Origin: Archangium gephyra
GTDB taxonomy: Bacteria > Myxococcota > Myxococcia > Myxococcales > Myxococcaceae
Direction: 5' to 3'
Length of the DNA: 64,000 nucleotides
Assembly (NCBI RefSeq): GCF_001027285.1
Contig: NZ_CP011509.1
Span: forward strand, 11,804,501 to 11,868,500
Numbering within the stretch: position 1 is the first letter of the stretch; each line of letters begins with the position of its first letter. The translations under genes were made by a program, and so were the position numbers. Shown here in pieces: positions 1 through 64,000 of this stretch. The notes beneath the pieces were generated by a model. It was given only the letters and a program-made list of their open reading frames with translations. It ran no database searches and was not told where the DNA came from.

Positions 1-238
1 CATGGCCCATGCGTTGAAGCTCTCGCTGAATCTCCATCCGCTCTTGTGTCCCTTTGCTCTGCCGAATGAGGAGCAGGTGTAGGTGATTCGAGGACAAAGG
101 AGACAAACCCTGGACGCGAGGCATTCCGGCCCCCCGAGGGCACGGCCGAAGTCAGGAGGGAACGCATCCCCGCCTGCTCAGCGTGGGGGCATCGGAACGT
201 GCGCGCACCTCGCGCATCCGTTAGGGACTTCCCCTCGC
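1..238. other. Left-edge stretch without a confident gene
   Basis: Frame 2 is open from position 2 to a TAG at 80-82 and could be the last 26 codons of a gene that starts outside the window, but its codon bias is weaker than in the neighbouring genes and I recognise nothing in it. Positions 83-238 are in frame with the ABC ATPase that follows. Their translation does not resemble an ABC protein N-terminus, so I treat them as upstream region, probably holding the promoter of the ABC/permease/AttH operon. No clear -35/-10 pair is visible. Confidence 0.3.
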
Positions 239-937
239 ATGCCCCCCGCCCAGCCCGTTGTCGAGCTCCACGACGTCTCCAAGTCCTACGCCGAGGGCGA
301 TGCTGTCCGCGAGGTGCTCTCCAATGTGCGCATCACCCTGCACGCGGGCGAGTTCATCGTGCTGCTCGGCCGCAGCGGCTCGGGAAAATCCACGCTTCTC
401 AATCTCATCAGCGGCATCGATCTGCCCTCGCGGGGCACGGTGCGCGTCGATGGCCGCGAGCTCGTCACCCTGAGCGAGCACGAGCGCACCCTGCTGCGCC
501 GCGAGCGCATCGGCTTCATCTTCCAGGCCTTCAACCTGCTGCCCACCCTCACGGTCGAGGAGAACATCCTCCTGCCGCTGGAGCTCACCGGGCGCGACGG
601 CCCCCACTCCCGCAACCGCGTGCGCGAGCTGCTCGACACCGTGGGCCTCGGCAACCGCGCCGCGAGCTTCCCCGACCGGCTCTCCGGCGGTGAGCAGCAG
701 CGGGTGGCCGTGGCCCGCGCGCTCGCCCATACCCCTCCCCTGCTCCTGGCCGATGAGCCCACCGGCAACCTCGACGAGCAGACGGGTCGCAAGGTGTTGG
801 ATCTGCTCGAGGGCCTCACACGCCGCGAGAACGCGTGTGCCCTCATCGTCACCCACGACCCCGGCCTCGTCGCGCGCGCGGACCGGGTGCTGTCCTTGGA
901 GACGGGCCGGCTCGTCGAGCGGGAGGCTCGCGCGTGA
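239..937 (+). CDS. ABC transporter ATP-binding protein, LolD/MacB type
   Basis: This is a 232-residue ATPase subunit of a FtsX-family (type VII) ABC system, acting at the inner face of the cytoplasmic membrane. Visible motifs are Walker A GRSGSGKS (44-51), Q-loop Gln96, signature LSGGEQQ (148-154), Walker B LLLADEP (from 168) and switch His206, so it should be catalytically active. I chose ATG 239 because family homology begins immediately after it; the frame is open from 83 but the extra 52 residues look unlike any ABC N-terminus. Its TGA overlaps the GTG start of the permease by 4 bases, which indicates translational coupling. Partner genes suggest export or membrane extraction of a lipid or lipoprotein-like substrate; the substrate is unknown. 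Confidence 0.93.
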   Translation: MPPAQPVVELHDVSKSYAEGDAVREVLSNVRITLHAGEFIVLLGRSGSGKSTLLNLISGIDLPSRGTVRVDGRELVTLSEHERTLLRRERIGFIFQAFNLLPTLTVEENILLPLELTGRDGPHSRNRVRELLDTVGLGNRAASFPDRLSGGEQQRVAVARALAHTPPLLLADEPTGNLDEQTGRKVLDLLEGLTRRENACALIVTHDPGLVARADRVLSLETGRLVEREARA

Positions 938-3486
938 GACAGCGCCTCCTGGTCCGCGCCAGCCTGCGCCACCTGGGCAGCCACCCGTGGCTCACCGCCC
1001 TGTCCCTGCTTGGCATCGCGCTCGGCGTGGCGGTGGTGGTGTCCATCGACCTCGCCAACGCGAGCGCCATGCGCGCCTTCGAGCGCTCCACGGACACCGT
1101 GGCGGGCCGCGCCACCCACCAGCTCGTCGGCGGGCCCTCGGGACTGCCCGAGTCCGTGTACCGCGCGCTGCGCCTCCAGCCCGGCGCGCCCGTGTCCGCC
1201 CCCGTGGTGGAGGGCTACGTCCGCGCGAGAAGCGGAGATCGGCGCACCCTCACCGTCCTGGGGGTGGACCCCTTCGCCGAGGCCCCCTTCCGCGCCTTCG
1301 TCCCCCGGGGCGGAGGCAGGGTGGACCTGGGCACCCTCCTCACCGAGCCCGGTGCCGCCCTCATGACGCAGCGCACGGCTCTGGCGCTGAACGTGAAGGC
1401 CGGAGACCCGCTCCTGGTGGCCGTGGAGGGCGTGGTGAAGCCCCTGCGCGTGGCGGCGCTGCTCCAGCCCGGCAACGAGGGCCGTGCCCAGGCGATGGAG
1501 GGCCTCGTCCTCACCGACATCTCCACCGCGCAGGAAGTGCTCGGTCTGGTGGGGCGCCTCTCGCACATCGACCTGAAGCTGCCGGAGGGGGAAGCCGGCG
1601 AGTCCCGGCTGGCGAGCCTGCGCCCGCTGCTCCCCGAGGGCGCCGAGGTGATACGGCCCCAGGCCCGGGGCAACGCGGTGGCGCAGATGACGCGCGCGTT
1701 CCGCACCAACCTCACCGCGCTGTCGCTGCTGGCGCTCGTGGTGGGGACGTTCCTCATCTACAACACGATGACCTTCTCGGTGGTGCAGCGGCGCGAGCAG
1801 CTCGGACGGCTGCGCGCGGTGGGCATCACCCGGCGCGAGCTCTTCGCCCTGGTGCTCGGCGAGGCGGCGGTGCTGGGCGCGGTGGGCACGGTGGCGGGGC
1901 TGTTGCTGGGGGTAGTGCTGGGACGCGGGCTGATGGAGCTCGTCACCCGGACGCTCAACGACCTGTACCTCGTGGTGAGCGTGCGGAGCCTCTCGCTGGA
2001 GTCCTTCACGCTGCTGAAGGGCGTGCTGCTGGGCCTGGGCGCGACGCTGGCCGCCGCGATGCTGCCCGCGTGGGAGGCCGCGCGCTCGGCGCCCGCGGTG
2101 ACGCTGCGCCGCTCCACCCTGGAGGACGTGTCGCGCCACCGGGCTCCCCGGCTCGCGCTGCTGGGGCTCGTCACCCTCGCGCTGGGCGTGGGGCTGCTGG
2201 CCCTGCCCACGCCCGAGCTGCTGCCGGCCTACGCGGGCCTCTTCTCGCTGCTGCTCGGCGCGTCGCTGCTGGTGCCCTGGTTGACGGCGAAGCTGGCCGG
2301 CCTGGCGGCGGGTCCGCTGGGACGCCCCTTCGGGTTGCTCGGGCGCATGGCGGCGCGAGGTGTGACGTCGAACCTCAGCCGCACCGCCGTGGCGCTGGCG
2401 GCGCTGATGGTGGCGGTGGCCACCACGGTGGGCGTGGGCCTCATGGTGACGAGCTTCCGCGGCACGGTGTCGGACTGGCTGGAGTCCTCGCTGGAGGCGG
2501 ACGTCTACGTCTCCCCGCCCGCGCTCGTCACCCGGCGGGGGGGCGCCACCTTCGCGCCGGGACTCGCCGAGTTGGTGCGCGCCACGCCCGGAGTGGCCAG
2601 CAGCAGCACCCTCCGCACGGTGCAGGTGCGCGTGGACGGTGTGCCCACGGACGTGCGCGCGGTGGACTTCGGTACCACCCCGGTGCGCCCCTACCGCTTC
2701 AAGGAGGGAGACGCGGCGCGCGTGTGGAAGGAGCTGGAGGCACCGGACGCCGTCCTCGTCTCCGAGCCCTTCGCCTTCCACCGCCGGCTGGGCGTGGGCG
2801 GCACGGTGGAGCTGGCCACGGACCAGGGCCCGCGCCGCTTCCGCGTGGTGGGCGTGTACTTCGACTATGGCTCGGACGCGGGCACGGTGCTGATGCTGCG
2901 CGGCACGTACCTGCTCCACTTCGAGGACGCGCGCGTGAGTGGCGTGGCCCTCTACGCCGAGCCCGGGCAGGACGTGGACGCGCTCGTGGCCCGGGTGCGC
3001 GAGCGTGCGGGCACCGTGCAGGCGCTCGGCATCCAGTCCAACCGCGCGCTGCGCCAGCTGTCCCTGGAGGTGTTCGACCGCACCTTCACCATCACCCACG
3101 TGCTGCGGCTGCTCGCGGTGGGCGTGGCCTTCATCGGCGTGTTGAGCGCGCTCATGGCGCTGCAACTGGAGCGGGCGCGCGAGCTGGCGGTGCTGCGTGC
3201 CACCGGCCTCACCCCGCGCCAGCTCTGGGGCCTCGTGTCCCTGCAGACGGGGCTGCTGGGCCTGCTCGCGGGGCTCTTCTCGCTGCCGCTCGGCGTGGCG
3301 CTCGCGTACGTGCTCGTCCACGTCATCAACCAGCGCTCCTTCGGGTGGACGCTGCAACTGCTCGTCTCCGGGGACGTGCTCACCCAGGCGATGGTGCTGG
3401 CCCTGGCGGCGGCGGCGCTCGCGGGCCTGTACCCGTCCTGGAAGATGTCACGCGCCAACCCCGCCCTGGCGCTGAGGGAGGAGTGA
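934..3486 (+). CDS. FtsX-like ABC transporter permease (duplicated domain)
   Basis: 850 residues, with GTG start at 934 overlapping the stop of the ATPase gene. An N-terminal membrane anchor (about residues 15-40) is followed by a MacB-type periplasmic domain, three membrane helices (about 270-400), a middle block of helices, a second periplasmic domain and three C-terminal helices ending just before the stop. This 10-helix duplicated FtsX layout matches AttG/YbbP-like permeases rather than the 4-helix LolC/E form. It would form the membrane part of the transporter with the preceding ATPase. The next gene starts 4 bases after the stop and encodes an AttH-like protein, the arrangement known from attEFGH-type operons. 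No substrate can be read from the sequence. Confidence 0.9.
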   Translation: MRQRLLVRASLRHLGSHPWLTALSLLGIALGVAVVVSIDLANASAMRAFERSTDTVAGRATHQLVGGPSGLPESVYRALRLQPGAPVSAPVVEGYVRARSGDRRTLTVLGVDPFAEAPFRAFVPRGGGRVDLGTLLTEPGAALMTQRTALALNVKAGDPLLVAVEGVVKPLRVAALLQPGNEGRAQAMEGLVLTDISTAQEVLGLVGRLSHIDLKLPEGEAGESRLASLRPLLPEGAEVIRPQARGNAVAQMTRAFRTNLTALSLLALVVGTFLIYNTMTFSVVQRREQLGRLRAVGITRRELFALVLGEAAVLGAVGTVAGLLLGVVLGRGLMELVTRTLNDLYLVVSVRSLSLESFTLLKGVLLGLGATLAAAMLPAWEAARSAPAVTLRRSTLEDVSRHRAPRLALLGLVTLALGVGLLALPTPELLPAYAGLFSLLLGASLLVPWLTAKLAGLAAGPLGRPFGLLGRMAARGVTSNLSRTAVALAALMVAVATTVGVGLMVTSFRGTVSDWLESSLEADVYVSPPALVTRRGGATFAPGLAELVRATPGVASSSTLRTVQVRVDGVPTDVRAVDFGTTPVRPYRFKEGDAARVWKELEAPDAVLVSEPFAFHRRLGVGGTVELATDQGPRRFRVVGVYFDYGSDAGTVLMLRGTYLLHFEDARVSGVALYAEPGQDVDALVARVRERAGTVQALGIQSNRALRQLSLEVFDRTFTITHVLRLLAVGVAFIGVLSALMALQLERARELAVLRATGLTPRQLWGLVSLQTGLLGLLAGLFSLPLGVALAYVLVHVINQRSFGWTLQLLVSGDVLTQAMVLALAAAALAGLYPSWKMSRANPALALREE

Positions 3487-3490
3487 GACG

Positions 3491-4672
3491 ATGCGCGGAC
3501 GCGGACTCCTCATCGGCGTGACGGTGGTGCTCGTGGGGCTCGCGGCCGGCGCGGCCTATGTCACGCGCGACACGTCGCCGCCCCTGGAGAACATCCCCTC
3601 GCTGAAGGTGTCGGAGGCACTCGGCAGCAAGGCCAGCGCCGCGGAGGGTTACACGCGCGCCCTCGAGCCCCGGGACTTCCACTTCCCCGAGGACCACGGT
3701 CCCCACCCCGGCTTCCACACCGAGTGGTGGTACTGGACGGGCAACCTCTCCACGGCGGACGGGCACGAGTTCGGCTACCAGTTCACCCTCTTCCGCAGCG
3801 CGCTGGCGCCCGGGGAGCCGGAGCGTGCGTCCGCGTGGGGCACCCGGCGCATCTACATGGGGCACCTGGCGCTCTCGGACATCACCGGCGGGCGCTTCCA
3901 CGCCACCGAGCGCTTCAGCCGCGAGGCGATGGAGCTCGCGGGCGCGCGGACCGCCCCCTTGCGTGTCTGGCTGGAGGACTGGAGCGCGGAGGCCCTGGGC
4001 GGCGGCGCCCTGCCCCTGCGGCTCACCGCCCGGAGCGGGAACGTGTCGCTGTCGCTGGAGTTGGAGGCCGGCAAGCCACCGGTGCTCCAGGGAGAGCGGG
4101 GCCTCAGCCAGAAGGGGCCCGAGAAGGGCAACGCCTCCTATTACTACTCGCTCACCCGCATGCCCACGCGCGGGCAGGTGACGGTGGACGGCCGCGCGTA
4201 CGAGGTGACGGGGCAGAGCTGGATGGACCGCGAGTGGGGCTCCAGCGCGCTCGGCCAGGAGGTGGTGGGCTGGGACTGGTTCGCGCTCCAGCTCTCGGAC
4301 GGCGGCGAGCTCATGTACTACCAGCTGCGCCGGCACGACGGCACGGTGGACACGTTCAGCACGGGCACGCTCGTCCCCGCCCAGGGAGAGCCGGTGCACC
4401 TGTCACGCGAGGACGTGCGGCTGGAAGTGGCGGAGACCTGGACGAGCCCCCACAGCGGCGTGGTGTACCCGGCCCGCTGGAAGCTCGCGGTCCCCTCGAG
4501 AGGTCTGACACTGGACATCACGCCCGCGCTGGCGGACCAGGAGTTGCCGGTGAGTGTGCGCTACTGGGAGGGCGCGGTGCGCCTGTCGGGCACGCACGCG
4601 GGACAGCCGGTCCAGGGCCGTGGTTACGTCGAGCTGACGGGCTACGGCGATATGCCCCCGCGAGGGCGCTGA
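3491..4672 (+). CDS. AttH/CrtC-like lipocalin-family protein
   Basis: 393 residues with an N-terminal hydrophobic segment (about 5-24) and no lipobox Cys, so it is probably membrane-anchored facing the periplasm. The core carries hallmarks of the AttH / carotenoid 1,2-hydratase-like lipocalin fold: FHTEWWYWTG near residue 75, GYQFTLFR near 95, and MDREWGS near 245. Family members bind hydrophobic ligands, and the CrtC branch hydrates carotenoids. The position as third gene of an ATPase/permease/AttH operon favours a transport-associated, lipid-binding role over carotenoid synthesis; no other carotenoid gene is nearby. ATG at 3491 lies 4 bases after the permease stop. Confidence 0.82.
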   Translation: MRGRGLLIGVTVVLVGLAAGAAYVTRDTSPPLENIPSLKVSEALGSKASAAEGYTRALEPRDFHFPEDHGPHPGFHTEWWYWTGNLSTADGHEFGYQFTLFRSALAPGEPERASAWGTRRIYMGHLALSDITGGRFHATERFSREAMELAGARTAPLRVWLEDWSAEALGGGALPLRLTARSGNVSLSLELEAGKPPVLQGERGLSQKGPEKGNASYYYSLTRMPTRGQVTVDGRAYEVTGQSWMDREWGSSALGQEVVGWDWFALQLSDGGELMYYQLRRHDGTVDTFSTGTLVPAQGEPVHLSREDVRLEVAETWTSPHSGVVYPARWKLAVPSRGLTLDITPALADQELPVSVRYWEGAVRLSGTHAGQPVQGRGYVELTGYGDMPPRGR

Positions 4673-4717
4673 AGAAGGGCCGGCGACGTAGCCTCGCTTC
4701 AAACGGGGGGTCGCACC

Positions 4718-5125
4718 ATGCCACAGCCGCGCGAGTGGAGCTTCGGGACACATCGGGCCTGGTTCGAGCCCCCTGACGTCTTGTGGATGAAGATTCGCGG
4801 AGAGACCTCGCTCCAGGACGCCATCACCATCCTCGAGGTCTACCGCGAGGTGGGCAACCAGCAGCGCTTCTTCCTGGTGACGGACCTCTCGGAGGCCACG
4901 TCCGTGGACCTGAAGGCGAGGGACCACGTCTCCTGGAACTTCCACACGGAGTGGTTCCACGGCGCCATCTACATCGGAGCGGGGCTGATGCAGCGGGCGG
5001 TGGCCACCAGCATGAGCTTCTTCCATTCCCTGACGGGCCAGGCGACGCGGCCCCAGCATTTCGTTTCGACAGAGAACGATGCACGCGCGCTCATCGCCGA
5101 GGAACGCTCCCTGCTGGACAGATGA
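4718..5125 (+). CDS. Conserved hypothetical protein, STAS/SpoIIAA-like size, paralogue of next gene
   Basis: 135 residues, soluble, with no signal peptide. It begins with an EWSFGTHRAWFEPPDV beta-rich segment and has a TDLSEATSVD motif near residue 55. It is clearly homologous along its whole length to the next gene (shared features: W-x-FGTH, GET-x-LQDAI, VTDL, YIGAG). The size and the alternating beta/alpha pattern recall single-domain STAS/SpoIIAA-like proteins common in myxobacteria, but I cannot prove that fold. A GGGG run lies upstream of ATG 4718. Function is unknown; tandem duplication suggests the copies may interact or have specialised. Confidence 0.7.
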   Translation: MPQPREWSFGTHRAWFEPPDVLWMKIRGETSLQDAITILEVYREVGNQQRFFLVTDLSEATSVDLKARDHVSWNFHTEWFHGAIYIGAGLMQRAVATSMSFFHSLTGQATRPQHFVSTENDARALIAEERSLLDR

Positions 5126-5201
5126 AGCGGATGCGTGCGTGGCGCTGCTCGCCCTCTCCACCCTGACGGGTAGGATGCGCACAACCGCCATCGGGGGATA
5201 C

Positions 5202-5618
5202 ATGACCATCCAGCGCGAGTGGAAGTTCGGAACTCACACCGCCCATTTCGAGCAGCCGGACATCCTGTGGGTGAAGATCCACGGAGAGACCACCCTGCAG
5301 GACGCCATCGCGTTGTCGGAGCTCTATGGAGAGTTGGGCAACAAGAATCCCTACTTCGTGGTGACGGACCTCACGGACGCCACGTCCGTCGAGACCGAGG
5401 CCCGCGAGCACGTCTCCAAGAACATCAACCCCGGCTGGTTCCTCGGCTCCGTCTACATTGGAGCGGGCTTCGTGCAGAAGGCGGTGGCCAAGAGCCTGGC
5501 CTTCGTGCACGCCATGACGGGCAAGCTCACCTTCGACATGCACTTCGTCGCCACGGAGCAGGAGGCCCGCGAGCTCATCGCCCGCGAGCGCGTCCAGCGC
5601 AGCACGCGCGTGGCCTAG
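5202..5618 (+). CDS. Conserved hypothetical protein, tandem paralogue of preceding gene
   Basis: 138 residues from ATG 5202, preceded by a GGGGGA ribosome-binding site. The frame is open back to 5079, but the upstream part overlaps the previous gene and does not align with it, whereas from 5202 the two proteins align from their first residues (EWKFGTHTAHFEQPDI compared with EWSFGTHRAWFEPPDV). Shared motifs are GETTLQDAI, VTDLTDATSVE and VYIGAGFVQKAVAKS. It is soluble, with no Cys and no membrane segment. The stop codon shares a CTAG with the stop of the convergent hydrolase gene. STAS-like regulatory function is a guess from size and pattern. Confidence 0.7.
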   Translation: MTIQREWKFGTHTAHFEQPDILWVKIHGETTLQDAIALSELYGELGNKNPYFVVTDLTDATSVETEAREHVSKNINPGWFLGSVYIGAGFVQKAVAKSLAFVHAMTGKLTFDMHFVATEQEARELIARERVQRSTRVA

Positions 5619-6322
5619 AACACCGCCATCTGCTCGGCCGGCTCGTCACGCGCCTCCAGCGGGCGCGTGTTGTAGGCGAGCGCCTCTTCCAGGCGCGCGG
5701 GCTTCTCGGAGCGCGGAGACGTCATCAAACGGATGAAGGCCTCGTGGTCCAGCCGCAGGCGCGGGTTGGTGAGGCGCTCGTGGCCGATGGTGCTGAACGT
5801 CCGGCCGCCATAGTCGTGCGCGGGGAAGACGAGCGTGTCCCCCGGCAGCGACAGCAGCCGCTGGAGGCTGAGGTACTCGGCCTCGGCATCGCCCGTGGGC
5901 AGGTCCGTCCGGCCCGTGGCGCCGATGAGCAGCGTGTCCCCGGTGAGCACCCGGTCCTCCATCACCAGCACCATCGCGTCCGCGGTGTGCCCGGGGCTGC
6001 CCCAGACGGCGAGGTGCACGTCGCCCACCGCCAGCACCTCGCCATCTTGTAACGGCCGCTGCACCGAGCCCTCGGGCGCCCCCGCGTGCACCGCGCCCGT
6101 CATCCGGGACAGCTCCCGGCCTCCGGACAGGTGGTCCGCGTGTGTATGGGTGTCCACCACCATCATCAGCCGGAGCTGGTCCTTCGCCAGCCGCTGCATG
6201 TAGCCGGGCACCAGCTCCAGCACCGGATCCACGATGAGCGCCTGACGTGTTCGCGGGCTGACGATGAGGTACGTGCGGCAGCTCGCCCCACCGTTCAGCT
6301 CCTCGAAGATGAAGCCCTTCAT
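5615..6322 (-). CDS. MBL-fold metallo-hydrolase, ETHE1 persulfide dioxygenase-like
   Basis: 235 residues from ATG 6322, which has a purine-rich GGGAGGG ribosome-binding site. The metallo-beta-lactamase signature THTHADHLSGG (His59, His61, Asp63, His64) is present, followed by SPGHTADAM (metal His) and LTGDTLLIGATGRTD, where the GRTD segment is typical of the ETHE1/persulfide dioxygenase and thiolase-like branch rather than glyoxalase II. Expected reaction: iron-dependent oxidation of glutathione or other low-molecular-weight persulfides to sulfite, in the cytoplasm; a generic hydrolase is the alternative. There is no fused rhodanese domain. It is monocistronic and convergent with the preceding gene. 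Confidence 0.8.
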   Translation of the reverse strand: MKGFIFEELNGGASCRTYLIVSPRTRQALIVDPVLELVPGYMQRLAKDQLRLMMVVDTHTHADHLSGGRELSRMTGAVHAGAPEGSVQRPLQDGEVLAVGDVHLAVWGSPGHTADAMVLVMEDRVLTGDTLLIGATGRTDLPTGDAEAEYLSLQRLLSLPGDTLVFPAHDYGGRTFSTIGHERLTNPRLRLDHEAFIRLMTSPRSEKPARLEEALAYNTRPLEARDEPAEQMAVF

Positions 6323-6595
6323 CCACGCCCTCCCTCTCCTGGGTGGCCCACCACCCCCGGGACACGGGCAAGGTAGGCACTGCCCGTCCACCGCACGGCC
6401 GGACGAACGCCCGAGGCCGCGGGGACGCCATCTGGTGGACGGTTTGGGCGGAGGACGCGAGACGGTGTCAGCGGAGCGAGCGGCCGGCCAGGCCCCCGTT
6501 CGAGCGCAGGCTGACCCGGGCCACCACCGCCCCCAGCTTGAGGCCCACGCGCCGCGGGAATGGACCCGCTGGCGACACCACACGGGAGCGACACC

Positions 6596-6805
6596 ATGGC
6601 ACTCGCCAAGAAGGCACTCGGCGCTTTGATTCTCTCGAAGTTCTTCCAGCGGCCCCGCAGCCCCTGGTACCGGCGCAACACCCTGGCCCAGCGCCCCGGC
6701 CTCGGCTTCCTCATCGGCCTCACGCCGCTGGGCCGCTTCAGCCTCGGCGGGGTTGCGCTGCTCGCCGCGCGCCGCTTCATGGCCCGCCGGCAGCTTCCCG
6801 CCTGA
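6596..6805 (+). CDS. Small basic membrane-associated hypothetical protein
   Basis: 69 residues from ATG 6596 with GGGAGCG upstream. It is highly basic (many Arg/Lys) with one or two short hydrophobic stretches (LGALILSKFF near residue 8; GFLIGLTPLGRFSLGGVALLAA near 37-58). Third-position GC bias supports coding. It stands alone between the divergent MBL hydrolase gene and the convergent FHA gene. No family was recognised. Confidence 0.5.
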   Translation: MALAKKALGALILSKFFQRPRSPWYRRNTLAQRPGLGFLIGLTPLGRFSLGGVALLAARRFMARRQLPA

Positions 6806-6849
6806 CGAAGCCCCTCACCCCGGGGGCCTGGCCCCCGTGTGAGTGGGGC

Positions 6850-7380
6850 TCAGCGGTGGGCGGGGGCGGCCATGGCCAGGTGGGCGTGGAGCGTGTCGGT
6901 GCGCACGTAGAGGAACTGGGCGTCGCCGAAGGCCAGGCCGTCTCCATCCACCAGCTGCTGCTCCTGCTCTCCCAGGGCGATGGCGTTGACGAAGGTGCCG
7001 TTCATCGAGTCCGCGTCGCGCACGTAGCAGCTGCTGTCGGCCGCGCTCCAGCGCAGCAGCGCGTGGAACTTGGAGACGGACGGGTCGTGGATGACCACCG
7101 AGCTCGTCTCCAGCCGACCCACGGCGAACACCTCGCCATCCGTCTTCGGCTTGAGGAAGAGGACCTGCAGGTGCTCGAAGCCCTGCAGCATCGCCATCAG
7201 CCGGTCCGCCAGGCGCGAGCGGTGGGCCATGAACACCGTGCGCGCCCCGCCCATCTGCTGGGCCACCCGCTGGAAGACGGGGGCGGGAGGCTGCTGGATG
7301 AGCGCCACGGGGCCGTGCTCGGACTGGAACGTCCTCACATCGACCTGGGGCAGCGCCCGTAATTCCTTCACCGATGGCAT
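6850..7380 (-). CDS. FHA-domain protein
   Basis: 176 residues if translation starts at ATG 7380; the frame stays open to 7476, but that start would place the 5' end against glpK and adds low-complexity residues. The C-terminal half is a forkhead-associated domain: VGRLETSSVVIHDPSVSKFHALL gives the GR, S and SxxH core residues, followed by DADSMNGTFVN, the N-G-T-x-V-N strand. FHA domains bind phosphothreonine peptides, so a partner of a Ser/Thr kinase is likely. The N-terminal 90 residues contain no recognised domain. It is divergent from glpK with about 98 bases between the start codons. Confidence 0.82.
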   Translation of the reverse strand: MPSVKELRALPQVDVRTFQSEHGPVALIQQPPAPVFQRVAQQMGGARTVFMAHRSRLADRLMAMLQGFEHLQVLFLKPKTDGEVFAVGRLETSSVVIHDPSVSKFHALLRWSAADSSCYVRDADSMNGTFVNAIALGEQEQQLVDGDGLAFGDAQFLYVRTDTLHAHLAMAAPAHR

Positions 7381-7478
7381 GGCGCGCAGGCTAGGCGCCC
7401 AAGCCGCGCGTGCCAAGGGCCCTGGCTCGGGTATGGTGCGCCCGCACACCACCCAGGCAGCCGCAGGAGGCTTCATCC

Positions 7479-8963
7479 ATGGCGAAGGCGAAGTACGTGC
7501 TGGCAGTGGACCAGGGCACCACCGGGACGCACGTCTCCATCCTCGACGACAAGCTCCGGGTGGTGGGGAGCTCCTACCGGGAGTTCACCCAGTACTTCCC
7601 CAAGCCTGGTTGGGTGGAGCACGACCTGGAGGAGATCTGGGCCAGCGTCGAGCAGTGTGTGCGGCTGGCGCTCAAGGACGCGGGGCTCGCGGGCAAGGAC
7701 CTGGCCGCGGTGGGCATCACCAACCAGCGCGAGACGTCCGGCCTGTGGATGCGCGATGGCGGCAAGCCCCTGAGCCACGCCATCGTCTGGCAGGACCGGC
7801 GCACCTCGGAGCACTGCGCGAAGCTGCGCCAGCAGGGCGAGGAGGCCCGGGTGCGGCAGACGACGGGCCTGGTGTTGGACCCGTACTTCTCGGGCACCAA
7901 GCTGTCCTGGATGCTGGAGCACGTGAAGGGGGCCCGCAAGCGCGCCGAGAAGGGCGAGGTGTGCTTCGGCACCGTGGACACGTGGCTTGTCTACAAGATG
8001 ACAGGGGGCCAGTCGCACGTGACGGACGTGTCCAATGCCAGCCGCACGCTGCTGATGGACGTGAACCGGCTCGCGTGGGACGACGGCATGCGCACCCTGT
8101 TTGGCGCACCGGCGGCGTGCCTGCCGGAGATTCGCGGCTCGGCGGAGAGCTACGGCACCACGCGGGGCATGAAGAGCCTGCCGGACGGCATCCCCATCAG
8201 CGGCATGGCGGGAGACCAGCAGGCGGCGCTCTTCGGACAGGCGTGCTTCAACCCGGGCGAGTCCAAGTGCACCTACGGCACGGGGGCCTTCCTGCTGATG
8301 AACACGGGCGAGACGCCGGTGTACTCGAAGGCGGGGCTGCTCACCACGGTGGCCTGGAAGATCAACGGCAAGACGGCGTACGCGCTGGAGGGCAGCTCGT
8401 TCATCGCCGGGGCCGCGGTGCAGTGGCTGCGGGATGGGCTGAAGGTCATCAAGAAGGCGGGGGACGTGGAGCCGCTGGCGGCGAGCGTGAAGGAGAGCGG
8501 GGATGTGGTGTTCGTCCCGGCGCTCGCGGGCCTGGGAGCGCCGCACTGGCGTCCGGAGGCGCGCGGCCTGTTCGCGGGCATCGACCGCTCCACCACGGTG
8601 GCGCACCTGGCGCGGGCGGCGCTCGAGGGCGTGGCGATGCAGATTCACGACCTGGCCGAGGCCATGCGGCGTGACAGCGGGCGGGAGATTCCGTCCTTCA
8701 AGGTGGACGGAGGCGCGTCGGCCAACAACCTGATGATGCAGTTCCAGGCGGACGTGCTGGGCACGGAGGTGGTGCGTCCGCAGAACCTGCAGACGACGAG
8801 CCTGGGAGCGGCCTTCCTGGCGGGCCTGGGAGCGGGCGTGTGGAGCGGCACGGATGCCATCCGCCGCGCCTGGAAGGTGGGCAAGGTCTTCAAGCCGAAG
8901 ATGAAGCCCGAGGTGCGTGAGCGATACCTGACCAAGTGGCGGCGCGCGGTGGAGCGAGCCTGA
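7479..8963 (+). CDS. glpK: Glycerol kinase
   Basis: 494 residues, full length for the FGGY kinase GlpK, which phosphorylates glycerol with ATP to sn-glycerol 3-phosphate in the cytoplasm. The N-terminal phosphate-binding motif AVDQGTTGTHVS (from residue 9), TNQRET near 86, WQDRRT, the SKCTYGTGAF ATP-side motif and the C-terminal FVPALAGLGAPHW FGGY signature are all present. TTGTH replaces the TTSSR of enteric GlpK. I chose ATG 7479, preceded by GCAGGAGG, since family homology starts with VLAVDQGTT; the open frame upstream to 7410 has no homology. No glpF or glpD is adjacent. The pterin dehydratase gene follows 36 bases downstream and may be co-transcribed. Confidence 0.95.
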   Translation: MAKAKYVLAVDQGTTGTHVSILDDKLRVVGSSYREFTQYFPKPGWVEHDLEEIWASVEQCVRLALKDAGLAGKDLAAVGITNQRETSGLWMRDGGKPLSHAIVWQDRRTSEHCAKLRQQGEEARVRQTTGLVLDPYFSGTKLSWMLEHVKGARKRAEKGEVCFGTVDTWLVYKMTGGQSHVTDVSNASRTLLMDVNRLAWDDGMRTLFGAPAACLPEIRGSAESYGTTRGMKSLPDGIPISGMAGDQQAALFGQACFNPGESKCTYGTGAFLLMNTGETPVYSKAGLLTTVAWKINGKTAYALEGSSFIAGAAVQWLRDGLKVIKKAGDVEPLAASVKESGDVVFVPALAGLGAPHWRPEARGLFAGIDRSTTVAHLARAALEGVAMQIHDLAEAMRRDSGREIPSFKVDGGASANNLMMQFQADVLGTEVVRPQNLQTTSLGAAFLAGLGAGVWSGTDAIRRAWKVGKVFKPKMKPEVRERYLTKWRRAVERA

Positions 8964-8999
8964 GACAGCGTCCCCGGGTTGCGATAGAGGAGACCCCCG

Positions 9000-9311
9000 A
9001 TGGCCTATGACCGCACGCAGTTGACCCCCGAGGCGCTGAAGCAGTTCCTCACCGAGCACCCCGAGTGGAAGCACGAGGGAGGGATGATCCGCCGCACGTA
9101 CGAGGCGCCGAGCTTCCTGGGGGGCATCGAGTTCGTGAGCCGGGTGGCGAAGGCCGCCGAGGCGGCGGACCACCACCCGGACATCGACATCCGCTGGCGC
9201 AAGGTGACGCTGGCGCTGGTGACGCATGACGCGGGAGGGCTGACGTGGCGTGACACGAAGCTGGCGGCCGAGGCGGACACGCTGTTCGCCCAGGTGGTGA
9301 AGCAGGGCTGA
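9000..9311 (+). CDS. 4a-hydroxytetrahydrobiopterin dehydratase (pterin carbinolamine dehydratase)
   Basis: 103 residues, the usual length for the PCD/DCoH (PhhB) family, which dehydrates 4a-hydroxytetrahydropterin during cofactor recycling for aromatic amino acid hydroxylases. The active-site segment AAEAADHHPDIDIRWRKV (about residues 56-73) contains the conserved His-His-Pro and the aromatic strand that follows; LVTHDAGGLT near residue 80 matches the second conserved His region. ATG 9000 has a GAGGAGA ribosome-binding site. Its TGA overlaps the ATG of the next gene. No phenylalanine hydroxylase gene is visible nearby, so the partner enzyme must lie elsewhere. Confidence 0.9.
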   Translation: MAYDRTQLTPEALKQFLTEHPEWKHEGGMIRRTYEAPSFLGGIEFVSRVAKAAEAADHHPDIDIRWRKVTLALVTHDAGGLTWRDTKLAAEADTLFAQVVKQG

Positions 9312-10546
9312 TGCGAGCAGGACTCATGTTGGCCGGGGTGCTGCTGGCGGCGCCGGTGGCTCGGGCACAGGACGAGGTGCCCGAGGCCACGCGGCCGGAG
9401 CGGCTGTACCTGAACTCGGGCGTGCTGATGGGCTCGTCGCGGGTGGTGGGGCTGGGTGGGGCCTACGTGGGCATCGCCGAGGGCGTGGCGGGCTTCACGC
9501 ACAACCAGGCGGCGCTGGCGCACCGCTCGCCGAAGCTGGACCGGGACTGGGACGTGGGCGTCACGCTGTCCTGGATGAACCTGCCGTTGGCCAAGGTGAA
9601 GGGCAAGGACCTGGACAACGACGGCCAGCCGGACGACGCGCCGGAGACGTTGCAGCTGCAAGGCGCGGTGATGATGCAGTACCGCAACTTCGGCCTGGGC
9701 TTCTCGCTGCGCAACTACCAGGTGGCCTACTGCAACACGGTGCACTGCGACCCGAGCGACCGCATCCGCGTGTCGCTGGTGCAGTCCTCGCTGGCGGGAG
9801 CGGTGGCGCTGGGGCGGGACGACTTCATCCTGGGCTTCGGCATCTACAGCGCGCAGGCGGTCTTCAGCCACAAGCCGGAGGGCGACTGGCGGTACGGAGA
9901 CACGGGGCTGGCGCTGGACATGCTGTACCGGCCGCACGGACGCTCGTACCGGGTGGGGGTGTCGGTGAGGCCGGAGGTGGTGGGCGCGTGGAGACGGGGG
10001 GAGGGACAGGTGCCCTTCCTGGCGGGCCGGCAGCTGTACTCGGCGGTGGTGTCACCGGCGGTGATGTCCCTGGGAGCGAGCTGGAGACTGGGGAAGGGCT
10101 CGGAGCGCTACAACCAGCTCTCGCCCGCGGCGCGCCGGCAGATGCTGGAGGGAGAGCACTTCTCGGAGGTACCGGCGGAAGAAGGGGCGGAGGGGCCCGC
10201 GGGCCGGTGGCTCATCAGCGCGCAGGCGGACTTCATCTCGCGGGTGGAGAACGCGGTGCCGGTGCGCTCGTTCACGGCGCTCACGGCGCCGGAGAAGGTG
10301 GGCGTGTCGGGGATGCTGCAACCGAGGGTGGGAGTGGAACACGAGACCTGGCCGGGACGGCTCCGTACGAGACTGGGAGCCTTCATCGAGCCCTCACCGT
10401 TCACGGACCACCTGCCGAGGGCGCACGTGACGGGAGGCTTCGAGCTCTTCCTGTTCCGGTACCTGGACGACTGGGCACTGACGGCGTCGTTCGATGTCTC
10501 AAGACGCTACTCGGACTTCGGCATTTCGGTGGGTCTATGGCGATGA
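9311..10546 (+). CDS. Outer-membrane beta-barrel-like hypothetical protein
   Basis: 411 residues. A signal peptide (MRAGLMLAGVLLAAPVARA, cleavage near residue 19) is followed by a PorV/FadL-type start, in which SSRVVGLGGAYVGIAEG and NQAALAH resemble the first strands of type IX PorV and hydrophobic-transport barrels. The rest alternates aromatic and small residues and ends in an aromatic C-terminal residue two positions from the end (VGLWR). An outer-membrane barrel is therefore likely, but no ligand can be named. Its ATG overlaps the stop of the pterin dehydratase gene (TGATG). A short palindromic repeat follows immediately after the stop. Confidence 0.72.
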   Translation: MRAGLMLAGVLLAAPVARAQDEVPEATRPERLYLNSGVLMGSSRVVGLGGAYVGIAEGVAGFTHNQAALAHRSPKLDRDWDVGVTLSWMNLPLAKVKGKDLDNDGQPDDAPETLQLQGAVMMQYRNFGLGFSLRNYQVAYCNTVHCDPSDRIRVSLVQSSLAGAVALGRDDFILGFGIYSAQAVFSHKPEGDWRYGDTGLALDMLYRPHGRSYRVGVSVRPEVVGAWRRGEGQVPFLAGRQLYSAVVSPAVMSLGASWRLGKGSERYNQLSPAARRQMLEGEHFSEVPAEEGAEGPAGRWLISAQADFISRVENAVPVRSFTALTAPEKVGVSGMLQPRVGVEHETWPGRLRTRLGAFIEPSPFTDHLPRAHVTGGFELFLFRYLDDWALTASFDVSRRYSDFGISVGLWR

Positions 10547-10549
10547 ATT

Positions 10550-10600
10550 CCCCTCTCCCCTCGGGAGAGGGACGGGGTGAGGGTGCCCGTGCCCCGGGTT
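10550..10600. repeat. REP-like intergenic palindrome, copy 1
   Basis: CCCTCTCCC (10551-10559) and GGGAGAGGG (10563-10571) form a perfect 9-bp stem with a 3-base loop, followed by ACGGGGTGAGGGTG and a CCCCGGGTT block. The same arrangement occurs at 24816-24867, and a degenerate inverted copy lies at 23532-23570. It sits between the stop of the barrel gene and the EamA start and could act as a transcript stabiliser or partial terminator, but the sequence alone does not show this. Confidence 0.75.
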
Positions 10601-10605
10601 CACCG

Positions 10606-11469
10606 ATGTGGAAGACGGGAGCACTGACGGTCCTCGCCCTCATCGGTTTCGCGGCCAACTCACTGTTGTGCCGAGCCGCGCTCGAAAACGGAGCGTGGCG
10701 GATCGACGCGGCGAGCTTCACGAGCATCCGCCTGACCTCGGGAGCCATCGTCCTGTGGCTCCTGCTCCGGATGCGCGGTAGCCGAAGCGCGGAGCGAAGA
10801 GGCTCCTGGGGTTCAGGGCTGGCGCTGTTCGCCTACGCCGCGGGCTTCTCACTGGCATACGTACGCATCCCGGCGGGAGTGGGCGCGCTCATCCTCTTCG
10901 GCTGCGTGCAGGCGACGATGCTGAGCGTGGGGCTCTTCCGGGGAGAGCGCCCACGAGCCCTCGAGTGGCTGGGGCTGGCACTCGCCCTCGGAGGGCTGAT
11001 CGTCCTACGCCTGCCGGGAGCCACGGCGCCGGATCCGCTCGGAGCCACACTGATGGCCGGAGCGGGAGTGGCGTGGGGCATCTACTCCCTGCGAGGACGC
11101 GGCAACGCGGACCCACTGGCGGCGACAGCGGACAACTTCCTGCGCAGCGTGCCCATGACGCTGGCGCTCTCGCTCCTGGCCCCCCTGGCCCTGGGAGCAC
11201 CGCGAGCGACGGTGGAAGGAGTGGGACTCGCGGTGGCGTCGGGAGCACTGGCCTCGGGGGTGGGCTACAGCCTGTGGTACGCGGCGCTGCCGCACCTGAC
11301 GGCGATGAGGGCGGCGGTGGTGCAGCTCGCGGTGCCGGTGGTGGCGGCGGTGGGCGGGGTGCTGCTGCTCGGCGAGACGCTGACGGCGCGGCTGGTGGGC
11401 GCGGGCTCGGCGCTGTTGTGTGGCGTGTTCCTGGCGCTGCTCGCGCGGCAGAGCAAGCGCACCCGGTAA
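10606..11469 (+). CDS. EamA/DMT-family transporter
   Basis: 287 residues with about ten predicted membrane helices in two homologous halves, the architecture of drug/metabolite (EamA, RhaT-like) transporters in the inner membrane. The first helix is TGALTVLALIGFAANSLLCR; the second half ends in VVAAVGGVLLLGETLTARLV, a typical EamA repeat end with the conserved Gly-Glu. I chose ATG 10606 because the frame upstream runs through the palindromic repeat and the end of the preceding gene. The substrate cannot be predicted (metabolite or amino acid efflux is common in the family). A GC-rich hairpin follows the stop. Confidence 0.85.
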   Translation: MWKTGALTVLALIGFAANSLLCRAALENGAWRIDAASFTSIRLTSGAIVLWLLLRMRGSRSAERRGSWGSGLALFAYAAGFSLAYVRIPAGVGALILFGCVQATMLSVGLFRGERPRALEWLGLALALGGLIVLRLPGATAPDPLGATLMAGAGVAWGIYSLRGRGNADPLAATADNFLRSVPMTLALSLLAPLALGAPRATVEGVGLAVASGALASGVGYSLWYAALPHLTAMRAAVVQLAVPVVAAVGGVLLLGETLTARLVGAGSALLCGVFLALLARQSKRTR

Positions 11470-11825
11470 GCACCGCGGCCGTGTCGGCGACACGCCGACG
11501 AGACGGGGGTTGCGCAAGGGCATCAGGGCGGCAGGGCCCACCGCGCCTGGCTGTGGGTGGTTTCCACGGCACGGGGGGGAGTGTTCCGACGGAGCGCTTC
11601 ACCAGACCGCGCGTCACCGCGTTCTCGAAGAACGCATCTGCGTTCCCATAAGACGAGCTCGAGGCTTGTCGCGGCGGCATGGGAGGCCCTGGGTCCTCTC
11701 TGAAGCCGCTCTGCCGGCAGAGCATGGCACGCCACGTGCTGATGCCTCGGAGCGGTGCACCCATACCGAGGGGCCCCAAAACAAACACGTATCCGTGAAC
11801 GGGTACCGGAAAGAGAGCACTCACG
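11470..11825. other. 356-base non-coding stretch
   Basis: No frame here has convincing coding bias or recognisable protein similarity. It holds a GC-rich hairpin just after the EamA stop (11483-11499) and, at its right end, the leader of the next secreted-protein gene, with GGAAAGAGAG upstream of ATG 11826. The right half (about 11600-11800) is less GC-rich than its surroundings, consistent with a promoter region, but I cannot place -35/-10 boxes or an RNA gene. Confidence 0.5.
11483..11499 (+). terminator. Possible terminator hairpin after EamA gene
   Basis: GTCGGCG, loop ACA, CGCCGAC: a perfect 7-bp GC-rich stem beginning 13 bases after the stop codon. No T-tract follows, so it is at best a weak intrinsic terminator or a transcript-end stabiliser. 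Confidence 0.3.
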
Positions 11826-12392
11826 ATGCTGCGGATCTACAAGCAGGCGTTCCTCGCCACCCTCCTGGGCGGACTCTTCACCACCGGCGCGGCTGTCGCC
11901 CAACCCACCACGGGTGGCGATCGGTCTGGGAATTTCTGGGGGGAGTCCGTCGGCTCCTTCGCCATCACCCACTGCGCTCCTGGAAGCGTCGCCATCGGAA
12001 TCACCGGCGGCGCCGGTGAGCTGGTCGACAGCATGCGTCTCATCTGCGCGCCGGTCATCAGCCCCGGCGTCCTCGGCGGTGAGTACTTCGCCGGCGGGGG
12101 CGGCGGAGACGGTGGAACCCCGTATCAGCTGCGGTGCGCTTGGGGCTATGCGATCGAGGGCATCTACGGCAAGGCGGGTGTCGGCCTGGACCGGATTGGC
12201 ATCCGCTGCCGGACGCTGGACTGGAGGTACGGGTACACCGCGGGATACGCGGGAGGGTATGGCGGCGGCGATTTCTGGGACCATGTCAGCCCCGGGGAGT
12301 TCCTCACGGGCTTCAACGCCCGGGTGGCCCCCTGGAACGGCAACATGGTGATTCGGGGCATCACGGTCCGCTACTCGACCATCTACTGGTAG
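11826..12392 (+). CDS. Secreted protein with threefold internal repeat (beta-prism-like?)
   Basis: 188 residues with a Sec signal peptide cleaved after AAVA (about residue 25). The mature part contains three similar blocks: CAPGSVAIGITGGAGELVD ending in MRLICAP (about 44-75), CAWGYAIEGIYGKAGVGLD ending in IGIRC (about 103-130), and a Cys-free block with SPGEFLTGFNARV ending in GITVRY (about 155-185). Each follows the scheme Pro/Trp-Gly-x-x-x-x-Gly, a Gly-rich turn, then a hydrophobic I-x-I/L strand. Threefold repetition of this kind is characteristic of beta-prism proteins (jacalin-like, VMO-I-like), so a carbohydrate-binding exoprotein is a reasonable inference. Four Cys could make two disulfides. 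I do not recognise a named family. Confidence 0.65.
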   Translation: MLRIYKQAFLATLLGGLFTTGAAVAQPTTGGDRSGNFWGESVGSFAITHCAPGSVAIGITGGAGELVDSMRLICAPVISPGVLGGEYFAGGGGGDGGTPYQLRCAWGYAIEGIYGKAGVGLDRIGIRCRTLDWRYGYTAGYAGGYGGGDFWDHVSPGEFLTGFNARVAPWNGNMVIRGITVRYSTIYW

Positions 12393-12449
12393 CGGGAGAC
12401 GCACCAGGCGCGCCACCCCAGACCCCACTCATGGGAGTAATCTCCCCCC

Positions 12450-13025
12450 ATGCAAAAGTCCGAGCTGGTGGCGCTCGTCGACATGGACGGGACGCTGTGC
12501 GACTACGAGGGCACCATGTCCCGGGACATGGAGAAATTGCGCAGCCCCGGAGACCCCGCGGTGTTCCCGGACGACGAGCACGAGAACCCCTGGGTCCGCG
12601 AGCGCCGCTCGCTCATCCGGCGGCAGAGTGGCTGGTGGAGACACCTGCCGAAGCTGAAGCTCGGTTTCGACGTGCTGGGCGAGCTCCAGGCGCAGGGCTT
12701 CGAGGTGCACGTGCTCACCAAGGGCCCGGTGGCGGCCCCGAGCGCGTGGACGGAGAAGCTCGAGTGGTGCCAGGAGCACCTGCCCGGCACGCCCGTGACC
12801 ATCACCATGGACAAGGGGCTCGTCTACGGGAAGGTGCTGGTGGACGACTGGCCACCGTACGTGGAGCGCTGGCTGCAGTGGCGTCCGCGCGGGCTCGTCA
12901 TCCTCCCGGCGCAGCGCTGGAACGAGGGCTTCTCCCATCCCAACGCCCTGCGCTACGACGGGAGCAACTTCACCCAGGTGCGCGAGGCCCTGGCGCGCAT
13001 TCGCGAGCGGGCCGAGAGCCCATAA
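12450..13025 (+). CDS. HAD-family 5'-nucleotidase-like phosphatase
   Basis: 191 residues. Near the N-terminus LVALVDMDGTLCDYEG gives the DxDGT phosphoesterase motif (Asp11 nucleophile, Asp13 acid/base). HVLTKGP near residue 89 provides motif II (Thr), and KVLVDDWPPYVERWLQW near 130 supplies the motif III/IV Asp-Asp. The layout resembles the 5'(3')-deoxyribonucleotidase (NT5C) branch of the HAD superfamily, so dephosphorylation of small nucleotides in the cytoplasm is likely, with the exact substrate unknown. It is monocistronic, convergent with a small membrane-protein gene. Confidence 0.78.
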   Translation: MQKSELVALVDMDGTLCDYEGTMSRDMEKLRSPGDPAVFPDDEHENPWVRERRSLIRRQSGWWRHLPKLKLGFDVLGELQAQGFEVHVLTKGPVAAPSAWTEKLEWCQEHLPGTPVTITMDKGLVYGKVLVDDWPPYVERWLQWRPRGLVILPAQRWNEGFSHPNALRYDGSNFTQVREALARIRERAESP

Positions 13026-13034
13026 CCCCGGGGC

Positions 13035-13307
13035 TCAGCCGTGGCGCCCGGGACGGCGCCGCGCCGCCTGCCGCACGCCGGGCAGGGGCCGGGGCGGAGA
13101 CTCCAGGTGCGCGGCGCGAGGGGTCCTCGCGGCGGGGGTGCCCAACTCGTTCCCATCCTCGGGAAGGGGCCGGTCCTCCTCGCGCCTCTGCGCTGGCGCG
13201 CTGAGCAGGCGGGAGTCCGGCTGCCAATCGAAGAGGAGGATGGAGATCAACACCATCATCACCACCGTGCGCCGGAAGGAGGGCGAGTCCTGTAGCAACG
13301 TCTGCAT
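13035..13307 (-). CDS. Small single-pass membrane hypothetical protein
   Basis: 90 residues from ATG 13307; a GTG at 13319 is an alternative start giving 94. Strong third-position GC bias supports coding. One hydrophobic segment (TVVMMVLISILLF, about residues 15-27) is followed by a Pro/Arg-rich, probably disordered tail. GAGGTGG upstream of the ATG could be its ribosome-binding site. No family was recognised. It ends 9 bases from the convergent HAD gene. Confidence 0.45.
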   Translation of the reverse strand: MQTLLQDSPSFRRTVVMMVLISILLFDWQPDSRLLSAPAQRREEDRPLPEDGNELGTPAARTPRAAHLESPPRPLPGVRQAARRRPGRHG

Positions 13308-13381
13308 GCGTGGTTCCACCTCGTGGAAACAGCCCGGCCGACGTTTTCATGCGGCCCCGCCCTCATTTTCACACCGCGGCG

Positions 13382-14227
13382 TCAGGGAGAGGCACAGGTA
13401 ATGGTGTCGAGCATCGTCACGTTCGCATTGCCCGTGGTGCTCCAGGGGCCCACGCCGCCGGTGCCATTGATGAAGGAGTAGGCCGTGGAGCGGAGGCTGG
13501 TGGTGTAGCCCTGGGACGAGGCGTAGCCGTTGTCCTGGCAGAAGCGGCGAGCGGTGTCCGCGGCGCTGGAACCCGTCGTGGGGTAGTAGGTCCCCACGTA
13601 GTACCCGTTGACCATCGGGCCCGAGAAGGTGACGCGGGTGCCGGAGCAGGTGATCGAGTCGAGCATGGTGACGTTCGCATTGCCCGTGGTGCTCCAGGGG
13701 CCCACGCCGCCGGTGCCGTTGATGAAGGAGTAGGCCGTGGAGCGGACGCTGGTGGAGTAGCTCTGCGCACCCGCGTGGTTGCGGTCCTGGCAGAAGCGCC
13801 GGGCGGTGTCGGCCGCGCTGGAGCCCGTCGTGGGATAGAGGGTGCCCACGTAATACCCGTTCACCATCGGGTTCGGATAGGAGGTGGTGGACACGTCACC
13901 ACAGGTGATCGAGTCGAGCATCGTCACGTTCGCATTGCCCGTGGTGCTCCAGGGGCCCACGCCGCCGGTGCCGTTGATGAAGGAGTAGGCCGTGGAACGG
14001 ATGCTGGTGGCGTAGCTCTGCGCGCCCGCGTGGTTGCGGTCCTGGCAGAAGCGGCGGGCGGTGTCGGCCGCGCTGGAGCCCGTCGTGGGATGGAGGGTGC
14101 CCACGTAATACCCATTCACCATCGGGCTCGAATACGTGACGGACGCCGCACTGGCCGGCATCGACAAGCCCAGCGCCACGAACACGAACGCGAGACACGA
14201 AGACAGACGCACACCCTGCTGACTCAT
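13382..14227 (-). CDS. Secreted protein made of three near-identical ~84-residue repeats
   Basis: 281 residues from ATG 14227; the frame is open to 14275 but the signal peptide (VRLSSCLAFVFVALGLSMPASA, cleavage near residue 27) fits the later start. The mature protein is almost entirely three tandem units. Each runs PMVNGYYVGT, then PTTGSSAADTARRFCQD, then STAYSFINGTGG, then GNANVTMLD and a closing ITC. Two Cys per unit could pair within the unit. No catalytic motif is visible and I know no named family; repeated extracellular units suggest adhesion or ligand binding. The repeats are also nearly identical as DNA, so copy number may vary. Confidence 0.75.
   Translation of the reverse strand: MSQQGVRLSSCLAFVFVALGLSMPASAASVTYSSPMVNGYYVGTLHPTTGSSAADTARRFCQDRNHAGAQSYATSIRSTAYSFINGTGGVGPWSTTGNANVTMLDSITCGDVSTTSYPNPMVNGYYVGTLYPTTGSSAADTARRFCQDRNHAGAQSYSTSVRSTAYSFINGTGGVGPWSTTGNANVTMLDSITCSGTRVTFSGPMVNGYYVGTYYPTTGSSAADTARRFCQDNGYASSQGYTTSLRSTAYSFINGTGGVGPWSTTGNANVTMLDTITCASP
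13409..14150 (-). repeat. Three tandem DNA repeats of about 252-255 bp
   Basis: The block starting GAGCATSGTSACGTTCGC on the plus strand begins at 13409, 13661 and 13916, giving periods of 252 and 255 bases, exactly 84 and 85 codons. Stretches of many tens of bases are identical between units at synonymous positions too, so the duplications are recent or kept homogeneous by gene conversion. Confidence 0.88.
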
Positions 14228-14305
14228 TCCACTCCTCCACTCAACCGAAAGGGGGAGGGACTGTAGCCAATTCAAGAAAAAACAGGAAGGCTAGATGAAA
14301 CGGAT

Positions 14306-15382
14306 TCAGCGCGCCTGCTTCAGGAACGTGGCCAGCTTCGCGTAGGCCACCGCGAGCGCGGGAATCGGGGCGCATTCGTTGGCCTGGTGCGCCTGCGCCG
14401 TCTCGCCCGGCCCGAAGTTCACCGCGTCCACGCCGAACTCGGAGAAGCGCGCCACGTCCGTCCACGCCTGCTTCGACGCCGCCGGCAGCCCCGTCAGCGT
14501 CAGGAGCTGCTGGAACAGCGGGTTGTCCGCGCACACCCGGCCGCTCGGCGCCAGGTCCGTGAACTCCACCTCCGCCGCGTCCCCCACCAGCTCCCGCACG
14601 TCCTGCTGCGCCCGCTCCACCGTCTTCCCCGGCGCGAAGCGGTAGTTCAGGTTCAGCTCGAACGCCTCTGGAATCACGTTGCGCGCCCGCCCTCCCGAGG
14701 CCTTCGTGATGTTCATCACCTCGTAGAAGGCGAACTCGCCGTACATCACCTCGCGCCTCGGCAGCTCCAGCAACCGCGCGAGCAGAGGCCCCGCCTTGTG
14801 GATGGCGTTCTCCCCCTGCCACGGCCTCGCCGAGTGCGCGCTGCGCCCCTTGAAGCGCAGCGTCACGTGCAGGCTCCCCACGCACCCCACCTGCACCACC
14901 CCGTCCGTCGGCTCCATCGCGATGCCGAACTTCACCCTCTTCAGCTCCGGGCGCGTGTCGAACAGCGGCCCCAGTCCGCTCTCCAGGTAGGGGCCCTCCT
15001 CGCGCTCGTAGAGCACCACCACCAGGTTCACCGGCAGCTCGGCGCGCGGCAGATCCTCCGCCAGCGCCATCATCACCGCCAGCCCGCCCTTCATGTCCGA
15101 GGAGCCCAGGCCGAAGACGCGCTCGCCTTCGATGCGAGGCTCCCGGTCGTTCGGGTGCGCGGGCACCGTGTCCAGGTGCCCCACCAGCGCCACCGTGGGC
15201 CTCGGGTCCTGGAGGCTCCCCAGCACCAGCGAGTGCCCCAGCCGGAACACCTCGCGCTGCGGGAAGTGCGCATGGGCCCAGCGCTCCACGTGGTCGGCGA
15301 GGGCACGCTCCTCACCGATGGGACTCGGGATGCGGCACAGGGCCAGCGTGGAGTGCGCGAGGCGGGTAGCGAGTTCGCTCAT
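14306..15382 (-). CDS. dapE: Succinyl-diaminopimelate desuccinylase (M20 peptidase)
   Basis: 358 residues from ATG 15382, the usual length. It hydrolyses N-succinyl-L,L-2,6-diaminopimelate to succinate and L,L-diaminopimelate in the lysine/peptidoglycan pathway. Zinc-site motifs are visible: GHLDTVPAH (His69, catalytic Asp71), SSDMKGG (bridging Asp96), EREEGP (catalytic Glu128, ligand Glu129), and a late His in AQAHQANEC. The frame stays open far upstream, but ATG 15382 overlaps the stop of the methyltransferase gene by 4 bases and is where homology begins. Its grouping with dapD supports the DapE assignment over other M20 peptidases such as ArgE or LysK. Confidence 0.88.
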   Translation of the reverse strand: MSELATRLAHSTLALCRIPSPIGEERALADHVERWAHAHFPQREVFRLGHSLVLGSLQDPRPTVALVGHLDTVPAHPNDREPRIEGERVFGLGSSDMKGGLAVMMALAEDLPRAELPVNLVVVLYEREEGPYLESGLGPLFDTRPELKRVKFGIAMEPTDGVVQVGCVGSLHVTLRFKGRSAHSARPWQGENAIHKAGPLLARLLELPRREVMYGEFAFYEVMNITKASGGRARNVIPEAFELNLNYRFAPGKTVERAQQDVRELVGDAAEVEFTDLAPSGRVCADNPLFQQLLTLTGLPAASKQAWTDVARFSEFGVDAVNFGPGETAQAHQANECAPIPALAVAYAKLATFLKQAR

Positions 15383-16470
15383 GACGTTGCCTTCGGAGCG
15401 GGAACGAGGCCGTAGAGGGTGGTGACTTCGCGGGAGCGCGCCGCGTGGAGCGGATCCGACTTGTCCTTCGCCTTCGAGTGGCGCGCCGCGGCCGAGCGCT
15501 TCCACTTCACCGCGAGCCCGCACCGCGCGAGCTCCTGGTCGAGCCAGTCCGCGGCACGCAGCTCGAGCAGCACCGCGAGGTCGGAGAGCAGCAGCAGCCC
15601 CTCCCCTCCCGGGTTGAGGTGCCCGGCCAGTCCTTCCAGGAAGCCGCGCAGGAAGCGGTTCTCCTCGTCGAACACCGCGCGGTCCACGCGGTTCTTGGGC
15701 GGCTCGGGAATCCACGGAGGATTGCTCACGATGAGGTCCGCCTTGCCGGGAGGAAAGAGGTCGCCTTCCATGACCTCGAAGCGCTTGGACAGGCCCAGCC
15801 GCTCGGCGTTCTCCCGGGCACAGGCCACCGCGCGCGAGTCGATGTCCGTCGCCGTCACGGAGGCCGCCCCCCGCTGGAGGAGCAGGAAGGAGAGCACGCC
15901 GGTGCCCGTGCCCACGTCGAACACCTTCTTGCCGCGCACGTCGGTGACATGTTGGAGCAGCTCGACGTAGTCGGTGCGCGTGGGCAGGTAGACGCCGTAG
16001 TGGGGATGGAGCTTGCCCTGGAGCCCGGGCACGTCCAGGCCCTTGCGCCGCCACTCCGCGGCGCCGAGCATGCCGAGCAGCGTCTTGAGGGAGACCACCG
16101 TCCTGTCCGCGTCGGGCTCGCCCCACACCTGGCGGCAGGCCTCGGCGACCTCGGGCGCGCGCTTCAGCTCCAACTGGTAGGAGCGGTCGAGCGCCACGAC
16201 GATGCGCGAGAGCGTCTCGTGCTCCAGCTGACGCGTGCGGCGCTCGGCGCGGAAGGCCTCCACGGGCGAGCGCGCCGCACGAGGCGGAGGCAGACGGCGG
16301 CCCATGGCGCCGAGCAGCTGCTTCGCGTTGTGGAAGTCCCCGGTGTAGAGCAGGTGCTCTCCCCGCCGGACCCGCTTCAGGGCGGCATCCGCGGTGAGCC
16401 GGTCATCGACGGGGGAGAGCCGCGAGGGTGCGGGCTCGCCGCTCTCCGAGCGCCAGGTGAATGAATCCAT
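15379..16470 (-). CDS. Class I SAM-dependent methyltransferase (PrmC/HemK-like, NPPW motif)
   Basis: 363 residues. The SAM-binding motif I FDVGTGTGVLSF (near residue 185) and acidic motif II TDID lead to the catalytic LIVSNPPWIPEPP (near 240), the NPP[YF/W] signature of N6-adenine, N5-glutamine and related amino-N methyltransferases. The N-terminal ~170 residues are a family-specific extension without a recognised domain. It lies between dapD (10 bases upstream) and dapE (4-base overlap), so it is very probably translated in the same operon. Whether it methylates a ribosomal protein, release factor, RNA or small molecule cannot be told. Confidence 0.82.
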   Translation of the reverse strand: MDSFTWRSESGEPAPSRLSPVDDRLTADAALKRVRRGEHLLYTGDFHNAKQLLGAMGRRLPPPRAARSPVEAFRAERRTRQLEHETLSRIVVALDRSYQLELKRAPEVAEACRQVWGEPDADRTVVSLKTLLGMLGAAEWRRKGLDVPGLQGKLHPHYGVYLPTRTDYVELLQHVTDVRGKKVFDVGTGTGVLSFLLLQRGAASVTATDIDSRAVACARENAERLGLSKRFEVMEGDLFPPGKADLIVSNPPWIPEPPKNRVDRAVFDEENRFLRGFLEGLAGHLNPGGEGLLLLSDLAVLLELRAADWLDQELARCGLAVKWKRSAAARHSKAKDKSDPLHAARSREVTTLYGLVPAPKATS

Positions 16471-16479
16471 GCGCGAGGC

Positions 16480-17304
16480 CTACACCGACACGGCGAAATC
16501 GCGCAGCGCCGCGTTGAGGCTCGTCTTCTTGTCGGTGCTCTCCTTGCGCTGCCCGATGATGAGCGCGCAGGGCGTCATGTAGCGGCCGGCGGGGAACTGC
16601 TTCTCCTTCATGCCCGGAATCACCACGCTGCGCGCCGGCACGCGGCCCTTGTAGACCTTCTCCTCGGGGCCGGTGACGTCGATGATGGGCGTGGAGGCCG
16701 TCAGCACCACGTTGGCGCCGAGCACCGCCTCCTCCTCCACCACCACGCCCTCCACCACGATGCAGCGGCTGCCGATGAAGGCCCTGTCCTCGATGATGAC
16801 CGGCGAGGCGGTAGGCGGCTCGAGCACCCCGCCCAGGCCCACGCCACCGGACAGGTGCACGTCGCGGCCCACCTGGGCGCAGCTGCCCACCGTGGCCCAC
16901 GTGTCCACCATCGTCCCCGCCCCCACCCGCGCCCCGATGTTCACGTAGCCGGGCATCACCACCGCGCCGCGCTCCACGAAGGCCCCGTAGCGCACCACGC
17001 CCGGCGGCACCACCCGCACGCCCGCCGCCTCCAGCCCCTTCTTCAACGGAATCTTGTCGAAGAACTCGAAGGGCTCCACCTCCATCACCTTCATCTCCGA
17101 GAGGGCGAAGAACAGGAGGATGGCCTCCTTCACCCAGGCATTCACCTTCCAGCCCTCGGGCCCCTTCTCCGCGACCCGCACCTCACCCGCGTCCAGCAGC
17201 GCCAGCGTCTCGCGCACCGCCGCGGCATGGTCGGCATCCTTCAGCTTCGTCCGGTCCGCGAAAGCCGCGGACACCCTCTGCGACAGATTCTCGATGGGGG
17301 ACAT
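16480..17304 (-). CDS. dapD: 2,3,4,5-tetrahydropyridine-2,6-dicarboxylate N-succinyltransferase
   Basis: 274 residues from ATG 17304, the usual DapD length. It transfers succinyl from succinyl-CoA to tetrahydrodipicolinate in the succinylase branch of DAP/lysine synthesis. The N-terminal helical domain (1-100) is followed by hexapeptide repeats forming a left-handed beta-helix: GAFVERGAVVMPGYVNIGARV, then GTMVDTWATVGSCAQVG, GVGLGGVLEPP and later repeats up to about 230. The motif DTWATVGSCAQVG is diagnostic of DapD. First gene of the dapD / methyltransferase / dapE cluster. The neighbouring PRC-barrel-like gene ends 42 bases upstream. Confidence 0.94.
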   Translation of the reverse strand: MSPIENLSQRVSAAFADRTKLKDADHAAAVRETLALLDAGEVRVAEKGPEGWKVNAWVKEAILLFFALSEMKVMEVEPFEFFDKIPLKKGLEAAGVRVVPPGVVRYGAFVERGAVVMPGYVNIGARVGAGTMVDTWATVGSCAQVGRDVHLSGGVGLGGVLEPPTASPVIIEDRAFIGSRCIVVEGVVVEEEAVLGANVVLTASTPIIDVTGPEEKVYKGRVPARSVVIPGMKEKQFPAGRYMTPCALIIGQRKESTDKKTSLNAALRDFAVSV

Positions 17305-17346
17305 GGCCGCTCCTTCAAGCACGAAACGCCACCCGGCGCATCATCC

Positions 17347-17679
17347 TCATGCGGTCACGTGCCGCGCCGCCTCCAGCGCCGTGGCCGGCGGTTCCGCCAG
17401 CGGATACGTGGCCGTGACGAGCTCCGTGTGCTTGCGCCCCGCCTCGGGCTCCAGCACCTCGCGCTCCCGTCCCGCCACGTGCACGCCCTTGCCCGACACC
17501 CGCTCCACCCGCGCCAGGGGCACCGCCCACAGCTTGCGCGAGAAGCGCTGGCGCACGAACAGCACCGTCTGCCCCACGCAGTCCACCCGACCCAGGACCT
17601 TCCCGTTCAGGTCGAACACCTTCATCCAGTGCTGGATGGACTTGCGCTGGAAAGGGGACTCCCACCACGCCTCGGCCAT
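17347..17679 (-). CDS. PRC-barrel-like hypothetical protein
   Basis: 110 residues from ATG 17679, which has GAGGTGAGG just upstream. The central segment MKVFDLNGKVLGRVDCVG followed by LWAVPLARVERVSGKGVHVAG has the beta-barrel strand pattern of PRC-barrel/DUF2171-type domains (compare the shorter protein at 31216). It is soluble and acidic at the C-terminus. It lies between the selenoprotein W-like gene and dapD on the same strand, separated from each by about 40-90 bases. Function unknown. Confidence 0.62.
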   Translation of the reverse strand: MAEAWWESPFQRKSIQHWMKVFDLNGKVLGRVDCVGQTVLFVRQRFSRKLWAVPLARVERVSGKGVHVAGREREVLEPEAGRKHTELVTATYPLAEPPATALEAARHVTA

Positions 17680-17770
17680 GGCCTCACCTCCACGTGCTGA
17701 AGGTGAGGCCCGGGTCACCCTCCGGGGAGCACGGCGCCGGGTGCCGAGCCCCCGGCCGCCTGCCCGGGGC

Positions 17771-18019
17771 TCATGAGCCCGCTTGGGGCCCGCCCACCAC
17801 CTTGGAGACCGCCGCGACGATCTCCTGCTCGGTGGGGAAGGCGACCGACTCCTTCTTCACCACGGGGGTGCCATCCACATCCACGATGAAGCTGCCGGAG
17901 GGACCCACCTTCAGCTCCGCGTCCAGGTTCAACTCCTTCTTCAATGCGGCCGCCGCACGGACGGCCCGAGGCCTGTAGCCTCAAGCACCGCAAAACGTGA
18001 TGGTGATACGGGATGCCAT
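17771..18019 (-). CDS. selW: Selenoprotein W-like (SelT/SelW/SelH family), Sec encoded by in-frame UGA
   Basis: Read from ATG 18019, with GGAGG 7 bases upstream, the frame meets TGA at 17983-17981 (codon 13), then stays open to a second TGA at 17773-17771, giving 82 residues. The N-terminus ITITFCGA-U-GYRPRA is the SelW/Rdx redox motif CxxU (Cys10, Sec13), and GAUGY matches animal SelW. The remainder (KKELNLDAELKVGPSGSFIV, then VDGTPVVKKES and PTEQEIVAAVSKVV) follows the thioredoxin-like Rdx fold and has strong third-position GC bias. A hairpin with a bulged U and a GU loop lies just downstream of the UGA. Likely role: a thiol/selenol oxidoreductase in the cytoplasm. A conventional gene caller would truncate or miss it. 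A Cys-to-stop mutation (pseudogene) is the alternative. Confidence 0.82.
17948..17966 (-). promoter_or_regulatory. SECIS-like hairpin downstream of the UGA
   Basis: On the minus strand, counting the U of UGA as 1, GGCCG (18-22) pairs with CGGCC (32-36). U23 is bulged, CC (24-25) pairs with GG (30-31), and the loop is GUGC (26-29). Bacterial SECIS elements need a stem-loop close behind the UGA with a bulged U and a GU in the apical loop, both recognised by SelB. The upper stem here (2 bp) is shorter than in E. coli fdhF, so this is a candidate, not a proof. Confidence 0.5.
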
Positions 18020-18111
18020 GGCGAGCCTCCGGTTCATGGGGCGCGAGAAGTGCGCCTCCCTGGGGTGTATCCATTGAAATAACGGGCCACGAGGAGCGTG
18101 CAAGCAGGCAA

Positions 18112-18570
18112 TCAGATGATGCCCTTCTTGAGCTTCTCCGGATCGATGAATTCCACCCGCAGGTGTGCGGGGCTCAAATGGTCGAAGTCCTTGTCTGTCG
18201 TGAGCAGGACAGCCGACTGCACGTGCGCCACAGCTGCAATCCAGACGTCGTTCTTTCCCATCGAATGGCCTGATTGGCGGCTCAGCTGGTCGAGCCTCGC
18301 ATACGCGCCAATCACCAGGGAGGACGAGATGTCCACCGTGGGAAGCTGCGCCAGCAGCGAATCGAGCCCCAGCTGTTGCTCGGGCCCCCAGCCGAACTGG
18401 AACGCCAGCGATTTGAGCTCGCCCTTGACGACCACGGGGACGAGCGCGCGAGGACGACGCGCACCGATCGCGTACTCCTGTTCGATCAACGCTCCAGCGG
18501 CTCCCTTCTTGCGCAGCAGATGAACCAGCACGTTCGTGTCGAGAACGAGCTGCTCCCCAGGCAACCTCAC
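18112..18570 (-). CDS. PIN-domain ribonuclease (VapC-like toxin)
   Basis: 152 residues forming one PIN domain, normally a Mg2+-dependent RNase that cleaves tRNA or rRNA as the toxin of type II systems. The four acidic residues are present: Asp11 in LVLDTNVLVHLL, Glu51 in VKGELKSLAF, Asp108 in GKNDVWIAAVA, and Asp126 in LTTDKDFDHL. Its ATG lies inside the end of the upstream gene (overlap 18567-18570), so translation is coupled as in toxin-antitoxin pairs. The partner is a 304-residue protein instead of a small VapB. Myxobacterial PIN proteins of this form may serve regulation or phage defence; the target is unknown. Confidence 0.82.
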   Translation of the reverse strand: MRLPGEQLVLDTNVLVHLLRKKGAAGALIEQEYAIGARRPRALVPVVVKGELKSLAFQFGWGPEQQLGLDSLLAQLPTVDISSSLVIGAYARLDQLSRQSGHSMGKNDVWIAAVAHVQSAVLLTTDKDFDHLSPAHLRVEFIDPEKLKKGII

Positions 18571-19481
18571 GACAACTCCTCCAGGGCCTGGAAGAGGGTG
18601 TCGTCCGTCTCTTCACCCGGCCAGCTCCCGAGGAGGCTCTGCCACTCTGGAGCATTCTGGTGCACCACCCCCTGGGAAGGGCCCGCCTCCCCATGGGGCA
18701 GGCGCGCCCACAAGGTGTCGCTGGCCACCGAGGAAGCGGCGTGATCCACCTCGATACGCAGTGCATCGCCCGAGGGCCTGAAGGTCACGAGTCCCTCGAC
18801 CACGACCCGCGCGCCCAGGAGTGTCTTCAAGGTCTCCAAGGTCGCGCCCACCGCGAGCCCTCGGAGCACCTTGCCGTCATCGAGCCTCAACATCAGCGCC
18901 CTGGTGCTCACCGTGAGCGCATCCAGCACTCCCGACACCCGGTCCACGCGAGGTGCGGGAGTGTCCCTGGCGAGTGCCAGGATGCGCTGCGAGCTCACGG
19001 AATCGATCATGACCATCCGCCGGCCCGTACTCTCACGGATACGGAGACTGGCCACCCCTCGGTTGGAGAGAGCATGAGTCCGGGCAAGCACCTCCAGCAC
19101 TCCGGTATCGAGCAACTCGCTGCCCCGATGCCCGTCCACCGCATCGCTCGCCGCCTCCAGGAAGGCATCGAAGGCCGTCGCATCGGGGGCGAGGATCCTC
19201 TGCTGCGAGAAGACCTCGGGAGCAACCGCGTGGAGCTCCGGGGCTGAAACGGAAAGGGAGAGCGAGCCCCGCTCGTAGCGGCCCACACGAAGATCCGCCG
19301 CGGATGCCAACCAGGAGGGCATTCCACGAGCCACACTCCGCCCCTCCACGGCGAGCCGGGTGGCCCGCTGTGCCCCTTCCACGAGCAGGTCGCAGAGGTC
19401 CCTCAGCAGGCTCAACGGCATGTCGAGGGCGTCTACCCCCTCCAGTTGCACTTCGTAGGTCCGTCTCTGCCTCGCCGCCAT
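18567..19481 (-). CDS. Hypothetical protein coupled to PIN nuclease (putative large antitoxin)
   Basis: 304 residues from ATG 19481 with GGAGG 4 bases upstream. Soluble, no signal peptide and no Cys-rich motif. The N-terminal half is rich in alpha/beta pattern (TYEVQLEGVDALDMPLSLL near the start); the second half contains a segment near 200-260 with beta-strands (RALMLRLDDGKVLRG, ARVVVEGLVTFRPSGDALRI) reminiscent of a small barrel. No AbrB, RHH or Phd DNA-binding motif is visible. Its stop overlaps the PIN start by 4 bases, so it is probably the cognate partner of the nuclease, either antitoxin or target-specifying subunit. I do not recognise the family. Confidence 0.7.
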   Translation of the reverse strand: MAARQRRTYEVQLEGVDALDMPLSLLRDLCDLLVEGAQRATRLAVEGRSVARGMPSWLASAADLRVGRYERGSLSLSVSAPELHAVAPEVFSQQRILAPDATAFDAFLEAASDAVDGHRGSELLDTGVLEVLARTHALSNRGVASLRIRESTGRRMVMIDSVSSQRILALARDTPAPRVDRVSGVLDALTVSTRALMLRLDDGKVLRGLAVGATLETLKTLLGARVVVEGLVTFRPSGDALRIEVDHAASSVASDTLWARLPHGEAGPSQGVVHQNAPEWQSLLGSWPGEETDDTLFQALEELS

Positions 19482-19596
19482 CAGGCCTCCCACGCACCCT
19501 CCATCCTGTCCCATATCAACAGCCCTTCATGCAGCCAACGACCTGCCAGGCAGGACGCATTCCAGGAGAGGATTGACGCCTGGACACATTGGAGCC

Positions 19597-21045
19597 ATGC
19601 AACCGTCCATGGCTCCCCACCGCCCGAACCTCGCCGCCGCCTACGACTCCGAGCACTTCCGCCGCCTCGGGCACCAACTGGTGGACCAGCTCGCCGACCA
19701 CCTCGCCCGCACCACCCGCCGCGAGGGCCCCGTGCTCCCCTGGGCCCCGCCCGCCACCAGCGTCGAACGCTTCCCCGCGGACTTCCCCGAGGAGCCCACG
19801 GGCGACGCCTCCGCCCTGCTCGCCCGCGTCATCGAGGGCTCGCACCACCTGCACCACCCGCGCTACGTGGGCCACCAGGTGTCCGCGCCCCTGCCGCTGG
19901 CGGCCCTGTGCGACTTCGTCTCCTCGCTGCTCAACAACGGCATGGCCGTCTACGAGATGGGGCCCGTCTCCACCGCCATGGAGCACAACGTGCTGCGCTG
20001 GATGGCCGGGGTGCTCGGCCTGCCCGAGGGCTCCGGCGGGGTGCTCACCTCGGGTGGCTCCGCCGGCAACCTCACCGCCCTGCTCGCCGCGCGCCAGGCC
20101 AGGGCCGGCTTCGATGCGTGGAATGGGGGCCCCACCGCCGGGCCGCCCCTCACCGTGCTCGTCCCCGAGTCCACCCACTACTGCGTCACCCGCTCCGTGC
20201 GGATGATGGGCTGGGGCGCCGAGGGCGTCACCCCCGTCCCCGTGGACGCGCACTACCGGCTGCGCCCCGAGGCCCTCGAGGAGACCCTCGCCGCCGCGAA
20301 GCGCGCCGGACGCCGCCCCATCGCCGTGGTGGCCAGCGCCGGCTCCACCGCCACGGGCGCCTTTGATCCCCTCGAGGCCGTGGCCGACTTCTGCGCGAAG
20401 CACGGCCTGTGGTTCCACGTGGATGGAGCCCACGGCGCCTCGGCCGCGCTCAGCCCCCGCTACCGCCACCAGGTGAAGGGAATCGAGCGCGCCGACTCGG
20501 TGGTGTGGGACGCGCACAAGCTGATGATGATGCCGGCGCTCATCACCGCCGTGCTCTTCCGCGAGGGCCATCGCTCCTTCGAGGCCTTCGCCCAGGAGGC
20601 CTCCTACCTCTTCACCGGCCAGGACACGCGGCGCTGGAGCGACGTGGCGCTGCGCACCCTCGAGTGCACCAAGGAGATGATGGCCCTCAAGCTGTACACC
20701 TGCCTCCACACCCTGGGCACGAAGCTCTTCGCGGACTCCGTCACCGACACCTTCGACCTGTCCCGCCGCTTCGCCCAGCGCCTCCAGTCCTCCGGCGACT
20801 TCGAGCTGGCCGTCCCTCCCGACTGCAACATCGTCTGCTTCCGCCACACGCCCCAGGGCGTCCCCGCTTCCGAGCTCGACGCGCTCCAGGTACGCCTGCG
20901 CGAGTCGCTCGTCACCCGCGGCGACTTCTACCTGGTGCAGACGACGCTCGGCGGGCGCGTGTGGCTGCGCATCACCGTCATCAACCCGCTCACCACCGAC
21001 GCGGACCTCGAGGCCCTCCTCGATGCCCTGCGCCGGGCCGTCTGA
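19597..21045 (+). CDS. Group II pyridoxal-dependent decarboxylase
   Basis: 482 residues from ATG 19597 (GGAG just upstream); a TTG at 19573 and ATG 19609 are alternatives. It has the PLP-binding fold of aromatic-L-amino-acid, glutamate and diaminobutyrate decarboxylases. SGGSAGNLTALLAAR near 150 contacts the PLP phosphate, HVDGAHGA near 275 holds the Asp that binds the pyridine nitrogen, and WDAHKLMMMP carries Lys308, the Schiff-base lysine. The C-terminal RITVINPLTT is also typical. The amino acid substrate cannot be fixed from sequence; 2,4-diaminobutyrate or aromatic amino acids are most common for this length. It is monocistronic, divergent from the PIN partner gene. Confidence 0.86.
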   Translation: MQPSMAPHRPNLAAAYDSEHFRRLGHQLVDQLADHLARTTRREGPVLPWAPPATSVERFPADFPEEPTGDASALLARVIEGSHHLHHPRYVGHQVSAPLPLAALCDFVSSLLNNGMAVYEMGPVSTAMEHNVLRWMAGVLGLPEGSGGVLTSGGSAGNLTALLAARQARAGFDAWNGGPTAGPPLTVLVPESTHYCVTRSVRMMGWGAEGVTPVPVDAHYRLRPEALEETLAAAKRAGRRPIAVVASAGSTATGAFDPLEAVADFCAKHGLWFHVDGAHGASAALSPRYRHQVKGIERADSVVWDAHKLMMMPALITAVLFREGHRSFEAFAQEASYLFTGQDTRRWSDVALRTLECTKEMMALKLYTCLHTLGTKLFADSVTDTFDLSRRFAQRLQSSGDFELAVPPDCNIVCFRHTPQGVPASELDALQVRLRESLVTRGDFYLVQTTLGGRVWLRITVINPLTTDADLEALLDALRRAV

Positions 21046-21181
21046 GCCCTCGGGTCACGAAACCGTGAAGAACAGGCAAAACGGATTTTTACGCTGGACC
21101 CGACTTCACGGGAAATAGTAGGAGCCTCGACGAAGCTCCCCCCACCGGCCGCCCCCGGCCGTCTTCGCGAGGCATCCCCCC

Positions 21182-21958
21182 ATGAAGTCCAGCTCCTCTC
21201 TCAAGTCCCTCCTCGGCGGTCTGGTGCTGCTGGCGGCTCCGGCCGCCCTGGCGGACAGCGCCGCGAACATCGCCCTCTTCGACTCGAGGATGGCGTCCGC
21301 GCGCACCAGCACCAGCACCAGTGGCACGACGGTCACCCGCGCGGAGATGAAGAATGCGCTCGACGCCTTGGACTCGGACTCCTGGGTGGACGCCACGGAG
21401 CACGCCTACCTGTCCACGAAGGTGGGCAACACCACCTTCCTCACCGGCCTGGCGGCGGACGCGAAGCTGTACCTCCAGCTCTTCCACGAGCTGAACGACG
21501 CGGCGGACTACGGAGCGCCGCTGAGCATGGACGCGGTGTCGGGCACGCCGGCCCAGCTCTACGGCGCGAGCGGACCGCTGGCCAGCAGCTCGCGTATCCA
21601 GGAGGGCTCCATCGCCGAGGGTGACGGCGTGGCCAATCAGGTGACGCTGATGGAGACGTACGGGTGGGCCTTCGGCAGCTCCTACGACTACCCGTACTTC
21701 TTCGAGCTCGTCAACGAGACCGAGCTGCGCACCCGGCTGCAGCAGCGCACGTACTCTGGCACGCCGACGGCGGCGGAGGTGAATGGGGCGGTGACGTACC
21801 TCAAGCAGGTGTCGGGCACCGGCCAGCGGCTCTACATCTCGAGCTGGCGCTCCATGGGCCGGGGCGGCCCGGGCGAGTCGGCGGGCTTCGTGGTGGCCGC
21901 CGTCAGCCCCGACCGGCTCTTCGTGCGCATGGTGGAAGTGCTCACCTGGGCGGAGTGA
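21182..21958 (+). CDS. Secreted hypothetical protein
   Basis: 258 residues with a Sec signal peptide (SLLGGLVLLAAPAALA, cleavage near residue 23). The mature protein is rich in Ala, Ser and Thr. It includes a Ser/Thr run (ARTSTSTSGTTVTRAEM) and a DALDSDSWVDATEHAYL segment that resembles an EF-hand-like acidic helix region, and it ends in a beta-rich LYISSWRSMGRGG...GFVVAAV domain. No Cys and no catalytic motif were recognised. An upstream 135-base region has an 8-bp inverted repeat (CCGTGAAG at 21063, CTTCACGG at 21104) that could be an operator. I know no named family. Confidence 0.65.
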   Translation: MKSSSSLKSLLGGLVLLAAPAALADSAANIALFDSRMASARTSTSTSGTTVTRAEMKNALDALDSDSWVDATEHAYLSTKVGNTTFLTGLAADAKLYLQLFHELNDAADYGAPLSMDAVSGTPAQLYGASGPLASSSRIQEGSIAEGDGVANQVTLMETYGWAFGSSYDYPYFFELVNETELRTRLQQRTYSGTPTAAEVNGAVTYLKQVSGTGQRLYISSWRSMGRGGPGESAGFVVAAVSPDRLFVRMVEVLTWAE

Positions 21959-22065
21959 CACGCCCCGGGTGACGTGGGGGCCTGTCCGGGGTCCATCCTC
22001 CCGGGCCTCCAGGCCCCACCGAAGAGTCGCGCGGGGGGCGGAAATCGGGTAGAGCCCGCTCCGCC

Positions 22066-22785
22066 ATGCTCGTCTCGGTCGTCATCCCTGTCTACAACGA
22101 GATCTCCACCCTCGCCGAACTGCTCCGCCGCGTCACCGCGGTGGACTTCCCCAAGGAGCTCGTCATCGTGGACGACTGCTCCCGCGACGGAAGCCGCGAG
22201 CTGCTCCAGCGTCTGGCCACCGAGGGCCTGTCCGTCATCGGCGGCACCCCGAAGAACCGCAACGACGTGCGCGTCCTGCTCCAGGAGAAGAACCAGGGCA
22301 AGGGCGCCGCCCTGCGCCGCGGCTTCTCCGAGTCCTGCGGGGACATCGTCATCGTCCAGGACGCGGACCTCGAGTACGACCCGCGTGAAATCCCCCGCGT
22401 CATCCAACCCATCGTCGATGGCGACGCGGACGTCGTCTTCGGCAGCCGCTTCACCGGCACGCCCCGGCGCGTCCTCTACTTCTGGCACTCGGTGATGAAC
22501 CAGCTGCTCACCATGCTCTCCAACATGACGAGCAACCTGAACCTCACCGACATGGAGACCTGCTACAAGGCCTTCCGGGCCGAGGTCCTCCGCTCGGTGA
22601 CCATCGAGGAGGACCGCTTCGGCATCGAGCCGGAGATCACCGCCAAGGTGGCTCGCGGCGGCTGGCGCGTCTTCGAGGTGCCCATCAGCTACCACGGGCG
22701 CACCTACGAGGAGGGCAAGAAGATTGGCTGGAAGGATGGCGTCCGCGCCCTCTACGCCATCGGCAAGTACGGCCTCAAGCGCTGA
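22066..22785 (+). CDS. Family 2 glycosyltransferase (dolichyl-phosphate-mannose-synthase-like)
   Basis: 239 residues forming a single GT-A catalytic domain without membrane helices. VVIPVYNE at the N-terminus, the DDCSRDGSRE nucleotide-binding Asp pair (near residue 38), QDADLEYDP with the metal-binding DxD (near 103) and VVFGSRF (near 125) follow the DPM1/Ppm1 pattern. Such enzymes transfer mannose or glucose from a nucleotide sugar to a polyprenyl phosphate at the cytoplasmic face of the membrane. A PIG-V-like mannosyltransferase at 35064 would use this type of lipid-linked donor, but the two genes are not adjacent. It is probably monocistronic. Confidence 0.87.
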   Translation: MLVSVVIPVYNEISTLAELLRRVTAVDFPKELVIVDDCSRDGSRELLQRLATEGLSVIGGTPKNRNDVRVLLQEKNQGKGAALRRGFSESCGDIVIVQDADLEYDPREIPRVIQPIVDGDADVVFGSRFTGTPRRVLYFWHSVMNQLLTMLSNMTSNLNLTDMETCYKAFRAEVLRSVTIEEDRFGIEPEITAKVARGGWRVFEVPISYHGRTYEEGKKIGWKDGVRALYAIGKYGLKR

Positions 22786-22930
22786 CGGCCCCGGGCCGGG
22801 CGCCTCCAGGTGTCCGGCGGCCAACACCCCCGGCACCTCCCTCCGGGGCGGCCCCGGCCCTTCGTCGGCCGCTCCCCCGCTCCCCTGCTCCCCAGGTGCT
22901 GTTTGGGAGGCCGGTCCCTAGCTTCGGAGC

Positions 22931-23494
22931 GTGCTACCGCGATTCCTCCTCTACGGATGTGCTGGCTGGGTGATGGAGGTGTGCTTCACCGGCATGGGCG
23001 CGGCCCTGGTGGAGCGGGACACACACGGGACGGCGAAGACGTACCTGTGGATGCACCCCATCTACGGGGCCACCGCGCTGGGGATGGAGTTCCTCCATGA
23101 CCGGCTGCGCTTCCTGCCCCGGCCCGTGCGCGCGCTCGCCTACACCGCCGTCATCTTCGGCGCCGAGTTCACCACGGGCTGGCTCCTGCGCAAGGCGCTC
23201 GGCCGCTGCCCCTGGGACTACGAGGACAAGGGCTGGAGCGTGAAGGGGCTCATCCGCCTGGACTACGCCCCCTTCTGGTACGTGGCCGGCCTGCTCTTCG
23301 AACCCGTGCGCGAGGCCTTCCTGCGCGTCACCAGCGAGGCCCTGCGCCAGACGCCCGAATACCGCCATGCCGTGGAAAATGGCGCCGTGGCCGAGCCGCA
23401 CCACCTGGCCCCCGTCTCCACCGAGCAGGAGGCCGGGGAAGCGGCGGACACCTTCCTCCTGGCCGGGGAGAGCGAGCTGCCTATGCCCCATTGA
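22931..23494 (+). CDS. CmpB-like (putative ABC transporter type IV) membrane protein
   Basis: 187 residues with GTG start at 22931. Four membrane helices are spread over residues 1-125, including LLYGCAGWVMEVCFTG and a block GRCPWDYEDKGWSVKGLIRLDY that matches the signature of the CmpB/PF06541 family of putative type IV ABC permeases. The ~60 C-terminal residues are hydrophilic and probably cytoplasmic. There is no ATPase gene alongside, and the biochemical role of the family is not established. It precedes mreB by 242 bases. Confidence 0.7.
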   Translation: MLPRFLLYGCAGWVMEVCFTGMGAALVERDTHGTAKTYLWMHPIYGATALGMEFLHDRLRFLPRPVRALAYTAVIFGAEFTTGWLLRKALGRCPWDYEDKGWSVKGLIRLDYAPFWYVAGLLFEPVREAFLRVTSEALRQTPEYRHAVENGAVAEPHHLAPVSTEQEAGEAADTFLLAGESELPMPH

Positions 23495-23531
23495 GAGGAG
23501 GCAGGGAAGCAGGCCGCCTGTGGGGAAGCCT

Positions 23532-23570
23532 CCCTCACCCTGGACCCTCTCTCAGAGGGAAGAAGGGGTG
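23532..23570. repeat. REP-like palindrome, degenerate inverted copy
   Basis: CCCTCACCC and TGGA are followed by CCCTCT (23545-23550), a CTC loop and AGAGGG (23554-23559), then AAGAAGGGG. Relative to the copies at 10550 and 24816 it is inverted and shortened (6-bp stem). It lies between the CmpB-like gene and mreB. Confidence 0.55.
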
Positions 23571-23706
23571 GCGGAGGGGAAGGACAGGGGGCCCCGTGGG
23601 CCGGACGCTCTCCGGCCGGGCCGTGCACTTGACAGTTGGCTTTTCTTCCTGCAACGGCCCCTGCGTAGTAGGTTGCCGCGCACTCACTGTCGGTGTTGGG
23701 AAATGA

Positions 23707-24771
<1,065 letters not shown>

Positions 24772-24815
24772 GCGGTCCCCGCTCGTCCGCTGTGCGTCCA
24801 CTCTCATCCCAATTT

Positions 24816-24867
24816 CCCCTCTCCCTCCGGGAGAGGGACGGGGTGAGGGTGTCTCGGGCCCCGGGTT
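24816..24867. repeat. REP-like intergenic palindrome, copy 2
   Basis: CCCTCTCCC (24817-24825), loop TCC, GGGAGAGGG (24829-24837), then ACGGGGTGAGGGTG and a CCCCGGGTT block. It matches copy 1 at 10550-10600 in stem, tail and spacing. It lies between mreB and the RCC1-repeat gene. Confidence 0.75.
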
Positions 24868-24985
24868 GGCTGGCCGGGTGCCCTGACAGCCGGGCGGATA
24901 GCCTTTCCTTGATATTCCGCCAACCTCCATGAACATGTTGGACCCCTTGCATCCGGGGACTCCCTACATGCTGAGAGGAAAGCCC

Positions 24986-26770
24986 ATGCGTTCCGCGAGC
25001 CTCTGGTCCGCCCGAGTGGTGATGGGCCTCCTGACCCTCACGCTCCTCCTCCCGTGGGGGGCACGCGCCCAGGTCTCCGCGGAGGTGCAGACCTACCTCT
25101 CCTCCATCAACCATCTCTACGAGAGCCTCGAGTACGAGCGAGCGCTGGAGCAGATCGCCAGCGCCAAACGCCTGACCCGAGGCGTCGAGGACGACGTCGC
25201 CCTCTATCTTTACGAGGGGATCGTCCTCTCCGACATGGGCAAGAACGGCAAGGCCAGCACCGCGTTCGCGGCGGCCCTCTACCTGAAGCCCGATGCGAAG
25301 CTGCCCGTGCAGGTGTCTCCCAAGGTGGAGCAACTGTTCGAGAAGCTGCGCCAGCAGGTGAAACAGAAGTCGGCACCGCCCCCCGCGAAGCAGAAACCCG
25401 AGCCGCCCAAGCCAGCTCCGGACGCGGCAGAGGAGCTGCGCGCGCCGGAGATCGTGAAGCTCCACAAGCCGGAGTTCTCCAATAAGGTCCCAGGGGCGCT
25501 CCTCTTGCGCATCACGGCGCGGGATGCGCGCGACAGCCTGCTTGGCTTTTCCTGGAAGGCCAACACCGGCACATTGGAGCCGCCGACCAACACCGCGACG
25601 GCGAGTGAGGTCACCTGGAAGGCCCAGGCCTGTATTCCCGAGGGCATCAAGCCGACAGTGACGGTGACGGTGACCAATACCCGGGGCCTCTCCACCTCGG
25701 CGAACTTCGCCGTCTCCGCCACCCCGTGCATCGTCCACGCGGCGGGTGACAAGCACTCGCTGAGGGTGGGGCCGGACGGCAAGGTGTGGGCCTGGGGAAG
25801 CAACACTCACGGGCAACTGGGGGACGGAACGGCCACCCACCGCTCCGAGCCCGTGCAGGTGAGCAACTTGCGTGGCGTCTCCGCGGTCTCCGCGGGAGGG
25901 AGTCACTCGCTGGCCGTGCACAAGGAGGGCACGGTGTGGGCCTGGGGGTACAACGGGTCCAAGCAACTGGGGGATGGGTCAACCACCAACCGCTCCACGC
26001 CCGTGCGGGTGCGCGACTTGAGCGACGTGTTGGCCGTCTCCGCGGGTGGCAGCCACTCGCTGGCGATGCGCAATGACGGCACGGTGTGGGCCTGGGGCTA
26101 CAACCGCTCCGGACAACTGGGAGATGGGACGACCACCCACCGCTCCATGCCCGTGCAGGTGAAAGCCTTGAGCAACGTCGTCGCCATCTCCGCCGGCATG
26201 CATCACTCGTTGGCGGTGCTCACTGACGGCACGGTGTGGAGCTGGGGGAACAATGACTCCGGACAACTGGGGGATGGGTCGACCACCAACCGCTCCATGC
26301 CCGTGGTGGTGAGTGGGTTGAGTGGCATGGTCGCGGTCTCGGCGGGTAGCAACCACTCGCTGGCGTTGCGCAATGACGGCACGGTATGGGCCTGGGGGTA
26401 CAACCGTTCCGGACAACTGGGAGATGGGACGACCACCCACCGCTCCACGCCCGTGCAGGTGAAGACCTTGGGCTCCGTGACCGCGGTTTCCGCCGGCCAC
26501 TTCCACTCGCTGGCCGTGCGCAATGACGGCACCGTGAGGGCCTGGGGGAGCAATGAGTCCAAGCAACTGGGGATTGAGACGGAGACCCACCAGTCAACGC
26601 CCGTGCAGGTGGTCGCCTTGAGCAACGTGGTCGCTGCCTCGGCCGGCGCCTTCCACTCGCTGACATTGCTAAAAGACGGCACGGTGTGGGCCTGGGGAAG
26701 CAACGGCGCTGGACAGCTGGGGGATGGGACGGTCGCGAACCGCTCCACGCCCGAGCCCATCAGCCACTGA
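24986..26770 (+). CDS. Secreted RCC1-repeat protein with N-terminal TPR-like domain
   Basis: 594 residues from ATG 24986 (GAGAGGAAAG upstream); two earlier in-frame ATGs are poorer since a signal peptide (LLTLTLLLPWGARA) follows this one directly. The mature N-terminus (about 30-130) is helical and TPR-like, then comes a Pro/Lys linker, an Ig-like beta domain (about 150-245) and seven RCC1 repeats of 49 residues (about 250-594), each with HSLAVxxDGTVWAWG and GQLGDGTTTxRSxPVxV. Together these would form a beta-propeller on the cell surface or in the periplasm. Repeats 3 and 5 are almost identical as DNA (period 147 bp). Binding rather than catalysis is likely. Confidence 0.85.
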   Translation: MRSASLWSARVVMGLLTLTLLLPWGARAQVSAEVQTYLSSINHLYESLEYERALEQIASAKRLTRGVEDDVALYLYEGIVLSDMGKNGKASTAFAAALYLKPDAKLPVQVSPKVEQLFEKLRQQVKQKSAPPPAKQKPEPPKPAPDAAEELRAPEIVKLHKPEFSNKVPGALLLRITARDARDSLLGFSWKANTGTLEPPTNTATASEVTWKAQACIPEGIKPTVTVTVTNTRGLSTSANFAVSATPCIVHAAGDKHSLRVGPDGKVWAWGSNTHGQLGDGTATHRSEPVQVSNLRGVSAVSAGGSHSLAVHKEGTVWAWGYNGSKQLGDGSTTNRSTPVRVRDLSDVLAVSAGGSHSLAMRNDGTVWAWGYNRSGQLGDGTTTHRSMPVQVKALSNVVAISAGMHHSLAVLTDGTVWSWGNNDSGQLGDGSTTNRSMPVVVSGLSGMVAVSAGSNHSLALRNDGTVWAWGYNRSGQLGDGTTTHRSTPVQVKTLGSVTAVSAGHFHSLAVRNDGTVRAWGSNESKQLGIETETHQSTPVQVVALSNVVAASAGAFHSLTLLKDGTVWAWGSNGAGQLGDGTVANRSTPEPISH

Positions 26771-26784
26771 GCGGTGGCGCCCGC

Positions 26785-27942
26785 TCACGCCCTCAAGGCG
26801 TCCAGAATCGACAGCCGTGAGGCCCGCAGGGCGGGCAGCAGTCCGCCCAGTGTCCCCATCAGCGTTCCGAAGACGAGCGCCGCCACCACGATGCCCGGCG
26901 TCGGGGTGAAGCCGAAGCGCACCTCCGCGAACGTCTGGAAGTTGAGCGTCCTTATCTCCATCCACCGTGTGGCCAGCGCTCCCAGCGCTCCCAGCACCCC
27001 TCCCGCCGCCCCCAGCACCGCGGACTCGATGAGGATGCTCGCCAGCACGCTCCGGCGCCGGTAGCCCACCGCCCGCAGCATGCCCAGCTCGCCAATGCGC
27101 GCCGCCACCTGCGCGTACATGGTGATCATCGCCCCCAGCACCGCGCCCACGCTGAAGATGAAGGACACGAACAGGCCCAGCACCCGGATGAACGTGGCCA
27201 GCCAGGTCGCCTGCTCCGCCCAGTACTCGGGCTCGGATTTCGCCTCGAGCGTGAAGCGCGGGTCCTCCTCCACGGCCTTGATGAACGCATCGCGCGCCTG
27301 CTCCGAGCCCGTGCGCACCACCACCGCGCTCAGCCCCGGCCGATCGAACGTCGGCCCCAGCCGGTTGACGTCCACCCACAGCTCCGACTCGTAGGCCCCG
27401 CCCTCGGCGGTGAACACGCCCACCACCGGCCAGCGCTCCTCGGCGAACGCCAGCTCCCCTCCCAGGTGCGCGCCCGGCGAGCGGCCCACCAGCGCCTCGC
27501 CCAGGGCAATCTCGTTGGTGCCCATCCGCGGCGCCCGTCCGGCGATGAGCCGCACCGTGGGCCGGATGGCGAAGCTCTCCGGGCCGATGCCCCGCGCGTT
27601 GATGTTCGACTCCTTGCCATCTCCTCGCGGCAGCAGCACCGGCACCACCAGCTCTCCGGCCACCAGCGGATTGCCCTCGGCCGAGGAGGCCACCTGCGGG
27701 GCGCTGCCCAGGGCGCGAAGCGCGTCCCGCTCCACGTTGCTCATCAGCTCGCTGGTGGCGCCCTCGGCCAGGAGGATGACGTTGCGCGGGTCTCCCCCCG
27801 AGGCGAGCGCGGATTCGATGCCGTTGGCCAGCATCAGCACCGCGGAGAAGACGAAGACGACGAGCCCCAGGCCCAGCACGGTGAGCCCCGTGGACAGCCG
27901 CCGCGCCCAGAGGCTGCGCGTGTTGTAGAAGAGGGGAATCAT
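26785..27942 (-). CDS. FtsX-like ABC transporter permease
   Basis: 385 residues with the MacB/LolC layout. One helix near residues 15-40 (LSTGLTVLGLGLVVFVFSAVL) precedes a periplasmic MacB_PCD domain (about 50-255) and a C-terminal FtsX core of three helices (about 260-385), ending in ILDALRA. Last gene of a four-gene minus-strand operon, after the fusion protein, ATPase and a related permease; 3 bases separate it from the permease before it. The two permeases probably form a heterodimer, as in LolCE. Confidence 0.9.
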   Translation of the reverse strand: MIPLFYNTRSLWARRLSTGLTVLGLGLVVFVFSAVLMLANGIESALASGGDPRNVILLAEGATSELMSNVERDALRALGSAPQVASSAEGNPLVAGELVVPVLLPRGDGKESNINARGIGPESFAIRPTVRLIAGRAPRMGTNEIALGEALVGRSPGAHLGGELAFAEERWPVVGVFTAEGGAYESELWVDVNRLGPTFDRPGLSAVVVRTGSEQARDAFIKAVEEDPRFTLEAKSEPEYWAEQATWLATFIRVLGLFVSFIFSVGAVLGAMITMYAQVAARIGELGMLRAVGYRRRSVLASILIESAVLGAAGGVLGALGALATRWMEIRTLNFQTFAEVRFGFTPTPGIVVAALVFGTLMGTLGGLLPALRASRLSILDALRA

Positions 27943-27945
27943 CGC

Positions 27946-29106
27946 TCAAGCCACCTTCCTCAGCCCCTCGGCCACGGGGATGCGCACCGCGCGCAACGCG
28001 GGGATGATGCCGGCCAGCAGCGCCACCCCCACCGCCGCCAGGGCCCCGAGTACCAGCGTGCTCTCCCGCATGAAGTCACTGGGAAACCCGCCCATCTGCG
28101 AGCCCACCACCGCGACGAAGCCCCGCACGAGCGGCGGCGCGATGAGCACCCCCAGCCCCCCCGAGGCCAGGCCGATGGCCAGGGACTCGAAGAGCACGAG
28201 GCTCACCACCCGCCCGCTCTTGAAGCCCAGGGCCCGCAGCGTGGACAGGTCCCTCGTGCGCTCGCGCACGCTCATGGCCAGCGTGTTGCCGATGACGAGC
28301 AGGATGATGAGCAGGATGACGGTGGCCACCACCTGCACCGCGGTGATGATGGCCGACAGCATGGAGATGAAGCCCAGCGTGGCCGCGCGCTCGCTCTCGG
28401 TGCGCGTGGGGTACGGGCTGTTGGCGAACATGGCATCCACCGCCGAGGACACCGCCGCCGAGCGCGAAGGGTCCGCCACGCGAATCAGGAAGGCCCCCAC
28501 CCGGTCCTTGCGCTCGTCCGGCAGCTTCTCGTTGAGGCACCGGTAGGGGAAGAAGAGCGAGTTCTTGTCCAGCGACGCCGTGCGCACGTCGTAGATGCCG
28601 CGCACGTTGAAGGTCCACTCGCCCGGGTAGATGGTGCCCTTGAGCGTCACCCGGTCCCCCGGCTTCCACCCGTAGCGCTTCGCCAGGTCCTTGCCGATGA
28701 GCGCGCCACACGGGTCCGCCTGGAAGGCCGCCACCTGCTGCGGGGCCACGACGAGCTCGTCGAAGACGCGCATGAAGGAGGGCGGGTCCACGAAGGCCGA
28801 GCCGAAGAAGTCTCGCTGGGACTCGCCGTACCGCCCGCCGAAGAAGCCGTAGAAGGTGATGTCGTCCACCCCCGGCACGGTGGAGATGCGCGGCAGGTAC
28901 GACAGCGGCAGGTCCGCCGTGATGGAGGCCTTGGCGCGCGTGAAGAGCCGGTCCGCCTGCGCCGACTCCGCGCTCGAATAGAAGAGGTCCACCACCGTGT
29001 GCAGGAAGATGAAGGCCATCACCCCCACCGCCCCCGCCAGCACCGTGAGCGCCAGCCGCAGCGGGTTGCGCAGCAGGTCCTTCCACACGAGCCGCCCGAA
29101 CGTCAT
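27946..29106 (-). CDS. FtsX-like ABC transporter permease
   Basis: 386 residues with the same plan as the next permease: first helix about 18-40 (LALTVLAGAVGVMAFIFLHTVVD), a long periplasmic domain, then three C-terminal helices and a terminus PVAEGLRKVA. The start ATG overlaps the stop of the ATPase gene by 4 bases, so synthesis is coupled. Likely half of a heterodimeric membrane subunit of a MacAB- or Lol-like extruder working with the adjoining fusion protein. Confidence 0.9.
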   Translation of the reverse strand: MTFGRLVWKDLLRNPLRLALTVLAGAVGVMAFIFLHTVVDLFYSSAESAQADRLFTRAKASITADLPLSYLPRISTVPGVDDITFYGFFGGRYGESQRDFFGSAFVDPPSFMRVFDELVVAPQQVAAFQADPCGALIGKDLAKRYGWKPGDRVTLKGTIYPGEWTFNVRGIYDVRTASLDKNSLFFPYRCLNEKLPDERKDRVGAFLIRVADPSRSAAVSSAVDAMFANSPYPTRTESERAATLGFISMLSAIITAVQVVATVILLIILLVIGNTLAMSVRERTRDLSTLRALGFKSGRVVSLVLFESLAIGLASGGLGVLIAPPLVRGFVAVVGSQMGGFPSDFMRESTLVLGALAAVGVALLAGIIPALRAVRIPVAEGLRKVA

Positions 29107-29777
29107 TGCAGCAGCCCCTTCTCCAGGTGCCGCACCAGGTCCGCGCGCTCGGCCGCGTGCGGGTCGTGCGTCACCATGACGAGCGTCTTGTGCAGCTCGT
29201 GGTGCAGCACCTCGAAGAGGTCCAACACCTGCTCGGCCGACTTGCGGTCCAGGTCTCCCGTGGGCTCGTCCGCGATGAGCAGGTCCGGATCCGTGACGAT
29301 GGCCCGGGCGATCGCCACCCGCTGCTGCTCGCCTCCGGACATCTGCGGCGGCCGGTGGCCCATGCGGTGCCCCAGGCCCACCACCTCCAGCGCCGCCGCC
29401 ACGTGCTCACGCCGCTCGGCGCGAGACAGGGGGGTGAGCAGCAGGGGCAGCTCCACGTTCTCCGCCGCCGTGAGCACCGGCAGCAGGTTGTACATCTGGA
29501 AGACGAAGCCCACGTGTCCCGCGCGCCAGTCCGACAATTCCTTGTCGTTCATGCGCGCCAGGTCCTTGCCGCCCACCTCCACCACCCCCGTGGTGGGCCG
29601 GTCCAACCCCGACAGCAGGTTGAGCAGCGTGGACTTCCCCGAGCCGGATGGGCCCATGAAGGCCTCGAAGGTCCCGGCCTCGATGTCCAGGTTCACCTCC
29701 TCCAGCACCGGCACGATGATGTCGCCCCGCTGGTAGGCTTTGGACACGCCCCGGAGCCGGATGAAGGGAGTGCTCAT
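29103..29777 (-). CDS. ABC transporter ATP-binding protein, LolD/MacB type
   Basis: 224 residues from ATG 29777, which overlaps the fusion-protein stop; the frame is open upstream only because of base composition. Walker A GPSGSGKS (42-49), Q-loop FQMYNLLP, signature MSGGEQQRV, Walker B LLIADEPTGDLD and switch VTHDPH are intact. It drives the two FtsX-type permeases encoded directly downstream. It resembles the ATPase at 239 in family but not closely in sequence, so the window holds two separate type VII ABC systems. Confidence 0.93.
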   Translation of the reverse strand: MSTPFIRLRGVSKAYQRGDIIVPVLEEVNLDIEAGTFEAFMGPSGSGKSTLLNLLSGLDRPTTGVVEVGGKDLARMNDKELSDWRAGHVGFVFQMYNLLPVLTAAENVELPLLLTPLSRAERREHVAAALEVVGLGHRMGHRPPQMSGGEQQRVAIARAIVTDPDLLIADEPTGDLDRKSAEQVLDLFEVLHHELHKTLVMVTHDPHAAERADLVRHLEKGLLQ

Positions 29778-31003
29778 CCGCCCTCCGGCCGCACCTTCAC
29801 CTTGCGCCCCGGACGCAGCGAGCCATTCGGCGCCACCACCACCTGCGTCCCCGGCTCCGGCCCCTGGGCCAGCGCCACCTCGTCCCCCACCTTCTCCGCC
29901 ACCCGCACCGGCTGGCGCTTCACCTTGCCGTCCTGCACCACCCACACCACGGACTCCCCACCGTTCTGCACCACCGCCGACGCCGGCACCCGCAGCGCCG
30001 CGTCCTGCTTCGCGAGCGCCTCCGCCGGCACCGCCTCCTTCAGGAAGGCCACCCGCGCCCCCATGTCCGGCAGCACGCCCGGGGGAATCTCCTCGAACGC
30101 CACGTTCACGTCCGCCGTGGCCTTGGAGCGGTCGATGGCCGGACGCACCGAGCGCACCTTCGCGACGAACGCCTGGTCCGGGTACGCATCGAGGAAGACG
30201 AGCGCCGGCTGCCCCAGCTCGAGGCGCGGCAGCTGCTCCTCGCTGACCTCGGCCTCCACCTCGAGCGCCCCCAGGTCCACCAGCTCCACGATGCCGCCGA
30301 TGTTCTCCTGCTCGATCGCGGCGGGCGCGAGCACCGCTCCCTCGTCCGCCAGCTTGCGCACCACCGTCCCCGCGAAGGGTGCTCGCACCACGGTATGGGA
30401 CAGTTGCAGGTCCGCGGCCCGGGCCGCCTCCCGGGCCGCCTCCAACTGGGCCGCCGCCGCCTGCTCCTCGGCGGACGATGCACTCGCCATCGCCTGGGCC
30501 TCCTCCAGGCTCGCCCGGGTGACGACCTGGGCCCTGGCCAGTTGCTCGGCCCTCCCCAGGTCATTGCGCGCCCGGGTCGCCGTGGCCCTCGCGGCGGCGA
30601 GCCGCTGGCTGGCGGCCCGCACCTCCGCACGGCTCCGCGCCGCCATCACCCGCGCATCCCGGTCATCCAGGCGGGCGAGCACCTGCCCCTTCTCCACCGC
30701 ATCGCCCTCGTCCACCGCCACCTCCACCAACCGGCCCGCCACCTGCGGCGCGATGACGGAGCGGCGGCGCGAGGACACATAGCCGGCCGCGGACAGCTCG
30801 GTCTGCTGCTCGCCGGGACGGGCCTCGCGGACCTCGGCCACGCGCACGCCAGGGGCCCGGCCCACCACCGCCATTCCCACCACCAGGGCGAGCACCACGG
30901 CCAGCCCTACCCATAGCGGCCACCGGCGCAGCAGCTTCCGCCGCGGGCGGGCCGTGCGGTCAATCTTGAGTACAGCCAGCCTCTGGGCCTGGGCCTCCGC
31001 CAT
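29774..31003 (-). CDS. HlyD/MacA-type periplasmic adaptor (membrane fusion protein)
   Basis: 409 residues. An inner-membrane anchor (WPLWVGLAVVLALVVGMAVV, about 28-47) is followed by a lipoyl-like half motif (SVIAPQVAGRLVEVAVDEGDAVEKGQVLARLD, about 82-113), an alpha-helical hairpin rich in Ala/Arg/Glu (about 115-200) and beta-barrel and membrane-proximal domains. It links an inner-membrane ABC transporter to an outer-membrane channel. First gene of the operon; its stop overlaps the ATPase start by 4 bases. No TolC-like gene is adjacent. The 212-base gap to the divergent PRC-barrel gene probably holds the operon promoter. Confidence 0.9.
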   Translation of the reverse strand: MAEAQAQRLAVLKIDRTARPRRKLLRRWPLWVGLAVVLALVVGMAVVGRAPGVRVAEVREARPGEQQTELSAAGYVSSRRRSVIAPQVAGRLVEVAVDEGDAVEKGQVLARLDDRDARVMAARSRAEVRAASQRLAAARATATRARNDLGRAEQLARAQVVTRASLEEAQAMASASSAEEQAAAAQLEAAREAARAADLQLSHTVVRAPFAGTVVRKLADEGAVLAPAAIEQENIGGIVELVDLGALEVEAEVSEEQLPRLELGQPALVFLDAYPDQAFVAKVRSVRPAIDRSKATADVNVAFEEIPPGVLPDMGARVAFLKEAVPAEALAKQDAALRVPASAVVQNGGESVVWVVQDGKVKRQPVRVAEKVGDEVALAQGPEPGTQVVVAPNGSLRPGRKVKVRPEGG

Positions 31004-31215
31004 GGGCGTCTCCCTCGTGCGTCATGAGCCCTCGGGAGAGAAGGTAGGGGACGGGCCCGGACGTGACCCCGAAGGGCCCCAGAGTGCTGGCCGCCCGGGC
31101 CCTCCCCCACCAGGGAGCACGGCGCTTCCTCCAGGAGGAGGCGGGTGCCACGGGCCAAGGCCGCTCGGAGTGTTCATCTCAAGGGACCACGGACACACGC
31201 GGACAGAGGACCAAG

Positions 31216-31434
31216 ATGATCGACCCGGGCGACATCCACGAGGGAATGACGGTGAAGGACAGGGAGGGACGGAGACTCGGGACGGTGTCGAACGTCGGAG
31301 ACACCCACTTCGAGCTGGGCCAGGGCTCGCCCGCCCGCCGGGACTACATGGTGCACTTCCACCGCGTGGAGCGCGTCCAGGGCCGGGAGGTGTACCTCGC
31401 CTCCGCGCCCACCACCGTGCCGCCCGAGGACTGA
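31216..31434 (+). CDS. Small PRC-barrel/DUF2171-like protein
   Basis: 72 residues from ATG 31216. MIDPGDIHEGMTVKDREGRRLGTVSNVGDTHFELG matches the start of DUF2171/PRC-barrel domains (Gly-Met-x-Val-x-Asp, then Gly-x-x-x-Gly-x-Val), followed by two further strands and an acidic tail. Soluble and stand-alone, it is frequent in stress-associated bacterial genes, with no known reaction. It is divergent from the MacA-like operon. Confidence 0.72.
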   Translation: MIDPGDIHEGMTVKDREGRRLGTVSNVGDTHFELGQGSPARRDYMVHFHRVERVQGREVYLASAPTTVPPED

Positions 31435-31668
31435 GGCCTCCTCAGGCCGGCGCGAGCGTCGGGTGCCTCCGGGCCCAGAAGAGCAGCACCGCCGCCGTGG
31501 CGGGAGCGAGCACGGCCACCCCCATGACGAGCCAGCAAGGACGGAGCTCACTCCGGAGGCCTGCCTCCCCTGGGAGGGCCGCCCGGTGCGAGGCACTACA
31601 CCCCGGGTGTGTGACAGGAAGGGCGCGGGCGCGGTACACCAGGGCCTCCCTTTCCTCTCCAGGAGCGA

Positions 31669-32397
31669 GTGGGTTTGATACCTCGACACACCTCTTCCCG
31701 TCCGGGCCGCCTCGGGCTCGTCCTCGGGGCACTGGGCACCCTGCTGGGTTCCACCCAGGCCCTTGCCTTCAACCATTCCGGCAACGCGCGGCTGCTCGCC
31801 TCCGACGAGGCCGCCGCCATCAAGAAGCCCGTGCTCGGCCTGCAGCGCTCGGCGGTGCCGCTGGCGTTCGGCTTCGCGCTGGACACCTCCGTCCTGGCCG
31901 ACATCGCGCTCGCCCCCAACCTGGGCGTGCGCTGGGGCCTGGAAGTGGGGCCCCACCGCTTCGTCGTCGGCGCGCGCTACACGAAGTTCCTGGGCAACCA
32001 GATCCTCTCGGACTTCGTCTCCTCGCAGCAGCCGGCGGTGAAGAAGTTCGAGATCGACTTCCAGGGGCCCAGCGCCTACGCGCTCTACGGCCTGCAGCTC
32101 GGCCCGGTGCTGGTGCAGGGCGAGGTGCGTCACTGGCGTTACCAGACCAACACCACCACGGCCTCGGGCGCGCTGGTGGTCAACTTCGCGGGCAACTGGT
32201 CCGTGGTGGGTGAGTTCGGTGTCCGCCTCCAGGAGGGCCTGCCCCTGCGCGGCGCGGCCGGCCTGCGCTACGCCGGAGAGAACTTCGGCTTCTCGCTCGG
32301 CGCCGCCTACGTGGACGTGAACGAGCCGCTGGTGCCCGTCAACGAGGGCCGCTTCCCCATCCTCCCCACGTTGGACCTGTCCTGGACCTTCCGATGA
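31669..32397 (+). CDS. Putative outer-membrane/secreted protein
   Basis: 242 residues with GTG start 31669 preceded by AGGAGC. An extended signal peptide (hydrophobic LGLVLGALGTLLGSTQALA, about 15-33) is followed by a small beta-rich domain: alternating strands such as ADIALAPNLGVRWGLEVGPHRFVVGARY and LVQGEVRHWRYQTN, ending LDLSWTFR with a terminal aromatic strand. This pattern suggests an 8-stranded outer-membrane barrel. Its stop overlaps the start of the following lipoprotein gene (ATGA), so the pair is probably made together. Confidence 0.68.
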   Translation: MGLIPRHTSSRPGRLGLVLGALGTLLGSTQALAFNHSGNARLLASDEAAAIKKPVLGLQRSAVPLAFGFALDTSVLADIALAPNLGVRWGLEVGPHRFVVGARYTKFLGNQILSDFVSSQQPAVKKFEIDFQGPSAYALYGLQLGPVLVQGEVRHWRYQTNTTTASGALVVNFAGNWSVVGEFGVRLQEGLPLRGAAGLRYAGENFGFSLGAAYVDVNEPLVPVNEGRFPILPTLDLSWTFR

Positions 32398-32969
32398 AAC
32401 GCTCCCTGCTCGCCCTGCTCTGCCCGCTGCTGCTCACCGCGTGCTCCGCCGAGCTCGCCGTGGACACGCCGCCCCAGTCCGTCGCCATCCCCGTCACCTC
32501 GGCCATCCGGCCCGTCTACGTCGAGGTGGCCGTCGACATGCCCGAGGAGACGCAGAACCTCGACGTCGTCGTGAAGGAGATCACCGCCGACCTCACCGTC
32601 TTCAACCCCTCCAAGGCCTTCACGCTCAAGTCCTCCGCGCGGCTGTCGCTCGTGGGCACCGCCACGCCGGAAGCGCCCGTCGTCTACAGCGACAACAACC
32701 CGCCCTCGTACTACGCCAGCGCCGAGGAGCTGCTGCCCCAGAAGGAGTTCCCGCCGAGCACGCGCACGCCGGTGAACGTGAACTCGCCCACGCTGCGCCA
32801 GGCCATCGGCAAGCCGCGCATCTGGATCATCGTCAGCAACACGGTGTCGTCCACGGGCATTGGCGACCCCCTGCCGCTGGAGCTGCGGCTGGAGGACATG
32901 GTGCTGCACGCCCTCGTCTCCAAGCCCTTCGAGGGCCTGGAAGGCATGCTGGGCCCCAGCGGTCTGTAG
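32394..32969 (+). CDS. Lipoprotein of unknown function
   Basis: 191 residues. A signal peptide with lipobox LLTAC (lipidated Cys17) is followed by a beta-rich domain of about 170 residues without further Cys. MPEETQNLDVVVKEITADLTVFNPSKAF suggests an Ig-like or LEA/WHy-type beta sandwich, but this is only a pattern. No Asp at +2 (Ser follows Cys), so outer-membrane sorting is expected. Coupled to the preceding barrel-like protein. Confidence 0.75.
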   Translation: MKRSLLALLCPLLLTACSAELAVDTPPQSVAIPVTSAIRPVYVEVAVDMPEETQNLDVVVKEITADLTVFNPSKAFTLKSSARLSLVGTATPEAPVVYSDNNPPSYYASAEELLPQKEFPPSTRTPVNVNSPTLRQAIGKPRIWIIVSNTVSSTGIGDPLPLELRLEDMVLHALVSKPFEGLEGMLGPSGL

Positions 32970-33087
32970 GAGAAGTGCGAGAGCCGGGCCCGAGACCCGC
33001 CCGGACCCGGCTCTCCGCGGTGACGACACGTGCTTTCCTAGCGCACCGGTCTGACAACTCCTGGCGGCCCGGGTAGGCTCGGGGACG

Positions 33088-33852
33088 GTGCTTCCGCTCA
33101 CGTTTCCCGTCCTCGCCGCCGCCTCGTCCCTCGTCGTCGCCCAGGCCCCCGCCCCCGGAGCGGCCCAGGCGGACCTCGCCCGCGCCCGCGAGCTCGCCGG
33201 TGCCCTGCGCTACGAGGAGGCCGTCGTCGAATACCAGCGCTACCTCGGCCACCCGGACCGGCCCGCCGCCGAGCGCGCCCAGGCCCTGCTGGAGCTGGGC
33301 TTCATCCACCTGCTGCTCGAGGACACGGTGAACGCCGAGCAGCGCACCACCGAGGCGCTGGAGCTGGATGCCTGGGTGCGGCCGCCCCCCAACGCCCCCC
33401 AGAAGCAGAAGGACTTGCTGGAGCGGGTGCGCGCGATGCTCGCCGCCCGGCCGAAGCTGGAGGTGCTGCCGCGCGAGGACGCGGGCCGGCCGCAGCTGGT
33501 GCGCGCGAGCCTGAAGGATCCGAGGGCCCGGGCCAACGAGGTGCTGTTGCGCCATGCCCCCGTTCCGGGAGGCCCCTACCGCGCCACGCCCATGGTGTGC
33601 CAGGAGGACACCTGCGAGGGCGAGCTGCCCGTGCCTCCGCGCGCGACGTCCTTCACGGCCTGGTACTTCGTCGAGGCGCTCGACGCACAGGGCAACACGG
33701 TGGCGCGGGCGGCCAACCCGCTGGCGCCGTTGCAGCTCTCGGTCATCGAGCAGAAGGCCTGGTACGAGAGCCCGTGGATCTACGCGGGCGGCGCGGCGCT
33801 GGTGGTGGGCGCGGCGACGGTGTTCTTCATCGCGTCCGACCCGCGGAAGTAG
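33088..33852 (+). CDS. TPR-like envelope protein with C-terminal membrane anchor
   Basis: 254 residues with GTG start 33088. A signal-like N-terminus (LPLTFPVLAAASSLVVAQA) is followed by helical repeats (LARARELAGALRYEEAVVEYQRYL, ALLELGFIHLLLEDTVNAEQ; about 30-120). A central beta region with one Cys pair (CQEDTC) comes next, and a C-terminal helix (WIYAGGAALVVGAATVFFIA, about 230-250) ends in DPRK. This is the frequent myxobacterial layout for proteins near gliding or secretion complexes; no specific role is shown. The 3' end overlaps the convergent oxygenase-like gene by 26 bases. Confidence 0.68.
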   Translation: MLPLTFPVLAAASSLVVAQAPAPGAAQADLARARELAGALRYEEAVVEYQRYLGHPDRPAAERAQALLELGFIHLLLEDTVNAEQRTTEALELDAWVRPPPNAPQKQKDLLERVRAMLAARPKLEVLPREDAGRPQLVRASLKDPRARANEVLLRHAPVPGGPYRATPMVCQEDTCEGELPVPPRATSFTAWYFVEALDAQGNTVARAANPLAPLQLSVIEQKAWYESPWIYAGGAALVVGAATVFFIASDPRK

Positions 33853-34510
33853 TCCGCCGGGGCGCGGGCAGCGCGAGGGAGCGGTACACCTTCGACTCGG
33901 AGAAGGTGGGGATGTCGGTGGGGCGTTGGGTCCACCAGTTCATCACCAGCGTCACCCGCAGGCGCGAGGTGCCCGGCAGCTTCCCGTGGGGAATCTGGTT
34001 GTCGGCATCCAGCACGCCGTGGGTGAGATCTCCCCGGAAGTAGACGAAGCGGTTGGGCCGGGGCGCCGCCAGGTCGAAGGCGTCCGTATTGGGAGCGAGG
34101 GACGGGTTGTCCTCGCAGGGCAGGGCCCTGGTCACCGCGAGTGCTCCACCGCGGACGCTGTTCATGAAGAGCAGGGAGGTGAAGCGCGGGTGCACGAGCG
34201 GGCCGCCGCGCAGGGCGAGCTTCTCGTCGCGGTCCTGGTGGAAGTCCACCTGCACGTTGGTGGTGCGCATGCGGGAGAACCACCACTCGACGCCCGCGAG
34301 GCCCCGGCGCAGGGGGACGCGCGGACGCAGGGAGAGGATGACCTGCTCGACGATGTTGGTGGGCTCGCCGAGCTCGAACCAGAAGGTGGTCTGGTAGGTC
34401 TGACGGAGACGCTCGGTGCCGAGGGCACGGACCTTGCGCCACAGGCGGGAGAAGTCCGCGTCGGGCAGGGCGTGGTCCTGGATGTGGACGAGGGGGGCGC
34501 GGGGCGGCAT
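33827..34510 (-). CDS. 2-oxoglutarate/Fe(II) oxygenase-like protein
   Basis: 227 residues, soluble. The jelly-roll iron site can be read as His91 and Asp93 in VDFHQDRDE, His164 in RGDLTHGVLD, and an Arg (183 or 185) in SRLRVTLVMNWW for 2-oxoglutarate. HxD...H spacing (about 70) is normal for these enzymes. The substrate is unknown: protein side chain or small molecule. The match is by motif only. An alternative is a non-catalytic cupin-like protein. Confidence 0.68.
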   Translation of the reverse strand: MPPRAPLVHIQDHALPDADFSRLWRKVRALGTERLRQTYQTTFWFELGEPTNIVEQVILSLRPRVPLRRGLAGVEWWFSRMRTTNVQVDFHQDRDEKLALRGGPLVHPRFTSLLFMNSVRGGALAVTRALPCEDNPSLAPNTDAFDLAAPRPNRFVYFRGDLTHGVLDADNQIPHGKLPGTSRLRVTLVMNWWTQRPTDIPTFSESKVYRSLALPAPRRTTSAGRTR

Positions 34511-34539
34511 GGCGTGACTCTACGCCAGCCTGGGCCGCC

Positions 34540-34899
34540 TCATCCCATTGTCCGGTACAGCCCCAGCTCTCTCATGAAGAGTGCATGGTAGGTCCGATCG
34601 ATCCGCTCATGCGCATGATGGAGCCCGAGTTGAAATTCCAGGCGAACAGCACGGAGGCCCATGCGCAACTCGCTCTCGGTGGTCTGCCGCAGTTCCGTCT
34701 GAACGCCCAGGATTTCCGCTCGCAGTTCCCAGCGAACCTGGTCGATCCCTCTGCGCCTCTCCACCTCATCAAGGCTCAGGCGCTGCATCGACATTTCCAG
34801 CTTGTCCATCCGGTTGCTCAAACCCTTCACCTGCTCGCTCAGGCCCTGGACGGCCTGAAGCACCTGACCCAACACGTCACCACCCATCGACTCGGCCAT
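34540..34899 (-). CDS. Coiled-coil hypothetical protein
   Basis: 119 residues from ATG 34899, which has GAGGAGG 8 bases upstream; the open frame to 34920 starts inside that ribosome-binding region. The sequence is mostly one long amphipathic helix (VLQAVQGLSEQVKGLSNRMD, heptads through about 70), followed by a His/Arg-rich segment. Such short coiled-coil proteins are often structural or signalling adaptors. No family was recognised. Confidence 0.55.
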   Translation of the reverse strand: MAESMGGDVLGQVLQAVQGLSEQVKGLSNRMDKLEMSMQRLSLDEVERRRGIDQVRWELRAEILGVQTELRQTTESELRMGLRAVRLEFQLGLHHAHERIDRTYHALFMRELGLYRTMG

Positions 34900-35011
34900 T
34901 GAGACGACCTCCTCGCCCACCGGGCGTTCCGTGAGCCCGAACCTCTCGCGCCCACGACTCGAAAGGTAACATCACCCTCCGACAGTGCCCAGTCTTTTTC
35001 TGACCTCTCAA

Positions 35012-35030
35012 GTAGGGCTGCCTGCCCTAC
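35012..35030 (-). terminator. Palindrome downstream of the mannosyltransferase gene
   Basis: GTAGGGC, loop TGCCT, GCCCTAC: a perfect 7-bp stem 34 bases beyond the stop of the minus-strand mannosyltransferase gene, in a locally AT-richer 143-base gap. No T-tract follows on the minus strand, so it may be a weak terminator or an operator for the coiled-coil gene further on. Confidence 0.3.
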
Positions 35031-35063
35031 CTTTCAGGAGATCCGTGGGTCCCCGTGCTCGCG

Positions 35064-36152
35064 TCAGTAGGCCCAGAGGCCAATCACGAAGCCGTGCGTC
35101 ACCCGGTGGTTGAGCCACAGGGTGAGGAGTGCCACCGTCCAGCGCAGCAGGGCCGGACGCGCGGCCACCCAATCACCCAGCCAGAACAGCATGGGGAAGA
35201 GCACCGCGCCGAAGCGGAACGCGTTGTGGAAGTCGCCCTGCGGCAACATCACGGCCACCGACAGCACTCCATAGAGGAAGAGCGGCCGGCTCTGGCGGAA
35301 CAGCGCCACCGAGGCCACGAGCACCAGCGCGCAGAGGATGCCTCGCAAGAGGGGCCACCCCCGCGCCACCTGCGCGGGATTGCCGTACCAGAGCGTGCGC
35401 AGCGCTTCCCACGCGGAGCCCGCATGGCTCCAACTCTCCTGGGCATGAAGGTGCGCCAGGGGGTCTCCCGAGGAGAGCCACTCGAAGACCATCAACCCGC
35501 CGTACGCCGCGAGCGACACGGCGCCGAGCCCCGCGAAGCGGACGAGCTTGCGCCCCGGCTCCGCCCGCTCCGCCAGCAGCAGGGCCGCCACCGCCGCCAC
35601 GAACACGCCCTGGTTGCGCGTCAGCACGCACAGCCCGGCGAACAGCGCCGTCCACCCGAACCGGCCCGACCAGGCCGAGGCGAACGCGCCGAAGGACAGC
35701 AGCAGGAACAGCGCCTCGGTGTGGTGCGAGTGCAGGGCGAAGCTGGCCGGGCTGAAGAGAAAGAAGAACCACCCCCACACGGTGCGGGGCGCGAGCGGTG
35801 ACGCCGTCTCCCGCGACGCATCCCACCGCCGCACCCAGACGACGAAGGCCAGCAGCAGGGCCGTGGACAGCACGCACCCGAGCACCTGCGGCGGCACCGC
35901 GCCTCCGAGCAGCGCGTACACGGGCCGCACCACCGCCAGCGGATAGAGCGGCAGGAACGCCCACAGCGGCGAGACATAGCCCTGCGTCACGATGGTGTTG
36001 TAGTGGGCCGAGTCCCAGCGCTCGAGCCCCTGGAGCAACGGAAAGCCCCGGTGGAACGCGGTCCACGCCCACAGGGCGAAGTGGTGCACCAGCATGAGCG
36101 CGGAGAGCCCCAGCGCGGCCCGGAGCCCCGGACGCGCCACACGCCCGGCCAT
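35064..36152 (-). CDS. PIG-V-like membrane mannosyltransferase (GT-C fold)
   Basis: 362 residues from ATG 36152; the frame is open to 36407, but that part overlaps the MFS gene and is low complexity. It has about ten membrane helices. Near the N-terminus ERWDSAHYNTIVTQGY carries the WDSxH motif of PIG-V/GPI-mannosyltransferase II relatives, where the Asp is catalytic, followed by the FLPLYP loop. Such GT-C enzymes use a polyprenyl-phosphate sugar donor on the outer face of the membrane. It lies 29 bases after the MFS gene on the same strand and may be co-transcribed. The acceptor in bacteria is unknown. Confidence 0.82.
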   Translation of the reverse strand: MAGRVARPGLRAALGLSALMLVHHFALWAWTAFHRGFPLLQGLERWDSAHYNTIVTQGYVSPLWAFLPLYPLAVVRPVYALLGGAVPPQVLGCVLSTALLLAFVVWVRRWDASRETASPLAPRTVWGWFFFLFSPASFALHSHHTEALFLLLSFGAFASAWSGRFGWTALFAGLCVLTRNQGVFVAAVAALLLAERAEPGRKLVRFAGLGAVSLAAYGGLMVFEWLSSGDPLAHLHAQESWSHAGSAWEALRTLWYGNPAQVARGWPLLRGILCALVLVASVALFRQSRPLFLYGVLSVAVMLPQGDFHNAFRFGAVLFPMLFWLGDWVAARPALLRWTVALLTLWLNHRVTHGFVIGLWAY

Positions 36153-36181
36153 TTCCACCCGGACGGCGGCCGTGCGCGGAC

Positions 36182-37465
36182 TCACGAAGGGGTGCTCACG
36201 GCCTCGGGCCCGGCATCCCCGGGCAGGGGCTGGCGAGCCGCGTCCTCCAGGTGGTCCACCCGCCGCAGCTCGGGGAAGGCCCAGGCCCACAGCGCCACCA
36301 CCACCAACGTCCCCACCGCGCCCGCCACCACCGCGGGCACCGCGCCCACGTGCTCGGCGAAGGCACCGGCGCGGAACTCGCCCAGCTCGTTGGAGGCGCC
36401 CACGCACATCATGTTCACCGCGCCCACGCGGCCCCGCATCTCATCCGGCGTGGCCATCAGCTCCAGCGTGCTGCGCACCACCACGCTCACCATGTCCGCG
36501 GCCCCCGCCACCGCCAGGGCCAGCACGGACAGCGGCAGCGAGCGGCTCACCCCGAAGACGAGCGTCGCCGCGCCAAAGACAGCCACCGAGACGAACATCT
36601 TCCACCCGGCCCGGCCTCCCAGCGGACGCACGGCGAGCACCACCGCGACGAGCGCCGCGCCCGCCGCCGACGCACTGCGCAGCAGCCCCAGGCCCCACGG
36701 CCCGGTGTGCAGCACGTCCTTCGCGTACATGGGCAGCAGCGCCACCGCTCCGCCCAGCAGCACCGCGAACAGGTCCAGGGTGATGCTGCCCAGCAGCAGC
36801 CGCTGCCGGCGCACGAAGCGGAACCCCGCCAGGAGCGTGGACACGGAGAACGACTCGCTGGAGGCGCTGCCCGTCCTCACCTTCAGCGACAGAATCCACA
36901 CCACGGTGAGCGCGCACAGGGCGGCCGAGCCGATATAGGAGCCCGTGGCGCCCGCCCACGCATAGAGGACACCGCCCACCGCGGGGCCGGCGATGGTGGC
37001 CACCTGCCAGGTGGTGGAGTTGACGGCGATGGCGCGCGAGAGGTCCTCGGTGGGCACCAGGTGCGCCGTGATGGCGGAGCCCGCGGGCGCGTAGAAGGCG
37101 CGCGCGGTGCCGAAGAGCACCAGCACCCCGTAGACGAATCGCACGTCCTGGATGTGGCCCAGCGAGAAGGTGAGCAGCAACAGGCTGCACAGCAGCATGA
37201 CGCCCTGGCACACCGCGAGGATGGCGCGCCGGTCCACGCGGTCCGCCACCTGTCCGCCAAGGAGGCTGAAGGCGAGGAAGGGCAGGAACTGCGCCAGCCC
37301 CGTGTAGCCCAGGGCCAGGGCGCTGCCCGTCAGCTCGTACACCTGCCAGCCGATGGCCACTGACTCGATTTGCACGGCGAGCACCGCGCACAGGCGCGCC
37401 AGCTGGTACAGGCGGAAGTCACGGTGACGGAAGACGGACGGAGCGGCGCTGGCTGAAGAAGACAT
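36182..37465 (-). CDS. MFS transporter, EntS/MFS_3-like
   Basis: 427 residues with 12 predicted membrane helices. The loop GGQVADRVDRRAIL (near residue 75) is the conserved MFS motif A (G-x-x-x-D-R-x-x-R), and the start FRHRDFRLYQLARLCAVLAVQIESVAIGWQVYEL is typical of the enterobactin exporter EntS-like MFS_3 group. A role in exporting a siderophore or other metabolite is possible, but no biosynthetic genes adjoin. It is followed by the PIG-V-like gene and preceded by hutD on the same strand. Confidence 0.88.
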   Translation of the reverse strand: MSSSASAAPSVFRHRDFRLYQLARLCAVLAVQIESVAIGWQVYELTGSALALGYTGLAQFLPFLAFSLLGGQVADRVDRRAILAVCQGVMLLCSLLLLTFSLGHIQDVRFVYGVLVLFGTARAFYAPAGSAITAHLVPTEDLSRAIAVNSTTWQVATIAGPAVGGVLYAWAGATGSYIGSAALCALTVVWILSLKVRTGSASSESFSVSTLLAGFRFVRRQRLLLGSITLDLFAVLLGGAVALLPMYAKDVLHTGPWGLGLLRSASAAGAALVAVVLAVRPLGGRAGWKMFVSVAVFGAATLVFGVSRSLPLSVLALAVAGAADMVSVVVRSTLELMATPDEMRGRVGAVNMMCVGASNELGEFRAGAFAEHVGAVPAVVAGAVGTLVVVALWAWAFPELRRVDHLEDAARQPLPGDAGPEAVSTPS

Positions 37466-37546
37466 GCTGGAGGGCGGCTCTAACGCACCCCCCGCCCTCC
37501 CGCCAGCAACACCGTGAGCAGGCGGACTGGAGAGCGGCAGGTCCGC

Positions 37547-38125
37547 TCATGGAGCGGACGGGCGCCGTTCCAGCTGGATGGCCACCACCGTGGCCCCCTC
37601 GTCGCTCCGCAGCATCAGGAGCCCGGGCGCCTCCAGCCACAGCGTCTCGTCCCGGGCCAGCGGCTCCCCGGGAAGCGTCGCCCGCCCCTCCAGGACATGG
37701 AGCAACACCGTCCCGGCGCCCGCGAGCGTACGGGTTTCCCCCGGAGCCAGCTGGACCACCTCGAGCGAGCCCTGGGCCCGGGCCCGGTCCACCATGAGGT
37801 TGAAGTCCCGCACCGGACCGCCGAGCAACCGGCATTGGATGTCCGCCTCACCCGGAAACTCGAACGGCCGCAGGCGCTGGTCGAGCACCACCTCGCGCGT
37901 CCCATCGACGGTCAGCGCCACCCCCGCGCCGTCGAGGATCATCAAGGTCCGATCCACCCCCGGGAACAGGGAGAAGGGCCCGGAGGCCCCGACGGTGGCG
38001 ATCGACACGCGCGCCAGGAAGCGGGCCGGGTCGGACGGATGGGGCAGCTTCCACAGCTCGCGCGTCACCCCACCCCCGTTCTTCCAGGGCATGTCGCGGT
38101 AGTCGTCGGGTCCGAGTCGTCTCAT
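37547..38125 (-). CDS. HutD/Ves-family protein
   Basis: 192 residues. DYRDMPWKNGGGVTREL near the N-terminus is the HutD family hallmark (MPWKNGGGxT); FSLFPGVDRTLMILDG (near 55) is also conserved. The fold is a double cupin. HutD accompanies histidine utilisation in some bacteria and probably binds a small ligand such as formylglutamate; no hut genes are nearby here. The ATG at 38125 is immediately preceded by GGAGG, which is unusually close; ATG 38092 is possible but loses conserved residues. Confidence 0.85.
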   Translation of the reverse strand: MRRLGPDDYRDMPWKNGGGVTRELWKLPHPSDPARFLARVSIATVGASGPFSLFPGVDRTLMILDGAGVALTVDGTREVVLDQRLRPFEFPGEADIQCRLLGGPVRDFNLMVDRARAQGSLEVVQLAPGETRTLAGAGTVLLHVLEGRATLPGEPLARDETLWLEAPGLLMLRSDEGATVVAIQLERRPSAP

Positions 38126-38144
38126 CCTCCGGGCTCCCCTCTTC

Positions 38145-39569
38145 TCAGCGCAACCGCACCACGATGCGCACCGGATCCGCCCGCGAGGCTTCCTGGAGCT
38201 GTTGACACGTGGTGCCCGCGAAGCGCACCCCCTCGCTCGTCAGGCTCCACGTGGACTCACCCGGCGCCAATTCCACCCCATCCACGGAGACCACGAGCGA
38301 CGACTGTGTGTAGGAGCCGGCGCCTTCGAACGGCACGAGGCAGGCCGTCTTGCGCACCCGGTCGACCACGCCCTGGAGCACCACGCTCAGCTCACCCTGG
38401 TTGGATGCCGGATAGAAGCGGCGGCCGCACAGTCCATTGGACATGTCGCACGTGTCGACCGAGCCGCAGTCCACGTGCTGCGTGCAGGTGCGCGAGAAGC
38501 CGCCCTGCTCGGCCATGGCGTTGAGCACGACCGCGCCCTCCCCAGTGGCGAGCTCCGAGCCAAAGCCGACGACAATGGTCTGGATGTTCTTGCTCTTCAG
38601 CGCCATCACCGCCGACACCGAGCCATCCTTGTCGAGGCAGCCCAGCTTGTCGTACGGCTCGTACGAGCACAGGGCAATACCGCTCAGGGTGCCCAGCGTG
38701 CATCTGCAGCTCGCGCTCGGATAGGGGTTCGGGTAGTTCGCGTTGCAGTTGGGAAGGCCGTCGGTCAGCAGCAGCACGAAGTTGGAGCGGCCAGCCGTCT
38801 GCAATTCCGGAAGCGTGCCCATGAACTGGAGGCTCGGATTCGTGGGTGTGCCGCCCATCGGCGTCTTGACCCCCGGCGTGGACGAGGAGTTCTTGATGGC
38901 CTGGAGCTCGCTGTTCACTTGCGCGGCCTTGGCCACGAGCGTGTCCTTATCGTCCGTGTCCGTGCCAGGCAGACCCACGGTGACTCCGAACGTGCCACCG
39001 CAGTTATAGACATTGTCCGACCTCAGGTCCGGGAAGGTGGCGAGTCCGGTACGCACCCTGGCGCCGCTGCTCCCGAGGAAGGACGCCATCGCCGCCTGCA
39101 GCGACGACCAACGCGTGGGGCACCTGCTCGTGTCGCACGGGAAGGTATCGTTCCCGCAGGGCTCGCCAGCGGCCGTGCCACCGCGCCGACACACGTACGC
39201 CCCGGAAGAATCCCGCAGATCCACGTTCATCGGGAGCGTCATCGAACCGGAGGTGTCCACCAACAGCATCAGGTTCGGCTTGGGCTCTCCCACGTCCACC
39301 TGTGCCAACACCGTGCCCGCGTCCGGGTCGGTCATCCCCGCGTCCGGGTCGGTCATCCCCGCGTCCGTCCCGGCGTCCGGTCCGCTCGTTCCCGCGTCCG
39401 TCGTTCCCGCGTCCGTCGTCCCCGCGTCCGCTCCGGGCAGGCCCGCGTCGGGTTTGTCCTCAGGGGTTTCGCTCGGACGGCAGCCGGTGGCGAGCACTCC
39501 CCCGAGAAGGCACAGGACAAAACCACGCACGAGGCTTCCACCCAGACGAGACACGTTCTTGGCGTTCAT
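38145..39569 (-). CDS. VWA-domain lipoprotein with Thr-Asp-Ala-Gly linker
   Basis: 474 residues from ATG 39569. Signal peptide with lipobox LATGC (Cys30), then an Asp/Ala/Gly linker (about 40-85) of DAGTTDAG and DAGMTDP repeats, typical of myxobacterial surface lipoproteins. The von Willebrand A domain (about 95-400) has an intact MIDAS LVDTSGSM (Asp105, Ser107, Ser109) and is rich in paired Cys (RRGGTAAGEPCGNDTFPCD, CTQHVDCGSVDTCD), so it is a disulfide-stabilised exoprotein. The C-terminal beta domain ends VRIVVRLR. Likely metal-dependent protein binding or adhesion at the cell surface. Confidence 0.87.
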   Translation of the reverse strand: MNAKNVSRLGGSLVRGFVLCLLGGVLATGCRPSETPEDKPDAGLPGADAGTTDAGTTDAGTSGPDAGTDAGMTDPDAGMTDPDAGTVLAQVDVGEPKPNLMLLVDTSGSMTLPMNVDLRDSSGAYVCRRGGTAAGEPCGNDTFPCDTSRCPTRWSSLQAAMASFLGSSGARVRTGLATFPDLRSDNVYNCGGTFGVTVGLPGTDTDDKDTLVAKAAQVNSELQAIKNSSSTPGVKTPMGGTPTNPSLQFMGTLPELQTAGRSNFVLLLTDGLPNCNANYPNPYPSASCRCTLGTLSGIALCSYEPYDKLGCLDKDGSVSAVMALKSKNIQTIVVGFGSELATGEGAVVLNAMAEQGGFSRTCTQHVDCGSVDTCDMSNGLCGRRFYPASNQGELSVVLQGVVDRVRKTACLVPFEGAGSYTQSSLVVSVDGVELAPGESTWSLTSEGVRFAGTTCQQLQEASRADPVRIVVRLR

Positions 39570-39669
39570 GGCCGCCCACCATAACCGGCAACCGCTCGCC
39601 CGTAGAGCAAACAGCCATCCGGCGGCCCGAGCCTCTTCAGCCAACCGGCCCTAGAGAAAAGGGTCCGCC

Positions 39670-40419
39670 ATGGAGCTCATCCCCTTCACCTTCAATCCCT
39701 GGTGGGGCTGCACCCGCGTCAGCCCCGGCTGCGACCACTGCTACGCCGAGCGCATCGATCTGCGCGCCGGTGGCGGGCACTGGGGCAAGGGAGCGCCCCG
39801 CCGCACCTTCGGGGAGAAATACTGGGCCAGGCCCCTGCAATGGGACAGGGCCGCGGCCCGGCTCGGCCAGCGCGCCCGGGTGCTCTGCGCCTCCATGGCG
39901 GACGTGTTCGACGCCGAGGCCCCCGAGGGCGCCCTGGAGCGGCTCTGGGCCCTCATCCGCCGCACGCCCCACCTCGACTGGCTGGTGCTCACCAAGCGCC
40001 CCGCCCGCATCGCCCGGAGCCTCCCACCGGACTGGGGCGGCGGCTACGCCAACGTATGGCTCGGCGCCACGGTGGAGGATCAAACGCTGGCGGAGCAGCG
40101 CGTCCCCGTCCTGCTCGATGTCCCCGCCCGGCTGCGCTTCCTGTGCTGTGAGCCCCTGCTCGGGCCCGTGGACCTTTCCCCCTGGTTGCCCGCGCTCGAT
40201 TGGATCATCGCGGGCGGCGAGAGCGGCCCCTCGGCCCGCCCCGTCCACCCCGAGTGGGTACGCGGTCTGCGCGATCAGTGTCTCGCCGCCGGGGTTCCCT
40301 TCTTCTTCAAGCAATGGGGGGCTTCCCGTGCTGGCCATGTGCTCGACGGGCGCCTCTGGGAACAGCTCCCCTCCCCCCGTCACGAGGCCAACGAATCCCC
40401 ACCGGCCCCCCCGGGTTGA
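39670..40419 (+). CDS. DUF5131 (phage Gp37/Gp68-like) protein with CX6CX2C motif
   Basis: 249 residues. FNPWWGCTRVSPGCDHCYAER at residues 9-29 is the signature of the DUF5131 family, a radical-SAM-like CX6CX2C cluster motif, followed by GEKYWARPLQWD, ASMADVFD (near 78), LVLTKRPARI (near 108) and GGESGPSARP with FFFKQWG near the C-terminus. These match family members found in both phages and chromosomes. The reaction is not established; an Fe-S radical SAM function is suggested by the Cys motif. It is divergent from the VWA lipoprotein gene; no phage genes are nearby. Confidence 0.85.
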   Translation: MELIPFTFNPWWGCTRVSPGCDHCYAERIDLRAGGGHWGKGAPRRTFGEKYWARPLQWDRAAARLGQRARVLCASMADVFDAEAPEGALERLWALIRRTPHLDWLVLTKRPARIARSLPPDWGGGYANVWLGATVEDQTLAEQRVPVLLDVPARLRFLCCEPLLGPVDLSPWLPALDWIIAGGESGPSARPVHPEWVRGLRDQCLAAGVPFFFKQWGASRAGHVLDGRLWEQLPSPRHEANESPPAPPG

Positions 40420-40503
40420 GCCGTCACCCGGTGGACGCCTGTGGCACGGACCCACCACTCTTCAACGGGCGTCCGCTTGTACTCCCGCTAGAGTCGGCGC
40501 CCT

Positions 40504-43059
40504 ATGGCGCACGTAACCGACGACAAGAACTTCCGGCTTCCCCTGACCATCCGTCCCCGGCGGTACGCGGCGACGGTGACGCTCGACATGGAGGCCAAGA
40601 GCTTCACGGGCCAGCAGACCATCGAGCTGGAGCTCGAGAAGCCCTCCAACGAAATCATCCTCCATGCCCTCGCGCTGCAGTTCGGCGAGGTGACCTTCCG
40701 GGGCGGCAACGGCAAGAGCCTCAAGCCCCTTGAGATTCAGCCCGTGCAGATCAGCGAGACGGTGGTGCTGCGCTTCGGCGAGCAGCTCCCGGCGGGCGCG
40801 GCGTCGCTGGACGTGGCGTGGACGGGCCGCTTCACCGAGGGCCTGCGGGGCCTGTACGCGGCGGGCAAGGTGGCGTCGACGCAGTTCGAGGCGGCGGACG
40901 CGCGGCGGCTCTTCCCGTGCTTCGACGAGCCGGCCTTCAAGGCGCGCTGGGCGCTCACGGTGCGGGTGCCTCCGGGGCTGACGACGCTGGCCAACGGCGC
41001 GCTGCTCAAGGACGAGGAGGACGGCCAGCTGCGCAAGCTGACCTTCGCGGAGACGGAGGTGCTCAGCTCGTACCTGGTGGCGCTGGTGTGCGGCCCGCTG
41101 GTGGGCACGCCCGAGGAGAAGGTGCAGGGCATTCCGGTGCGCACGTGGGCGCTGCCGGAGAAGGCGCACCTGACGCGCTTCGGGCAGGACGCGGCGGTGG
41201 CGACGCTGCCCCGGCTGCAGGAGTACTTCGGGCTGCCCTACGCCTTCGGCAAGGTGGACCAGGTGGGCATCCCCGACTTCGAGGCCGGCGCCATGGAGAA
41301 CGCGGGCCTCATCACCTACCGGGAGATCGCCCTGCTGCTGGACCCCACCACCGCGCCGCTCTCCGTGCAGAAGCGGGTGGCCGAGGTGGTGACGCACGAG
41401 CTGGCGCACCAGTGGTTCGGCAACTGGGTGACGATGGTGTGGTGGGACGACCTGTGGCTCAACGAGGCCTTCGCCACGTGGATGGCGTACAAGATCGTCG
41501 ACAGCTGGAAGCCGGACTGGCGCGTGTGGCTGGACTTCGACGCGGGCAAGGCGGCGGCGCTGCACCTGGACGCGCTGCGCTCCACGCACCCCGTGCGCGG
41601 CGAGGTGCGCAACGCCAACGAGGCCGGTGAGAGCTTCGATCTCATCACCTACGAGAAGGGCGGCGCGGTGCTGCGGATGATCGAAGGCTTCCTCGGCGAG
41701 GGGCCCTTCCGCGAGGGCATGCGCCAGTACATGCGCACGCACGCGCGCTCCAACGCGGTGGCGGATGACCTGTGGCGGGCGCTGGCCAATGCCTCGTCGC
41801 AGCCGGTGCTGGAGCTGGCCAACGCGTGGATCGGCCAGGGGGGCTACCCGCTGGTGTCGGTGTCGCTGGAGGGCCGGACGGTGACGCTGTCGCAGCAGCG
41901 CTTCTACTCGGAGCCGGGGGTGAAGAGCGGCGAGCGCTGGCCGGTGCCGATGGTGCTGCGCTTCGCGGACGGGGGCGGGGTGCGCGAGCAGCGGGTGCTG
42001 CTGCGGGACGCACAGACGAAGGTGACGCTGGAGGGCTCGGGCGAGGTGAAGTGGCTGTGCGCCAACGCGGGCTCCACGGGCTTCTACCGGGTGCAGTACG
42101 ACGCTCCCGCGCTGGAGAAGATGTCGACGAACATCACGGCGCTGGCGCCCGCGGAGCGCATCTCGCTGCTGGCGGACCAGTGGGCGCTGGTGCGCAGCGG
42201 GCAGGCGCCGGTGGCGGCCTTCCTGGACCTGGCGGGCCGCTTCGGCAACGAGGAGGACGACGCCGTCCTGGACGAGCTGGTGAGCCGGCTGGCCTACGTG
42301 GAGAGCCGGCTGGTGGAGGGCGCGGAGCAGAAGCGCTTCCAGCAGTGGGTGGAGAAGCTGCTGGGGGCGGGGCTGAAGAAACTCGGCTGGAACGCGGCGC
42401 CGGGGGAGTCGGACCACGTGAAGCTGCGGCGCGCGGCGCTGGTGAGGGCGGTGGGAGGCGTGGCGCGCAGCGCGGAGGCGCTGGGCGAGGCGAGGCCCCG
42501 GGTGGTGCGGATGCTGGACGGGGACAAGGGGGTGCTGGAGCCGAACCTGCTGGACGTGGCGGTGGCGATGGTGGCGCGCTCGGGAGACCGGGCGCTCTAC
42601 GAGAAGCTGCTGGAGAAGATGCCGGGGGAGCCGGATCCGGCGACGCAGCGGCGCTACCTCATGGCACTGACGTCCTTCGAGGACCCGGCGTTGGCGGACG
42701 CGGCCCAGAAGCTCTTCTTCACGGACAAGGTGAAGATGCAGGACGTGGCGAGCTTCGTGACGGGGCTGATGGGCAACCGGACGGGGCGCGACGCGTGGTG
42801 GGCGGAGATGCGGAAGCGCTGGCCGGACGTGCTGGCGAGGACGGGCCGGGCGCCGATGCTGCTGCGGCGGGTGGTGGAGTCGATGGGAGCCCTGCGCGAG
42901 CGCAAGCAGCTCGACGAGGTGCGCCAGCTGCTGACGGCGAGCCCGGTGGAGGAGTCGAAGCAGGCCATGGAGCAGACGCTGGAGAAGCTGGCGCAGGACG
43001 TGGCGTTGCGAGAGCGCGCCATGCCCGAGGTGAGCGCCTGGCTGAAGCGTCAGCCGTAG
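40504..43059 (+). CDS. M1-family zinc aminopeptidase
   Basis: 851 residues, the full length of the ERAP/PepN-like M1 family, which removes N-terminal residues from peptides. GAMENAG starts at about residue 262 (substrate N-terminus recognition); the zinc site is HELAH (His298, Glu299, His302) plus Glu321 in NEAFATWM. The N-terminal beta domain is followed by the thermolysin-like core, a small beta domain (about 450-540) and a C-terminal helical ERAP1_C domain. There is no signal peptide, so it is probably cytoplasmic. GC bias is strong throughout; monocistronic. Confidence 0.94.
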   Translation: MAHVTDDKNFRLPLTIRPRRYAATVTLDMEAKSFTGQQTIELELEKPSNEIILHALALQFGEVTFRGGNGKSLKPLEIQPVQISETVVLRFGEQLPAGAASLDVAWTGRFTEGLRGLYAAGKVASTQFEAADARRLFPCFDEPAFKARWALTVRVPPGLTTLANGALLKDEEDGQLRKLTFAETEVLSSYLVALVCGPLVGTPEEKVQGIPVRTWALPEKAHLTRFGQDAAVATLPRLQEYFGLPYAFGKVDQVGIPDFEAGAMENAGLITYREIALLLDPTTAPLSVQKRVAEVVTHELAHQWFGNWVTMVWWDDLWLNEAFATWMAYKIVDSWKPDWRVWLDFDAGKAAALHLDALRSTHPVRGEVRNANEAGESFDLITYEKGGAVLRMIEGFLGEGPFREGMRQYMRTHARSNAVADDLWRALANASSQPVLELANAWIGQGGYPLVSVSLEGRTVTLSQQRFYSEPGVKSGERWPVPMVLRFADGGGVREQRVLLRDAQTKVTLEGSGEVKWLCANAGSTGFYRVQYDAPALEKMSTNITALAPAERISLLADQWALVRSGQAPVAAFLDLAGRFGNEEDDAVLDELVSRLAYVESRLVEGAEQKRFQQWVEKLLGAGLKKLGWNAAPGESDHVKLRRAALVRAVGGVARSAEALGEARPRVVRMLDGDKGVLEPNLLDVAVAMVARSGDRALYEKLLEKMPGEPDPATQRRYLMALTSFEDPALADAAQKLFFTDKVKMQDVASFVTGLMGNRTGRDAWWAEMRKRWPDVLARTGRAPMLLRRVVESMGALRERKQLDEVRQLLTASPVEESKQAMEQTLEKLAQDVALRERAMPEVSAWLKRQP

Positions 43060-43117
43060 GCCACCGGACCCGGGGCCAGGGCCTCATCAACCCCAGGGCC
43101 CCGGGTTCCCCCCGTGC

Positions 43118-44302
43118 TCAGGCCGCGCTCTGCCGAGAGGGCGGACGGGCGGCGAACAGCTCGAGGTGGCGGAGCACCTCATCGACCTTGTTGGTGTGCT
43201 TGAGCCACTGCACGTACTCGCGGAGCTGCCCGTCCTTGTTCAGCTCCTTGCCGAGGCTGGCGAGCACGGAGAGCACCGGCTTGTCCTCCACCCAGTAGCT
43301 GCCCTGGGCGTTGTCGAAGAAGACCATGGGGCTGGCCTTGTCCTTCTCCGCGTAGTGATTCTGGCAGGCATCCTGGAAGATCTCCTGGATGGTGCCCGCG
43401 CTGCCGGGAGTGAAGATGACGCCGTAGTGGGCGATGGCCAGCAGCCCCTCCTCGCGCACGCTGTTCTCGAAGTACTTGGCGATGTCGGTGGCGAAGGCGT
43501 TGGGCGGCTCGTGCCCGTAGTGCCAGGTGGGGATGGACAGGCTCCGGCTCTGCTCCACCGCCGTCGGGTTCAACGGGAAGCGCTCGCGCACCTCGAAGGC
43601 CGTGTCCAGCCAGCCCACCTTGTCCTCGTAGGTCTTCACCCTGGCCAGCAGTTTCACGGCCTCGCGCTGCTGCTCCTCGGAGCAGGTGGACAGCCAGGCG
43701 CCGAGATTGGCCGCCTCCATGGCCCCGGGTCCTCCGCCGCTGGCGACGAGGAAGCCCCGGCGGGTCAACTCCGAGGCCATGCGCACCACGCTCCAGTACT
43801 CCTCCGCGTCGCGCTTCATCTTGTGGCCCCCCATGATGGCCACGACCTTGCGGCCCTCGAGGAACTCCTGCAGCGCATCCGTCACGGACTGGTCGTGCAG
43901 GCGTTGCGCCAGGGTGTCCAGCAGGTTGGCTTTGCCCTTGGGTGGCCGCCGCTCGTCGAAGTAGCTGTAGATGACGTGGTCCGGCGTGCGCGCGTAACGC
44001 TCCGGCGGCCCTCCTGGCGTGTAGTCCGCGTACAGCTCGGCGACGGAGTAGAGCCCGGAACGATAGGGCTTGAAGGGCAGACGCGGAATCTCGGGGAAGA
44101 TCAGCGCATTGCCGCGCAGCGCATGCCGCTCGGCCTCGGGCTCGAGCTGACAGCCGAGGAACACCGACCCCTCCAGCGAGGTGCTCAGCAGCTCCCGCGT
44201 GAAGCCACGCAAGTCCAGATGCTGGAAGGCACAGCCCGTCAGCGGCTTCTTCGCCAGCTCCACATGATCACGCAGTTCCTTCAGGCTTTCGAATTCTTGC
44301 AT
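43118..44302 (-). CDS. LOG-like (lysine decarboxylase-like Rossmann) protein, extended N-terminus
   Basis: 394 residues from ATG 44302; the frame extends to 44689 but overlaps the divergent gene. The C-terminal part (about 150-350) has the LOG/TIGR00730-type nucleotide-binding motifs ASGGGPGAMEAAN and, where most members have PGGxGTxxE, TPGSAGTIQEIF. Family members cleave nucleoside 5'-monophosphates to base and ribose phosphate. The first ~140 residues are an extension not seen in ordinary LOG (~190 residues), including a Cys-containing beta stretch (LTGCAFQHLDLRGF and SVFLGCQLEPEA) that looks pentapeptide-like. The change from PGG to PGS may alter activity. Confidence 0.78.
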   Translation of the reverse strand: MQEFESLKELRDHVELAKKPLTGCAFQHLDLRGFTRELLSTSLEGSVFLGCQLEPEAERHALRGNALIFPEIPRLPFKPYRSGLYSVAELYADYTPGGPPERYARTPDHVIYSYFDERRPPKGKANLLDTLAQRLHDQSVTDALQEFLEGRKVVAIMGGHKMKRDAEEYWSVVRMASELTRRGFLVASGGGPGAMEAANLGAWLSTCSEEQQREAVKLLARVKTYEDKVGWLDTAFEVRERFPLNPTAVEQSRSLSIPTWHYGHEPPNAFATDIAKYFENSVREEGLLAIAHYGVIFTPGSAGTIQEIFQDACQNHYAEKDKASPMVFFDNAQGSYWVEDKPVLSVLASLGKELNKDGQLREYVQWLKHTNKVDEVLRHLELFAARPPSRQSAA

Positions 44303-44419
44303 GGCAATGGCCCCCTGTGTGTGCCTGGACAGGTTACGCCCAGGGAGCGCCTCGGCGCCAGATTGCTCCGTCATCCACGGCTCGGCATATCGTTGCCGGG
44401 CACTCACCAGGAGGCAGTG

Positions 44420-45427
44420 ATGACGCGCTTCAAGGCCGGGACCTTCAATGTGCTCAACCTCGCTCTGCCCGGGCAGGTGACCTATCCCAACGACAAGCCC
44501 TATACCGAGGACGAGTACAAGAAGAAGCTCGATTGGATCGGCGGTCAGCTCGGGAGGATGGATGCCGATATCGTCGGCTTCCAGGAAGTCTGGCACCCGG
44601 ATGCATTGAAGGCCGCCGTGGAGGCGGGGCAGCGCGGGGACAAGGTCTTCAAGACCTTTGTGGCGGCCCAGTCGGACAAGAGCCCGCACGTGGCGCTCGC
44701 CACGTCACTGGACGTCGTCCAGACGCTCTCGCACCACGCCTTTCCAGAAGGCTTCGAGCTCTCCGTGAGCGGGTTGGCCGCGCCCATCAAGGCCTTCTCC
44801 CGTCCGGTACTCCAGGCAGATCTCAAGCTGCCTGGAGGCCAGGAGCTCACGGTGCTCGTCGCCCATCTGAAGTCCAAGCGCCCGATGGTCGACGGGGGAC
44901 ACGAGGCCACGGCGAGGGATCTGGCGCTGGGCAGTGCCCGCTCCCTCATCGTCCGGTCCGCCGAGGCCTATGCGCTGCGCTGCGTCCTGCTCAACCTGAT
45001 GCAGGACACCCGGCGTCCCGTCATCCTGCTCGGGGATCTGAACGACACCGCCCTCTCGGTGACCACGACGATCATCTCCGGAACGCCGCCCCTGCATCAT
45101 CTGCCCCCGGAGAAGAAGCAGCCCATCTGGGACGTGCTGCTCCACAACGCCTTCGACATCCAGGCACGCCAGAACGCCCGCCGCGACGTCAGCTACAGTC
45201 ACATCTTCAACGGCTACTACGACACCCTGGATCAGATCTACGTCTCGCAGGAGTTCAACCGGCTCAACGCCGAGCGGCTCGCCGAGGTGGAGTACGTCCA
45301 CTACTTCAATGACCACCTGCTGGATCGGACCTTGAGCCGGGAGGGGGAAGGCCGCATCCAGTCGGACCACGGGCAGGTGGTGGCCACCCTGCGGCTGAAG
45401 GACCCGGGGCCGCCTGCGGCGGCGTAG
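44420..45427 (+). CDS. Endonuclease/exonuclease/phosphatase-family protein
   Basis: 335 residues from ATG 44420 with GGAGG 6 bases upstream. KAGTFNVLNL at the N-terminus (Asn metal ligand), DIVGFQEVW (near 50, catalytic Glu), VLVAHLKSKRP (near 155), LLGDLNDTA (near 210, Asp/Asn pair) and the final SDHGQVVATLRL (Asp-His) are the EEP-fold active-site blocks. A Mg2+-dependent phosphoesterase acting on nucleic acid or phospholipid head groups is expected. No signal peptide is visible. It is divergent from the LOG-like gene with 117 bases between starts. Confidence 0.85.
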   Translation: MTRFKAGTFNVLNLALPGQVTYPNDKPYTEDEYKKKLDWIGGQLGRMDADIVGFQEVWHPDALKAAVEAGQRGDKVFKTFVAAQSDKSPHVALATSLDVVQTLSHHAFPEGFELSVSGLAAPIKAFSRPVLQADLKLPGGQELTVLVAHLKSKRPMVDGGHEATARDLALGSARSLIVRSAEAYALRCVLLNLMQDTRRPVILLGDLNDTALSVTTTIISGTPPLHHLPPEKKQPIWDVLLHNAFDIQARQNARRDVSYSHIFNGYYDTLDQIYVSQEFNRLNAERLAEVEYVHYFNDHLLDRTLSREGEGRIQSDHGQVVATLRLKDPGPPAAA

Positions 45428-45439
45428 ACCCCGGGCTCG

Positions 45440-46528
45440 CTACCCCTGGAGATCCAGGTCGGACGCCGCCTCCTGCTGCTCCACGGTATTTCCTCCGCCG
45501 CGCAGCAGGGTGAGGTGGCGCACGATGGCGGCCTCGACGGCGAGCAGGCCCGGGAGGAAGAACCAGGGCCCCACGGCGTAGGCGCTCATGTTGAGCATGA
45601 ACCACATCATGAGCCAGACGGCCGCGAGGATGAGCAGGAGGGGGTGGAAGGCGGACAGGCCGCGGTGACGCACGCCGGAGCACGCGAGCAGCAGGAGCGT
45701 GAACAGGGTATGCGTCGACAGCGGCATGTCTCCGCCGGACAGTCCCGGGACCTGCAGGGTGCCCCGCGTCCACGGGAGCAGGAGCGCGAAGGTACAGAGG
45801 ACGACGCCCGCCACCACCCAGCGGTGCAGCCGGGGACCCGGGCCGCCCTCCGTGTCCTCGCCCCTGTCCGAGAAGTAGCGCCACCCCTGGTCGTAGCCGA
45901 GCACCGCGCCGGCCAGCATCCACACCAGCGAGATGGGCCCCAGGCCCAGCATCAGCACGGCGTACGTGCAGATGAGCAGGGCGAAGGTCTGCGCGATGCC
46001 CGGGTGGCGCGTGTCGCGGGGAAGGGTCGCGAGCGCCGGAGGCAGGGGCGGGACGGGCCGGGAGCCCGGCTCCTGGGCCTCGGGCGCGCTGATGAGGCGC
46101 CACTCGTTCACGGCGACGAGCGCGGCCCACGGCAGCACCACCAACGCGCCGAAGCCAACGCCCGGCACGACGGGAATCACCGACAGCAGCAGGGCCAGCG
46201 CCACGAGCCCCAGGCCGAGCAGCGTCAGCGAGCCGCCCGGCAGCTGCGAGCGCAGGCGCGGGTCATCCAACACGCTCCGGAAGGCGGCCCCCACCTGGCC
46301 CACCACGGCGAGCACGGGGACGGACACCTTGGAGAGCACCTCCTCCAAGCGCGCGAGGGGCGAGGGCGGCGGGGGCTCCCACGAGGCACCGTCCGCGTTG
46401 TAGTCGTACTCCCCCGCGCCCGGGTCGCCGCCGTAGGACTCGCTGCCGGGGACTTCCTGGCCACACTCGGGACAGAAGTACTGCACTTCATCGCCAAAGG
46501 GGTGGCCACAGCTGGAGCAGGAGTTCAT
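45440..46528 (-). CDS. Zinc-ribbon polytopic membrane protein
   Basis: 362 residues. The N-terminus is a zinc ribbon (Cys4-x2-Cys7 and Cys19-x2-Cys22, SSCGHPF and CPECGQ), then an acidic Gly/Tyr/Pro-rich linker to about residue 60. About eight hydrophobic segments follow (LTLLGLGLVALALLLSVIPVV near 105; ALLICTYAVLMLGLGPISLVWMLAGAVLG near 185, and others) and a short cytoplasmic tail. Zinc-ribbon plus membrane domain is a common bacterial architecture of unknown role. Convergent with the EEP gene, 12 bases apart. Confidence 0.68.
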   Translation of the reverse strand: MNSCSSCGHPFGDEVQYFCPECGQEVPGSESYGGDPGAGEYDYNADGASWEPPPPSPLARLEEVLSKVSVPVLAVVGQVGAAFRSVLDDPRLRSQLPGGSLTLLGLGLVALALLLSVIPVVPGVGFGALVVLPWAALVAVNEWRLISAPEAQEPGSRPVPPLPPALATLPRDTRHPGIAQTFALLICTYAVLMLGLGPISLVWMLAGAVLGYDQGWRYFSDRGEDTEGGPGPRLHRWVVAGVVLCTFALLLPWTRGTLQVPGLSGGDMPLSTHTLFTLLLLACSGVRHRGLSAFHPLLLILAAVWLMMWFMLNMSAYAVGPWFFLPGLLAVEAAIVRHLTLLRGGGNTVEQQEAASDLDLQG

Positions 46529-46591
46529 GGGGGGAGTCCGAAGCGGGGCCTCCAGTGTAGGCCAGAGGCGGCCCGCGGCGGTACAGCCCCC

Positions 46592-49500
46592 CTACTCGTA
46601 GGCGGCGGCCTGGACGAGGTTGCTGGAGTAGCCCCCGCCATTGTCCCGGTACCACACCGTCATGGCCGCGCCCGCGCCGTTCGCTCGGACCCTCGGCCGC
46701 TTGGAGGTGCCAGTGGAGTACGGCTCGAGCTCCTGCATCGAGCTGAAGGCGGTGGCGCCCTCGGGGTAGCGGGCCGCGAAGACCTGATCGATTCCGTACA
46801 CGTTCTCCACCCAGACGAAGTGGAAATTGCCCTGCCCGTCCGACGCCACCGAGGGCTGACTGACGGGCTGGGAGTAGGCGGACACCGAGACGGGCGTCCG
46901 CCACCCTTCTTCCGGGAGGAAGCGGGAGACGAAGAGGTTCCAGAAGCCAGGGCTGGAGCCCGGCTCGGTCCAGGCGGCCATGGCGCGTCCCCACCGGTCC
47001 ATGGCGAGCCCCATCTCCTCCGAGCCCGGAGGAGCCGCGCCCAACCGGGTGGCCGTCGCGCTCCAGCCCTCCCCGGGGACGAAGCGGGAGGAGAAGAGGG
47101 AGGGGCCCCGGCTGGCCTCCGGGCCGCGGAACACGAGGAACGCCGAGCCATTCGCGCTCAGGGCCGCGGACACCGAGGCGCCCTCCCCCGCCGCGGCGGC
47201 CTGCTCCGGCGGCGTCCACCCCGAGCCGGGGACGAAGCGGCTGGCCCGCACGCGCACGGTGCCTCCGCTGTCCGGCTGCATCCACGCCGCCACCGCCCGC
47301 CCGGAGCCCTCCAGCGCCAGCGCCGGCACCGTGGCGGCACCCGCGTCCGTCTCCAGCAACAGCGGCGCGCCCCAACCACCGCCCTTCACGAAGCGCGCGG
47401 CCCACGGGCTCTCGGCGGTGCCGTCCGACTGGCGCCACACCACGAGCGCGTTGCCCTCCGCGTCCACGCCCACGCGCGGCGTGCTCACCGGCTCGTCCCG
47501 GGACTCCAGCAGGCGCGGCTCGCCCCAGCCCGTGCCCGGCGTGTACTCGGCCGCGTAGAGGTCCACCCGCGTGGCGCCGTGCAGCTCCCAGACGGCCACG
47601 CCGAAGCCCGCCTCATTCACCGCCACCGCCGGGCGCTCCACATCCCCCGGGTGCACGGTGTCCAGCTCGCGCGCCGGCTCCCAGCCCGCGTAGGGTGAGG
47701 AGCGGCTGACGAAGGGACGGTAGGCCCCGCTGGACGTCCCCTGCACCCAGACGGCCAGCGCATGGCCCTGCCCGTCCACGGCCACGTCCGGGAAGAGCCC
47801 GGGCCGCGTGGAGCGCACCTCGCGCGGCGCCTGCCACTCCCGGCCCCGCGTGGTGAAGGAGAGGCTCACGGGCGACGTCATCACCCGCCCGGCCGTGTCC
47901 TTCACCGTGGCCGCCAGCGTCGCGCGCACCCCCTCGCGGTAGGGCAGCGGGTTGACGGGGGTGAAGGAACAGCTCGTCGCCGCCGCGTTGCACGTCACCG
48001 TCGTCGCCACGGGCTCGCCATTCACCTCCAGCGTGAGGCTGCCGGGCGTGAGGCTGGAGGCGTCCACCGGCTCGTTGAAGGTGAAGCGCACCGGCCCCAG
48101 GATGTCCACCTGCGTCAGCCCCGTCGTGGGAGAGGTGCTCGACACGACGGGAGGCGACAGGTCCACCCGGAAGCCATCGGACGCCACGTAGGGGCTCCAG
48201 TTCCCCGCCCCGTCCTTCGCGTGGACACAGTGGTAGTACGTCTTGTTGTCCACCAGCGCGAGCCCGGTGAGCCGCGCGGTGCTCTGCGTCGTGGCGCGAG
48301 GCTCGGGCAGGCCGGGCTGGTACCCCGAGCAGATGGGGACGGTGGAGAGGTAGTGCTCGTACTGGACGATGCCGTGCGCATCGGTGAAGCCCTCCCAGTG
48401 GGCCTCGGCGACGTTGGCCACGAGCTGGTGGCGCAGGTCCTCGCCCGGGCCGTCCGACACCTTCACGCCCTCGAGCTCCGGCGGCACGTTGTCATGGACG
48501 TAGGTGAGGGGCCCCGCGCACGTGGAGCGGTTGCCCGCCGGATCCAGGGTGGCCACGTGGAAGAGCGTGGTGCTGTTCTCGGCCACGGGCGTGGTCACGG
48601 AGAAGGTGCTGGAGAAGGAGCCGACCGACCCGGTGGCGGCCGGAGCCCCCGTACAACCCCCGCCGGTGAAGAGGTGCACCCGCAGGCCCGTCTGCGCGCT
48701 TCCCGTCACGGAGACCGTGGTGGACGGGCCAGGCGAGGTGTACGAGAGCGCCAGCCCCGAGGGAGCCGGGGGCGGGGTGCTGTCCTCGACATAGGTGCTC
48801 GTGGTCTCGCAGTCGCTGGTGTTGCCGGCCGCGTCGGTGGCCCGGGCGCTGAAGTAGACCGAGCTGTCGTCCCTCACGGAGAGCGGGGTCTCGAAGTGGC
48901 CATCGGCGTCCAGGGACAGGGGGCCGAGCGCGGGGGGAGAACAGGAGGCACCGGCGAAGAGCTCCACCCGGGTGCCCGGCTCGGAGGACCCCGTGAGGAC
49001 GGGAGCGTTGTGGTTGGCGGGGGATGCCGGGGAGAAGCCCAGGAAGCGCACGTCTTCGGGCCGGGTGCCGTCATGCTCCAGGGAGAAGACCTCCGAGCAC
49101 CCCGAGGCGTTGCCCGCCGCGTCCCGGGCGCGGAGGAAGAGCCGGTGGGAGGCGTTGGCCGTCATCGGCACCTTGAGGGAGACCGCGCCCGAGTCCTCCG
49201 CCTGGGCGTTGGCGAGCTCCGGCCCCGAGCAGTCCGCGCTCGAGTGGACCGCCACCCGGCTGCCGGGCTCCGCCGAGGCCCGCAGGGTGGGGGTGGAGGC
49301 GTTGGTCAGCACGGGGTTGTCCGCGGCCCATTGAGGCACCTCGGGCGCGCGGCTGTCCTCGGTGTAGACGAAGGGCATGGAGCAGAAGGAGGAACGCCCG
49401 GTCTCCTCATCCACGGCCCGGAGACTCAGGGTGGTGACCGAGTCGTCCTCGACGGACAGCTCGAACTCCGCGCTCCCGCTCTCGTCCGCGACGGCCTCCA

Positions 49501-49708
49501 GGAGCACCAGCCCCCCGCAGTCCGGGTGGTTGTAGACCTGGACGGTGGCACCCGACGTGGCGCGAGCCCGCAGGCGCGGGTGGTTGTCGTTGGCGACCGC
49601 CGGGTTCTCCTTCACCCAGGATGGAGGGACTGGACCGCCGCCCCTGCACCCCACCCCCAGCAGTCCCACGCACAGCCCCACCGTCCATCGGAACATCGTC
49701 AGTCGCAT
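46592..49708 (-). CDS. Large secreted lipoprotein with repeated Ig-like domains
   Basis: 1038 residues from ATG 49708. A signal peptide with lipobox LLGVGC (Cys21) leads to about five Ig-like repeats (about 30-440) with the pattern NDNHPRLRARA..., DxxxPEVPxWAxxNPVLTNAS, each with a Cys pair. A fibronectin/Ig-like part (about 440-545) follows, then a Big_5 domain (SPPVVSSTSPTTGL to about 640) and a C-terminal half (about 650-1038) of blade-like repeats (ALAVWVQG, GVAVWELHG, ALVVWRQS, AVAAWMQP, AMAAWTEP), probably a beta-propeller. Surface adhesion is likely, with no catalytic motif. Confidence 0.82.
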   Translation of the reverse strand: MRLTMFRWTVGLCVGLLGVGCRGGGPVPPSWVKENPAVANDNHPRLRARATSGATVQVYNHPDCGGLVLLEAVADESGSAEFELSVEDDSVTTLSLRAVDEETGRSSFCSMPFVYTEDSRAPEVPQWAADNPVLTNASTPTLRASAEPGSRVAVHSSADCSGPELANAQAEDSGAVSLKVPMTANASHRLFLRARDAAGNASGCSEVFSLEHDGTRPEDVRFLGFSPASPANHNAPVLTGSSEPGTRVELFAGASCSPPALGPLSLDADGHFETPLSVRDDSSVYFSARATDAAGNTSDCETTSTYVEDSTPPPAPSGLALSYTSPGPSTTVSVTGSAQTGLRVHLFTGGGCTGAPAATGSVGSFSSTFSVTTPVAENSTTLFHVATLDPAGNRSTCAGPLTYVHDNVPPELEGVKVSDGPGEDLRHQLVANVAEAHWEGFTDAHGIVQYEHYLSTVPICSGYQPGLPEPRATTQSTARLTGLALVDNKTYYHCVHAKDGAGNWSPYVASDGFRVDLSPPVVSSTSPTTGLTQVDILGPVRFTFNEPVDASSLTPGSLTLEVNGEPVATTVTCNAAATSCSFTPVNPLPYREGVRATLAATVKDTAGRVMTSPVSLSFTTRGREWQAPREVRSTRPGLFPDVAVDGQGHALAVWVQGTSSGAYRPFVSRSSPYAGWEPARELDTVHPGDVERPAVAVNEAGFGVAVWELHGATRVDLYAAEYTPGTGWGEPRLLESRDEPVSTPRVGVDAEGNALVVWRQSDGTAESPWAARFVKGGGWGAPLLLETDAGAATVPALALEGSGRAVAAWMQPDSGGTVRVRASRFVPGSGWTPPEQAAAAGEGASVSAALSANGSAFLVFRGPEASRGPSLFSSRFVPGEGWSATATRLGAAPPGSEEMGLAMDRWGRAMAAWTEPGSSPGFWNLFVSRFLPEEGWRTPVSVSAYSQPVSQPSVASDGQGNFHFVWVENVYGIDQVFAARYPEGATAFSSMQELEPYSTGTSKRPRVRANGAGAAMTVWYRDNGGGYSSNLVQAAAYE

Positions 49709-49802
49709 GCGTCTTTCCCACGGGACCGGCGGTACCCCGTCCGCCACGTCCACCTGTCTTCGTCGGAGGTATTGAGCCCATCCGGGCCGGGTGGATCTCC
49801 GC

Positions 49803-51431
49803 TCAGTCGCGGTAGCTCACCGTGCAGCCCTTGCCGTCGAAGACGACCAGCGTGCGGCGCTCGGGGAGCACCTTCACCTCGCAGCTCGCCGTCTTTCCGG
49901 AGGAGATGAACTGCAGCGCGTAGCGGCCCGCATCCAGGCGCCGCACATCGTACGGAAGCTCCTCGATTCCGCGCCCGGGCAGCTTCACCTGTCCCTGGAC
50001 TCCCGGGGCCGCGCCGATGCGCAGACCGCCCACGCCCGACAGCACCTCCTCGGCGGGTGCTGGCGCGGGCGCAGGTGACGCCACCGTGTGGGCCTGCTCC
50101 CGCGAACGCTTGGGCACCCGCTTGGGGCTCGGCGGCTCCGGCCGGATCGCGGCGGCGGACACCACCGCGGCGGGCTCCGCGGGTGGAGGAGACTCGGGAA
50201 CGGGAGCGGGCTCGGGCGCCGGAGTGGGCGCGGGCGTCTCGGCCACGGCCGTGGCCGGTGCGGGCTCGGGAGCGGGCGTGGCCACCGGAGGCACGGGCGC
50301 GGGCGGCGTCACCGGCGCGGGCGGCTGACGCGAGAGAATGAAGGCCCCTCCCGCGAGCGAGAGCACCAGCCCCACCACCACGCCCGCCACGGGTGCCCAC
50401 ACCTTGCGGCCTCCCGGAAGGCCCCGCGTCGCCGGAGCGCGCGAGGCCGTCACGACCGAGGGCGCCACGGGCCCTGTCCCGGGCCGGTTGCGGCGTGGGC
50501 TCGTCTTCGAGACGGAGACGGACTCACCCTCGGCGCGCACGTAGCCCGTGAGCGAGCCGGGCCCCACCGGCAGGCCGGCCGCGAAGGCCACCGACTCCAG
50601 CTCCTCGCGCATGGTGCGTGCGTCGGGGTAGCGCTCCTCGGGCTTCACGCGCATGGCGCGCTCCACCACGGAGACGAAGCCGCGCGGCAGCTCCGGGCAC
50701 ACGCGGGAGAGCGACTCCCAGTCCCCCCGCACCAGCGCGGTGTTGCGCGAGATGAGGGTGGGGTACGCGTCCAGCGGGCCCACGCCCGCGGCGAGCTGGT
50801 ACAGGGTGACGCCCAGCGAGAAGAGATCGCTCCGCCCGTCGAGCAGCTTGCCCTTGGCCTGCTCCGGCGAGAAGTAGCCCGCCTTGCCCTTGGTGGTGCC
50901 GGCGCGGGTGTGGTTGCGGTTGGTGGCCGCCTTGGCGATGCCGAAGTCGATGAGCTTGAGCGTGCCGCCGGCCGGGAGCATCAGGTTCTGCGGCGACACG
51001 TCCCGGTGCACCAGGTTGGGCCGCTCGTGCACGGCCTCGAGCGCCGCGCAGGTGGCGATGCCGATGGCCAGCAGCGCCTCGTCCGTGAAGCGCTCGCCGC
51101 GCTGGCGCAGCACGCGCTCCACCTCGGTGAGCGACACGCCGGGCACCAGCTCCATGGCCATGTAGAGCAGCCCGTCCACCTCGCCCACCTCGTAGATGTG
51201 GACGATGTTGGGGTGGCTGAGGGTGCAGGCGGTGCGCGCCTCGTCGAGGAACATCTCGCGGAAGTCCTCGGACTCGGAGTACTCCGGGCGGATGACCTTC
51301 AGCGCGACGGGGCGGACGATGCCCCCGGTGAGGGCCTGCTCGGCGCGATAGACCTCGGCCATGCCGCCCTGGGCGAGAAGGCGGATGACGCGGTAACGGC
51401 CAACGGTGGTCCCAGGCTCGATGGAGGACAA
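49803..51431 (-). CDS. Membrane Ser/Thr protein kinase (Pkn-like)
   Basis: 542 residues. The kinase domain (about 13-285) has GGMAEVYR in the glycine loop, catalytic Lys45 (VALKV), the loop HRDVSPQN with Asp144, typical of myxobacterial kinases, and DFGIAK with Asp162. A single membrane helix lies near 340-362 (VWAPVAGVVVGLVLSLAGGAFILS). The periplasmic part is Pro/Ala-rich (about 365-450) and ends in a small beta domain (about 455-542) resembling a PEGA-like repeat. It starts 15 bases after the DUF2804 gene on the same strand. The FHA protein at 6850 is a conceivable downstream partner, not a demonstrated one. Confidence 0.92.
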   Translation of the reverse strand: MSSIEPGTTVGRYRVIRLLAQGGMAEVYRAEQALTGGIVRPVALKVIRPEYSESEDFREMFLDEARTACTLSHPNIVHIYEVGEVDGLLYMAMELVPGVSLTEVERVLRQRGERFTDEALLAIGIATCAALEAVHERPNLVHRDVSPQNLMLPAGGTLKLIDFGIAKAATNRNHTRAGTTKGKAGYFSPEQAKGKLLDGRSDLFSLGVTLYQLAAGVGPLDAYPTLISRNTALVRGDWESLSRVCPELPRGFVSVVERAMRVKPEERYPDARTMREELESVAFAAGLPVGPGSLTGYVRAEGESVSVSKTSPRRNRPGTGPVAPSVVTASRAPATRGLPGGRKVWAPVAGVVVGLVLSLAGGAFILSRQPPAPVTPPAPVPPVATPAPEPAPATAVAETPAPTPAPEPAPVPESPPPAEPAAVVSAAAIRPEPPSPKRVPKRSREQAHTVASPAPAPAPAEEVLSGVGGLRIGAAPGVQGQVKLPGRGIEELPYDVRRLDAGRYALQFISSGKTASCEVKVLPERRTLVVFDGKGCTVSYRD

Positions 51432-51446
51432 GGCCCCCCGAGCCTA

Positions 51447-52553
51447 TCACCACAGCATGTCTTGATCCTCGGTGACGCCGGGCACCCCGGACAGCCGGTG
51501 CGTCTGGCCGTCCACCCGGACCGTGCCCTCGAAGAGGCCGAGCGGCTGGGCGAAGTGGCTCACCACCACCTTGAAGTCATGATCCTCCCGGTGGACGTAG
51601 AGGGGCTGGAAGCGGAGATCCACCGCCCCGTCCCCGGTCCGGATGCGCCAGGGGCTCATCAACTCGCGCCGGTCGTACTCGAAGTGCGCACGGCCCAGCG
51701 GGTAGAGCCGGGAGCCCAGCCAGAGGGCGTTCTCGTTGATGCCGGAGCTCTCGTTGAAGCCCTCGACGAGGTTGAGGCCGACCGGCGTGCCATCCGCCAG
51801 CCTGCCCGCCAGGAAGGCCCACCGCCAGGCGGTATGCCGGGCAAGGTAGCCCTGGGTGTAGTCGGTGCCGCCCACGCCGCCGTCCAGCCGGAAGCGCTTG
51901 CCGCCCGCCTCGAGGGTGCCGAAGGACAGCATGCCGCCGCGCTTCTGGGTGACGTTGACGAAGCCATCGCCCTCCACGGGGGCAATCACCGTGAGCGCCG
52001 GAGGGCCGCCGGCCACGAGCAGATCACCATTCCACAGGAAGGACTGGAGACTGCCGGTGCGCAGCCGGCTCACGTCGACCTGGAGGTGGTAGCGCTCGTC
52101 GTCCTCGCCGCGCCGCGCCGTGAGCCGGCCGCCGAGGGTGCGGAACGAGGCCGTCAGCCCCGCGCCGGGCTTGTCGCCCACCTCGGCGAGCGGACCGGGG
52201 GCACCGAGGAAGCTCACGTCACAGAGGAGACGCTGCTCCTTGAGGTCCAGGGCCACGGCGAAGGCGTTGGCCGAGTAGCCCACGTCCACCACGGCGAAGA
52301 GGGCGAGCACCTCGGGGGTGGCGGCGAGGGTGTAGTGCCAGCGTTTGCGTTTGAGCAACCGGGCGGGAGCCGCGGCGGGAGCCCACCGGCCCTTGAGCCG
52401 GGAGAGATCCACCTCGGGCAGCTCACCCTGGTAGGTACCAAACCGCGGTTCACCCGACGCCGTAGCCACGGAGGCGGGCGCGGGAAGGAGATCCAATTCT
52501 CGCTCCGGTGTCATTTCATGCCCAGGGTGGGCCTTCTTCTTCCCATCTGCCAC
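51447..52553 (-). CDS. DUF2804 family protein
   Basis: 368 residues with GTG start 52553; ATG 52514 is an alternative. The family signature is in the central part: GGVGGTDYTQGYLARHTAWRWA (about 235-256), NLVEGFNESSGINENALWLG and the closing GTVRVDGQTHRLSGVPGVTEDQD. DUF2804 is distantly related to the AttH/CrtC lipocalin-like fold, so a hydrophobic-ligand role is possible. No membrane segment or signal peptide is visible. It precedes the kinase gene by 15 bases and is likely co-transcribed with it. Confidence 0.8.
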   Translation of the reverse strand: MADGKKKAHPGHEMTPERELDLLPAPASVATASGEPRFGTYQGELPEVDLSRLKGRWAPAAAPARLLKRKRWHYTLAATPEVLALFAVVDVGYSANAFAVALDLKEQRLLCDVSFLGAPGPLAEVGDKPGAGLTASFRTLGGRLTARRGEDDERYHLQVDVSRLRTGSLQSFLWNGDLLVAGGPPALTVIAPVEGDGFVNVTQKRGGMLSFGTLEAGGKRFRLDGGVGGTDYTQGYLARHTAWRWAFLAGRLADGTPVGLNLVEGFNESSGINENALWLGSRLYPLGRAHFEYDRRELMSPWRIRTGDGAVDLRFQPLYVHREDHDFKVVVSHFAQPLGLFEGTVRVDGQTHRLSGVPGVTEDQDMLW

Positions 52554-52668
52554 CCGGCCCCCGGGTACGACGGATCACTCGCGCACAGAACGCTGCCCCG
52601 AGTGTGCGGGGGTGGACCCTTGGAACCCGTTGACTAGGGTTGTGGATTCCGAAGGAAAGGCCACGGTC

Positions 52669-54282
52669 ATGGTGAAGGAGTACCGGAGTCCTGGGGCACA
52701 GCGGAGTTCGCCACGGTGGATATCAGCAGGCGCCCTCGCGCTCATCACCCTCGTCCTTCATACGGCCTGCGCCGCGCGCGTACCCATGAGTGGACAGATG
52801 GCACCGGAAGACCGCTCGCGGAGATTGTCGGCAGCGGAGAGTGAGGCCCGCTCGGCGCCGAGCGAGCTGCAGCCGGTGGTGGTCATCTACGGAGATGTCC
52901 TCGAGGCGCGCGGCAACACCCGGGTGGTGGCCCTCACGAAGGAGCAGTACGAGCGCGCGGTAACGCAACTCGCCCACCGCTATCGGGTGAAGGGGACGCC
53001 GCAGGAGTACGCCCAGGGACTGCTCCAGGCCATGCCAGAGGAGGAACTACTCGCGGAGGTGTACCGCGACAGAGTGCTCACCCTGGTGCCGCTCAACGAC
53101 AAGGGACCGCTCGTCCCCGAGGCCGAGGCTGCGTTGAAGGAGAAGTACCTCCGGTGGTGCGAGCAGCGCGGCGGGGGTGACTGCCTGGGCCTCTTCACGG
53201 ATGGGCCCTACCTGCGCACCGACGACAGGCGAACCCTGGCATTGGCCCTGGCCTTCGGCACGGTGCTGGACGAGACAAGAGCGGCCCTGGGGCGGGAGCT
53301 GAGCCCCCAGGCGATTCTCTCCTCGCTCGTGTGGGCCGCGGGGCTCTACCTCGCGCTGTGGTTGCTACCGGAGCCGGGCACGAAGGCCGTGGCGGCAGCG
53401 GTGTCCGTGGTGCTGCTCGCCTGGCTGGGAGTGGACGCCATGTGGGGCCTCATGGACGGGTGGGCCCGCATGGCACACCGGGCGCACGAGGCCACCACCT
53501 TCGAGGAGCTGGACGAGGCAGGGAAGGAATTCGGCCGGGTGATTGGGACGGACGCGGCCCGGGCCCTCATTCTCGCGGTGGCCACCCTCAGCGGGCGGAC
53601 GCTCGGCGAGATGGCCACGCACCTGCGCTCGCTGCCGGGCTTCAACCAGGCGCAGGCGCTGTGGGCGGCCCAGGGCCTCCAGGGCTCGGTGGCGGTAGCG
53701 ATGGAGGAGGTGGCAGCGGTCGAGGTGGTGGTGGAGGAGAGCCGCGCGCTCGTCGTCCTCGCGTCGCCACAGGCTGCGGTGGCCCTCAACGTCCTGGCCA
53801 GGAGCGGCGCTGCGGGAGCTGCTGGCGGGAACTCGGGCACCGTGGCCATCCAGCACCGCGGCGGCAACAAGCAGGTGGTCCTCGGCAATGGGGAGCGATG
53901 GCACCTCCCAAGAGGCAAGAGCTACAAGGACATACCGGCGGAGGACCGGCTGGGTGACGAGCTGCAAGCGGCCGTGAAGGAGGAGGCGGGGAAGTGGTCT
54001 TCGCGTGAGCTCTCACAAGCGGAGCTCAGGGCCATCGACGAGATGCGTGGTCAGGGCCAAGAGCACTGGGCCAATCTGCTGGAGCGGCAAGCACGCGGTC
54101 GGTGGGTGGAGGCACGGCTGAGGGACCGGTTCCCACATCTGTCTTGGAACAACCGAGGCATCGATATCACGGGCCCGTCAGGCCAGAGCTACCACTATGA
54201 AATCCTGTCTGGTACGGAGTCGAACTTCGCACTGCATGGGCGCCGGATGGCGAGCACCTTCTTCCGCATGATCTTCTTCTGA
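52669..54282 (+). CDS. SitA-family polymorphic toxin lipoprotein
   Basis: 537 residues from ATG 52669 (GAAGGAAAGG upstream). A signal peptide ends in lipobox LHTAC (Cys34). The N-terminal carrier (about 35-210) is followed by a hydrophobic double segment (about 212-265: ILSSLVWAAGLYLALWLLPEP and AAVSVVLLAWLGVDAMWGLMDGW), a helical region, and after a Gly/Ala hinge near 385 a C-terminal domain (about 387-537) that is probably the toxic effector. It includes RGIDITGPSGQSYHYEILSG, which could be a nuclease active-site strand pair. This matches the SitA toxins that pass between cells by TraA/TraB outer-membrane exchange. The immunity gene lies 7 bases downstream. Confidence 0.75.
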   Translation: MVKEYRSPGAQRSSPRWISAGALALITLVLHTACAARVPMSGQMAPEDRSRRLSAAESEARSAPSELQPVVVIYGDVLEARGNTRVVALTKEQYERAVTQLAHRYRVKGTPQEYAQGLLQAMPEEELLAEVYRDRVLTLVPLNDKGPLVPEAEAALKEKYLRWCEQRGGGDCLGLFTDGPYLRTDDRRTLALALAFGTVLDETRAALGRELSPQAILSSLVWAAGLYLALWLLPEPGTKAVAAAVSVVLLAWLGVDAMWGLMDGWARMAHRAHEATTFEELDEAGKEFGRVIGTDAARALILAVATLSGRTLGEMATHLRSLPGFNQAQALWAAQGLQGSVAVAMEEVAAVEVVVEESRALVVLASPQAAVALNVLARSGAAGAAGGNSGTVAIQHRGGNKQVVLGNGERWHLPRGKSYKDIPAEDRLGDELQAAVKEEAGKWSSRELSQAELRAIDEMRGQGQEHWANLLERQARGRWVEARLRDRFPHLSWNNRGIDITGPSGQSYHYEILSGTESNFALHGRRMASTFFRMIFF

Positions 54283-54289
54283 GGTCCGC

Positions 54290-54904
54290 GTGACTCCCAA
54301 CATCCACTACGAGGATCGCGAGATCGTGGGCGAGCGGTTGGAGCTGACGAAGGGCCCCCTCTACTGGCTCGGCCCCCAGCTCACGCTGCGTCATTGCACC
54401 CTCGTGATCAGCGTTGCCTCGCGAGCACTGACCCTGATGTCCGGGCAACTGATCGATTGCACCATCCAGGCAAAGAGCGAGTTGAAGAACAAGCGGTGGG
54501 CGCGGATGAACTTCCAGGGATGCCGCTTCAAGGGCCGGTTCACGGGCAACGACTTTGGCTTCCTCGAGGACGACCTCGACAAGTGGCGGCTCGGGGGAAT
54601 CGAGAACTGCGACTTCTCCGAAGCCCGGCTCGACGCCTGCCGGTTCTACAACTGCGACATGAGCACGATCCGGCTGCCACGGTGGCCGTGCTTCACCCTC
54701 CTGGATCCGGTCCGCCGCGTGGCGGAACTGGCCCGGAGGGAGTGGCCGGGCAGATACGGCTCGGTGGTGATCGAGGGCCTCCGGAAGCAGGAGGAGAGCA
54801 TCGTGGCGCTGACCGACCATGCACCCTCGGTAGCGGCGCAGCTCGGCACGACGGCGGAGGCGCTCCAAGCCGCGTTGAAGGGCCTCCAGGGCGTCGTCAT
54901 GTAG
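54290..54904 (+). CDS. Putative SitI-type immunity protein, pentapeptide-like
   Basis: 204 residues with GTG start 54290, 7 bases after the toxin stop and preceded by GAGG. Soluble, no signal peptide. The middle (about 60-130) is made of short beta strands with a pentapeptide-repeat feel (MNFQGCRFKGRFTGNDFG, IENCDFSEARLDACRFYNCD), suggesting a right-handed beta-helix, followed by a helical C-terminus. Position and size fit the immunity gene that protects against the preceding toxin. Lower GC bias than the toxin N-terminus suggests turnover of the effector/immunity pair. Confidence 0.62.
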   Translation: MTPNIHYEDREIVGERLELTKGPLYWLGPQLTLRHCTLVISVASRALTLMSGQLIDCTIQAKSELKNKRWARMNFQGCRFKGRFTGNDFGFLEDDLDKWRLGGIENCDFSEARLDACRFYNCDMSTIRLPRWPCFTLLDPVRRVAELARREWPGRYGSVVIEGLRKQEESIVALTDHAPSVAAQLGTTAEALQAALKGLQGVVM

Positions 54905-55053
54905 ACGCTTCCGGTCTCGGGAACGGCGCGGCTCGTTCCACATGACCTCCCCCAGGAGGTGGCGCCCGGCCGCACGGCCCCCCTCCCGCCCACCGGGCCT
55001 GGGCCCACCATGACCCTTTTCTCCCGGCGCCTTGGCAGGTATGCACCGGTGCG

Positions 55054-56628
55054 ATGAAGAACGCCGAGCAAGCCCAGTTGCCCCCGTCCACGGAGCCTCA
55101 ATCCGCCCTGTCGCTAGCGGAGGTGCACGAGGTCACGCGCATCCTCGGAGCCATCGCCGAGAACCGCATGCTGCTCAACGGCATCCCCGAGGCGGACCGG
55201 AAGGCCATGCTGGAGGTGGCCGGCCGCGTGTTGTACCCGGACCGCACCACGCTCACCCGGCTCCACAAGGCGATGAGGCGTGAGCGCAAGGAGGCGAAGC
55301 GCGAGCACGACCGCACCATCCGCGCGACCACGGAGATCCGCTCCCTGCGCCGCGCCCCCATCTTCACCGCGCCGCAGCTGCCTCCGCCCCCGCCCTCCGA
55401 GGAGGGTCCGGAGCGCGTCCTCGAGGTGCCTCGCCGCTGCTACGTCTGCAAGGCGGAGTACCGCAAGCTGCACTTCTTCTACGACACGCTGTGCCGCGAG
55501 TGCGGAGACTTCAACTACGCGAAGCGGACCCAGCGGGCCCCGCTGTCCGGGAAGGTCGCGCTCATCACCGGCGCGCGCGTGAAGATCGGCTATCAGGCGT
55601 CGCTGATGTTGTTGCGCTCGGGAGCCCGCGTCATCGCCACCACCCGCTTCCCCAAGGACTCGGCGGAGCGCTACGCGCGCGAGCCCGACTTCTCCGACTG
55701 GTCGCACCGGCTGCACATCCATGGGCTCGACCTGCGGCACGCCCCCAGCGTCGAGCTCTTCGCGCGGCACCTCGAGCAGACGCACCACCGGCTGGACATC
55801 CTCATCAACAACGCGGCGCAGACGGTGCGCCGGCCGCCCGGCTTCTACTCGCACCTGCTGCAGGGCGAGCTGCGCCGTGTCTCGGAGCTCCCCGCGGAGC
55901 TGCGCCCCCTGCTCGCCGGACACGAGGAGTGCGTCGCGTCGGTGCAGCCCACGCTGGGCGCGGGCGGCACGGACCCCTCGTCGCTCATGCCCACGTGGCG
56001 CAGCAGCGACCCGGCCATCGGCATCCACTCGTCCGCCGCGCTGTCGCTGCTCCCCTATGCCCTCGAGCAGGAGGGCGACACCAGCGCCCTCTTCCCCCAG
56101 GGACGGCTGGACGCGGACCTGCAGCAGGTGGACCTGCGCGAGGTGAACTCCTGGCGGATGAAGCTCGCGGACGTGTCGACGGCCGAGATGCTGGAGGTCC
56201 ACCTGGTGAACGCGGTGGCGCCCTTCATCCTCTGCGGCAAGCTCAAGCCGCTGATGCTGCGTGACCGCTCCTCGCCCGGCCACATCGTGAACGTCTCCGC
56301 GATGGAGGGCAGCTTCTCGCGCGGGACGAAGACGGACAAACATCCCCACACGAACATGGCCAAGGCCGCGCTGAACATGATGACGCTGACCTCCGCGCCC
56401 GACTACGCGAAGGACAACATCTTCATGAACGCGGCGGACACCGGCTGGGTCACCGACGAGGACCCGGCGCAGCACTCCGAGCGCAAGCAGAACGAGCTCG
56501 ACTTCCACCCGCCGCTGGACATCGTCGACGGAGCGGCCCGTGTGGTGGACCCCGTCATGACCGCGGAGAACACCCGCCACTTCGTGTGGGGCAACTTCTT
56601 CAAGGACTACCGTCACCACCCGTGGTGA
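55054..56628 (+). CDS. SDR-family oxidoreductase with N-terminal zinc ribbon
   Basis: 524 residues, double the usual SDR length. The N-terminal 125 residues are charged; a Cys4 zinc ribbon follows (Cys129-x2-Cys132, Cys147-x2-Cys150, RRCYVCKAEY and LCRECGDF). The Rossmann SDR domain starts near 168: ALITGARVKIGY (TGxxxxxG, residue 172 on), DIR-type RFPKDSAERYA, NNAAQT (near 253). In the catalytic block the lysine is in TNMAKAALNM, but the position four residues before it is Thr rather than Tyr, so ordinary dehydrogenase activity is doubtful. It may be a NAD(P)-binding regulator. GC bias is normal. Confidence 0.8.
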   Translation: MKNAEQAQLPPSTEPQSALSLAEVHEVTRILGAIAENRMLLNGIPEADRKAMLEVAGRVLYPDRTTLTRLHKAMRRERKEAKREHDRTIRATTEIRSLRRAPIFTAPQLPPPPPSEEGPERVLEVPRRCYVCKAEYRKLHFFYDTLCRECGDFNYAKRTQRAPLSGKVALITGARVKIGYQASLMLLRSGARVIATTRFPKDSAERYAREPDFSDWSHRLHIHGLDLRHAPSVELFARHLEQTHHRLDILINNAAQTVRRPPGFYSHLLQGELRRVSELPAELRPLLAGHEECVASVQPTLGAGGTDPSSLMPTWRSSDPAIGIHSSAALSLLPYALEQEGDTSALFPQGRLDADLQQVDLREVNSWRMKLADVSTAEMLEVHLVNAVAPFILCGKLKPLMLRDRSSPGHIVNVSAMEGSFSRGTKTDKHPHTNMAKAALNMMTLTSAPDYAKDNIFMNAADTGWVTDEDPAQHSERKQNELDFHPPLDIVDGAARVVDPVMTAENTRHFVWGNFFKDYRHHPW

Positions 56629-56634
56629 CGGTCC

Positions 56635-56898
56635 TCAGCAGTCGAACCGCGTGCAGGCCAGCGCGCTGGGACAGGCATCGACGGCATTGCATGGGAAGTC
56701 GGTGAACTCGCGAGGGCCGCCGCAGCCACGCGGCGGATAGTGGCGCATGCCCCCCACCGCGTCCGCCAGTTCGTCCTCCTCGAGCTCGGTCACCGGTTTG
56801 CCGGACGGGAGCTCGGGGAGCGCCGCCCGCTCCTCCGAGGTGAGGCTCGCGCGGAACGCGGGATCCTTCCACGCACGGATGATGGTGTCTGCTCGCAT
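56635..56898 (-). CDS. RiPP precursor, mersacidin/lichenicidin-type leader, five-Cys core
   Basis: 87 residues from ATG 56898 with AGGAGG 6 bases upstream. The first 50 residues form a leader of the type seen in mersacidin/lichenicidin-family lantibiotics (DTIIRAWKDPAFRASLTSEE near the start, EEDELADAVGG at the end). AVGG at 47-50 is a double-glycine cleavage site for a C39 peptidase. The 37-residue core has Cys at 59, 70, 76, 82 and 87 and only three Ser/Thr (66, 78, 83). So five Cys would need disulfides, few thioether rings or another modification. No LanM gene is present in the window. The dual ABC exporter genes lie upstream on the same strand. Confidence 0.85.
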   Translation of the reverse strand: MRADTIIRAWKDPAFRASLTSEERAALPELPSGKPVTELEEDELADAVGGMRHYPPRGCGGPREFTDFPCNAVDACPSALACTRFDC

Positions 56899-56979
56899 GC
56901 TGTCCTCCTGGTAGGTCTCCTCCGGATGGAGAAGACACGTCCAGGTGGATGGAGTGGCCTCGCGCCGAGTGTGACGGGC

Positions 56980-58800
56980 TCACCCCACCGCGATGCCGCC
57001 GCCCGCGTAGAGCTGCTCGATGACCCCGGCGTAGCGCGCGCTGATGCCACGCCGCTTGAGCTTCATGGTGGGCGTGAGCACGTCGGAGTCGGGCAGCCAC
57101 TCGTCCCCCACCAACGCGAAGCGTTTGATCTGCTCGACGCTGGAGACGCGCCGGTTCAGCTCGGCCAGCCCGCGGGAGAGCTCCTGGTGCACGGCCGGGT
57201 CCTCCGCCAGCGCGCGCAAATCGGTGGCCGCGAGGCCCCGCGCCTTCGCCCACCCGGGCGCCACCTCGGGGTTGAGCTGGAGCACCGCCACCAGGTAGGG
57301 CCGCCGGTCTCCGATGGTGGCCGCCTGCCCCACCAGCGGCAGCGTCTTCAACATCGCCTCCAGGTTCGCCGGTGAGACGTTCTTGCCGCCCGCGGTGATG
57401 AGCAGCTCCTTCTTGCGGTCCACGATCTTCAGGTAGCCCTCGGCGTCGATCTCCCCGATGTCCCCGGTGTGCAGCCAGCCGTCCGCATCGAGCGCCTCGG
57501 CGGTGCGCTCCGGGTCGTTCAGGTAGCCGGAGAAGACAATCCCGCCACGGAAGACGATCTCTCCATCCGCCAGCCGGCGCATCTCCACGCCGGGGATGGG
57601 CCGGCCCACCGTCCCTACCTTCACGCGGTGCGGGTCCCAGGTCATGGCACCAGTGCCCTCGCTCATGCCGAACAGCTCGGACATGGGCACTCCGATGTCG
57701 CGGAAGAACTGGATGACCTCGGGCGGAATGGGGGCCGCGCCGCTGAAGGCGAACTCCAGTGCCTCCAGACCGAGCTTGTTGCGCAAGGGCGCGAACGCCG
57801 CCGTGTCCACCGTCTCCCAGGCCTGCTTCAGCTCGGCCGGAAGCGGCACACCGAGCGCCTTCGCGTCGCTCACCTTGCGACCCACCAAGAGGGCCTTCTC
57901 GAAGCGCTCCGCCCGTGCGGGGTCCGCCGCCACCGAGGCGCGGATGCCCGCGTGGAGCTTCTCCCAGACGCGCGGGGGCCCGAACATGAACGTGGGCCGC
58001 ACGCTGGCCAAGTACGTGGACAGCTGCGCCGCGTCCGGACAACAGGTGGCCTCGCTGCCCCAGGCGGTGTGCAGGTAGTGCGTGACGATGCGCTCGGCGA
58101 TGTGCGCCATGGGCAGGAACGAGACGACGCGCTTGCCCGCGCCGTCGCGGCCCAGATAGTGGAACAGCGACTCGAGCTCGGCGGAGATGTTCCGGTGCGT
58201 GAGCATCACGCCCTTGGGCTGACCGGTGGTGCCCGAGGTGTAGATGAGCGTGGCCAGGTCTCCCGGCTGGACCGCCGCGGCGGCCTGCTCGATATCGAGC
58301 GGAGGAGCCGAGAGCAGCTCGGACAGCTCGCGCACGCCTTGCGGAGCCGCCCCCGTGCCGCCCACCCGGAGCACCTGCCGCAGCCGCGGCAGCGATGCGC
58401 GGGCCTCCAGCACCCGGGATAGGAAGGGGCCGTCCTCGGCCACGGCCAACACCGCCTCACAGTGTCCGGCGAGATAGGCGATCTGCTCGGCCGAGGAGGA
58501 GTTGTAGATGGACACCGGGGTGGCGCCCGCGAGCAGCGCGCCCACGTCCGCGATGTGGAACTCGGGCCGGTTGCGCATCAGCAGGATGATGCGGTCCCCC
58601 CGCTTCACCCCGAGCTCGCGCAGGCCGTTGGCGAGGCGAGCGGCCTTGTCCGCGTACTCACGCCAGGTCCAGGAGCCAAAGCCCTCGCCCTCGCGCCAGC
58701 GCAAGGCGGTGGCCTCGGGTTGGCGCCGGACCGTGTCGAGAAACGCGACGGGGACGGTGCGGACGGACGGCTCGGAAGAGTCAGGAATGGGGAGGTTCAC
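56980..58800 (-). CDS. Long-chain acyl-CoA synthetase (AMP-forming ligase)
   Basis: 606 residues, the usual length of FadD15-type long-chain acyl-CoA ligases, which activate fatty acids with ATP to acyl-adenylate and then acyl-CoA. The AMP-binding motif LIYTSGTTGQPKGVMLTHRN (near 185), ELFGMSEGTG (near 345, pocket), HTGDIGEIDAEGYLKIVDRKK (near 420, the Asp-Arg pair) and TPTMKLKRR near the C-terminus (catalytic Lys) are present. It lies between the ABC exporter genes (69 bases away) and the RiPP precursor (81 bases away) on one strand, so a role in acylating the peptide is possible but unproven; housekeeping lipid metabolism is the simpler explanation. Confidence 0.92.
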   Translation of the reverse strand: MNLPIPDSSEPSVRTVPVAFLDTVRRQPEATALRWREGEGFGSWTWREYADKAARLANGLRELGVKRGDRIILLMRNRPEFHIADVGALLAGATPVSIYNSSSAEQIAYLAGHCEAVLAVAEDGPFLSRVLEARASLPRLRQVLRVGGTGAAPQGVRELSELLSAPPLDIEQAAAAVQPGDLATLIYTSGTTGQPKGVMLTHRNISAELESLFHYLGRDGAGKRVVSFLPMAHIAERIVTHYLHTAWGSEATCCPDAAQLSTYLASVRPTFMFGPPRVWEKLHAGIRASVAADPARAERFEKALLVGRKVSDAKALGVPLPAELKQAWETVDTAAFAPLRNKLGLEALEFAFSGAAPIPPEVIQFFRDIGVPMSELFGMSEGTGAMTWDPHRVKVGTVGRPIPGVEMRRLADGEIVFRGGIVFSGYLNDPERTAEALDADGWLHTGDIGEIDAEGYLKIVDRKKELLITAGGKNVSPANLEAMLKTLPLVGQAATIGDRRPYLVAVLQLNPEVAPGWAKARGLAATDLRALAEDPAVHQELSRGLAELNRRVSSVEQIKRFALVGDEWLPDSDVLTPTMKLKRRGISARYAGVIEQLYAGGGIAVG

Positions 58801-58869
58801 GGCGGCTCCTATCTCGGGGGCGAGGGGGAAAGCTTCGCAGATTCGTTGAGGTACGCGACACCCCCGCCC

Positions 58870-60985
58870 TCAGGGATGCGCGATGACGATGAGCGTGGAC
58901 GCACGGGCTTCGACACAGGCCATCACCTTGCGCATGGTCACGGGATCCAGCGCGCCAAAGGCCTCGTCGAGCACCACCACCCGGGCCCGCTGCAGCAGCG
59001 CCCGCGCCACGAAGACACGGCTCTGCTCGCCGTGCGAGAGCTGCCAGCCACGCTCGCCCACCAGCTCCATCAATCCCGAGGGCATGCGTGCCAGCAACTC
59101 GCCCAGCCCGAGCTCCTCACAGAGCGCCTTCGCGGTGTTCAGGTCATCGGGGGTGGGAGGCCAGGTGCGTCCCAGCAACAGGTTCATCGCCAGCGTGCCG
59201 GACACCACGTGGTTCTCGTGGAACTGGGGCGCACCGGCGATCTGCGCGCCCCACCCGTCCCGCGTCCAGGTCGCCATGTCCAGGCCTCCGAGCAGCAACA
59301 GGCCCGAGCCCTGGCCTCGCAGTCCCGTCAGGATGGAGGCGAACGTGGATTTGCCCGAGCCCGAGGGCCCCTCGAGCAACACGCGCTCACCGGCGCGCAC
59401 GGACAGCGAGGCCCGCTCGATCACCGCCCGGGGAGCCCCCGTGTGCTTGAAGACCAGGTCGCGCACCTCGAGCAGGGCCTGGGTCTCCGGAGGAGCCGCC
59501 TCGGGAGGCAGGGGAGCGGCCGCGCCCCCCGTGGTGCTGGAGCTGGAGCGCCGGGCGGCCTCCAGGATGGGACGGACGCTGCGGAACAGCACGCGCGCCC
59601 CGGAGACGGCCAGGACGCCCACGGACAGCGAGCCCACGGCTCGCGCCGCCAGCAGCGCGGCGCCCACGCCCACCGCGATCCTCGCCGTCGAGGCGCCCGA
59701 GAGCACGGCGGGGAGCGTCGCGATGATCGCCACCGGCAGCAGTCCCCGCCTGGCGAGCGCCGACACCCGGGCCGTGGCCCCATCCAACTGCTCGGAGGAC
59801 TCGGCGTAGTGGGCCAGCTCCTGGTCCTCCGCCTCGTGCCACCGCTCCGGCTGCTCCTGCGCGAGCCGCGTCCGGTGGCCGAGCATGCGCTCGATGAGGG
59901 CATGCGTCATGGCGATCCGCGCCTGCGTCCACTCGCGGAAGCGCACCGCCTGGCGCACGACGAGCACCGCCAGCACGCCGCAGAATCCGCCCAGCGCCAC
60001 CAGCCCGTACCAGCCCGCGGGGCCCGTCACCATCACGCTCGCCGCCAGCACCAGGTCCACCACCGCCAGCAGGCTGGCGAAACCTCCCGTCAGCACGAGC
60101 TGCTCCATCCCCGCGCTCTCGAAGGTCCTCCCGACGAACTCGCCAATGCCACCGCGGCGGGACTCGTCCACGGGCAGCGCGAGCGCCCCCGCCAGCAATT
60201 GCCTGCGCATCAGCGCGGAGAGCTGCATCGCGAGGGAGCCCTGCACCCAGGCCAGCGCCGCCTGGAGCGGCACCAGCGTCAGCCCCATGAGCGCCCAGGC
60301 CCAGAGCCACCCCGCGTCCAGGTGTCCCTCGAAGGCCCCCCGTCCGATCAACCACCAGCTGGAGAGCACACACACCTGGATGACAGCCGCCACCGCGAAG
60401 AGCAGCAACAGCCGCCGTCCGGCCTTCAGGGCCCGCAGGTGATGGCGCATGCGAGCGCCAGGGGGCAACCGGAGCGTGCGCGCGGTGAACAGGTAGACGT
60501 TGGCGAGCTGCGCCCCCAGCAACGCCCGCCGGGCCAGGGTCCGATGGGGCTCCTCCAGGGCGGTCTGCTCCAGGACGCGATCGACCACGGGTCCCTGGAT
60601 GTGCTCGACGCGCGCCTGCGCGGCGGCGGTCAGCGAGGAGAGAGGAACCTCGTGCACCGTCTCATCCGGGGCGATGACCCGCGCGGTCCGCCCCGAGGAC
60701 GACAGGCGGAGCAGCGCGACCACACGCGCATCCGTCATCTCCACGAGCGCGGGAGCCGCGCGGCCCAGGGCACGCTCGACCTCGCCATGGCGCGTGTAGT
60801 GCGGTTGCAGCTCGAGCCCCAACGCCAGGGCCACCCCGTCCATCCACTCGCCCACGCGGCTCTGATCCGCGGGCACCGCACGCGAGAGGGTGGGCAGCGG
60901 GTTGGGCAGCGGCATCCGCGCCGCTCTCGCCAACGCCTCCATGGCCTCGCCCGCGCGCTCCAGCGGCCAGGCCAGTGCCTTCAGT

Positions 60986-60996
<11 letters not shown>
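58870..60996 (-). CDS. NHLM-like bacteriocin ABC exporter, non-peptidase subunit
   Basis: 708 residues from ATG 60996 (GGGGG 7 bases upstream); ATG 61002 is two codons earlier. The first ~200 residues are a soluble domain (no C39 catalytic Cys/His), then six helices (about 215-490) in ABC exporter arrangement, then an ATPase: Walker A GPSGSGKST (near 545), signature LSHGEQSRV, Walker B VVVLDEAFGALD. The protein ends at VIAHP, just after the switch His, so it lacks the usual C-terminal extension. The start overlaps the end of the peptidase-ABC gene by 11 bases. The pair resembles the NHLM (TIGR03796/TIGR03797) exporters of RiPPs. Confidence 0.85.
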
Positions 60997-63688
<2,692 letters not shown>

Positions 63689-63692
63689 GGAC

Positions 63693-64000
63693 TCAGCTCC
63701 CGCCCTTCGGCTGCTGGGCCTGGGCCTGGACCTGCGCCGGGGCCCGCGCCGGAGCCGGGCCCTCGAGCCCCTGCCCCATGGTGCGGAGCACGAGCCGCAT
63801 CGGCGTGGCCTCGCCCACCGCGACCTCGATGGAGCCTGGCAGACCATGCTCGAGCGGGATGCCCCGTGGCAGCTCGTCCACCGACAGCTCGACCCGCACC
63901 AGGCCGTCGCGCGCCTCACTGGCCACCGCCACCACGGAGGCCTGGATCATTCCGAACTCCGTCCAGGAGAAGCCCTCCAGCCGCATGCGCGCCCGTTGGC
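63693..64000 (-). CDS. HlyD-type membrane fusion protein, 3' part only
   Basis: The frame is open from the right edge to a TGA at 63693; no start codon is needed inside the window, since the residues before the internal Met (QRAR) continue the frame. Visible ~102 residues: MRLEGFSWTEFGMIQASV, RVELSVDELPRGIPLEHGL, GSIEVAVGEATPMRLVL, the end of a HlyD/beta-barrel domain, then an Ala/Gln/Pro-rich tail. This is the periplasmic adaptor expected with NHLM exporters (TIGR03794-like). It is cut by the window edge, not necessarily truncated in the genome. Confidence 0.8.
   Translation of the reverse strand, partial: QRARMRLEGFSWTEFGMIQASVVAVASEARDGLVRVELSVDELPRGIPLEHGLPGSIEVAVGEATPMRLVLRTMGQGLEGPAPARAPAQVQAQAQQPKGGS

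Follow-up and report, generated by a model that had tools for sequence, protein, structure and literature searches.

A putative selenoprotein W-like gene with a conserved in-frame UGA in Archangium gephyra and other myxobacteria

The soil myxobacterium Archangium gephyra has a genome of 12.49 Mb on a single contig, of which we analyzed a stretch of 64,000 nucleotides (the window). On the minus strand of the window, positions 17771-18019 hold a selW-like gene of 82 residues that is interrupted by an in-frame UGA at codon 13 (17981-17983, minus strand), the second residue of a CxxU motif. The frame runs from an ATG at 18019 to a TGA stop at 17773-17771 and reads MASRITITFCGA-UGA-GYRPRAVRAAAALKKELNLDAELKVGPSGSFIVDVDGTPVVKKESVAFPTEQEIVAAVSKVVGGPQAGS-stop. 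A Shine-Dalgarno-like GGAGG (18026-18030, minus strand) lies 6 nt before this ATG, and a second in-frame ATG is located 18 nt upstream of it. No Met occurs in the translated frame between the UGA and the end stop, and the GC content after the UGA is 0.68, 0.46 and 0.88 at the three codon positions. On re-reading the sequence, we found the frame, motif, UGA and end stop to be as described in the original prediction, which had also noted the Shine-Dalgarno sequence, the absence of an ATG after the UGA and the GC bias at third bases, all of which are borne out by these values.

The surroundings of the gene were compared at 96 homologous loci, using stretches that reach about 1.5-3 kb. The genes that recur near selW are a PLP decarboxylase (41/96), a downstream gene of 123 aa (22/96) and dapD (20/96); these point to no pathway and suggest no functional link. 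Just upstream of selW, a PIN-domain gene overlaps with a second gene, of 315 aa, that matches no Pfam family (together 18112-19514, minus strand). Within the reach of these loci, this pair is found in only two of the 96 (this genome and G040), and it is perhaps a recent insertion. Elsewhere in the window, a 297-aa protein (13382-14275, minus strand) contains three tandem, very similar repeats of roughly 80 residues, as read from the sequence.

The assignment to the SelW/Rdx family in the original prediction agrees with profile searches. The protein scores above the cut-offs of Pfam Rdx (PF10262; E 6.2e-11, 42.8 bits, cut-off 22.6) and TIGR02174 (40.6 bits, cut-off 34.2). It also matches the equivalog model NF041051 (SelTWH_Campy) with E 6.7e-16, but the 58.3 bits are under the cut-off of 88. 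The active site is Cys10-Gly-Ala-UGA13-Gly-Tyr, and in an alignment of 51 of the 96 homologues, columns 10 and 13 (with Sec written as Cys) are invariant, as is Tyr15. The motif of mammalian SelW is CGAUGY, and the original prediction had called the GAUGY sequence animal-like. The sequence is present as claimed; however, exact CGAUGY occurs in only two of 74 homologues in the host's bacterial family, among which there are nine motif variants, and so it says nothing on kinship with animals.

A structural model of the 82 residues, built with the same alignment of 51 of 96 homologues, has a pLDDT of 81.3. Its elements are ordered strand-helix-strand-strand-strand-helix, where the first strand covers residues 5-10, the first helix covers residues 16-30 and the CxxU motif is at the end of the first strand. 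The model thus predicts a thioredoxin-like Rdx fold. Its best matches in the PDB are bacterial SelW-related proteins, with TM about 0.8 and an E-value of 2.6e-6 for 3dex. Fold and family are common to the myxobacterial protein and 3dex, 2fa8, 2oka, 2ojl, 2obk and 2p0g. However, these six are Cys forms (CTQC in 3dex), whereas the second motif position of the myxobacterial gene is UGA. Mouse selenoprotein W (2npb) is the last of 23 structure matches with E up to 0.001. It resembles the myxobacterial protein in fold (E 6.8e-4) and in a profile match (E 5.6e-6), but has only 27% identity to it in the structural match.

We then consider the UGA itself. A genome search found a SelW homologue in 74 of 96 genomes of the host family, and codon 13 is TGA in the best copy of every one of the 74. 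Across the phylum, 96 of the 195 genomes searched had a SelW homologue. Of the 22 that lie outside the host family, 21 carry TGA at this codon, and G151 alone carries TGC. In one family genome, G021, the UGA copy is followed directly by a diverged paralogue whose motif is CVTC (L090:2662-2889, minus strand). A separate sequence collection yielded at least 66 SelW relatives, of which at least 40 have TGA and at least 26 have TGC or TGT; these proportions are not frequencies, given that Cys codons were written into one of the two search patterns. Among the matches listed, the TGA relatives are by title from myxobacteria, Deltaproteobacteria and Gemmatimonadota, and the TGC/TGT relatives are mostly from Chloroflexi and Cyanobacteria-related groups.

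The codons after the UGA are under purifying selection. Across six genomes of the same genus, the codon alignment downstream of the UGA gives a pN/pS of 0.27, or 0.24 for the first 63 codons, while the other two frames give 1.63 and 1.77. Because the ratio is low in the SelW frame and above 1 in the others, the frame is not a product of chance. An uncorrected comparison of all pairs among the 74 sequences gave 0.52 after the UGA and 0.28 before it. In that comparison, pS is probably lowered by saturation and by the hairpin described below, and we therefore rely on the values obtained within the genus.

Downstream of the UGA is a hairpin at 17948-17966 on the minus strand, in which 17966-17960 pair with 17954-17948 around a 5-nt loop, CGUGC (17959-17955). 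Counting the U of UGA as 1, a 14-nt spacer is followed by 7 bp formed between nucleotides 18-24 and 30-36; the spacing is 21 nt, and the hairpin alone has a folding energy of -11.8 kcal/mol. Animal SECIS elements sit in the 3' untranslated region, whereas this hairpin is inside the coding sequence. It fits the bacterial SECIS model as set out in the relevant part of PMC13188914.

Evidence that the hairpin is conserved comes from 78 distinct UGA-bearing sequences. Of the 546 pair cells, 524 hold standard pairs; 16 additional types of pair occur, and five of the seven pairs have changed on both sides. When the 3' side was slid by 1-6 nt, at most 380 cells and at most 12 further types were obtained, although a slide by -3 also gives changes on both sides in five of seven pairs; when the 3' letters were redealt in 500 trials, the mean was 480 cells and the maximum 489. 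The loops are CGTGC (50 sequences), CGGGC (10), GGTCT (5), CGTGT (5), AGTTT (4), CGGGT (2) and AGTCT (2); the host family has the CGUGC/CGGGC type, and families farther away have loops of the GGUCU/AGUUU type. Two of the four-fold codons examined show no variation at the third base (GCC 58/58 and GCG 69/69), and both belong to the hairpin; variation is seen in most of the codons beyond it. The Arg codon in the hairpin is CGT in 64 of 74 sequences, CGG in 10 and CGC in none; in five selB genes, CGC is the commonest CGN codon (0.54) and CGT accounts for 0.14.

Folding energy gives a different picture. In this genome, the 45 nt after the UGA are of ordinary stability for their composition (z -0.46, with 61 of 200 shuffles as good), and in four genomes 31, 753, 380 and 40 of 2000 synonymous recodings at least equalled the energy of the hairpin. 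At least five of the seven pairs are present in the best fold of the 45 nt for 61 of 74 family sequences and 15 of 22 others; when the 19-nt stretch is folded by itself, this number is reached for all 74 and for 21 of the 22. Rfam had no match at the SelW locus with E up to 1, and SECIS_1 (RF00031) had none across the genome, its control likewise being without a match anywhere, so that this absence carries no weight. In this GC-rich genome, folding energy by itself does not pick out the SECIS element, which is instead marked by its pairing, its covariation and its frozen third bases.

The original prediction implied that the organism makes selenocysteine, and the gene set for this is complete, with selA, selB, selC (tRNA-Sec) and selD all found. 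The two genes whose joint absence would speak against selenocysteine are over their cut-offs, namely selB in a profile search (G000:C1:2690322-2692232) and the tRNA-Sec, which has anticodon UCA and scores 73.2 bits (C1:5552058-5552152). The selA gene is at C1:7492343-7493662. The selD gene has its own in-frame UGA (context NCAG-U-AAK) and a hairpin whose loop is the GUC of GGUCC. A formate-dehydrogenase-like gene also contains an in-frame UGA, NQARI-U-HSS (L188:1924-1926, within C1:273520-274272), and is a probable third selenoprotein of the genome; a 23-nt stretch after this UGA forms a hairpin around a GGUCU loop (-12.2 kcal/mol), but a 54-nt fold favours another structure. Another formate-dehydrogenase-like candidate (L185) was not counted as a selenoprotein, as its TGA falls where the match ends. 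As a separate observation, four tandem Pxr-type small RNAs are found about 4 kb past selB (L009:14415-15443), three of them above the Rfam gathering score and one below.

The machinery is also widespread in the host family. In the 96 genomes, selA and tRNA-Sec are each over cut-off in 88, though the tRNA-Sec of G022 only barely so (47.6 bits, cut-off 47), and selB is over cut-off in 32 of the 39 genomes searched, which were drawn from the same 96. SelW and selA occur together in 72 genomes, SelW alone in two (G025 and G041), selA alone in 16 and neither in six (Fisher p 0.0016, a value that ignores kinship and assembly gaps). Because selA was found in the absence of SelW in 16 genomes, of which 15 also have tRNA-Sec over cut-off, SelW looks dispensable. 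In G025, selA was not found and neither selB nor tRNA-Sec was over cut-off, yet both its SelW and its selD contain UGA; the missing genes likely reflect an assembly gap in a genome that is 87% complete and in 900 contigs. In two further drafts, selA was not found (G041) or tRNA-Sec was not over cut-off (G009). While other members of its genus have selA, in the complete two-contig genome G062 neither selA nor tRNA-Sec is over cut-off, the SelD match is without TGA and SelW was not found, making it a candidate for recent loss of selenocysteine decoding.

Outside the host family, the 22 genomes with SelW offer a natural comparison of Sec and Cys forms. In 20 of them selA is over cut-off (all but G106 and G151), and in 18 tRNA-Sec is (all but G114, G116, G125 and G151). 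Thus G151 is the only one to fail both cut-offs, and it is also the only one with the Cys form. In its Cys gene, all seven hairpin pairs can still form around GGUCU at the place of the SECIS element. The 19-nt stretch alone folds as this hairpin (-8.6 kcal/mol), but longer stretches favour other folds; a fossil SECIS left by a change from Sec to Cys is possible, no more.

Taken together, the comparison shows a conserved UGA13, predicted genes for the synthesis and insertion of Sec, and a hairpin of the SECIS model after the UGA. Along with the restriction of the Cys form to G151 among the 22 genomes, these observations support the Sec reading of UGA13, as the original prediction had it. The gene very probably encodes a bacterial SelW-like selenoprotein in which Sec is delivered at UGA13 to give a Cys10-Sec13 redox protein. 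Under this reading, SelA and SelD would make Sec-tRNA(UCA), and SelB would bind the selW hairpin and deliver the charged tRNA at UGA13. The protein would fold like thioredoxin, and Cys10 and Sec13 would form a reversible selenylsulfide while reducing an oxidised substrate, after which a cellular thiol or thioredoxin may reset the pair. Fold and motif suggest this redox function.

It is important to consider other explanations of the UGA. An in-frame UGA is, in general, the usual sign of a sequencing error or a pseudogene, and the original prediction had recognised that TGC or TGT might be the true codon at 17981-17983. However, all 74 family homologues share this TGA, which excludes a sequencing error, and neither an error nor a pseudogene is expected to show TGA in 21 of 22 homologues outside the family or purifying selection downstream; we regard this explanation as the least credible of those considered. 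We find it almost as hard to believe that the UGA is a true stop, either ending a leader peptide or followed by a restart at an in-frame GTG or TTG. Such codons do occur downstream, and a hairpin after the UGA would suit a leader peptide, but the conserved motif spans the UGA, with Cys10 and Tyr15 invariant in the 51 aligned proteins. In addition, the first strand of the model (residues 5-10) is ahead of the UGA, and the sole Cys form among the 22 has a sense codon rather than a stop at this position.

Reading of the UGA as Trp or Cys, with no selenium involved, is similarly very improbable. Near-cognate read-through of UGA does occur in bacteria, but it accounts neither for a covarying hairpin with a bacterial SECIS layout nor for a full Sec gene set, and among the 22 genomes the Cys form is found only where selA and tRNA-Sec are both under cut-off.

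Selenoproteins of this kind are not new in bacteria. SelW-like selenoproteins have been reported since at least 2005, and the myxobacterial SelW joins this known family. In the relevant parts of PMC1088965, SelW-like is the most abundant selenoprotein family in the Sargasso Sea set, its CXXU motif is said to suggest a redox function and the function is called unclear. Table 4 of PMC1794560 names SelW-like beside Geobacter sulfurreducens and Desulfotalea psychrophila, and SelW-like selenoproteins also appear in PMC2398784, PMC9312934 and PMC13188914. The passages on these proteins, which include reports from the Sargasso Sea and ocean metagenomes, describe features also found in the myxobacterial gene (PF10262, CxxU and a bacterial SECIS element after the UGA), but name no myxobacterium (PMC1088965, PMC1794560, PMC2398784, PMC9312934, PMC13188914). 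Among the terms looked for, PMC5029168 has no mention of SelW or of myxobacterial names. In the open-access literature, no paper on selenoproteins in myxobacteria was found among the matches listed; Archangium with selenocysteine gave none, and Myxococcus xanthus with selenoprotein gave only papers unrelated by title. The closest published work found deals with SelW-like proteins of other bacteria. The myxobacterial SelW appears to be a widespread, unreported selenoprotein. In the portion of PMC12013277 concerned with annotation, 195 of 298 known selenoprotein genes in 20 genomes were annotated correctly. Gene callers that read UGA as stop would lose the 82-residue selW, probably in many myxobacteria.

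Within the phylum, nearly all SelW copies found are of the UGA form, and in the 96 genomes of the host family SelW is either of this form or not found, save for one diverged Cys paralogue. We put forward, as a tentative idea that may well be wrong, that SelW in the host family is a near-obligate selenoprotein, one of few Sec-decoded genes, with a lineage-specific CGUGC/CGGGC loop as against the GGUC-type loops of selD and the formate-dehydrogenase-like gene. If true, one SelB would read two classes of loop, and the coevolution of SelB and SECIS elements could be tested in an aerobic social bacterium. SelW would add a selenoprotein to the genomes of bacteria whose predation, development and natural products have attracted much study, and would offer a natural comparison of Sec with Cys.
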